Below, piece after piece: positions 1 to 34,066 of a stretch of 34,066 nucleotides of DNA. The position numbers were made by a program, and so were the translations under genes. Numbering within the stretch: the first letter of the stretch is position 1; every line of letters starts with the position of its first letter. The stretch is from Candidatus Bathyarchaeota archaeon. GTDB taxonomy: Archaea > Thermoproteota > Bathyarchaeia > Bathyarchaeales > DTEX01. The DNA is taken from assembly GCA_018396655.1 (NCBI GenBank), contig JAGTQF010000013.1, positions 1 to 34,066 of the forward strand, read 5' to 3'. Under the pieces are notes generated by a model that was not told the origin of the DNA, made no database searches, and was given only the letters and a program-made list of their open reading frames with translations.

Positions 1-1211
1 CTAGGATAATCTGTTTCAGTAGGCTCCTTTATTACCGGTGATTCGACATCAACCTTCACGGCAACATTCCCCATGTGGGGGCTATACATTTTGAATACAT
101 GGTATGTGGGCGTCAGAATAGTCTTCTCACCCCTAGTCAGACATATGCTCTGTAGAACATTCACGGCCTGGGCTAAGTTGGCAATTTTAACTTTTCTAGA
201 ATATTTTATGAATAGGTTTAGAACTGAAGCGGCTAATATAGCGTCTCTTAAAGTGTTCTGTTGATATAGCCCATTTTCGTTAGTTGCCTGCGGATGCCAA
301 ACACCCCACTCGTCAACCGCTATCCCTATATCCTTCCTCCCTTCAGAGAAAAAGTCAACTACAGCTATTGCCTGCTTAATTTGATACTCAAGATGTTGAA
401 CATCAAATAGCAAATTAAGGTATTGCTCATCAGTAAACTTCACATCGTCTCCATAGCGCTGCTGATTGCGAAAGAAATAGTAGTGTATAGATAAATAGTC
501 AACCAGATGGATGAAGTCCCTTAGGGCCTCCATAACCCTATAATTCCAATCTCTAGATATGTGTCCGCAAACTATGAGCTTAATTCTTGGGTCAGCCTGC
601 TTTAGGAATGTTGCGAATCTACGATACTCCCAGGCATAGTAGACTGGGTCGAATGAGCCGCCGCAGCCCCAATTCTCATTCCCAACACCCCAATAGATGA
701 CATTATATGGTTCGGGATGACCATTCTCAGCCCTAAGCCGCGCATATTTCGTATTTCCAACATAATTACAGTATTCAAGCCAAGCTAGTGCTTCGCTCGG
801 GCTTCCGGAACCAACATTCACACATATATATGGTTCAGCGCCTACAACCCTACATAATTTAATGAACTCGTCTGTTCCAAACTCATTTGATTCCTCACCG
901 CCCCACCAAATATTCGCTCTTCGAGGTCTAAGTTCCACGGGGCCTACGCCATCTTCCCAATGGTATGCATCTGCAAAGCATCCACCAGGCCACCTAATGA
1001 TTGGCGCTTTAATGGACTTAAAGGCTTGAATAACATCCCTCCTAAGGCCATTCTCATTTGGAATATTTGAATCCTTTCCAACCCAGATTCCAGGATAAAT
1101 GCATCTGCCCAGATGCTCAATGAAGTGGCCGAAAATCTTTGGGTCAACCACATCTATGTGCTCATAAACCCTAATTTTTAACGCATTCTTATGCAATATT
1201 CTCGCCCCCAA
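1..1211 (-). CDS. GH51 alpha-L-arabinofuranosidase, C-terminus beyond the window
   Basis: About 403 residues are visible of a family usually near 500; the reading frame is still open at base 1. The protein should release terminal alpha-L-arabinofuranose from arabinan or arabinoxylan. The family's N-terminal signature FIEHLGR is at residues 30-36. The acid/base glutamate is in WGVGNENWG (Glu179) and the nucleophile in VDEWGVW (Glu301), at positions matching characterised GH51 enzymes. No ATG exists at the 5' end of the frame; the upstream stop leaves TTG at 1211 (preceded by AAGGT) or TTG at 1196. No signal peptide is seen, so the enzyme is probably cytoplasmic and acts on imported oligosaccharides. 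The next gene upstream on the same strand is a sugar-acid type enolase-superfamily enzyme, consistent with pentose use. The family call is secure; the substrate is inferred. Confidence 0.9.
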   Translation of the reverse strand, partial: MGARILHKNALKIRVYEHIDVVDPKIFGHFIEHLGRCIYPGIWVGKDSNIPNENGLRRDVIQAFKSIKAPIIRWPGGCFADAYHWEDGVGPVELRPRRANIWWGGEESNEFGTDEFIKLCRVVGAEPYICVNVGSGSPSEALAWLEYCNYVGNTKYARLRAENGHPEPYNVIYWGVGNENWGCGGSFDPVYYAWEYRRFATFLKQADPRIKLIVCGHISRDWNYRVMEALRDFIHLVDYLSIHYYFFRNQQRYGDDVKFTDEQYLNLLFDVQHLEYQIKQAIAVVDFFSEGRKDIGIAVDEWGVWHPQATNENGLYQQNTLRDAILAASVLNLFIKYSRKVKIANLAQAVNVLQSICLTRGEKTILTPTYHVFKMYSPHMGNVAVKVDVESPVIKEPTETDYP

Positions 1212-1243
1212 AGAGACCTTATCATCCAGATACTTACATAACG

Positions 1244-1254
1244 CGTATAAAACT
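1244..1254 (-). promoter_or_regulatory. TATA-like box for the arabinofuranosidase gene
   Basis: The minus strand reads AGTTTTATACG here, about 35 bases before the proposed TTG start at 1211. That places transcription start roughly 10-15 bases before the coding region, a usual archaeal arrangement. The 100 bases to the next gene hold nothing else recognisable. Confidence 0.35.
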
Positions 1255-1311
1255 TATTAAGTCTTTTTTAATCGGCTCATTAACCCGGAATGACCTCTAT
1301 AAGCGAAAACG

Positions 1312-2433
1312 CTACTTAGGCCAAGCAATCACCCTTATTGTTCTTCCCCTAATTTCGTCCCAATCAACATCGATACCTAATCCGGGCTTTCTAGGCGCAT
1401 GCACATACCCCTCCCTATCGATTCTAACGACATCCCTTGTTCCCTGGTCAAAAATTCCTATAGGAAATGGCATTTCAAAGAAGTCGCAGTTTTTTATAGA
1501 TAGCATTATGTGAAGGTGCGCTACTTGCTGCCATGGATGGCCCCAGCTATGGAGTTCGCATTTCATTCCAAATAACTCCGCTAAATGAGCTACTTTCAGC
1601 ATTCCAGTTATTCCTCCAACGTTAACATCGAGACATCTAAGGCCGTCCGCAGCATTCCTACGAATTATTTCAGCATAACTGTAAATGTCATGCACATTCT
1701 CTCCCGTTAGCACGCTTATATCAAGGGACCGGCAAAGCTCCGCAAGCCCATCAATATCCGTTGTTGGTATTGGGTCCTCATACCAATAAAAGTTCAATTT
1801 CTCGATTTCCCTACCAACCTTTAGAGCCTCCTCCCTTGTATATGCGTGGAAGGGGTCAAGCATGAGCGTAACTTCTTCACCTACAGCGTCTCTAACAGCC
1901 CTACATACCTCAATATCCCTTTTCCAGTAGCGTGGAGGATGAATTTTTATCGCTTTAAAGCCATTTTCTACGCACTCTAAAGCAACTCTAACATAATCTT
2001 CCACGCTTCCATAAGATTGCGTACTGGCGAACGCCGGTATCTTCTCTCTGTAGGCACCAATCAATTTATAAATTGGCATTTTGAGGGCTTTTCCCACAAT
2101 ATCCCAAAGACATTCATCTAGAGCGCATAGGACAGAGGGAGCCGTTCTCTGGAAGAAATACTGGTTCCAGAATGACTTCTCAATCCTCTCCCTATCAAAA
2201 GGGTCCGCATCTATTAACTGAATAAAATCCTCAGTGCTTCTCAACCACTTCCTTCCAGTCTTAAATTTCATTACCAATTCTTCCGCGTGGGACGCTTCTT
2301 CCAGCATCGTGATGCCATCTATTTCCTCATCTGTTAGGATTTGAACTAGGGCTGAGGGAACATTGATTCTTGTTGCTTCACGTGAGAACTCCTGAGGTTT
2401 TAAAATATAAACCTTTATACCTGTAATCTTCAT
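1312..2433 (-). CDS. Mandelate racemase/muconate lactonizing enzyme family protein (probable sugar-acid dehydratase)
   Basis: The protein has 373 residues from the ATG at 2433, which has a GGTGAT ribosome site just upstream; the frame opens 15 bases earlier at 2448. It is an enolase-superfamily barrel with capping domain. Visible catalytic features are the Lys-x-His pair in AIKIHPP (Lys163, His165), metal ligands Asp193 (MLDPFH), Glu219 (YEDPIP) and Glu245 (TGEN), and the general-base His295 in LHSWGHP. This is the mandelate racemase subgroup, whose members mostly dehydrate or epimerise aldonic and aldaric acids. Its place 100 bases upstream of an arabinofuranosidase on the same strand suggests an arabinonate or xylonate dehydratase in an oxidative pentose pathway, but the substrate cannot be read from the sequence. 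Confidence 0.85.
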   Translation of the reverse strand: MKITGIKVYILKPQEFSREATRINVPSALVQILTDEEIDGITMLEEASHAEELVMKFKTGRKWLRSTEDFIQLIDADPFDRERIEKSFWNQYFFQRTAPSVLCALDECLWDIVGKALKMPIYKLIGAYREKIPAFASTQSYGSVEDYVRVALECVENGFKAIKIHPPRYWKRDIEVCRAVRDAVGEEVTLMLDPFHAYTREEALKVGREIEKLNFYWYEDPIPTTDIDGLAELCRSLDISVLTGENVHDIYSYAEIIRRNAADGLRCLDVNVGGITGMLKVAHLAELFGMKCELHSWGHPWQQVAHLHIMLSIKNCDFFEMPFPIGIFDQGTRDVVRIDREGYVHAPRKPGLGIDVDWDEIRGRTIRVIAWPK

Positions 2434-2524
2434 TTCAATCACCATCATATCTTATGAAAAATAATTAGATGATTAAAAATATGGTTTAACCAAAACGATG
2501 GATAATTATAGGGAAGGGGGTGTT

Positions 2525-2857
2525 TTAAGCTGGCTTATTTTTCCGTCTAATCTCATTGAGCGTTATTGTAAAGCTTTCTAGGGGGCTTATCTCCATTAGC
2601 TCAACCGTTGCTGAAATTGGCTTGAATTCCCCTTTGGGTCCAACCTCATAGTTTATTGCTAGCCTTGCCGGTTTATCCGAGGCATTACGCTTATTAATCT
2701 CTTCAATAATTTTTGCGGCTAATTCAGTCCAAGCTTTCTTGTTAGTCTCCTTAATTTCTGTAGGCGCCTTTGCATAGAATGTTGAGTAAAACCATCTTTT
2801 AGCTCTGAAGAGAGCACCTCTTCCTGTGGGCGTAATTCTAAATCTCTGAATTGGCAT
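2525..2857 (-). CDS. Hypothetical protein, 110 aa
   Basis: I do not recognise this family. It is a basic, soluble protein with no membrane segment or cysteine motif. The first 35 residues are rich in Arg, Lys and aromatic residues. The middle is a predicted amphipathic helix (residues 38-58), and the C-terminal half alternates in a beta-like way. The ATG at 2857 follows GGTGG with good spacing, which supports a real gene. It lies between the sugar enzyme and a zinc-ribbon protein on the same strand, with about 70-90 base gaps, so it may be independently transcribed. Confidence 0.6.
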   Translation of the reverse strand: MPIQRFRITPTGRGALFRAKRWFYSTFYAKAPTEIKETNKKAWTELAAKIIEEINKRNASDKPARLAINYEVGPKGEFKPISATVELMEISPLESFTITLNEIRRKNKPA

Positions 2858-2926
2858 ATTAAACCACCAAACAGAATCTCACTATACTGCTGAACTCCTT
2901 AAAAGTGTTTCCCCTTTATCACCAAA

Positions 2927-3439
2927 TTAGATAAGGTGACCGCGCATCCACGCTCCTTTTTCTGGGAAGCGCGACCAATGCTCATGAACGATTTTCCATT
3001 CCTCTTTAATCTTCATTAGAACCACCGATACCCTCGATTTTATATTAAAGTTAATATCCTTTATTCTTCCACGATATTTTATTATGAAGGATGCTAATGC
3101 TACGTTATCATCTAGCAAATCCACTCTCCAATCGCTAATCTCATAGCTATATTCTTTTAGAACTTTAAGCGCCTCAGCCTCCCTCTCTAAGCCATCTATC
3201 CCCTGACGCTCAAATGGAGGCCAATCATCAAACTTGGTATAACTATCCTTATGGATGAGGCTCTGAATTAACTCCGGGTCTCTTCGCCTTATTCCCTCAA
3301 CCCTCTGAGTAACAATGGCCTTAATGGTCTCCTCACATGAGCTTAGCAATGCCCTAACTTGAGCAATATTAAATCCGCATCTCCTACAGAAGATATCGGC
3401 CTCATTAACTCGGCTTCCGCAGTTTGGGCAATAGTGCAA
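2927..3439 (-). CDS. Zinc-ribbon protein with a C-terminal SnoaL/NTF2-like domain
   Basis: The first 25 residues form a double-CxxC zinc ribbon (CPNCGSR, then CRRCGF), common at the N-terminus of archaeal proteins of unknown function. From about residue 35 to the end, the helix-then-sheet pattern and the closing stretch (VVLMKIKEEWKIVHEHWS) resemble SnoaL/NTF2-like cone folds, which bind small molecules or act as stress-related accessory domains. The start is TTG at 3439, six bases after GGGAGGAAG. The 170-residue length suits a ribbon plus one NTF2 unit. No catalytic residues can be assigned and the function is unknown. Confidence 0.7.
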   Translation of the reverse strand: MHYCPNCGSRVNEADIFCRRCGFNIAQVRALLSSCEETIKAIVTQRVEGIRRRDPELIQSLIHKDSYTKFDDWPPFERQGIDGLEREAEALKVLKEYSYEISDWRVDLLDDNVALASFIIKYRGRIKDINFNIKSRVSVVLMKIKEEWKIVHEHWSRFPEKGAWMRGHLI

Positions 3440-3511
3440 TGTTGCTTCCTCCCATTATCTATTAGGGGGTTAAATAAGTTAAAAAGCATATAGAGCATTT
3501 GGTGAGAATTG

Positions 3512-3970
3512 TTGCATGCTGGGGAATTGAAGCGTCTCTTTAGGAGAATTTATCCGGAATGCTCCCGACTTGATATTGAGAATCTGGTTTCAGCGATGCT
3601 CTCCGGAAAGTATTGGAGAGTTCACCCATCCAAAGATGACGCATATTATGTTGTCGCTTTAACAAGAGCGAAAATCCCATTCAGAGATGGTTTCAGGGCG
3701 AAATCAACGGCTCCATGGCCATTGACGATTTCACCTAGGGCTGCGAGGTTTTGTAGGCGTGGCAGAATACTAGTTATCAAAAAAGGGGATTATGGCTTCA
3801 TATCCGAAACAGTTATCGATTGGCCAGTTTTTCTCAGGTTAATGAAAATGGATGAGAATCTAGCCTACAAATGTCTTATTAAAAATCCAAATCCGCCGCC
3901 ATTCTTAAATGCGCGAATTTTTAGGGCGTTACTATCGAGACTAAGGAGCAATAGAGAAGAAGAGACCTGA
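3512..3970 (+). CDS. Hypothetical protein, about 152 aa
   Basis: This is a single plus-strand gene, divergent from the zinc-ribbon gene and convergent with the dys-like gene. GGTGAG at 3501-3506 best supports TTG at 3512; TTG at 3509 is also possible. The protein is strongly basic and probably soluble, with a helical N-terminal third and a central beta-rich region. The C-terminus is helical with several arginines. The many Arg/Lys residues would allow nucleic-acid binding, but no known domain is recognised. The 12-base gap to the opposing dys-like stop means the two genes end tail to tail. Confidence 0.6.
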   Translation: MHAGELKRLFRRIYPECSRLDIENLVSAMLSGKYWRVHPSKDDAYYVVALTRAKIPFRDGFRAKSTAPWPLTISPRAARFCRRGRILVIKKGDYGFISETVIDWPVFLRLMKMDENLAYKCLIKNPNPPPFLNARIFRALLSRLRSNREEET

Positions 3971-3982
3971 CGAAGGGGGATT

Positions 3983-5020
3983 TCATCTGTTCACTTCATC
4001 AAAGAGCCACGTTAAGTCAGGTTTACTCCTTCTAGTTTTGACCCTCTCAGCAAGCGCGTGGACGACTATTGGCAGCGCTATTGTAGCATCACAATAGCAC
4101 TGAACATTCCTTCCTTCTCTAGACTCCTTACCCCAGCTTATAGCCTCCTCAAATGTGCATCCAGAGAGGCCACCCCAGTGAGGTGCATCAGTTGTTATCT
4201 GTATGGCATATTTATGTGCGCTTTCTCTCTCCTCGGTTAAAGCAACTCCAATTACCGTGAGCTGAATGAAGTCTTTTGGCACACCGCCACCAATATATAT
4301 TACACCGGTATCCTTAGCCCTCCTCTTTATCTCAACCATCTGCTCAAAATCTCTCATCTGGTCTATGGTTATATCGAACCCCTCAATAGCCCTCCTATTC
4401 AACAGGTAGGCTATTCCATAGCCGCTATCAACCATAGCTGGACAGAAAACTGGAACGTTATTATCGTATGCTGTTGCAACAATACTTTTAACCCCAATAT
4501 TTGAGAGCTCCTTGCCAAACAAATATAGGAATTCGGCCGAAGAATACTTGCGGTTTGGACTCAGTCTCCTCATGAAATCGGCTATAAGCTTCTCCATCTC
4601 CCTATACTCATATTCATCCGCGAATACATCGTAGAACCTGTCTATTTTATGCTGGTAGAGGAGATAATCGTCAACTAAATGATGCCCCTGCCAATATGTG
4701 CCTCCCATAGCCTCCAGTATATCCTCAGATATGTTTGCACCAGTTGAGACTATAACATCTATGAAGCGATTTTCAATCAGCCAGTTAACAATCTTCCACT
4801 GTCCAGTAGTGCTCATGGAACCAGCATAACCAAAGAATATTGTTACATCATCCCTTAGCATCTCTTCCCAGACCTCGACAACCTCACCAAGCTTCCTACC
4901 CTGAAAGCCTGTTTTAGCCATCTCAGAAAGAAGCTCAGAGATTCTCTTCGGCGTTTTAACTTCTATTGGCTCAAGCCTCCTCCTAAAGAAAGGTGTGCTT
5001 CTCTTCTCCTTAATTATCAA
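3983..5020 (-). CDS. dys: Deoxyhypusine synthase family protein (divergent type)
   Basis: Deoxyhypusine synthase moves the aminobutyl group of spermidine to a lysine of translation factor aIF5A, using NAD. This 345-residue protein keeps the family fold: STGANISEDI at the NAD site, PVFCPAMVDSGYG, and the essential lysine in EEAISWGKE (Lys298). However, the stretch after GGGVPK is DFIQ, whereas canonical eukaryotic enzymes have HHI, the His being catalytically important. The segment ITTDAPHWGGLSGC is also typical of the divergent DHS-like branch. It may therefore modify aIF5A with altered chemistry or make another polyamine product. The start is TTG at 5020 behind GGGAGGAT. Family assignment is firm; exact activity is less so. 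Confidence 0.85.
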   Translation of the reverse strand: MIIKEKRSTPFFRRRLEPIEVKTPKRISELLSEMAKTGFQGRKLGEVVEVWEEMLRDDVTIFFGYAGSMSTTGQWKIVNWLIENRFIDVIVSTGANISEDILEAMGGTYWQGHHLVDDYLLYQHKIDRFYDVFADEYEYREMEKLIADFMRRLSPNRKYSSAEFLYLFGKELSNIGVKSIVATAYDNNVPVFCPAMVDSGYGIAYLLNRRAIEGFDITIDQMRDFEQMVEIKRRAKDTGVIYIGGGVPKDFIQLTVIGVALTEERESAHKYAIQITTDAPHWGGLSGCTFEEAISWGKESREGRNVQCYCDATIALPIVVHALAERVKTRRSKPDLTWLFDEVNR

Positions 5021-5065
5021 ATTCTATCCTCCCGATGCGTCAGAATAAGATTGACATCGCTACGC

Positions 5066-5080
5066 AATATATATTTTATT
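5066..5080 (-). promoter_or_regulatory. TATA-like box for the deoxyhypusine synthase gene
   Basis: The minus strand carries AATAAAATATATATTGC, 45-60 bases before the TTG start at 5020. It lies in the 120-base gap after leuA, implying that the dys-like gene has its own promoter and is not the last gene of the leucine operon. Confidence 0.4.
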
Positions 5081-5140
5081 AGGAAGTTTAGGAAAAAGCC
5101 CAAAATTCCCATAAAAGGTTCTAGTTCCAGAGAAGGGATG

Positions 5141-6643
5141 TTAAGTTTTCCTGAGCCTCTTGAGGAGAATCTTATTTATGCCGCTTATCATGGCCTCAAC
5201 GCTTGCCATCACGATATCTTCCCTTGCGCCGCGTGCTGAAACTATATTGCCCTCATTATCCTCAACCTTAATTATAACTTCGGCTACAGCATCGGAGCCT
5301 CCGGTTAGAGCCTCAAGCCTATACTCCTTCAACCTAACATTGGCTAGGCTACTTGTAATCTTTTGTATAGCCTTAATTGCTGCATCAACCGGCCCGACCC
5401 CTGTTTCGGCTGCAATGTACTCTTTACCGTCAATGATTAGTTTAACTGAGGCTGTTGGGATAACCCTCACCCCTGTAACAACGGCTAAGTCGCTTAGCTC
5501 AACAATCTTTTCCTCGGCGGTTTTACCCATAACGGTTCTAGCGATGGCGAATAGGTCTGCATCGGTTACAGTTTTACCTTTATCACCTAATTCCTTAACC
5601 CGCGCAACAATTTCCTTAAGCTGCTCCTCAGTTGGCTGGAACCCAGCCTCCTCAAGCTCAGCTTTAATACCATGTCTACCAGCATGCTTTCCAGCTATGA
5701 GCTTACGTCTTCTACCAACCAGCTCTGGATTGAAGGGCTCGAATGTGAGGGGTTTGACAACGACGCCCCTAGTATGTATGCCTGACTCATGAGCAAAAGC
5801 GTTCTCGCCAACAATAGCCTTATTGGGCTGTATGACTACGCCTGTTAGGCGTGAAACGATTTTTGATGTTTCATAGAGGAGCCTAGTGTTTATACCAGTC
5901 CTTTTATTGTAGAGTAGATGAAGGCCCATAACAACCTCCTCAAGAGCGGCATTTCCAGCCCTCTCACCCAAACCATTAACCGTCACGTGGACTTGAGCGG
6001 CTCCACCCTCAACCCCAGCAAGCGAGTTTGCAACAGCAAGCCCAAAATCGTTATGGCAGTGGACGCTTAATGGAACCTTCACAACCTCCCTTAACTCTCT
6101 AATTAATCTCTCCATGGATTTCGGGGTCATTATGCCAACAGTATCAGGTATATTTATGTAGTCTGCACCAGCCTCCTCAGCAGCCCTACAAACCCTCTTA
6201 AGAAACTCTATATCCGTTCTGGTGGCATCCATTGGTGAGAACTCGCATATAGCCCCATGGTCCTTAATGTATTGGATTGCTTCTATGGCGGTCTCTATAA
6301 CTTCCTCAGGGGTCATATTCAGAGCATACTTCATTTGTACCTCGGATGTTGAGATGAATGTGTGAATGTATTTGACGTCGCATTGAAGAGCGGCATCAAT
6401 ATCGCTTCTTAATGCGCGGGCTAGAGCGCAAATGCTAGCTCTAAAGCCAGCATTCGCGATATCTTTAATGGCTTTCTGCTCACCTTTGGATGCTGATGGA
6501 AAGCCAGCCTCAATAACGTCGACACCAAGCTTATCGAGTTGGGCAGCTATCTCCATCTTCTCCTCTGGTGTTAATGATACTCCGGGGGTCTGCTCGCCAT
6601 CACGTAAGGTCGTATCAAAAATTCTCACATAATCGGTCCCCAA
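5141..6643 (-). CDS. leuA: 2-isopropylmalate synthase (citramalate synthase possible)
   Basis: The enzyme condenses acetyl-CoA with 2-oxoisovalerate, the first committed step of leucine synthesis. The 500 residues hold a DRE-TIM barrel with FDTTLRDGEQ at residues 9-18, metal ligands in SVHCHND, NGLGERAGN, and VGENAFAHESGIH in the linker. The C-terminal 130 residues look like the LeuA allosteric dimer domain, where leucine feedback usually acts. Citramalate synthase is a close paralogue; the company of leuB, leuC and leuD favours LeuA. The start is TTG at 6643 after GGTGGTG, 13 bases beyond the leuB stop. It is the last gene of the ilv-leu operon. Confidence 0.88.
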   Translation of the reverse strand: MGTDYVRIFDTTLRDGEQTPGVSLTPEEKMEIAAQLDKLGVDVIEAGFPSASKGEQKAIKDIANAGFRASICALARALRSDIDAALQCDVKYIHTFISTSEVQMKYALNMTPEEVIETAIEAIQYIKDHGAICEFSPMDATRTDIEFLKRVCRAAEEAGADYINIPDTVGIMTPKSMERLIRELREVVKVPLSVHCHNDFGLAVANSLAGVEGGAAQVHVTVNGLGERAGNAALEEVVMGLHLLYNKRTGINTRLLYETSKIVSRLTGVVIQPNKAIVGENAFAHESGIHTRGVVVKPLTFEPFNPELVGRRRKLIAGKHAGRHGIKAELEEAGFQPTEEQLKEIVARVKELGDKGKTVTDADLFAIARTVMGKTAEEKIVELSDLAVVTGVRVIPTASVKLIIDGKEYIAAETGVGPVDAAIKAIQKITSSLANVRLKEYRLEALTGGSDAVAEVIIKVEDNEGNIVSARGAREDIVMASVEAMISGINKILLKRLRKT

Positions 6644-6656
6644 ATTGAAACACCAC

Positions 6657-7694
6657 CTAAACCTTTAACTCAATTATCTCATTAGCTATTGCCTCACCCA
6701 TCTCAACTGTTTTCAAATTCCCACCCAAGTCTGGAACTGATAAGCCCTTCTTTAGGGCTGAGATTACGCCAGCCTCAATAACTTCGGCAGCTCTTAGGCA
6801 TGCTTGGTCATTGTATTTTTCGCCAAGCCAATCGAGCATCATCTTAGCCGCGAGTATCATTGAACACGGGTTAGCCGTATGCTTGCCTACTCTGGTAGGT
6901 GCTGAGCCGTGAATAGGCTCGAATATTGCGAAGTTGTCACCTATATTTCCGCCGGGAGCCATTCCTAAGCCGCCAACGAGCTGCGCCGCTTCATCTGAGA
7001 GTATATCGCCGAACATATTTGTGGTCACAATGACATCGAAGTTTTGGGGCTCTTTTATCAATCTCATTGAGGCTGCATCAACATATTGTTCATCAAACGT
7101 TATACTCGGATATTCCTTTGCAACTTCACGGCAGACCTCAGCGAACAAACCACATGTCACGCGCATAACATTAGCTTTATGGACTGCCGTAACCTTTCTC
7201 TTCTTGTTTCTTTTAAGGGCTATTTCGAACGCTTTTCTGGCTATGCGCTCACATCCCCTTCTGGTTATAACTCTCAATCCAATAGCGGTATCCTTATCGA
7301 GTTTAAACTCGAAGCCCTTGTATAAGTCTTCGGTATTCTCTCTGACGAAAACCATGTCTATATCATCCCTTAAGCATGGAACATTCGGATAAGATTTTAT
7401 GGGCCTTATATTGGCGTATAAATCGAACATCATCCTCAGCTTAACTATCACATCAGCAGCGGTCTCACCCACAGGACCCTTAAGACATACATGCGAATTG
7501 CGTATAGCCTTTATAGTCTCCTCCGGAAGAGGAGTTCCCCTCCTCTCAAAACAGGCATCGCCCGCCTCCAATTCCACAAAATCCAAACTCAAATTAAACT
7601 TTCTTTGAATGGCATTTAGAACATGCATTGTTGTCTCAGTTAGCTCTGGGCCTATTCCATCGCCCGGTATTAATGCAATCCTATACTTCAACAC
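6657..7694 (-). CDS. leuB: 3-isopropylmalate dehydrogenase
   Basis: This 345-residue decarboxylating dehydrogenase would oxidise 3-isopropylmalate to 2-oxoisocaproate. It shows IPGDGIGPE at residues 9-17, the substrate arginines around DLYANIRP, VRENTEDLY, the catalytic Lys in HKAN, and the metal Asp residues in MFGDILSDEAAQ. The cofactor loop after EPIHGSAP reads TRVGK, lacking the Asp found in typical NAD-specific enzymes, so cofactor choice is uncertain. Homoisocitrate dehydrogenase is the close alternative; the operon favours leucine synthesis. It starts at GTG 7694 (or TTG 7691), overlapping the end of leuD by 7 bases, which points to translational coupling. Confidence 0.87.
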   Translation of the reverse strand: MLKYRIALIPGDGIGPELTETTMHVLNAIQRKFNLSLDFVELEAGDACFERRGTPLPEETIKAIRNSHVCLKGPVGETAADVIVKLRMMFDLYANIRPIKSYPNVPCLRDDIDMVFVRENTEDLYKGFEFKLDKDTAIGLRVITRRGCERIARKAFEIALKRNKKRKVTAVHKANVMRVTCGLFAEVCREVAKEYPSITFDEQYVDAASMRLIKEPQNFDVIVTTNMFGDILSDEAAQLVGGLGMAPGGNIGDNFAIFEPIHGSAPTRVGKHTANPCSMILAAKMMLDWLGEKYNDQACLRAAEVIEAGVISALKKGLSVPDLGGNLKTVEMGEAIANEIIELKV

Positions 7695-8191
7695 TGCCCA
7701 CCCCTCATAACCTTTATTAAATGCTCAATTAAACCCCCATCCGCAATAATATCTAATATGAAGTCTGGAAGTTTAATTGCCTCTATAACTTTACCTTTAC
7801 TTTCATTTATAATCAACCCCTCATTAAGAACTGCTGTTATTATATCACCCTCATCAACTTCCCCTCTTATTCCGGGAGCTTCGAGAATTGGCAATCCTAT
7901 ATTTATCGCATTTCTATAGAAAATTCTGGCAAATGATTCAGCTATTATACACCGGACCCCGGCATACTTAAGTGCTATTGGGGCTTGCTCTCGGCTTGAG
8001 CCACAACCAAAATTCTTACCAGCAACAATTATCACGCCATCCCTAGCTTTCTTTGGGAAATTCGGGTCTATACCCTCCATAGCATGTCTGGCTAATTCAG
8101 TGGGGTCTAGGGATGTGAGATACTTGCTTGGAATTATAACATCAGTATTTATATTGTTGCCAAATATAACAGCCCTTCCTGAAACCCTCAT
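7688..8191 (-). CDS. leuD: 3-isopropylmalate dehydratase small subunit
   Basis: LeuD pairs with LeuC to isomerise 2-isopropylmalate to 3-isopropylmalate. At 167 residues it is the short archaeal type. It contains NNINTDVIIPSKYL near the N-terminus and the swivelling-domain signature FGCGSSREQAP around residues 61-71. The ATG at 8191 lies 4 bases beyond the leuC stop and the gene overlaps leuB by 7 bases, so the three are almost certainly co-translated. LeuCD relatives also serve homoaconitase roles in archaea; context argues for leucine. Confidence 0.92.
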   Translation of the reverse strand: MRVSGRAVIFGNNINTDVIIPSKYLTSLDPTELARHAMEGIDPNFPKKARDGVIIVAGKNFGCGSSREQAPIALKYAGVRCIIAESFARIFYRNAINIGLPILEAPGIRGEVDEGDIITAVLNEGLIINESKGKVIEAIKLPDFILDIIADGGLIEHLIKVMRGGQC

Positions 8192-8195
8192 AATC

Positions 8196-9467
8196 TTAAC
8201 CCTCCAAGAACCTTCTTGGGTCAGTTATTTTACCCACAACCGCCGATGCAGCAACAGTAGCTGGTGAAGCCAAATATATTTTTGCCTCCGGACTACCCAT
8301 TCTACCAATAAAATTCCTATTAGATGAGCTTATACAGACTTCCCCAGCCGCCAATAAGCCCATGTGGCCGCCAAAACAAGCCCCACATGCGGGATTACAA
8401 ACGTATGCTCCAGCTCTAACAAAAACCTCCAGAAGGCCGCTTCTTAGCGCTTCAAGATAAACCTCCGACGAAGCTGGTGTAACTAGCATCCTAACACCCT
8501 TCTTAACGTGCCTGCCCTTTAGTATTCTGGCAGCTACCTCCAAGTCCTCTAAGCGGCCGTTTGTGCATGAGCCCAAAAATGCTTGGTCTATTTCCACACC
8601 TTCAACATCCTTTACGGGCTTAACATTATCCACCGAATGCGGACATGCAACCATAGGCTCAAGATTATCCACGTTAAACTCCATAGTCTTCTCATATCTG
8701 GCATCTGGGTCACTTCTAAATATCCTGAAGGGCTTATCCGTCCGCTCCCTCACATATTGAATCGTCTTCTCATCCGGCTCGATTATGCCAGTTTTAGCAC
8801 CCATCTCGACAGCCATATTACATAAAGTTAGGCGTCCGCTGATACTCATCTGGCGTATAGTTGGGCCAGTAAACTCTATAGCTTTATATATCGCGCCATC
8901 AGCGCCAATTTCACCAATCACATACAATATTAGGTCTTTCGGAGTCACAAACTCACCAAACACGCCGGTCACGTCAATTCTTATTGTTGATGGAACCCTC
9001 AACCACAACTTACCGGTTGCAAAGACTGCAGCCATCTCGGTTGAGCCTATACCTGTTGCGAATGCCCCCAAAGCACCATAAGTACACGTATGAGAGTCAG
9101 CTCCAACTATAAGCTCGCCGGGTCTAACATGACCTTTCTCGACCATTACTTGGTGGCATATTCCGCCATCACCAACATCGTAGAGAAATGGTATGTTCTG
9201 CTCCTTCGCAAACATCCTCATAATTTTATGTAATTCGGCTGATTTAACTGAGTCCGCTGGAACCTGATGGTCAAGAACTAGGACTATACGCTGGTTATCC
9301 CAAACCCTCTCTAAACCTATGCGCTTAAATATCTGTATGGCCAATGGTCCCGTTATCTCATTTATCATCGCCATATCGACTTTTGCATCAACAATTTCAC
9401 CAGGCTTAACGTACTCTTTCTCAGATGCGTGTGCCAAAATCTTTTCCGAGATATTCATGCCGCCCAT
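8196..9467 (-). CDS. leuC: 3-isopropylmalate dehydratase large subunit
   Basis: This is the iron-sulfur subunit of isopropylmalate isomerase, 423 residues, the usual archaeal length. Cluster ligands are visible as Cys in FLGSCTNGR and the pair in CNPACGACFGGH. HQVPADS, GADSHTCTYG and ATGIGSTEMAAVFATG form the conserved active-site core. The start may be ATG 9467 or ATG 9458 (MNISEKIL); neither has a strong ribosome site. It lies 29 bases after ilvC and 4 bases before leuD in the same operon. Confidence 0.93.
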   Translation of the reverse strand: MGGMNISEKILAHASEKEYVKPGEIVDAKVDMAMINEITGPLAIQIFKRIGLERVWDNQRIVLVLDHQVPADSVKSAELHKIMRMFAKEQNIPFLYDVGDGGICHQVMVEKGHVRPGELIVGADSHTCTYGALGAFATGIGSTEMAAVFATGKLWLRVPSTIRIDVTGVFGEFVTPKDLILYVIGEIGADGAIYKAIEFTGPTIRQMSISGRLTLCNMAVEMGAKTGIIEPDEKTIQYVRERTDKPFRIFRSDPDARYEKTMEFNVDNLEPMVACPHSVDNVKPVKDVEGVEIDQAFLGSCTNGRLEDLEVAARILKGRHVKKGVRMLVTPASSEVYLEALRSGLLEVFVRAGAYVCNPACGACFGGHMGLLAAGEVCISSSNRNFIGRMGSPEAKIYLASPATVAASAVVGKITDPRRFLEG

Positions 9468-9496
9468 AGGTTTATGCTCAACCTCAACGGATTAAA

Positions 9497-10486
9497 TTAC
9501 TTTTCTAGACCGGACATTCTGCGTATAAATGCTCCAACCTTCTCAAGGGGATGCTCTTCAATCTCTTTCATGAGGTCTCTAAGAGTTTTCTCCCCGGATG
9601 CATGCTCATTTATCCACTCTTGAGCAAACTTTCCACTTTGAACATCCCTAGCTGCCTTACGCATGTTCTCCTTAACATGCTCATCTATGACTTTTGGTCC
9701 GACAGTTAAGCCGCCATATTTAGCCGTATCTGAGACAGCCTTAAGCATGCCGATTACGCCCCTCTGATATATTAAATCCATTATTAGTTTGGCTTCATTG
9801 CAAGCCTCAAAGTATGCAAGCTCAGGCGGATAACCGCATTCGACGAGAACCTCAAACCCCTTCTTAATCAGTTCGATTAACCCTCCAACCAGAACCGTCT
9901 GCTCGCCTATGAGGTCGCTTTCAGTCTCATCCTTAAATGTCGTTTCTATAACTCCCGCCCTAGTACAGCCCAAAGCCTTAGCCACAGCAAGCGCTATATC
10001 CTTAGCCTTACCCGAATAATCTTGGTAAACTGCTATTAGGGCTGGAACCCCAAACCCGCTAAGATATGTCTCACGTAACCTCGGTCCAGGACTCTTAGGC
10101 GCAACCATCATGACGTCAATATTTTTCGGTGGGACTATCTGCTTAAAGTGTATATTGAAGCCGTGGGCGAAATCTAGAACCTTCCCCTCAGATAGATTCG
10201 GCTCAATATACTCCCTATATATTGCTGGTTGAACCATGTCTGGAACTAGCATGAAGATTATATCGCCTATCCTAGCAGCCTCAGGTATAGTGTAAACATC
10301 GAATCCATCATCCTTAGCCCTCTTCCAGGATTCACCTTTAGGCCTAAGTCCAATAATGACCTTCAGGCCCGAATCACGCATATTCTGGGCTTGAGCACAT
10401 CCCTGGCTTCCATAGCCAATTACAGCAATCACCTTATCCTTAATTATGTCTAAATTTGCGTCCCTATCAAAATACACCCTAACCAT
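9497..10486 (-). CDS. ilvC: Ketol-acid reductoisomerase
   Basis: IlvC converts 2-acetolactate to dihydroxyisovalerate, and acetohydroxybutyrate to its isoleucine counterpart, with NADPH and Mg. The 329 residues from ATG 10486 fit the short class I enzyme. The Rossmann motif GYGSQG is at residues 24-29, [12 protein letters not shown] follows, and the metal-binding knotted domain shows [18 protein letters not shown] site lies 8 bases before this ATG, which decides against the in-frame ATG at 10507. It is the third gene of the operon, after ilvN. Confidence 0.95.
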
Positions 10487-10503
10487 ATAAGTCTCCCTCC
10501 AAA

Positions 10504-11025
10504 TCACTCCATTTTTACAGACCTCATCCCTCTTGGGAGGGCAGCTATGCCGGTTCTGGCAATCTCCCTTATTCCAAAGGGCTTCATGAGCTCTATAAAG
10601 GCGTTTATCTTATCCGTGTCGCCAGTTATCTCTATTATTAATGATTCATGTGCAACGTCGACAACATGACCCTTAAAAATCTCAGTATAATTTATTACGT
10701 CAGACCTAACCCTAGCATCCGGAGTGCTCACTTTTATAAGAGCCAGCTCCCTCGCAACAGTATTCTTTGGGTCCAGTATGCTAACTTTAATGACGCTTAT
10801 GAGCTTCTTAAGCTGCTTAACAACCTGCTCAACTAGCATCTCGTCCCCTTTTATTGTTATAGTCATTCTTGCGAGGTCAGGCTGTTCGGCTTCACCAACC
10901 GATATGCTCTCTATATTGAAGCCTCTTCTCCTAAACATATTCGAGATGCTGTATAATACTCCAGGCTTGTGCTCCACTATGGCCGATATCATATAAATAT
11001 TCTCTTCCCTCTCCATACCCATCAA
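10504..11025 (-). CDS. ilvN: Acetolactate synthase small (regulatory) subunit
   Basis: This 173-residue subunit binds valine or other end products and stabilises and regulates IlvB. The N-terminal ACT domain spans roughly residues 10-85 ([20 protein letters not shown] is its opening), and the second, ferredoxin-like domain runs to the end with [20 protein letters not shown]. The start is TTG 11025, ATG 11022 or ATG 11016; the first overlaps the ilvB stop by 4 bases, implying translational coupling. No other regulator sits in the operon, so feedback through this subunit and LeuA may be the main control. Confidence 0.93.
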
Positions 11026-12704
11026 CTCAACATCAAATTTCTAAGGTCCTGACCGGGGGGAACCATAGGTAAGACGTTCTCCTCGGATGATATAGGAACA
11101 TCTATAACCGTCGTTACATCGCTATTCAAAGCCGTTTTAAGGGCCCACCTAAACTCCTCAATCGATTGAGCACGAAGACCCTGCGCACCATAAGCCTCAG
11201 CCAACTTAACGAAATCAGGTATCCTCTTAAGGTCGACGGCCGAATACCTCCTATTGTAGAAAAGCCTCTGCCATTGAGCGACCATCCCGAGAACCGAATT
11301 ATTTAGAACGATGACGATGACCGGAAGCTTCCATGCAACCGAGGATGCGAGGTCCTGCTCAGTCATTATGAAGCTTCCATCTCCGGCTATATCTACGACT
11401 GGAACATTTGGGCATGCAACTTTTGCGCCTATTGCCGCTGGAAAACCAAAGCCCATAGTTCCTAGACCACCAGAGCTTATGAATGTTCTGGGTTTATAGA
11501 CTTTTAGGTATAATGCGGCCCACATTTGATTTTGACCAACCTCAGTGGTTATTATCGCATTGTTTGGCAGTATTCTCCTTATTTCAGCCATCAATGCCGG
11601 AGGCTTTATTCCATCGCCGCTATTCTTAACCATTTCCTCATGCATCCTCTTCAGCTCCTGCACCCTATTTAGCCAAACCGAACGCTCTTTTCTGTTAAAC
11701 TTCTCTATAAGGCGATTGTATATAGCTTGTAGAGCTTTCTTCGCATCCGCGACTATTGGAATATGAGGCCTAACATTTTTACCTATCTCAGAAGAGTCTA
11801 TGTCTATATGAATTATTTTTCCATTTGGACAAAAAGTCTTTATGTTTCCGGTGCTCCTATCAGAAAACCTCATCCCAACAGCCAATAGTACATCAGCATC
11901 CTGAACCATATAATTAGCCGCAACAGTGCCATGCATACCAAGCATACCAAGCGACAATGGATGATCCTCCGGTATAGCTCCCTTACCCATTAGGGTTGTT
12001 GCAACTGGTGCAAGAAGAGTCTCAGCTAAAGTAACTAGCTCGGAGCAGGCGTTTGATGCAATAACGCCACCGCCAGCAACTATAACTGGCCGCTCAGCTT
12101 GAATCAGCAGTTGAACGGCCTTTTCAATCTGTAGTGGATGGGGTTCGTAGACTGGCTTGTATCCTCTAAGTTCGATTTTTTCATCAAAGTTCATTTCAGC
12201 CTCCTCTATCTGTGTGTCTCTTGGAAGGTCTATGAGAACTGGCCCGTGCCTGCCGGTCGAAGCTATATAAAAGGCCGTCCTAACGATTTTAGGTATCTCC
12301 GCAGCGCTCCTAACCTGGAAGTTACATTTGGTTATAGGGGTTGTTATGCCAACTATATCGGTTTCTTGGAAGGCATCTTTGCCTATAAATGGTCTTGGAA
12401 CTTGCCCTGTTATGGCGACTACTGGTGAGGAGTCCATGTACGCATTTGCTATGCCAGTAACCAGATTTGTTGCGCCAGGACCTGAAGTAGACATGCAGAC
12501 TCCAACTTGACCGCTGGCTCTAGCATAACCATCAGCAGCATGTGCAGCACATTGTTCATGCCGCATCAGTATATGCCATATGTCTGCGTCATAGAGAACA
12601 TCGTAGACTGGCAGTATCGCACCCCCGGGTATGCCAAATATGACCTTAACATTCTCCCTTTTCAGCGCCTCTACCAAAGCCTTCGCTCCACTCATCCTAA
12701 CCAT
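11022..12704 (-). CDS. ilvB: Acetolactate synthase large (catalytic) subunit
   Basis: This ThDP-dependent enzyme makes 2-acetolactate from two pyruvates, opening valine and leucine synthesis, or acetohydroxybutyrate for isoleucine. The 560 residues have the usual three domains: an N-terminal Pyr domain with FGIPGGAILP and the ThDP-activating Glu50 in MRHEQCAAH, a central FAD-type domain, and a C-terminal PP domain with the metal motif opening GDGSF and ending near LNNSVLGM. ATG 12704 follows GGTGAC at ideal distance. It is first in the seven-gene operon ilvB-ilvN-ilvC-leuC-leuD-leuB-leuA. No ilvD is present. Confidence 0.94.
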   Translation of the reverse strand: MVRMSGAKALVEALKRENVKVIFGIPGGAILPVYDVLYDADIWHILMRHEQCAAHAADGYARASGQVGVCMSTSGPGATNLVTGIANAYMDSSPVVAITGQVPRPFIGKDAFQETDIVGITTPITKCNFQVRSAAEIPKIVRTAFYIASTGRHGPVLIDLPRDTQIEEAEMNFDEKIELRGYKPVYEPHPLQIEKAVQLLIQAERPVIVAGGGVIASNACSELVTLAETLLAPVATTLMGKGAIPEDHPLSLGMLGMHGTVAANYMVQDADVLLAVGMRFSDRSTGNIKTFCPNGKIIHIDIDSSEIGKNVRPHIPIVADAKKALQAIYNRLIEKFNRKERSVWLNRVQELKRMHEEMVKNSGDGIKPPALMAEIRRILPNNAIITTEVGQNQMWAALYLKVYKPRTFISSGGLGTMGFGFPAAIGAKVACPNVPVVDIAGDGSFIMTEQDLASSVAWKLPVIVIVLNNSVLGMVAQWQRLFYNRRYSAVDLKRIPDFVKLAEAYGAQGLRAQSIEEFRWALKTALNSDVTTVIDVPISSEENVLPMVPPGQDLRNLMLS

Positions 12705-12802
12705 ATACAGTCACCTTCAGAATTTTCCGCTCATAGATGGAGATTTCTGGCGAAAGGAGGGACATTCCAGAAGACTTTATTGAAGCATTTGAAGAGCAAA
12801 TA

Positions 12803-12815
12803 TGCTTTTTAAAGT
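12803..12815 (-). promoter_or_regulatory. Putative promoter of the ilv-leu operon
   Basis: The minus strand reads CACTTTAAAAAGCATA about 100 bases before the ilvB start, a plausible BRE plus TATA box. It would give a leader of about 75-80 bases. Just downstream (12780-12794) the hexamer TTGAAG (plus strand) occurs twice, 9 bases apart, near the expected transcription start, where an operator could lie. The rest of the 284 bases between ilvB and the pseudogene shows nothing I can name. Confidence 0.35.
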
Positions 12816-12988
12816 GAAAAACAGTTTGGGCAGCTGGATTAGATGTGGCTATGGAGGTAACGAGCCCTCCGTACCCGTATATCCCTCACTTTTTGCCCTC
12901 CAAAGAGGAATGAAACCGCATAGTAGTATATGGAGGTTGCTTAAAAATCTTTTGCAAACTAAGAAGCGACCTTGGGACAATGATTTAT

Positions 12989-13915
12989 TCACGAGTCAGA
13001 GCTAAGTGTTGTATAGGTCAGTTTAAGTGAGAATCCTCCAGACATATAATCCACACTTAATGGCGCTTGATACAGATGATATAAGGTTTCGTTGACTAAT
13101 AAGCATGTGGAACCAGCTGGCAGCACGGGGTGCTCAGAATCTTTAAACCATCCTCTTTTCTCCAACTTCCATTTTAAGAAGTTTTCTGAGGAGTAGAGGT
13201 CATATCAATCACCATCATATGTTCCTATCAGCATATACCATTTGCCCTCGTGTTGAAATAGGGCTGGATTCTCACGGCGCTCAGATATCATAGTGCCAAT
13301 ATACTTCCATTCGATTCCAAGCCTTTGTGTGAAGGCCAGATGCACCCCATGGGATGCCGATGAGAAAATCATAAAATAAGTTTCATTAATCTTTACAATT
13401 AGGGGTCCCATCCAGCATCGCTACTTATTAGTGGAGACTCATCGATATGCAGATATCCCTGGTCCTCAAATTTTATTGAGCCATATTCTTTGAATAGTTT
13501 CCTAGTCACCTTGAATTATATTCAGCCAGTCACTGTAGAACAGACATAGTCTATTCTCTTGTGGTTCATAAATGATGTATGGAGCAACCTTTCCCACCAA
13601 ATTTCTAATCGTCACAACAAATTCGTATGTTTTGAGATTCTTCGTCCTCAGTATTGCTGGATAGAGATTATCTGTAACTACAATATAATAGTAGCCTTCA
13701 TCGTCCCTAAAAGATGAGTGATTAGCGTATCTGAAGAAATCCGGGTCCTTGATATTTTGGGCGCCAATTAAGATAGGTGTCACAACCTCCCCGTAATAAA
13801 TAAAAAATTGATTATTGGTTGCTTTATCACTCTCAATCTTAAAATGAGTGAACAATACGGTCAGAAGCAGGATGAAAATTAGTAACAAAACTATTATAAC
13901 TTTCTTGTAGAACAA
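12989..13915 (-). pseudogene. Broken exported five-bladed beta-propeller (GH43-like) protein
   Basis: The N-terminal 137 codons (13915 to 13502) encode a membrane-anchor or signal segment (residues 4-25) and then propeller-like strands such as DDEGYYYIVV and RLCLFYSDW. The frame then hits TAG. From 13509 to about 13412 the +1 frame continues sensibly (KLFKEYGSIKFEDQGY, then PLISSDAGWD). At 13411 the original frame resumes with KINETYFMIFSSASHG and runs to an in-frame TGA at 13205 inside what should be DGDWYDLYSS. Beyond that TGA the frame stays open for about 70 more codons (FLKWKLEKRGW, then VLPAGS) to a natural stop at 12989. Two compensating frameshifts plus one nonsense codon indicate a decayed gene of about 308 codons. 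GH43 or a related propeller family is inferred from repeat style only. Confidence 0.75.
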
Positions 13916-13949
13916 AATATGGTTTTCTCGTTCTTTTGTGATACATCGC

Positions 13950-15320
13950 TTACTCTTTTAGACCTCTTTCAAGCCTCTCTTGACGGGTCTTTTTTATGGC
14001 ATTTTCAATCTGCTCAATAGTTGTGCCAAGATAGTTTTTTGGGTCTAATGCTTCATCTATCTCTTTTTCAGTGAGCAGGCTCCTAACTGCTTCATTGCTT
14101 AGGAGGGCATCTCTGAATGAAATCTTCTCGGATATACTTTTAATTGTTAGTTGCCTTAGGAGTTCATGAGCATCTTGCCGGCTCATACCCTTCCTTGTTA
14201 AAGCTATCATAACGGCCTCCGACATTATTCGTCCCTCGGTAATATCAATGTTCCTTTGCATTCTATCCTCATCAACCTCAAGGTTCGAGAGGACCCATAT
14301 CATTAAATACAACATGTAGTCGACTAATATGCAAGCCTCTGGTATAGTGAATCTTTCAGCCGACGACTGCGTTAAATCCCTCTCATGCCATGTCGGAATA
14401 TTTTCTAGGGCTGGAATAACAAGACCCCTAACAACCTTCGCAAGCCCACATATTCTCTCGCATATCTCAGGATTACGTTTATGGGGCATTGTTGAACTGC
14501 CAACCTGCCTCTGCCTCTCAAACGGCTCAAAAACCTCAGCTATCTCAGTCCTCTGCAATTCCCTTATTTCAGTCGCGAACTTATCGAGAGTCGATGCTAT
14601 AATGGCCAGTAAACATATAAGTTCAGCATGCCTATCTCTCTGAATTATTTGGGTTGTAACCTCAGCATGCTTTAACCCAAGTCTCTTCATTACGAGCTCT
14701 TGTATTTTCAAAGCATTTGGACCCAGCCCCGCCTGTGTTCCAACGGCTCCAGTTATCTTGCCAACTAAGATTCGCTTTCTGCACTCTCTCAGTCTTTCTA
14801 TGTTCCTTGAGATTTCGCGCATCCAAACAGCCATCTTAAGCCCAAAAGTTATTGGTAGAGCATGCTGCCCATGTGTTCGCCCTATCATTATCGTGCTCTT
14901 ATAGCGCTCAGCAAGATTAAGCAGAATAAGCTCTAAATCGTTCAGACGCTGCTCAATTATGTCCAGGGCATCCCTAAGCTGAAGGGCCCTAGCCGTATCG
15001 ACAATATCGTAGCTTGTTATGCCCAAATGAACATATGCGCCGCTTGGACCGCAAACCTCGGCTAAAGCCTTAACTAAAGCCATAACATCATGCTTAATCT
15101 CCCTCTCTATTTCTTTCACACGGCTAACCTTCACGTATTTCGTTGAGGCCATTTCCATAATTTTTTCAGCGGCTTCCCTTGGAATCTCCCCAACCTCACT
15201 TTGAGCCCATGCTAAAGCAGCCTCAACATCAAGCATCCTCTGAATATAGTTCTCCTCCTCAAATACTCTGAGCATCTCCTGCGTTCCATATCGCCCAGTA
15301 TCGATTGGCAGAATGGGCAA
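13950..15320 (-). CDS. purB: Adenylosuccinate lyase
   Basis: PurB releases fumarate from SAICAR and from adenylosuccinate in purine synthesis. The fumarase/aspartase-superfamily signature GSSTMPHKRNPE is present with its mobile-loop serines. The N-terminal PIDTGRYGTQEM is typical of the family, and GRTHGQHALPITFG carries the catalytic His. The frame opens at ATG 15350, but a perfect GGAGGTG lies inside that extension, 8 bases before TTG 15320. I therefore take TTG 15320, giving 456 residues that begin PILPID as in homologues. It stands alone on this strand between the pseudogene and the divergent asparagine-synthetase-like gene. Confidence 0.93.
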   Translation of the reverse strand: MPILPIDTGRYGTQEMLRVFEEENYIQRMLDVEAALAWAQSEVGEIPREAAEKIMEMASTKYVKVSRVKEIEREIKHDVMALVKALAEVCGPSGAYVHLGITSYDIVDTARALQLRDALDIIEQRLNDLELILLNLAERYKSTIMIGRTHGQHALPITFGLKMAVWMREISRNIERLRECRKRILVGKITGAVGTQAGLGPNALKIQELVMKRLGLKHAEVTTQIIQRDRHAELICLLAIIASTLDKFATEIRELQRTEIAEVFEPFERQRQVGSSTMPHKRNPEICERICGLAKVVRGLVIPALENIPTWHERDLTQSSAERFTIPEACILVDYMLYLMIWVLSNLEVDEDRMQRNIDITEGRIMSEAVMIALTRKGMSRQDAHELLRQLTIKSISEKISFRDALLSNEAVRSLLTEKEIDEALDPKNYLGTTIEQIENAIKKTRQERLERGLKE

Positions 15321-15326
15321 TGCAAA

Positions 15327-15335
15327 TCCACCTCC
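15327..15335 (-). promoter_or_regulatory. Shine-Dalgarno site deciding the purB start
   Basis: The minus strand reads GGAGGTG here, 8 bases before TTG at 15320. It supports that TTG and not the in-frame ATG at 15350 as the initiation codon. Confidence 0.6.
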
Positions 15336-15485
15336 GGACGGATATCCCATCTGAATGCTTCAATTTGCACGACGAATAGATTTTTTCGCTTCAGAGTATA
15401 AAAATTAATTGCTTCCCGCAAATTTATTGTCCTAACACTCTTTAAATTTGGGAAGCTAAACTAGTATGATTTAGAGAGTCTCGTA

Positions 15486-16973
15486 ATGGGCGCTTTAATA
15501 TCGGTTATATCTAGGCATGGAAAAAATGTGATTCCGGAAATCGTCAAAATGCTTAATGTCCTGAAGCATAGGGGTAAGGATGCTTATGGAATAGCAACGG
15601 ATTCTATGCTGACTATCGCAAGAAGCATTGATGATTTACGCGAACTATTAAACGTCAAGTCTGATATCGCATTAGGATATAATTTTAGCGCAGTTCTTCC
15701 AAGCGACACCCCACAACCCATCGAAGCTGGCAACTTTAAAGTCGCCTTCACCGGAAGATTTTTCTCATCAGAAGATAGTGATGCGGATACTATCACCAAT
15801 CTATTGGAGCGTTTAAATGACGCAAGGGAGGCTGCGGAGCACGCCATTAACGAGATAAACGGCTCATTCTCATTTGTAATCCTTGATGGTCACAGATTAA
15901 TTGTTGGGAGAGAGCCGCTCGGCGCGACTCCGCTCTATTTAGGTGTTAATGAGCAAATTTATGCATTAGCCTCAGAGCGAAAAGCGCTATGGTTCATAGG
16001 AATAAAAGATGAGCAGATAAAATCCTTCCCTCCGGGAAATTTAGCTGAGATTACAAGGGATGGCATAGTAATTCGGCCAGTAAAAATTTTGTATAGACCT
16101 AAAATAGAACCTATTAGTGAGGAGGAAGCTATCCGAAGATTACACGCGATGCTATTGGATTCAATTAAGAGAAAGACAATAAATCTTGGAAGATTTTCTA
16201 TAGCTTTTTCCGGGGGCTTAGATAGTGCTATAATTGCCTCCCTAGCGCTGGAGATTGGTAAGAAGCCACTATTAATCTCAGTTGGTCTCGAAGATTCTGA
16301 GGAGCTAAAGTATGCCGAGATGATAGCCGATGAGGTTGGTTTACCAATTAAAGCCGAAGCATACACCCTAAGGGATGTTGAGGAGACGTTACCTAGAGTT
16401 TTATGGTTGATTGAGGAAGATAATGCCTTGAAAGCATCAATATATATCCCAGTATTCTGGATCGCTAACATATCTTCAAAGATGGACTTTAATGTTATGC
16501 TTTCAGGGCAAGGAAGCGATGAGATATTCGCTGGCTACCACAAGTATCTTAGGGAATATTGTCGGTCCGGGGGAAATATTGAGCAAACCCTCTATAATGA
16601 TGTGCTCACCTTACATGAAAGTAGCCTAGAACCTGAAGACAAGATTTGCTCCTTTAATGGTGTGGAAGTCAGATTTCCCTATGTGGATTACAGTTTAGTG
16701 TCTTTTGCACTTAGCATACCCACAAGAATGAAGATAGAGTCCGAGGGGGATTCTTTGAGAAAAAGGGTGCTTAGACATCTGGCTAAATATATTGGTCTGC
16801 CCCAGGAGATTTATCTTAGACCGAAGAAGGCGATTCAATATGGGACTGGTGTAAGTAAAGCGCTTAAAAAGATAGCAAGTAGAAAAGGATTAAATTTGCA
16901 GAAATTTATTAGCCAGATGTTTCAGAAGATTGAATGGTTTAAAAATGGTGACTGCAATAATATACTCGCCTAA
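15486..16973 (+). CDS. Asparagine synthetase-like protein without the glutaminase cysteine
   Basis: The 495 residues align with class B asparagine synthetases: an N-terminal Ntn glutaminase-like domain (about 1-200), then an ATP-pyrophosphatase synthetase domain with the PP-loop SGGLDSA at 242-248, SGQGSDEIFAGY, VEVRFPYVD and RPKKAIQYGTGV. The catalytic Cys2 of the glutaminase is absent; the protein begins MGALISV where active enzymes begin MCG. No alternative upstream start could supply it. The glutaminase half should therefore be dead, leaving an ammonia-dependent synthetase or an amide ligase for another carboxylate. The stop overlaps the start of the following deacetylase-family gene by 29 bases, so the two are probably made together. 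Asparagine synthesis itself is uncertain. Confidence 0.85.
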   Translation: MGALISVISRHGKNVIPEIVKMLNVLKHRGKDAYGIATDSMLTIARSIDDLRELLNVKSDIALGYNFSAVLPSDTPQPIEAGNFKVAFTGRFFSSEDSDADTITNLLERLNDAREAAEHAINEINGSFSFVILDGHRLIVGREPLGATPLYLGVNEQIYALASERKALWFIGIKDEQIKSFPPGNLAEITRDGIVIRPVKILYRPKIEPISEEEAIRRLHAMLLDSIKRKTINLGRFSIAFSGGLDSAIIASLALEIGKKPLLISVGLEDSEELKYAEMIADEVGLPIKAEAYTLRDVEETLPRVLWLIEEDNALKASIYIPVFWIANISSKMDFNVMLSGQGSDEIFAGYHKYLREYCRSGGNIEQTLYNDVLTLHESSLEPEDKICSFNGVEVRFPYVDYSLVSFALSIPTRMKIESEGDSLRKRVLRHLAKYIGLPQEIYLRPKKAIQYGTGVSKALKKIASRKGLNLQKFISQMFQKIEWFKNGDCNNILA

Positions 16974-18000
16974 ATGCTTAGAACATAAAACTGGAAACCA
17001 GCACCCCGAGAGACCTCAACGCTTAATGGCAATAATGGATGGCATAGAAAAAAGCGGCTTACTCAACAACAATAATATCAGAATGGTTAGACCCAAGCCT
17101 GCCAGCATAGAGAATCTAAAACTTGTTCATGAAAGCGAGTATATAGAGAGAGTTAAATCTATATGTGAATCTGGAGGTGGATTATTGGATGAGGAGACGC
17201 AGGTTTCAAGAGAAAGCTTCGAAGCTGCGAGGGTGGCTGTTGGGGGAGCTTTAGAAGCTGTTAGGGGCGTAATATCTGGTGAATTCGCTAATGCATTCGC
17301 GATAATTAGACCTCCAGGCCATCATGCTGGGCCAGCCCGCTCGGAGGGCTTCTGTATATTCAATAATGCTGCTATAGCAGCTAAATATCTCATTAGAGAA
17401 TGGGGATTAAAAAGAATAATTATTCTCGATATAGACGCCCACCATGGAAATGGAACCCAAGAGATCTTTTACGAGGATAGCAGCGTGCTCTACACAAGTA
17501 TACATGAGGAGCCAATCGAGTTTCCTAGGACTGGCTTCATCTGGGAGGTTGGTGAAGGAGAAGGAAGAGGATACACCATTAACATTCCACTTCCATACGG
17601 ATCGGGGGATCCCTCATTTTGGAAGTCGCTAAAGACTATTGTTTTGCCGATAGCCGCACAATATAAGCCGCAGTTCATGCTGGTTTCAGTGGGCTTTGAT
17701 GGTTACTATAGGGATTATATTGCCGACCTATCCTTATCTGCCTACATATACCCGAGAATATTCCAATTAATCCTTGATTTTGCACGTGGAGTGTGCAATG
17801 GAAGAATGGCTGCTATTCTCGAGGGTGGATATAATATATGGCTTCTTAAGAGAGTGGTTGCCGCATGCGTGGCAAAGATGGCTGGACTAACAATTAAGAT
17901 TAAGGATAAAAGCCCACCAATAAATTTGCTAGCTCAAAAGGAGGCTGAAAAAGTTATCAGGAATGTTAGAAGGATTCAGTCTAGATACTGGTCGCTGTAA
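16945..18000 (+). CDS. Histone deacetylase family amidohydrolase (AcuC/HDAC-like)
   Basis: This zinc-dependent deacetylase of 351 residues starts at ATG 16945, inside the end of the upstream gene. It has the whole class I/II HDAC core: HPERPQR at 20-26, the charge-relay pair His126-His127 in RPPGHHAG, zinc ligands Asp164 and His166 in DIDAHHGNGT, a third Asp in SVGFDGY, and the transition-state Tyr in LEGGYN. Archaeal members may deacetylate proteins, acetylpolyamines or other small amides. The chromatin protein Alba is encoded about 12 kb away and is a conceivable but unproven target. Tight coupling to an amide-forming AsnB relative suggests a shared small-molecule or protein substrate. Confidence 0.9.
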   Translation: MVTAIIYSPKCLEHKTGNQHPERPQRLMAIMDGIEKSGLLNNNNIRMVRPKPASIENLKLVHESEYIERVKSICESGGGLLDEETQVSRESFEAARVAVGGALEAVRGVISGEFANAFAIIRPPGHHAGPARSEGFCIFNNAAIAAKYLIREWGLKRIIILDIDAHHGNGTQEIFYEDSSVLYTSIHEEPIEFPRTGFIWEVGEGEGRGYTINIPLPYGSGDPSFWKSLKTIVLPIAAQYKPQFMLVSVGFDGYYRDYIADLSLSAYIYPRIFQLILDFARGVCNGRMAAILEGGYNIWLLKRVVAACVAKMAGLTIKIKDKSPPINLLAQKEAEKVIRNVRRIQSRYWSL

Positions 18001-18016
18001 GGAGACTATAAAAAGT

Positions 18017-18202
18017 TCACTCCTCAATGACAGTTATAGCACCATTAGGACACTGGCTCTCACATGCTCTACAAACGAGACATGCATCAACATTAACAGC
18101 CACAGACTTATCATTTTTGAGCTCATAGACCCCTGAGGGACACACATCAACGCATGTTCCGCAACCAGTGCATTTCTCAAGATCTATTTCTATTCTAACC
18201 AC
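18017..18202 (-). CDS. Ferredoxin with two [4Fe-4S] clusters
   Basis: This 61-residue electron carrier has two complete cluster motifs, CTGCGTCVDVCP and CLVCRACESQCP, separated by about 18 residues. The frame extends upstream to TTG 18229, but GGAGGT sits 8 bases before GTG 18202 and decides the start; the product then begins VRIEIDLEKC, as bacterial-type ferredoxins do. It ends 16 bases from the convergent deacetylase gene. Its partner enzyme is not evident; it is the last gene of the minus-strand run and about 100 bases downstream of a TrmB regulator. Confidence 0.9.
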   Translation of the reverse strand: MVRIEIDLEKCTGCGTCVDVCPSGVYELKNDKSVAVNVDACLVCRACESQCPNGAITVIEE

Positions 18203-18309
18203 TTTAGGATACCTCCATTTGAATTTCAAGTAGAATGATGGAGAGGAATAAAAGGTTTTTGGAGTTAAAAGAGTTAAGTGGTAGAGAAAAGGCTATTCAG
18301 CATTCCATC

Positions 18310-19092
18310 TTATTGCTTAATTTCTTTTTCCTCTATAGAGACGGTATCCTTTTGAAGGATTTCATCAATTAAGTCGCGCAGGATTTGGCTTTGGAATAAA
18401 ATCATTATTCCCTCCGGGAAAGAACTGCATGTATTAGAGGCTAAATAAATCAAGGAAAATTTATCGTCAACATTTAAGAGAACCATGGGCAGGGCAAAAT
18501 TAGAGTTGACAACTTTATAATTCAAGCCTATGTTCTGGCAGAACCTTCGATTGACCGCTGAAACGCCAAAGAAATACACTAAAATCTCAACTCCCTTCTC
18601 ATTTAATTTATCGAGAAGTCTTCCAAATGCGCTGTAGAACTGGATAAAAGATTTCCATGAAAGTGATATCGTGACTTTTCTTCTCGCACGTAACAATATG
18701 TCTGAGAGGTTTCTTGCAGCATCTTGCCCAATAAAAAACCATATCTCCCCCCTCACTATGTTGGCTAAGGACATCGACCTCTCATAACTTCTCTGGAGAC
18801 TTGATATAAGCGCGTTAAATCTTCTAATTATTGCTCTCTGAGACTTCAAAAGCGGCCTTAAAGTTTCATTTGGAGATAAAGCCATAAACCTCTTAGGATT
18901 AGTTGGAACCTCAACAACTACTTCATGCTCAATAAGTTTCCTCAAAGTTTCATAAATCTTTGTTCTCGGAACATCGCATGACATGCTTATCTTTCTGGCT
19001 GTAGAGGGGCCCTCCTTAACTAGAAATTCATAAACTCTTGCTTCATACTCAGAGAAACCAAAATATTCGCAGAGTTCTTCAAATATAACCAT
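18310..19092 (-). CDS. TrmB-family transcriptional regulator
   Basis: The first 75 residues form the winged helix typical of TrmB proteins (GFSEYEARVYEFLVKEGP, then the recognition region VPRTKIYETLRKL). A helical linker at about 80-110 follows, then a phospholipase-D-like alpha/beta domain to residue 250. At 260 residues it lacks the large C-terminal sugar-binding domain of Thermococcus TrmB, so its ligand is unknown. Relatives control sugar transport and central metabolism. It lies 77 bases downstream of the ribophorin-like gene on the same strand; an AT-rich stretch before 19092 could hold its own promoter. Confidence 0.85.
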   Translation of the reverse strand: MVIFEELCEYFGFSEYEARVYEFLVKEGPSTARKISMSCDVPRTKIYETLRKLIEHEVVVEVPTNPKRFMALSPNETLRPLLKSQRAIIRRFNALISSLQRSYERSMSLANIVRGEIWFFIGQDAARNLSDILLRARRKVTISLSWKSFIQFYSAFGRLLDKLNEKGVEILVYFFGVSAVNRRFCQNIGLNYKVVNSNFALPMVLLNVDDKFSLIYLASNTCSSFPEGIMILFQSQILRDLIDEILQKDTVSIEEKEIKQ

Positions 19093-19169
19093 ATTTCAAA
19101 ACTATATTGTAAAAATATATTAAAATTTCTTTTCATTCAGATTTAGAATCCGAATATGAATATTAAATT

Positions 19170-20957
19170 TTACATGATTTCTTCTTTAAGCCTTAAGAGA
19201 GTATCATCTATCATGTTTTCTGCCTCTTTTCTTCTGCGCTCGTATTCATTTATAAGATTACGGCGAGATTCGGCAGATATTTCTCCACGGGCATATCTGG
19301 CTTCAACCTCAGCGATGCTTCTTTTCAGCGCCATAATATTTGCGCTGGCAGCCTCCAGCCTTCTTAGCATATCCATATAGCGCCCACCAATGGCTTCAAT
19401 CTCCCTTCGGAGAGTAGCGATACTATTTTGAGTATTAGAGAGGCGTTCCTCTAAAAGTCTCCTCTGCAGCATGTATTGGCGCCTCGAAATCTTGCCCTTC
19501 CTGGACTGCTCCTCCAGATACTCTATTTCAGACATTAGGCGCATCCTTTCCTCATAAGACTCAATAAACTTTCTTATGGTTTCCATCGGAACCAATGTTG
19601 ATGTTGCAGCCCTACCTCCACCCACATATTTAGCGGTTACTACGGCTAAGCTTATTATGCCCGCTAGGACACTGATAGACAGCGTTGGTCTAAGGGTGGC
19701 CCACAAAATCATATATTGATATTTGACGCTTAAATTCAGTCTCTGATATCTTGTAACCCTATAATACTCGACGACCATCTTCTCTTGGAATAGACCCAGC
19801 CTACTAAATGTTATATTCTCACGATTCTCTTGAACGAAGCCGGCACCCTCAGGCAAAATTACTGTAATTGTCATCTTTTTTATAATCCACTCATCTGGCT
19901 TTGTGATATTAATGTTCAATATGTAGTCCTGCCATCCGCCTCTAATAATATATCTCCAGAATGGCAGCGTGTAGGATACTGCTAATCTGCCACCCCTACT
20001 CTCCTTAATTTTCTCGCCTAAGGTAACCTCAATTGATGTAAAATCATCCTTCTCCATCACATAGATTTCGTTCTTCCCATACTGACCATAAGCGTCGTAA
20101 ACTGATATATCCGATGCTCCAGCCGGAAGATTAAGCGTTATATCGCCTACATTTATCATAGGCATTATCTCGTAGAAGTCGGTTACGGTTATCTTGCCCC
20201 AAACGTCAACCAGTATCTCCCTTCTCATTTCCAGAAACTTTAACAGCTTGAATGTTGTGCTTGAGAATTTAGCCCATGATGAGAAGTTTGCATATGGTGT
20301 AAGTGGGCTAGTAAAGTTATTTATGATTCTATGGTCGCTTGTCTTATTAATGAAGACCTCCCTTGGATAATCGTTTTGCGAGACTGAGGAAGCGGGTGGA
20401 AAAATAACGGTAACATTACAGTAGATGGCTTCCTCTCTAAGGCTAGGATACAATGGGAAAATAGCGTGAAAAACACTCTTACTCTCGCTTCTAACCAGCT
20501 CGGAGAAAACGTATGTCACCGTAAAATTGTACGTTCCACTATTAGCCAGCATAATTGGTTCAGAGAAGATTATTCCCAGCCACAGGAAATTCTCATCATC
20601 CTCTAAAACTTTTATTGGCAAATCTCCTTTAGCATCACGGGCAGAATAGTAAACTAAGATATCACTGTAGTTTCTTGGCAAGCCAACAGTATAACCACCT
20701 ATAATACCTACGACACTCATAGAGGTTTGAGTAAACTCACTTTCAGACATATTCCATGAGAGAATAAAAGTGTCGTTAATCATGATGTATCCGCCGCTGA
20801 GAAAACTTATCTTCCTTTCCACGCCAACCGATAAATTCTTTTCGCCCACATTATATTGGGTGGAGTCGTTTTCCGCTATAACGCTTCCGAGGAGACAGAG
20901 GGGGATTAGGACAATTAGGAGCGAGCGGACCAGTAAATACTTACTCTTCAGCTTCAA
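19170..20957 (-). CDS. Type I membrane protein resembling ribophorin I (OST1)
   Basis: The protein has a signal peptide (about 1-28, ending SVIA), an ectodomain of about 395 residues rich in N-x-S/T sequons, one membrane span at about 425-445, and a basic helical or coiled-coil tail of 150 residues. Human ribophorin I, 607 residues, has the same layout and tail length. Local matches to it, from memory, include REILVDVWGKITV (ribophorin VIEVSHWGNIAV), LPAGASDISVYDAYG (LPAAAQDVYYRDEIG) and MTITVILPEGA (LTVKIILPEGA), in the same order before the span. Ribophorin I is an oligosaccharyltransferase subunit whose cytosolic helices touch the ribosome. TTG 20957 lies 9 bases after GGAG; TTG 20966 is the other choice. 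It follows DUF2095 in a run headed by eS1. The homology is my inference. Confidence 0.75.
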   Translation of the reverse strand: MKLKSKYLLVRSLLIVLIPLCLLGSVIAENDSTQYNVGEKNLSVGVERKISFLSGGYIMINDTFILSWNMSESEFTQTSMSVVGIIGGYTVGLPRNYSDILVYYSARDAKGDLPIKVLEDDENFLWLGIIFSEPIMLANSGTYNFTVTYVFSELVRSESKSVFHAIFPLYPSLREEAIYCNVTVIFPPASSVSQNDYPREVFINKTSDHRIINNFTSPLTPYANFSSWAKFSSTTFKLLKFLEMRREILVDVWGKITVTDFYEIMPMINVGDITLNLPAGASDISVYDAYGQYGKNEIYVMEKDDFTSIEVTLGEKIKESRGGRLAVSYTLPFWRYIIRGGWQDYILNINITKPDEWIIKKMTITVILPEGAGFVQENRENITFSRLGLFQEKMVVEYYRVTRYQRLNLSVKYQYMILWATLRPTLSISVLAGIISLAVVTAKYVGGGRAATSTLVPMETIRKFIESYEERMRLMSEIEYLEEQSRKGKISRRQYMLQRRLLEERLSNTQNSIATLRREIEAIGGRYMDMLRRLEAASANIMALKRSIAEVEARYARGEISAESRRNLINEYERRRKEAENMIDDTLLRLKEEIM

Positions 20958-21056
20958 CCTATTCAACTCCTATTCATATTATTGCTTAAGGATTACGATT
21001 TTAGAGAATATGTAGCGCTTTAAACTTAAAAAATATTTTCTATAAATCAATTACTA

Positions 21057-21407
21057 CTACCTATATCCGGCTTCCCTAAGATAGTATGCCTCACTTTTCT
21101 TAGGTCCAAAACTCCTGATGCCTTTCTCCTTTAGCTGCTTTCTTAGGCTTGACGCATATTGCTGGCTTATCTCACCCCGTCTCTCTAGGTAGGCTATTAT
21201 CTCTTCAGCCTGCTCTTCATTATCGCATCTTCTCAGGAAGTCGATTACATCTGGATTGTATCCATCGAATCTCTTTGAGACAGCTTTCTCGCCCTCCTCT
21301 GGGTCAAGCCTTATAGAGGATATCGTTATCTTACTTTCTCCACCCTCTATCTCCCTAGCTAGGTTTGGGAACATTTTCCTAAACTGTTCCTTATCGATTT
21401 CCATCAT
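21057..21407 (-). CDS. DUF2095 family protein
   Basis: A 116-residue archaeal protein of unknown role. It has the family's recognisable pattern: an opening DKEQFRKMFPNLAREI, a central FDGYNPDVIDFLRRCD, a helix with YLERRGEI, and a closing LKEKGIRSFGPKK with a tyrosine-containing tail. It is highly charged, soluble and probably all-helical after residue 45. ATG 21407 follows GGAG by 6 bases; the frame opens further upstream at 21425. It lies between the nucleotidyltransferase and the ribophorin-like gene on the same strand. Confidence 0.75.
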   Translation of the reverse strand: MMEIDKEQFRKMFPNLAREIEGGESKITISSIRLDPEEGEKAVSKRFDGYNPDVIDFLRRCDNEEQAEEIIAYLERRGEISQQYASSLRKQLKEKGIRSFGPKKSEAYYLREAGYR

Positions 21408-21459
21408 TCTCGACTCCATAACCACTAAAATTTATGGTATACCATGCTTAAAACATTTT

Positions 21460-22113
21460 TTAAAGGTGAAATCGTGCTCCAAAATTTTCCTTCTTCTTTG
21501 GGATAAATCTTTGTAGGGGATTATCTTTGAGAACCTCTCTTAGTTGATTTATGTTCAGTCCCTTCTTTACATCTCCATATATCTCACATCGCTCCTCCTT
21601 ATCTATATCCTCAGGTCTCCTTATAACTAACTCCACTTCATCCCCAGAGGGAAGATTAAGAAAAATATGTGTTGCTTCGCCACTCCCATCTTTTGCAGCG
21701 GGAGTTATTTCAACTCTTGTTATCCTCAAATTTTTCTTGGCAAGAGCCATCATAATAGGCTCCTTATTGTCGGAGAAGACTATGATGTCTATATCGCTAT
21801 TTTTATTTATAGTTCCCCTCCAGACGCTACCTACAAGTTTAGGATGAAAATCCTTAAGCATCTCCATTATTTCAAGTGCTTCTCTGCGCATACGTATTAG
21901 GCGTTCCCATCTAGAATTGCCCTCATACTCATCAGCTATGGAATCCAGCTCCTCAGCAACCTCCAGATTTGTTGGCAAAATTCTCACACCAAGAGTTTTA
22001 GCAGCCCTCTCCTTAGCCTGCTTAAACTCCTTTTCCTGTAAAGTGTAAAGAAGAAGTGCTGCTTCCCTAGCAACTCTCTTCCTAAGAGAGGATGTTAATG
22101 AGAGATTATCCAT
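21460..22113 (-). CDS. Nucleotidyltransferase-domain protein (pol beta fold)
   Basis: The 217 residues comprise a helical, charged N-terminal region (about 1-90) and a pol-beta-type nucleotidyltransferase core. The core motif is KLVGSVWRGTINKNSDIDII, with the GS turn and the DxD metal ligands in SDIDI near residue 110. A third acidic ligand is likely in GDEVELVI. Relatives in archaea are annotated only as predicted nucleotidyltransferases, and the nucleotide and acceptor are unknown. It lies 36 bases after ribosomal protein eS1, suggesting co-transcription and perhaps an RNA-related job. ATG 22113 has no clear ribosome site. Confidence 0.8.
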   Translation of the reverse strand: MDNLSLTSSLRKRVAREAALLLYTLQEKEFKQAKERAAKTLGVRILPTNLEVAEELDSIADEYEGNSRWERLIRMRREALEIMEMLKDFHPKLVGSVWRGTINKNSDIDIIVFSDNKEPIMMALAKKNLRITRVEITPAAKDGSGEATHIFLNLPSGDEVELVIRRPEDIDKEERCEIYGDVKKGLNINQLREVLKDNPLQRFIPKKKENFGARFHL

Positions 22114-22149
22114 GGCGAATCGAGGATGCCTAACACTTTTACCTTATGG

Positions 22150-22839
22150 TTATTCTTTCTTATCGCTTGAGGTATCCTCTTCCTTTATCTCCTCACCCTC
22201 GGCTCCAGCACCCTCTTCTACATGGGGAATCTGTTCTTCTTTGATGACTTCAGCCTGAATTTCCGGTCTTGAAAGCAGCTTTGTCTTTCTTATGCCTACA
22301 TGCCGTAGTGCCGCTATCTTTTTAGCCTCATTATATATATCTGAGGCTATTTTGCCTAGAACAGCCTCCTGCACGAATTGGTCAAAGTTTAATGTTTTTG
22401 CCTTCTCTTCAATTATTTTTCTCATTATTGCGCGTATCTCCCTCTCCTGTGACGTCTTTATTCTTGTTGTTGTAAAGGCGCATGAAGCAACTCTCAACTT
22501 ATATCCATCCTTAGTTGTCACATCAAATATGCCATCCACTTTGGTCGTTTTTCTTCTAACCAGGCTCCTAAGATAGTCTCTAGAATACTCATGCCCTTTA
22601 AAGATTGTTAGAGCTCTTCTGCCATCAACCCCAATCACTTGAAAGTATGTCTTCAAATATTGGTGCGCAAAATCCTCTGTTATGTCATAAAGCGTTGCCT
22701 CAACAACTCTACCCAAGAGCTTCTGTGGATCATCGGCTGGTATAGAGCCTATCTCAACGCTTCCAAAGTATGGGGGGGCTATAACAGTATACCATCTTTT
22801 GCTCCGCCACTTATCCTTGACGCGCGTGCTCTTTGACAC
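22150..22839 (-). CDS. rps3ae: 30S ribosomal protein eS1 (S3Ae)
   Basis: This small-subunit protein is shared by archaea and eukaryotes and is absent from bacteria. The sequence shows KWRSKRWYTVIAPPYFG near the N-terminus, GRVVEATLYDIT, and a rigid core through FTTTRIKTSQEREIRAIM. The C-terminal tail is acidic, rich in Glu and Lys, as in many archaeal versions. The 229-residue length is normal. It starts at GTG 22839 after GGTGGTG. It heads the minus-strand run continuing to the nucleotidyltransferase, DUF2095 and the ribophorin-like gene, and is divergent from serS. Confidence 0.95.
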   Translation of the reverse strand: MSKSTRVKDKWRSKRWYTVIAPPYFGSVEIGSIPADDPQKLLGRVVEATLYDITEDFAHQYLKTYFQVIGVDGRRALTIFKGHEYSRDYLRSLVRRKTTKVDGIFDVTTKDGYKLRVASCAFTTTRIKTSQEREIRAIMRKIIEEKAKTLNFDQFVQEAVLGKIASDIYNEAKKIAALRHVGIRKTKLLSRPEIQAEVIKEEQIPHVEEGAGAEGEEIKEEDTSSDKKE

Positions 22840-22970
22840 TTACTACACCACCACGCCCAGAGAATAAGTGAAAATGGGTTATATTAAAGGTTTGCTGATG
22901 GAGCTACATTCTTATATCGGTCTTTGATACAATTTTAATTTTCTGGAAGATGACTAGAGGCGCTCGGTAA

Positions 22971-24257
22971 ATGATTGATGTGAAGCTGATAAGGGAGAAT
23001 CCGGATTTAGTTAGGGAGAATATTAAGCGTAGAAATGACCCGGAAAAGCTGCGGATTTTAGAGGAATTCATAGAGGCTGATAAACGATGGAGGGCCCTCC
23101 AAACCGAACTTAATAATCTTAGGAGAAGGCGTAATGAGTTGAGTTTGACCATTGCTCAAATAAAGAAGAGGAAGGAGGATGAGAGTCAGCTGCTTATTGA
23201 GGCTGAGAGGCTGCAAAATGAAATAAAAAGAGTTGAAAGTGAGGCTGAGGAATATAGACGGAAGTCTATGAACCTACTTATGCGCATACCAAACTTGCTT
23301 CATGAGTCTGTTCCATACGGTCGTGATGAAAATGATAATGTTGAGATAAGGCGTTGGGGTTCACCTCCAAAATTTGATTTTCCACCCAAAAGCCATATAG
23401 AGATAGCCAAAGATTTAGGTTTAGTTGATGAGGAAAGAGCCAATAAGGTTGCTGGGTCGGGCTTTTTCTATTTTAAGGAGGAGCTTGTTCTGTTGGATTT
23501 GGCGATTCAGAGGTTTGCTATAGACTTTCTGAGAAAGCGCGGATATATACTGATTGAGCCGCCGTTCATGCTCCGAAGGAAACCCTATGAAGGCGTTGTC
23601 GATTTAGCCGATTTTGAAACCGTCATGTATAAGATTGAGGGTGAGGACCTATATTTGATTGCTACAAGCGAGCATCCCATAGCGGCAATGTATATGGATG
23701 AAACTCTCGATAAAAGTGAACTGCCATTAAAGTTTGTTGGAATGAGCACAAACTTTAGGAAGGAAGTTGGAGCACATGGCAAATACACGAAGGGATTCTT
23801 TAGGATGCATCAGTTTAATAAGATTGAGCAGTTCGTCTTTTGCCTACCAGAGCAGTCATGGGAGATTCATGAGGAACTACAGCGGAACTGTGAGGAGATG
23901 TATCAGATGCTCGGACTACACTATCGTGTAGTTAACGTCTGCACTGGCGATATAGGAACGGTTGCAGCAAAGAAATATGACACTGAGGTCTGGATGGTTG
24001 ACGGGAAGTTTAGAGAAATAGGCTCAAACTCGAATTGCACAGACTATCAAGCGAGAAGGTTGAATATAAAGTATCGTGAGGGGCCTGGCAAACCTCCAAA
24101 GGGTTTTGTGCATACACTCAATAGCACGGCGCTTGCGACCAGCAGAACAATGATGGCAATTCTAGAGCATTATCAGCAGAAGGACGGTTCAGTCATAATA
24201 CCCGAGGTTCTAAGACCATATATGAATTGGATTGAGAGGTTAGAGAGGAAAAAGTGA
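22971..24257 (+). CDS. serS: Seryl-tRNA synthetase
   Basis: SerRS of the common type, not the rare methanogen type, with 428 residues. An N-terminal coiled-coil arm (about 30-105) clamps the long variable arm of tRNA-Ser. The class II core follows: motif 1 around the helix before RGYILIEPPFML, TSEHPIAA, motif 2 with FRKEVGAHGKYTKGFFRMHQ, and motif 3 in LNSTALATSRTMMAILE. The ATG at 22971 starts the conserved MIDVKLIRENPDLV. It is followed 12 bases later by a sugar-kinase gene on the same strand. Confidence 0.96.
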   Translation: MIDVKLIRENPDLVRENIKRRNDPEKLRILEEFIEADKRWRALQTELNNLRRRRNELSLTIAQIKKRKEDESQLLIEAERLQNEIKRVESEAEEYRRKSMNLLMRIPNLLHESVPYGRDENDNVEIRRWGSPPKFDFPPKSHIEIAKDLGLVDEERANKVAGSGFFYFKEELVLLDLAIQRFAIDFLRKRGYILIEPPFMLRRKPYEGVVDLADFETVMYKIEGEDLYLIATSEHPIAAMYMDETLDKSELPLKFVGMSTNFRKEVGAHGKYTKGFFRMHQFNKIEQFVFCLPEQSWEIHEELQRNCEEMYQMLGLHYRVVNVCTGDIGTVAAKKYDTEVWMVDGKFREIGSNSNCTDYQARRLNIKYREGPGKPPKGFVHTLNSTALATSRTMMAILEHYQQKDGSVIIPEVLRPYMNWIERLERKK

Positions 24258-24269
24258 GATGGTAAAGAA

Positions 24270-25241
24270 TTGAACCCAGAGGTTGTTGGAATAGGTGAGG
24301 TTCTAATAGACTTTATTGCAACAGAGCCAGTCCCATATATTGAGGCATCAGTTTTTAAGAGGTTCTTTGGCGGAGCGCCTATGAACACGCTTGTCGGCAT
24401 ATCCAGATTAGGTTCAACATCAGGTGCCATAACCGTTGTTGGAGACGACCCTTTCGGTCATTTTCTTCTAAGAGAACTTAAGAGTAACGGCGTTGATGTA
24501 TCACGTGTTAAAATCAAGAAGAAGTTAAGAACAACTTTAGCGTTTGTTGTGAATGAGCCTGAAACTGGTGAGCGCACATTCATCTTTTATCGTAGCCCAT
24601 GGGTTAGGGGGACCTCCGTCGATTCCCTATTACCTGAAGATATTGATTATGAGTATATTTCATCTGCAAAGATTCTCCATGTTTCTGGCTTTGCCCTATC
24701 ACAAAATCCGACAAGAAAGGCAATTTTTGAGGCTATTTTTCATGCTAGGAGGGAGGGCGTTAAGGTTTCATTTGACCCGACCTTAAGGCTTGACGTTTGG
24801 AGGTCTGAGAGAACTATACAAACCATATATGGGAAGGCGCTAAAATTGTTAGATATAGCGACTTTCTCTCGTGAGGAGTCAGAATTTATATTTGGGACGA
24901 GTGACCCGGATAAGGCTGCTGATAAAGCTCTAAAATATGGCATTAATATCGTTGGAATAAAGCTTGGCGAAAAGGGAGCGCTGGTTAAAACTAGAGATGG
25001 AGCGCGCGTCTATATGCCAGCATTTAAGGTTAAAGCTATAGATACGACCGGCGCCGGGGATGGATGGAATGCTGGTCTACTTTTTGGGCTACTCAGAGAC
25101 TGGGATTTAGAAAAATGTGTTACAATTGCGAATGCCGTTGGAGCCCTAGTCGTTACGAGACACGGCGCAATAACAGCGTTACCCTACAGAAATGAATTAA
25201 ATGATTTCCTTAGGGAGCGCGGTTTAGACATAAAAGTATGA
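24270..25241 (+). CDS. PfkB-family carbohydrate kinase (fructokinase-like)
   Basis: A 323-residue ribokinase-fold enzyme that phosphorylates a sugar or sugar acid with ATP. It shows GEVLIDFIA at the N-terminus, the substrate-binding GGAPMNTLVGISRLG, and the C-terminal ATP/anion-hole signature DTTGAGDGWNAG from residue 258, whose final Asp264 is the catalytic base. Fructokinase is the nearest style, but 2-keto-3-deoxygluconate kinase and others share these motifs. TTG 24270 is the only start near the family N-terminus. It is probably co-transcribed with serS (12-base gap) and convergent with the phosphofructokinase gene 31 bases on. Confidence 0.87.
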   Translation: MNPEVVGIGEVLIDFIATEPVPYIEASVFKRFFGGAPMNTLVGISRLGSTSGAITVVGDDPFGHFLLRELKSNGVDVSRVKIKKKLRTTLAFVVNEPETGERTFIFYRSPWVRGTSVDSLLPEDIDYEYISSAKILHVSGFALSQNPTRKAIFEAIFHARREGVKVSFDPTLRLDVWRSERTIQTIYGKALKLLDIATFSREESEFIFGTSDPDKAADKALKYGINIVGIKLGEKGALVKTRDGARVYMPAFKVKAIDTTGAGDGWNAGLLFGLLRDWDLEKCVTIANAVGALVVTRHGAITALPYRNELNDFLRERGLDIKV

Positions 25242-25272
25242 GGTGTTTAAAGAACGCTACTGAAATACAGGA

Positions 25273-26301
25273 TTACTCAAAGAAGACTTTAGCCTCTTGA
25301 TATAACTCTGGGTCAACTTGCTTTATTCTTCCAGTCGCTTCGGAGAGTGGAACAGTAGTTATCTTGCCAGCTTTAAGCGCAACCATCAGACCGAACTTTC
25401 CATCCTTGACTAGGTCTACTGCAGCCAACCCATATCTTGTAGCGATTATGCGGTCTATGGCTGTTGGTGACCCACCCCTAATAGTGTGAGCTGGAACAAC
25501 ATATCTGGTCTCAATGCCCAGAGCTTTTTCAAGCTCCTTAGCCAGAAATTCGCCTATCCCTCCGAGATAAACGTGCCCAAACTGGTCAACTTTAACGTCT
25601 TTCGTTATAGGACCTTTATAATCCTTAATTAGAGCGCCCTCTGCAACAACTATTACTATAGCCTTTTGGCCTTTCTCCATCTTCTTTCTCACGAAGTTTG
25701 CCACATCTTCTATGCTAAATGGTTCCTCTGGAATTAATATCAGGTCTGCGCCAGCAGCAAGTCCAGAGTAAAGAGCAATCCAGCCAGCGTGCCTACCCAT
25801 AATCTCAACTACGAAGACCCTTTCATGAGCGTCGGCTGTAGCCTTAATGTTCTCTATCTGATGCATCGCCTCATTAACTGCGGTATCAAAACCTATTGTA
25901 TGCTCTGTTTCAGGAACATCATAGTCTATAGTTTTTGGGATTCCAACAACATACAACCCAGCATCGCTGAGCGCCTTAGCAACACTTAATGTGTCATCCC
26001 CGCCTATCGCTATTAAAGCGTCCAAACCGAGCTTCTTAAAATTCTCAGATATTCTCTTTATACCATCGGGCTGCTTCAGCGGATTAGTCCTAGACGTTTT
26101 GATTATCGTTCCGCCCATTGAGATTATATCCTTAATGTTCTCATATTTTAGTGGCACAGCATCTCCCTCGAGCATACCAGCCCAACCGCGCCTAATGCCC
26201 AAAACCTCAAATCCATATTTCTCGCATTTCTTCACAATGGCCCTTATCGCAGCATTAAGCCCCGGTGCATCCCCACCTCCAGTTAAGACCCCAATCCTCA
26301 T
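25273..26301 (-). CDS. pfkA: 6-phosphofructokinase, pyrophosphate-dependent type
   Basis: A 342-residue PfkA-family enzyme that interconverts fructose 6-phosphate and fructose 1,6-bisphosphate. The phosphate-donor loop is GGDD (100-103), where ATP enzymes have GGDG, and the catalytic loop is PKTIDYD with Lys123, where ATP enzymes have PGTIDND. Asp and Lys at these two places are the established marks of pyrophosphate use, as in the Thermoproteus tenax enzyme. The reaction would therefore be reversible and could serve glycolysis and gluconeogenesis. Other motifs are LTGGGDAPGLNAAIR, EIMGRHAGWIA and the sugar-binding HTIRGGSPTA. It is convergent with the PfkB kinase and divergent from pyrG. Confidence 0.92.
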   Translation of the reverse strand: MRIGVLTGGGDAPGLNAAIRAIVKKCEKYGFEVLGIRRGWAGMLEGDAVPLKYENIKDIISMGGTIIKTSRTNPLKQPDGIKRISENFKKLGLDALIAIGGDDTLSVAKALSDAGLYVVGIPKTIDYDVPETEHTIGFDTAVNEAMHQIENIKATADAHERVFVVEIMGRHAGWIALYSGLAAGADLILIPEEPFSIEDVANFVRKKMEKGQKAIVIVVAEGALIKDYKGPITKDVKVDQFGHVYLGGIGEFLAKELEKALGIETRYVVPAHTIRGGSPTAIDRIIATRYGLAAVDLVKDGKFGLMVALKAGKITTVPLSEATGRIKQVDPELYQEAKVFFE

Positions 26302-26458
26302 ATATGATTCTGCTCCAGATTAGCGAGTATCTTTTAAGATAAAGGGTCTTTTAGAAGAAAAACTTTTCGTTGTCGCTTCATAGATTTCTAGAACATTAAC
26401 CGTTTTAAGTAAGTTTTAGCCTTAATTCTTTATGTTTGTGTCAGGGGAGCGCATGGAG

Positions 26459-28111
26459 ATGGTCAAATATATCTTTGTTACGGGCGGTGTCTTAAGCTCT
26501 GTTGGAAAGGGTGTCGTTACATCGTCGGTTGGCAAGATGCTCCAATTTAGGGGTTTCTCTGTTACCGCAATAAAAATAGACCCATACGTGAATGTTGATG
26601 CTGGAACTATGAATCCATATATCCATGGCGAGATATTTGTCACAGATGACGGGGGCGAAACGGACCTAGACCTAGGCTGGTATGAAAGATTTCTTGATAT
26701 AAACCTCTCTAAAGAAAACAATATTACGACTGGACAGGTATATCAGGCCGTCATTGAGAAGGAGAGGCGCGGAGACTTTCTAGGAAAATGTGTTCAGATA
26801 ATCCCGCATATAACCGATGAGATTAAGCGTAGGATACGTGCTGTTGCAGAAAAATCTGGTGTTGATGTAGTCTTAACTGAGTGTGGTGGAACCGTCGGTG
26901 ACATAGAGGGGTTGCCATTCTTGGAGGCTATAAGACAGATGCGCTTAGAAGAGGGCTATGAGAACACGCTATACATACATGTTGCTCTAGTTCCCATACT
27001 TGACGTAACATCTGAGATGAAGACAAAACCACTTCAACATAGCGTTAATGAGCTACGTAGGATAGGTATTCAACCGGACATAATAGTCTCAAGATGTGCA
27101 AAAATGATTAGCGAAGATGTGCTGGAAAAGATATCACTCTTTGGAACAATACCTAAGAATGCGGTCTTCTGCTCATATAATGTGTCATCGGTATATAAAG
27201 TTCCATTGATTCTTGAAAAGCAAGGAATGGGAGACTATATATGTAGAAGACTTGGTCTTACACCGAACCGCCCTGATAGTAAGAAGATAGAAGAGTGGAG
27301 GAGGTTTGTTGATTCTCTCGAGAACTGCAAATACGCCGTTAAAATAGCTTTAGTTGGCAAATACACAGGCTTAACAGATAGCTATGTCAGCATGAATGAG
27401 GCTATGAAGCATGCTGGCGCCGCTTGTAACACAAAGGTTCTAATAGATTATATTGAGGCTGAAACCTTCGAGGAAAGTCCGGAAAAAATTAGTATTTTAA
27501 GGAACTATGATGGCATATTCGTTCCATACGGATTTGGGCCGAGGGGAACTTCCGGAAAGATTGCCGCAATCAAGTTTGCTAGGGAGAATAATATTCCATT
27601 CCTTGGAATCTGCTATGGATTCCAATTAGCTGTCGTAGAGTTTGCAAGGAATGTATGTGGATTAGAAAATGCCAATAGCACTGAAATAGATGAAGAAACA
27701 CCCAATCCAGTAATAGATTTGATGCCGGAACAACATCAAATTAAATATAAAGGGGCTACTATGCGCTTAGGAGCCCACAAAATAGTGGTGCGGGAGGGGA
27801 CGCTTGCTCATAAACTTTATGGCGCCACAGAGATTTATGAGAGACATAGACATAGATATGAAGTTAACCCAGAATATATAGGGATTCTTGAGAAGAACGG
27901 GCTTGTTTTCTCAGGAAGAAGCCCCGATGGGAAACGTATGGAAATACTCGAGTTGCCTGACAAATTCTTCTTTTTAGCATCTCAATTCCACGGAGAATTT
28001 AAGAGCAGACCTGGAAAGCCAAGCCCAGAATATTATGGCTTTATAAAGGCGTGCTTAGATAGGAAACTGGGTAAAAAGAGGCCAGAGTTTAAGGAAGGAA
28101 AGATTAATTAG
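26459..28111 (+). CDS. pyrG: CTP synthase
   Basis: PyrG aminates UTP to CTP using glutamine and ATP. The N-terminal synthetase domain opens KYIFVTGGVLSSVGKG, with the P-loop, and carries metal-ligand regions DPYVNVDAGTMNP and LTECGGTVGDIEG. The C-terminal class I glutaminase domain (about residue 290 on) has its nucleophile Cys in FLGICYGFQ and the His/Glu pair near QFHGEFKSRP. The 550-residue length is normal. The frame opens at ATG 26432, but GGGGAG at 26444-26449 best fits ATG 26459 (9 bases) or 26453 (3 bases). The Sec61-beta gene follows after 44 bases on the same strand. Confidence 0.95.
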   Translation: MVKYIFVTGGVLSSVGKGVVTSSVGKMLQFRGFSVTAIKIDPYVNVDAGTMNPYIHGEIFVTDDGGETDLDLGWYERFLDINLSKENNITTGQVYQAVIEKERRGDFLGKCVQIIPHITDEIKRRIRAVAEKSGVDVVLTECGGTVGDIEGLPFLEAIRQMRLEEGYENTLYIHVALVPILDVTSEMKTKPLQHSVNELRRIGIQPDIIVSRCAKMISEDVLEKISLFGTIPKNAVFCSYNVSSVYKVPLILEKQGMGDYICRRLGLTPNRPDSKKIEEWRRFVDSLENCKYAVKIALVGKYTGLTDSYVSMNEAMKHAGAACNTKVLIDYIEAETFEESPEKISILRNYDGIFVPYGFGPRGTSGKIAAIKFARENNIPFLGICYGFQLAVVEFARNVCGLENANSTEIDEETPNPVIDLMPEQHQIKYKGATMRLGAHKIVVREGTLAHKLYGATEIYERHRHRYEVNPEYIGILEKNGLVFSGRSPDGKRMEILELPDKFFFLASQFHGEFKSRPGKPSPEYYGFIKACLDRKLGKKRPEFKEGKIN

Positions 28112-28155
28112 TTGAATTGATAAATTAGTTGATGTAAGGACGGTGAAGTAGAACC

Positions 28156-28332
28156 TTGAGTAGTAGAAGAGAGAGGCGAAGAGAGAGAAGAGCACCTGCG
28201 CCAGCTACAAGTGCCGGGCTTTTAAGGTTTTTTGAGGAGGAGAGTTTGGGAATAAAGATAAGGCCAAGAACACTAATTATATTAGCCATCGCGTTCATCA
28301 TAGTATGTGTGATTGTCCGATTCTCAGCCTAG
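28156..28332 (+). CDS. secG: Protein translocase Sec61-beta (archaeal SecG)
   Basis: This is a 58-residue gene, short enough to be missed. It encodes an Arg-rich cytosolic N-terminus (MSSRRERRRERRAPAPATS), the archaeal Sec61-beta signature SAGLLRFFEEESLGIKIRP, and one membrane helix (about residues 38-56) near the C-terminus. This tail-anchored layout matches the third subunit of the SecYE-beta channel. The start is TTG 28156 with GGTGA at 28142-28146. It lies 44 bases after pyrG and 110 bases before the DUF2070 gene. The sequence signature makes the call secure despite the size. Confidence 0.9.
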   Translation: MSSRRERRRERRAPAPATSAGLLRFFEEESLGIKIRPRTLIILAIAFIIVCVIVRFSA

Positions 28333-28442
28333 AATTTGGAGTAAAATTATGGCTGAAAAATGATTCCTTAACACTTCTTTGATAAACATTTTTGTTTCTT
28401 CATCTAATTATTCTTACTTTGCTATTCACTGGAGAAAATAGT

Positions 28443-30269
28443 ATGAAGAGCCCCCCGCATAGAAGCAGTATTGATTTAGCGATTAGACATTACTCCTCAC
28501 TATTTAAGCTTCCATCCTTCAGGCTGGTGCTCACTCTTTTATTTATTGAGAGCTTGCTCTTTGGTTTAGCGCTGAGCACCCCATTTATTTTCTCTCTAGT
28601 ATGGGTTGCTAGATGGCTTTTAAATGGATTTTCTCCTTTTATAATAACGTTGCTGGCAGATATCTTCGCTATTAACCTTTTTCTCAAAAGGGATTTAATT
28701 CTAAAATTTAGGAGGATGCTGTTTCTCTCCTTCTCCTCCAACCTTCTATTTCTGGCATTTACAGTAGCGTCCGCTTTAATCAAATCCTACTTTTTAGACG
28801 TGAACTTATCTGTTAAGGTGCTCTTTTTGGGCTTCTTCGCAGCAACCTCCCTGCGCCTACTTGTCATATATGCAACGTCCTTCTCTAACATGTTGGCAAA
28901 GATTGTTTGCGGTCTACTGCAACCTTCTCTGGTACTAGCTTTCGCGATTATAATTTATGGGATGGACTTTAGCGCCACTTACTATATTACACATTTTCTT
29001 CTGTCTTTTGTATTTTCTCTCATGAGCATTTGGTTATTTACGGCAATCCTCAATAAAGTTGGAATCGCAGCCTTTGGTATTCCCTCACTCAAACTCTTTA
29101 GAGCCTTCTTAGCAGACTGGACTGAGAGTGTGGAGCAACCGTTTGAGGAGATACTTGAACAGCTTGGTGAGGAGCGCGAAGTAAACGTATCATTACTTGT
29201 ATTTAAAGGCGAGCATGAAGAAATAAAGGCAATAATGGTTATTCCAAACCTCCATCCAGGACCATTTAAAAATATTGGAAGTAGCCCCCTTCCAGGGCTC
29301 ATAGGAAGATTGCTTGAAAGCAAATATCGTTGTGTGGTTTCCGTTCCTCATGGAATATCAGGGCATGAGCTTGATTTAGTTTCTCAAAGGGAAAATCAAA
29401 AGGTTCTGGAGGCTTTAGATAAAAGTTTGAGGGAAATTGATAATTTCTCCAGTAGGGTAACACGATTTTTAGTTGTCGAGAAGAATTGTGCGAAGGTTGG
29501 CTGCCAGGTTTTTAATGGGTGCATTTTATTGACGCTTACTATGGCTCCGGAAACCATGGAGGACTTACCCTTAGAATTGAATGATACTATTATTCGCAAA
29601 GCTATGGAGCTGGGTTTCTCCTGGGCCATAGCGATAGACTCGCATAATAGCATTGATGGTCCATTCGATATGGAGAGAGCTACCTCATTAATTAGTATTG
29701 TATCTATGATAGCTATGGAGAAAGCAAGTCTACTGGAATACACAACGGGTCTTCTAGAGGTTGGCGCTGGGAAAATTATTCCAAGCGATTTAAGCCTTAA
29801 AGATGGAATCGGGCCGGATGGAATATCAGCGATAATCGTTGGTGTCGAAGGCCAAAAGGTAGCCTACATCACAATAGATGGGAACAATATGGTCTCTGGT
29901 CTCCGCGAGAAAATTCTTTCGAGCTTGAGGGATTTGAGCATAGAGTATGGTGAGGTTTTTACGACAGACACCCATGTGGTTAACGCCGTGGTATTGACTG
30001 AGAGGGGTTATCATCCAGTTGGCGAGGTTGTAGACCATGATAAAATAATTGGTTATGTTAGGGAAGCTGTAATTGAGGCGCTCAAAAATATGGGGCCGTC
30101 TAAGGTGGCATGGCACAGAACAACAATTCGCGGAATTAAAGTTATTGGAGAAAGACAAATCAGCGAATTAAGCCTATTAACTGATAAAGTTTCAAAAAAG
30201 GCCAAATCTCTATCGATTATATTCCTGCTATCAGCTCTTACCTTAACCATTCTGCTCACATTGATTTAA
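28443..30269 (+). CDS. DUF2070 family membrane protein
   Basis: A 608-residue archaeal protein. The first 230 residues contain about six or seven hydrophobic helices. The long soluble part (about 230-585) bears the family signature NLHPGPFKNIGSSPLPG and a further His-rich or acidic motif set (IDSHNSIDG, TDTHVVNAV). A final hydrophobic helix closes the protein. The Asp/His pattern suggests a metal-dependent hydrolase-like soluble domain, but no activity is established to my knowledge. ATG 28443 has GGAGA 8 bases upstream; the frame opens at TTG 28392, which would add 17 hydrophobic residues with no ribosome site. It follows Sec61-beta, and Alba lies about 100 bases downstream. Confidence 0.85.
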   Translation: MKSPPHRSSIDLAIRHYSSLFKLPSFRLVLTLLFIESLLFGLALSTPFIFSLVWVARWLLNGFSPFIITLLADIFAINLFLKRDLILKFRRMLFLSFSSNLLFLAFTVASALIKSYFLDVNLSVKVLFLGFFAATSLRLLVIYATSFSNMLAKIVCGLLQPSLVLAFAIIIYGMDFSATYYITHFLLSFVFSLMSIWLFTAILNKVGIAAFGIPSLKLFRAFLADWTESVEQPFEEILEQLGEEREVNVSLLVFKGEHEEIKAIMVIPNLHPGPFKNIGSSPLPGLIGRLLESKYRCVVSVPHGISGHELDLVSQRENQKVLEALDKSLREIDNFSSRVTRFLVVEKNCAKVGCQVFNGCILLTLTMAPETMEDLPLELNDTIIRKAMELGFSWAIAIDSHNSIDGPFDMERATSLISIVSMIAMEKASLLEYTTGLLEVGAGKIIPSDLSLKDGIGPDGISAIIVGVEGQKVAYITIDGNNMVSGLREKILSSLRDLSIEYGEVFTTDTHVVNAVVLTERGYHPVGEVVDHDKIIGYVREAVIEALKNMGPSKVAWHRTTIRGIKVIGERQISELSLLTDKVSKKAKSLSIIFLLSALTLTILLTLI

Positions 30270-30366
30270 GTGGATTTTGCTCTAAAAATGGAAAACATTA
30301 TATCAAGCTTATTAGAAAAATAAAGTGAAATCAAAGAATTAACAGGAGAAGGAGTAGAGATACGCT

Positions 30367-30645
30367 ATGGCCGAAGAAAGCCAAGTGATGATCGGAAAGA
30401 AGCCGGTAATGAATTACGTTGTCGCATGTCTAACAGCATTCAACTCTGGTGCTAAGAGAGTCGTCGTTAAGGCTAGAGGAAGGGCTATAAGCAGAGCCGT
30501 AGACGTCGTTGAACTTCTAAGGCGCGCATTCCTCAAAGATATAGCCATTGAAAAGATCGAAATAGGAACGCAGGAGATGTCAAGTCCAGATCGGCCGAAG
30601 TCGAATGTCTCAACAATAGAGATATCATTGGTGAAGAAAGAGTAG
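30367..30645 (+). CDS. albA: DNA/RNA-binding protein Alba
   Basis: Alba is an abundant dimeric chromatin and RNA-binding protein of archaea. The 92 residues show the signature [20 protein letters not shown], with the lysine pair (Lys11-Lys12) that in Sulfolobus Alba is a site of acetylation and Sir2-type deacetylation, then [20 protein letters not shown] and the EIGTQEM hairpin. A strong GGAGAAGGAG at 30345-30354 fits high expression from ATG 30367. An AT-rich stretch at about 30295-30307 (AACATTATATC) may be its TATA box. T-rich DNA follows the stop. Confidence 0.95.
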
Positions 30646-30661
30646 AAGCGGAAATCCCCAC

Positions 30662-30691
30662 CTTTATTTTTTCTCATTAATTTATTTTTTT
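30662..30691 (+). terminator. T-rich terminator after albA
   Basis: Two T-runs (TTTATTTTTTCTC and TTTATTTTTTTAC) follow the albA stop by about 20 bases, in the gap before the opposing RPA gene. Archaeal RNA polymerase stops at such T-tracts without a hairpin. On the other strand the region is A-rich, so it should act mainly on albA. Confidence 0.5.
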
Positions 30692-30708
30692 ACAGTAGAA
30701 TTTGTACA

Positions 30709-31563
30709 TTAAAATCCAGATGGCTTTTTCTCTAGGAACACTATTTTAGTTTTATTGTCTTTAGTGTGCAATTCGATTTGGCCGTCAAAACGCTGCTTAA
30801 CTTTAAGCCCAGTGAGCATAACATATTTTCCAGCGTGGTTTTCTGAGATTATATCAGCATAGGCATTCCATAAAACCAATATTATTTTGCCGGTGTAATC
30901 CTTAAGCTCTATGCGTCTAATTTTCCCTTCACTATAACCCTGACGTTTAAATGTGACTATCTGATGAACCCTCTCTATAAACCCGACAACATTAACCTCC
31001 CTCATATTGCCAGTAATCTCATTAATTTTACTAACGAAACTTGTTATTGGGGGATAATCTTCAAGTTTTACATCCTTTGGCTCAACTTCTATCTCGCTCC
31101 TTAGGCTAAGGTTGAGCTCCAATGCTCCACCAGTCCCTCGCCTCACAGATGCGTGGGATATTCTAACCACCCTATCCAGTAAATGGTCCCATGGAAGGGA
31201 TTCAGCCCAATTATCCCAAAGGTTTACTTTAATGACTCCGGTCTTATCGGCTATGAGAATGTCTCTCTTAACAACTTCCTCTCCATCCTGACGTATAAGC
31301 TTCTGTGGTGGAGAGACACGTATTATTCGGCCTGTAATGGTGACATCACTTAAACCGGAGATTAAATCCTTGATTCGCGTCTCATGTCTAAATCGGGTCT
31401 CAATCTTAATCCCCATCTCAGCGGCCAATGATAGAGCGGCACTTTCCATGGTTAAAAAGCCCTTAGCACTTTTCACTTTAGCCTCAATCATACTTAAAAT
31501 CTCTTTTCTTGATAAACTGGGCTTTACTGAAATAATTTTGGCAATGATATCTTCAAGAGTCAT
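30709..31563 (-). CDS. RPA-like single-stranded DNA-binding protein with OB folds
   Basis: This 284-residue replication-protein-A homologue would coat single-stranded DNA in replication and repair. The N-terminal 60 residues form the small helical domain found before OB folds in archaeal RPA (SLSRKEILSMIEAKVK, then MESAALSLAAEMGI). The first OB fold lies at about 65-160 (VTITGRIIRVSPP through VVRISHASV), the second at about 180-280 (VNVVGFIERVHQ through YVMLTGLKVKQ). No zinc finger is seen. The start is ATG 31563; TTG 31578 would add five residues. The gene is convergent with albA, and the DUF131 genes lie divergently upstream. Confidence 0.87.
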   Translation of the reverse strand: MTLEDIIAKIISVKPSLSRKEILSMIEAKVKSAKGFLTMESAALSLAAEMGIKIETRFRHETRIKDLISGLSDVTITGRIIRVSPPQKLIRQDGEEVVKRDILIADKTGVIKVNLWDNWAESLPWDHLLDRVVRISHASVRRGTGGALELNLSLRSEIEVEPKDVKLEDYPPITSFVSKINEITGNMREVNVVGFIERVHQIVTFKRQGYSEGKIRRIELKDYTGKIILVLWNAYADIISENHAGKYVMLTGLKVKQRFDGQIELHTKDNKTKIVFLEKKPSGF

Positions 31564-31690
31564 CTTAACGCCTACCAACCTTAAAGGGGTTATTAAACTG
31601 ATAAATTGAATTATTCTTCCTGGCCTTATTAATGCTCTGGAGGAATATTGGAACGCTAAACTTATTTATTCCCCTCCACTAAGGTAATTT

Positions 31691-31981
31691 TTGGCTGAGA
31701 TCATGGTTGATTTCACAGCGATATTTTTTATAGGTCTCGCTCTGGTAATCTTAGGTTTTGCCATCTCGATATTTGCCATATTAATGATGGTTTTAAGAGG
31801 ATTATACACTCGCAGTGGAGGGGGCATAAGAGGTGGTGGTCTAATCATGATTGGTCCAATACCGATACTTTTCGGGACCGATAGGAAAACCGTGAAAACT
31901 CTAATTATTCTCTCAATAGTGCTAATTATTGTTGTGATGACGTTTACGCTACTCCTAGCTAGTCTTCCACCAATCAGGTAA
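31691..31981 (+). CDS. DUF131 (TIGR00304) family small membrane protein
   Basis: A 96-residue archaeal membrane protein with two hydrophobic helices (about 8-36 and 70-92) flanking the family hallmark RGGGLIMIGPIPILFGTDRK. TTG 31691 lies 6 bases after AAGGT, while ATG 31703 would give a protein starting MVDFTAIFF. No function is known for the family. The following gene, 32 bases downstream on the same strand, repeats the same GG-IGPIPI-FG core, so the two are paralogues and likely an operon. Confidence 0.8.
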   Translation: MAEIMVDFTAIFFIGLALVILGFAISIFAILMMVLRGLYTRSGGGIRGGGLIMIGPIPILFGTDRKTVKTLIILSIVLIIVVMTFTLLLASLPPIR

Positions 31982-32013
31982 TCGATAGCTTTGGATAAAA
32001 GGAGGGGAACAGT

Positions 32014-32430
32014 GTGAAACTATGTGATGTTTGTGGAAAGAGGTCTGCTAGATATGTTTGCCAAGAATGCGGGCGAACAGTATGCGAGAGATGTATAGAA
32101 CCCTACTCGTGGCTCTGCTCTGAATGTTATAGGAAAGAGATGGGCATTGAACCGGGTGTGGAGATGAAGATCAGTTTTTCATTTGCCAAAATGTTTGTTT
32201 TGGGCTTCATATTGATATTTGTTGGGTCACTCATTCTTGTTTTTGCCTCATTGCTTTATGGGCTGAAAGCTTCTTTGGGTGGTTTCATTTTAATCGGGCC
32301 TATACCGATAGTTTTTGGTTCTGGAGAATATTCGATTCCGCTCATAATATTGGGATTGGCATTAGCCGTAATATGTATAATAGCATTTATTCTCCTAAAT
32401 AGGCATTATATTAAGATTAAGCGGTTATAA
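32014..32430 (+). CDS. Zinc-finger plus DUF131-like membrane protein
   Basis: The first 40 residues hold a compact zinc finger of B-box/HIT style with eight cysteines, in pairs CDVC, CQEC, CERC and CSEC. Then come two hydrophobic helices (about 58-85 and 108-130) separated by GGFILIGPIPIVFGSGE, the DUF131 core. It is thus a fusion of a cytosolic zinc-binding domain to the same membrane module as the gene before it. GTG 32014 follows GGAGGGG at ideal spacing. The finger might tether a partner protein or nucleic acid to the membrane; function unknown. Confidence 0.8.
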   Translation: MKLCDVCGKRSARYVCQECGRTVCERCIEPYSWLCSECYRKEMGIEPGVEMKISFSFAKMFVLGFILIFVGSLILVFASLLYGLKASLGGFILIGPIPIVFGSGEYSIPLIILGLALAVICIIAFILLNRHYIKIKRL

Positions 32431-32445
32431 TGCAATTTAATTGAT

Positions 32446-33306
32446 TTAACTACTGGATAACCTACACGCCTCAAATGATAGCTCGACTAATTGAACGTAT
32501 TCTTTGCGAAATTTCGCTTGAAGCCCATCCCATATTTTCTCAGCATCATGCACGGAGCCTTTACTAAGCAGTTTACATATTTGGCTAAGGTCTTTAAGGA
32601 AGACTTCTATCTGTCCTCTATAACATGCTAGCTCAGCCTTTTCAGAAGCCTCTAAAGCTTCCTCAGGCTTTTTCAGGCATAAAAGCATGAAGCCAGCCTC
32701 ACAATAATGCCATGCGGCCTCAAAATATTCTTGACACCTAAAATATGCTTCTGCGGCCATTAAGTATGATTTTGAGGCGGACCCCATATTTCCCATCCTC
32801 ATATATCGGTCTCCAGCATCTCTATAGAGTCCACTGGCGAGATGAATTTTTCCAGACCTAAGTGCTTTTTCAGCAGCATCCCAATAGACTCTGGCAGCCC
32901 TTTCTAGGTCGCCTTCCTCCGTAAGGAAGTCGCCAAGAAGTTTGAGGGCATGAATCCCCTCATAGTCCCATCTGAAACCCTCTTCATTAATGAGCGTAGT
33001 ATAGTGTTCCCAAGCCTTCAAGCCACATGAATGCGCCATCTCAGTATCCCCATAATCTCTAAAGATTCTAGCAGCCCTAAGATAAAGCGCGATAGCCCTA
33101 GCCAAATCATTCACCTTCTCCGCAGCCAACATGTAACATTCTCCAGCTTTTATGGCAAACCTTCTCTGGCATAGCTTATCATTCATTATGCTGTAATGAG
33201 CCGTAAGATAGTGGAAGAAGCGAGCGGCAGACTCATAATCGCCCCTTCTAAGGGCCTCCTCAGCAAGACCCTCAAGATAAACTGGATTATAGCTCCCATA
33301 GGACAC
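32446..33306 (-). CDS. SNAP-like tetratricopeptide helical-repeat protein
   Basis: The 286 residues form an all-helical repeat array with alternating Ala/Tyr/Gly knobs (RRGDYESAARFFHYL, LARAIALYLRAARIF, GDLERAARVYWDAAEKAL, GSASKSYLMAAEAYF). There are about six or seven TPR-like units and a distinct helical C-terminal segment after residue 220. The repeat style (AA-x-Y/F-x-x-A), length and irregular terminal bundle recall eukaryotic alpha/gamma-SNAP more than regular 34-residue TPRs. No membrane segment or signal is present. TTG 33318 abuts the GGAGG site, so GTG 33306, 12 bases downstream, is preferred. It is convergent with the zinc-finger gene. The SNAP relation is inference; a generic TPR scaffold is the safe call. 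Confidence 0.75.
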   Translation of the reverse strand: MSYGSYNPVYLEGLAEEALRRGDYESAARFFHYLTAHYSIMNDKLCQRRFAIKAGECYMLAAEKVNDLARAIALYLRAARIFRDYGDTEMAHSCGLKAWEHYTTLINEEGFRWDYEGIHALKLLGDFLTEEGDLERAARVYWDAAEKALRSGKIHLASGLYRDAGDRYMRMGNMGSASKSYLMAAEAYFRCQEYFEAAWHYCEAGFMLLCLKKPEEALEASEKAELACYRGQIEVFLKDLSQICKLLSKGSVHDAEKIWDGLQAKFRKEYVQLVELSFEACRLSSS

Positions 33307-33318
33307 GCGCCAAAACAA

Positions 33319-33713
33319 CCTCCATAAGACTATAAAGGTTGATGCCCAAATAAAACTTAACGCGAAAATAGACTAAATGATACCTTCCTATCCTCTAGAA
33401 TAGCCTCTCCTCCCCTCAATAAATTCTAATGTTGGGGTTTGAACCTACCACTAAATGGCGATTTCGGCTTACTTGAGATGTATGTTTGCATGGGGGGAAG
33501 AGGAACGATAACCGCTACTATTGGAGGATGGAGACCAAACTGTTTTAGATGCAACAGCCCGGAGTTCTTCGGTTTAGAAGCCAACCCAGCGAAGGGAACA
33601 TTAAGGACAATATAATATGGATTTTAGGCAGTTATGTGGCATAAGAGCCTAAAGTTCTTCAAAAAGCGTAGGTAGGAGGGCGCAAAATGCTTGAAGGAGC
33701 AGGGCTGCGTCAA
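33319..33713. other. Long gap between the SNAP-like gene and tRNA-Leu
   Basis: About 395 bases. The left end holds a likely promoter of the SNAP-like gene (minus-strand AGTTTTATTTGGG and CTTTATAG within 50 bases of its start). The middle holds one marginal small ORF (listed separately). The right end holds the tRNA trailer, with one arm of an inverted repeat. No repeat array or mobile element is seen. Confidence 0.4.
33478..33615 (+). CDS. Possible small ORF, 45 aa, doubtful
   Basis: ATG 33478 opens 45 codons ending in TAA. The product is Gly-rich at the start (MGGRGTITATIGGW) and has a single CxxC pair in NCFRCNSPEFF, which could be half a zinc ribbon. There is no convincing ribosome site and no recognised family. 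It may be a remnant of a larger gene or chance. Confidence 0.2.
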   Translation: MYVCMGGRGTITATIGGWRPNCFRCNSPEFFGLEANPAKGTLRTI

Positions 33714-33751
33714 TGGTGCGGGGGGTGGGGTTCGAACCCACGCAGCCCTAC
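33699..33751. repeat. 12-bp inverted repeat joining tRNA variable arm/T-stem and trailer
   Basis: AGGGCTGCGT at 33701-33710 and ACGCAGCCCT at 33740-33749 are perfect reverse complements. The pairing extends by a G-T wobble and one more G-C pair outward. One arm lies in the tRNA variable arm and T-stem; the other begins four bases past the encoded CCA. Confidence 0.7.
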
Positions 33752-33799
33752 GGCAGCAGGTCCTAAGCCTGCCTCCTTTGACCACTCGGACACCCCCGC
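33714..33799 (-). tRNA. tRNA-Leu (anticodon UAG)
   Basis: A full class II cloverleaf reads on the minus strand. The acceptor is GCGGGGG paired with CCCCCGC; the D-arm is TCC...GGA with AGTGGTCAAA. The anticodon stem GCAGG/CCTGC encloses loop CTTAGGA (anticodon TAG, reading CUA). A 14-base variable region follows, then the T-arm GTGGG-TTCGAAC-CCCAC. The discriminator is A, the usual leucine determinant, and CCA is encoded (33714-33716). No intron interrupts it. A TATA-like AAAATTTTAT lies at the right distance upstream. Confidence 0.95.
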
Positions 33800-33820
33800 T
33801 TATGGGCCCAATGTACCAAG

Positions 33821-33830
33821 ATAAAATTTT
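33821..33830 (-). promoter_or_regulatory. TATA-like box for tRNA-Leu
   Basis: The minus strand reads AAAATTTTAT, centred about 26 bases before the first base of the mature tRNA. That spacing would start transcription at or next to the tRNA 5' end. Confidence 0.5.
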
Positions 33831-34066
33831 GTTGGAGAAGGGGGATAAATCTATTTCTCCATTAGGTAGTAGGCAGATGCTCCCGCTTGATAATGGAGAC
33901 CGCGCTTTCCATTCCTTTGTTTGGAGATATCTCCCGCAACCCTATTTTTCTTTTTCTACAATCATATAAAGTGAGAGTGGAAAATGCGATTTTAATATTA
34001 AGGCGATTTTGGAGCTTATAATCATAAAAAATTTAAAGGACATTAAAGGTTAGTTAAGTTAATTGG
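33831..34066. other. Right-edge region without a recognisable gene
   Basis: I see no coding frame with a ribosome site and family resemblance here. The last 100 bases are AT-rich and could contain the promoter of a gene beyond the window. Confidence 0.3.

Follow-up and report, generated by a model that had tools for sequence, protein, structure and literature searches.

An archaeal AsnB homologue without a working glutaminase, probably not an asparagine synthetase, adjoins an HDAC-family gene

The window analysed here, a 34,066-nucleotide stretch of archaeal DNA, encodes an AsnB-like protein that has lost its glutaminase, keeps its ATP site and, judging by its residues, is probably not an asparagine synthetase. 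Its gene overlaps that of an HDAC-family protein, which is probably a lysine-type deacylase. We see an even chance that the AsnB-like protein is an ammonia- or amine-using ligase for a carboxylate other than aspartate, loosely coupled to this deacylase. Table 1 lists the features on which the argument draws.

Table 1. Positions of the two genes and their diagnostic sites in the window
Feature	Coordinates	Strand	Evidence
AsnB-like gene (AsnB490)	15486..16973	+	ORF; PF00733/PF13537; model; structural match to 1ct9
Codon 2, Gly in place of catalytic Cys1 of glutamine-dependent AsnB	15489..15491	+	Cys in 0/57 homologues
Residues 89-91, TGR replacing glutamine-binding NGE motif	15750..15758	+	Alignment of 57
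PP-loop SGGLDS, residues 242-247	16209..16226	+	S, G, G, D, S invariant 57/57
GQGSDE, residues 341-346	16506..16523	+	Gln342 = E. coli AsnB Glu348 / human Glu364
KKAIQY family signature, residues 447-452	16824..16841	+	K447, A449, Y452 invariant in 57
Overlap of AsnB-like and HDAC genes, 29 bases	16945..16973	+	ORF coordinates
HDAC-family Zn-dependent deacylase gene, 351 aa	16945..18000	+	PF00850 313.9 bits; PDB sequence matches
HDAC catalytic His dyad H125-H126	17320..17325	+	Invariant 21/21 aligned rows
HDAC zinc ligands Asp163, His165 (DAH)	17434..17442	+	Invariant 21/21 rows
HDAC zinc ligand Asp251	17698..17700	+	Invariant 21/21 rows
HDAC catalytic Tyr295 of LEGGY	17830..17832	+	Invariant 21/21 rows

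Profile and fold comparisons both place the AsnB-like protein in the Asn_synthase fold superfamily (PF00733). The 495-residue ORF runs from ATG 15486 to a stop ending at 16973, begins MGALISV, and scored 159.9 bits against PF00733 (cut-off 21) and 45 bits against PF13537 (GATase_7) in Pfam. Its AlphaFold model, a single model built on an alignment of 25 rows, has a mean pLDDT of 93.3 and matches E. coli AsnB (1ct9) with Z 38.6 over 440 residues and human ASNS with Z 36.0. An Ntn glutaminase domain, here dead, spans residues ~1–200, and an ATP-pyrophosphatase/synthetase domain ~212–480. The profile for glutamine-hydrolysing asparagine synthetase (TIGR01536) gave 207.9 bits, below its cut-off of 267.1. 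Other assignments were rejected: lasso peptide cyclase (NF033535) reached 68.6 bits against a cut-off of 525, and the N-acetylglutaminylglutamine and XrtA amidotransferase profiles fell far below theirs. By its signatures, GQG(S/A)DE and KKAxQYxTG, the protein is a predicted member of an archaeal AsnB-type ligase subfamily.

The glutaminase has been lost throughout the family. A first-pass annotation of this DNA had noted that the protein starts MGAL, without Cys2, and had called its glutaminase dead; an alignment of 57 distinct class homologues, close relatives among them, upholds both statements. Residue 2 is G in 47, K in 6, S in 2, and R and N in one each, and never Cys. In E. coli AsnB numbering, counted from Cys1 here and below (e.g. 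T321, R324, E398), Arg49 falls opposite a gap in every one of the 57, Asn74 is kept in none and Glu76 in one, while Gly75 is kept in 57 and Asp98 in 18. The window protein has G2, a gap, T89 and R91 at the positions of Cys1, R49, N74 and E76, and the NGE site reads EGR in 35 of the 57 and DGR in 15. Homologue starts were set at the start codon nearest the window-aligned position, a choice that affects the tally at residue 2 and the gene boundaries but leaves the R49, N74 and E76 counts untouched. As a control, nine Cys-type AsnBs of the same class, recovered from 12 loci searched, keep R49, N74, E76 and D98 in 9/9 and Cys1 in 8/9, the remaining row bearing no letter at that position. A sequencing error at codon 2 is ruled out, since no homologue has Cys and the R49, N74 and E76 equivalents are lost too.

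The ATP site is intact. The loop, FSGGLDS at residues 241–247, keeps its PP-loop residues in all 57 homologues, in line with the earlier claim that the ATP-pyrophosphatase site is kept, as do the equivalents of D351, E352 and K449 (Lys447 in the window protein). A dead glutaminase and an altered synthetase pocket would suit a pseudoenzyme that has no catalytic role and instead regulates by sensing a nucleotide or metabolite, but the tested ATP- and PPi-handling residues are invariant and conservation is higher in the C-terminal domain (47.5% mean identity) than in the N-terminal domain (37.9%), which makes this reading very improbable.

The synthetase pocket, by comparison with true asparagine synthetases, has changed. 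Of the 57 homologues, 49 have Gln at position 348, two have Glu and one has Asp; position 384, Asp in E. coli, is Asn in 46; and Thr321 and Arg324 are found in none. The window protein has Q342, L315 and S318 at positions 348, 321 and 324. Passages of a study of human ASNS report that E364Q, the counterpart of the position-348 change, shows no activity when given Asp, ATP and NH4Cl, and that T336I nearly abolishes glutamine-dependent activity (PMC6748925). Because the pocket is changed, the protein is probably no asparagine synthetase. For the pocket the control is less clear-cut than for the glutaminase: the nine Cys-type AsnBs have Thr321 in 4/9, Arg324 in 4/9, and Glu (4), Asp (3), Gln (1) or Leu (1) at position 348, so that these positions differ even between AsnBs whose own function is unproven.

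Asparagine supply bears directly on this conclusion. The alternative is an ammonia-dependent asparagine synthetase that lost its glutaminase in an ammonia-rich habitat and still makes asparagine from aspartate, with the HDAC gene a bystander. Besides the closest fold, which is E. coli AsnB, and the patchy Thr321 and Arg324 of the Cys-type proteins, which may mean that these residues are not diagnostic, gene distribution speaks for it. AsnB490 is present in 56/56 genomes without GatB over cut-off and absent from 5 of 26 with it (Fisher p 0.0024, kinship ignored), and such confinement of its absence to GatB genomes is what an asparagine role would predict. The absent set (G164, G178, G211, G028, G034) was picked by hand, taking genomes whose best E exceeded about 1e-45, and G211 has a family-profile match at 3.4e-79; moving it leaves 4/26 absent (one-tailed p ~0.009, by hand). 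AsnA (PF03590) is absent in 82/82 genomes, and the AsnB-like protein is the only PF00733 protein found in the window's genome. One genome (G174) has AsnRS, no GatB over cut-off and no further AsnRS-type match, leaving the AsnB-like protein as the only candidate asparagine synthetase seen.

Against this alternative stand the pocket changes, above all Gln at position 348, and two features of the genomes. Of 17 genomes that have GatB and lack AsnRS, 15 retain AsnB490 (16 with G211 moved), and truncated AsnRS paralogues in some GatB-less genomes (e.g. G057:C73) give hits, below cut-off, to asparagine synthetase A models. In the window's genome GatB scores 586.5 bits (cut-off 314.8), an aspartate--tRNA(Asn) ligase match scores 587 bits and no AsnRS is over cut-off, so tRNA-bound asparagine is possible there without the AsnB-like enzyme. 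Weighing both sides, we regard the asparagine synthetase reading as unlikely, though far from negligible. The short PF00733 proteins read in the class form a separate family whose tail resembles a zinc ribbon; their neighbours are PP-loop genes and, at some loci, genes of cobalamin type, all labelled by eye.

The HDAC-family gene probably encodes a lysine-type deacylase. The start that aligns with relatives is ATG 16945; GTG 16948 and TTG 16930 are further in-frame starts, and residue numbers and the PF00850 score (cut-off 27.9) were computed from 16948. Zinc ligands and catalytic Tyr, described as intact in the first-pass annotation, proved invariant in the alignment. The best PDB matches by sequence are HDAC6 and other class II-type HDACs, including bacterial HDAC-like amidohydrolases; HDAC10 is also among the matches. 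The window protein shares the complete Zn site and catalytic Tyr of class II-type HDACs and differs from them in being archaeal, in adjoining an AsnB-like gene and in its C-terminal (Y/F)WS(L/I) tail, common to several relatives. Polyamine deacetylases of the HDAC10/APAH type carry a Glu gatekeeper at the position of the HDAC6 DPL Leu. That site aligns to Ile in the window protein and is Ile or Val in 18 of the 21 rows, Leu in one and Tyr in two, which makes a polyamine role appear less likely.

Adjacency of the two genes is real, old and far above chance. It occurs in at least 33 of 128 genomes (≥90% complete), a lower bound from 39 AsnB and 37 HDAC rows entered by hand among the matches listed, and gene order is the same in all. 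The neighbourhood search that had been proposed as a check thus finds the linkage preserved in several families of one order, where linked HDACs share 47–68% identity with that of the window, and in a distant lineage (f47). There the array reads GINS-MCM-Hel308-AsnB-HDAC, with gaps of 4, 8, 48 and 39 bases at one locus (L245). In both trees the f47 rows sit on long branches and are unusual in composition, and the HDAC tree omits one long row (L174_4530). Among open-licence PMC papers, searched by titles and abstract openings, none was found on the AsnB-HDAC pair in archaea. Word searches of PMC2643942, on archaeal replication-gene context, gave no asparagine, AsnB or deacetylase, and of PMC4390880 no asparagine synth-, AsnB or deacetylase.

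The two genes are nevertheless separable. Five loci (L041, L066, L067, L069, L071) have the AsnB-like gene 5–15 bases after Hel308 without HDAC, and other genomes carry it at the locus without HDAC. Among order-level genomes (93, a number entered by hand), 12 with the AsnB-like gene have no PF00850 match. Within the window's own family, three genomes (L160, L161, L169) have lost the AsnB-like gene yet retain HDAC next to purB, and outgroup HDAC relatives occupy other contexts, such as L159, where an OB-fold protein and an Lhr-type helicase adjoin. This separability weakens any functional link. The reported overlap is confirmed as exactly 29 bases with ATG 16945. The fixed stoichiometry drawn from it is rejected, as the boundary ranges from -44 to +6 across 25 linked loci (+13 in L059 under another start-codon choice). 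With the boundary variable and each gene having left the locus without the other, an obligate joint pathway, for which the first-pass annotation had suggested products such as a modified amino acid, polyamine or peptide, is likewise unsupported.

Two further readings turn on this linkage. The genes may serve unrelated processes, sharing expression near housekeeping genes (purB, GINS-MCM-Hel308) under slow rearrangement. The persistence of each without the other, the outgroup contexts and the five Hel308 loci favour this account, which is compatible with a ligase as proposed here; adjacency held across several families of an order and again in f47 argues against it, and we rate it a real possibility, somewhat short of an even chance. 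A far more doubtful proposal makes the f47 array an old replication-linked module for archaeal chromatin or fork modification. The AsnB-like protein would then be an ATP-driven amide writer whose target is a protein of chromatin or the replisome, or else a small effector, with the HDAC as its eraser, a matching lysine deacylase. A histone-fold (PF00808) match occurs in 124 of 128 genomes, including one gene in the window's genome, and is uninformative as a histone test.

We favour a ligase loosely coupled to a deacylase. The AsnB-like enzyme would bind ATP at its SGGxDS loop and adenylate a carboxylate with release of PPi. Free ammonia or a small amine would then accept the acyl group, because the Ntn domain cannot hydrolyse glutamine and would serve as a scaffold. 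Aspartate is probably not the carboxylate, given how the pocket departs from that of true asparagine synthetases. Within one order the pair may constitute a two-gene operon, possibly derived from an old arrangement beside replication genes, and the two products may act in a related but separable process. Such proteins would readily be called asparagine synthetase by family, and their residues point to a probably different substrate. A match to the AsnB-like protein at E ≤1e-20 occurs in 114 of 120 good class genomes, a few of these matches being distant; if the substrate does differ, a large archaeal class would have a near-universal ligase without a known job. That the gene follows replication genes in several lineages and precedes an HDAC-type gene in others offers a lead on the role of such archaeal HDACs.

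Known AsnB-fold enzymes frame this interpretation. E. coli AsnB and human ASNS share with the AsnB-like protein the two-domain fold, the PP-loop and the D351, E352 and K449 equivalents; the AsnB-like protein differs in lacking Cys1, R49, N74 and E76, in Gln for Glu348, and in the loss of Thr321 and Arg324. A scan of contigs for AsnB-like proteins found 15 of 80, among the matches listed, to be archaeal by title. Archaeal AsnB-like proteins with GQGADE and KKAxQYGSG occur in Methanoculleus, Methanomassiliicoccales, Archaeoglobaceae and other MAGs, and most share the signatures of the window family; position 348 is Gln in 12/15, and Thr321 and Arg324 occur in 0/15. Several are short, their N-terminal domain largely or wholly missing, unlike the window protein. 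Nitrososphaera and ANME-1 MAG members and f57 genomes keep Cys1, so glutamine use may be ancestral. Beta-lactam and carbapenam synthetases are AsnB-fold ligases without a working glutaminase and have an acceptor-site Tyr-Glu dyad. They match the AsnB-like model with Z 34.2 and 31.2, respectively, at 18–21% identity, and, in joining a dead Ntn domain to a synthetase domain that works, they set the closest precedent for the way the AsnB-like protein may act.

The AsnB-like protein is predicted to be an AsnB-type ligase of archaea whose glutaminase domain is dead and whose substrate is probably other than aspartate, loosely coupled to a putative lysine-type deacylase, a reading in which our confidence is evenly balanced. 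The genome to which the window belongs, as contig C5, measures 1.32 Mb in 48 contigs, is 94% complete and has archaeal gene content. The AsnB-like gene and the HDAC-family gene (HDAC) form a two-gene unit on the forward strand, flanked by purB and a ferredoxin gene. The AsnB-like protein was the only PF00733 protein found in this genome, which carries two HDAC-family genes, the second truncated by a contig end. A 598-aa protein further along the window weakly matches Ribophorin I (PF04597, 28 bits, cut-off 25) and has a homologue at 24 of the 41 loci mapped first. Another genome of the window's genus carries a second, divergent AsnB-like copy (L039, G166:C23) that clusters with another family in the tree, reflecting transfer or contamination.

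Coordinates of the genes and gene arrays discussed
Feature	Locus	Position	Strand	Remark
purB	window	13950-15350	-	divergent neighbour of the AsnB-like/HDAC unit
AsnB-like gene	window	15486-16973	+	495 aa
HDAC-family gene	window	16945 (ATG) to 18000	+	
Ferredoxin gene	window	18017-18229	-	convergent neighbour of the unit
Ribophorin I-like gene	window	19170-20966	-	598 aa
GINS-MCM-Hel308-AsnB-HDAC array	L245 (f47)	6120-13466		genes named by BLAST clustering
GINS-MCM-Hel308-AsnB-HDAC array	L246 (f47)	6468-15010		genes named by BLAST clustering
purB, AsnB-like gene	L126	6134-8693		Methanoculleus
purB, AsnB-like gene	L078	5350-9314		a Nitrososphaeria MAG
GINS, MCM, Hel308, purB, AsnB-like gene	L255	871-8651		co-directional
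multi-OB-fold protein, HDAC relative, Lhr-type helicase	L159	2321-7863		

Comparison with E. coli AsnB across 57 distinct AsnB-like homologues of the class bears out the first-pass annotation, which had called the protein glutaminase-dead. Cys1, Arg49 and Asn74 are absent from all 57 and Glu76 is present in 1, a pattern that also rules out a sequencing error at codon 2. Gly75 is retained in 57/57 and Asp98 in 18/57. The NGE motif is replaced by a conserved EGR (35/57) or DGR (15/57), and by TGR in the window. The alignment is sound at these positions, since nine Cys-type AsnBs of the same class, included as controls, show the expected residues: R49, N74, E76 and D98 in 9/9 and Cys1 in 8/9, one row having no letter there. 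The predicted structure (mean pLDDT 93.3) matches E. coli AsnB over both domains (Z 38.6, rmsd 2.5 over 440 residues), and in this model the N-terminal domain is still kept as a fold despite the glutaminase loss.

ATP chemistry is probably retained, because 57/57 keep the PP-loop residues together with counterparts of D351, E352 and K449. By alignment, the synthetase pocket is altered: Glu348 is replaced by Gln in 49/57 and Asp384 by Asn in 46/57, and Thr321 and Arg324 are missing from all 57. According to PMC6748925, human ASNS E364Q (the Glu348 position) shows no activity when ammonium supplies the nitrogen, whereas T336I, which our own alignment matches to Thr321, almost abolishes glutamine-dependent activity. 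The pocket comparison is limited by the Cys-type AsnBs, whose function is unproven and whose pocket residues vary: Thr321 and Arg324 each occur in 4 of the nine, and position 348 is Glu in 4, Asp in 3, Gln in 1 and Leu in 1. Among the matches listed, 15 archaeal relatives have a similar pocket, with Gln348 in 12 and Thr321 or Arg324 in none; those still carrying Cys1 come from Nitrososphaera and ANME-1 MAGs. AsnB-like proteins of family f57 bear the Cys and also a GQGADE motif. In a likely history, the enzyme began as a glutamine-dependent ligase acting on an acid other than aspartate, and its glutaminase was lost afterwards.

Asparagine supply offers a rival role. The window genome encodes GatB (586.5 bits, cut-off 314.8) and an aspartate--tRNA(Asn) ligase match (587 bits) with no AsnRS over cut-off, so transamidation can provide its Asn-tRNA. 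We scored 82 genomes, all at least 95% complete except the 94% window genome among them, and found AsnA in none. The AsnB-like gene is present in 15/17 genomes with GatB without AsnRS, 50/50 with AsnRS without GatB, 6/9 with both and 6/6 with neither. Its loss only where GatB exists (5/26 versus 0/56 without; p 0.0024, uncorrected; 4/26 if G211, scored as lacking the gene, is moved) favours an asparagine synthetase, but its retention in genomes without AsnRS speaks against a pure asparagine role, as does the altered pocket. Weighing the pocket above the co-occurrence pattern, we consider an asparagine synthetase unlikely.

The putative non-aspartate ligase would be only loosely tied to the deacylase. 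The pairing reported from this locus is correct and more general: HDAC lies directly 3' of the AsnB-like gene on the same strand in at least 33 of 128 class genomes at least 90% complete, all 33 within the window's order (93 of the 128). Boundaries range from -44 to +6 among 25 linked loci measured. In a tree of 43 HDACs, all 17 linked ones fall, together with six that are unlinked, in a single group of 23 rows. Elsewhere HDAC lies ~32-39 kb upstream on the same strand (G048, G050, G051, G052), or a 246-aa HDAC of another subgroup sits one gene upstream (G210, L256). Losses run in both directions: purB and HDAC adjoin with the AsnB-like gene gone in G178, G164 and G163, and the AsnB-like gene stands at the locus without HDAC in G171, G040, G041, G134 and others. 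No PF00850 match was found in 12 genomes of the order that carry the AsnB-like gene. Separately, purB adjoins the AsnB-like gene in L126 and lies near it in L078; the purB neighbourhood is therefore wider than the class.

In outgroup families only 5-15 bases separate Hel308 from the AsnB-like gene downstream of it; MCM and GINS precede Hel308 in L041, L066, L067 and L069 (Pfam backs all three in L041), while in L071 Hel308 alone stands ahead. Two genomes of a distant lineage of the phylum outside the class (f47) carry a contiguous GINS-MCM-Hel308-AsnB-HDAC array. Their AsnB lacks Cys2 in L245; in L246 the called ORF begins MCMIV, most likely an upstream start, since from the next Met the sequence agrees with that of L245. 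The HDACs of f47 belong to a supported group of 30 rows (98/93) that also includes the linked HDACs and five unlinked class-level HDACs, the f47 rows lying nearest these five (87/85). The f47 AsnBs cluster with the majority of the class's proteins (88/58). Both positions are unsure because the f47 rows have long branches and odd composition in both trees. One ancient linkage, transfer and two separate linkages are all possible. Maps of the other 12 loci from outside the class (L237-L244, L247-L250) contain no HDAC.

Further arrangements were seen. In L255 purB precedes the AsnB-like gene by 4 bases. PCNA-looking and ESCRT-III/CdvB-looking genes, named by eye, lie near it in f33 (L242-L244). 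A conserved 136-150 aa protein, with no Pfam match for the L063 copy, separates Hel308 from the AsnB-like gene in L062, L063, L064, L065 and L068, although no Hel308 was called upstream of it in L062. A second PP-loop family (~310-320 aa, zinc-ribbon-like C-terminus by eye) adjoins another PP-loop protein in L177, L189, L180, L185 and L186, with nucleotidyltransferase- and CobS-like genes, also named by eye, beside it in L177, L186 and L189. An HDAC relative in L159 is flanked by a multi-OB-fold protein and an Lhr-type helicase.

The zinc ligands and catalytic Tyr ascribed earlier to the HDAC-family enzyme hold throughout, all catalytic residues being invariant in 21/21 aligned rows. By sequence, it matches HDAC6 and further class II-type HDACs best among PDB entries, including bacterial HDAC-like amidohydrolases. 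At the position of the Leu in the HDAC6 DPL motif, where polyamine deacetylases carry Glu, the window has Ile and 18/21 rows have Ile or Val, so polyamine deacetylation is not favoured.
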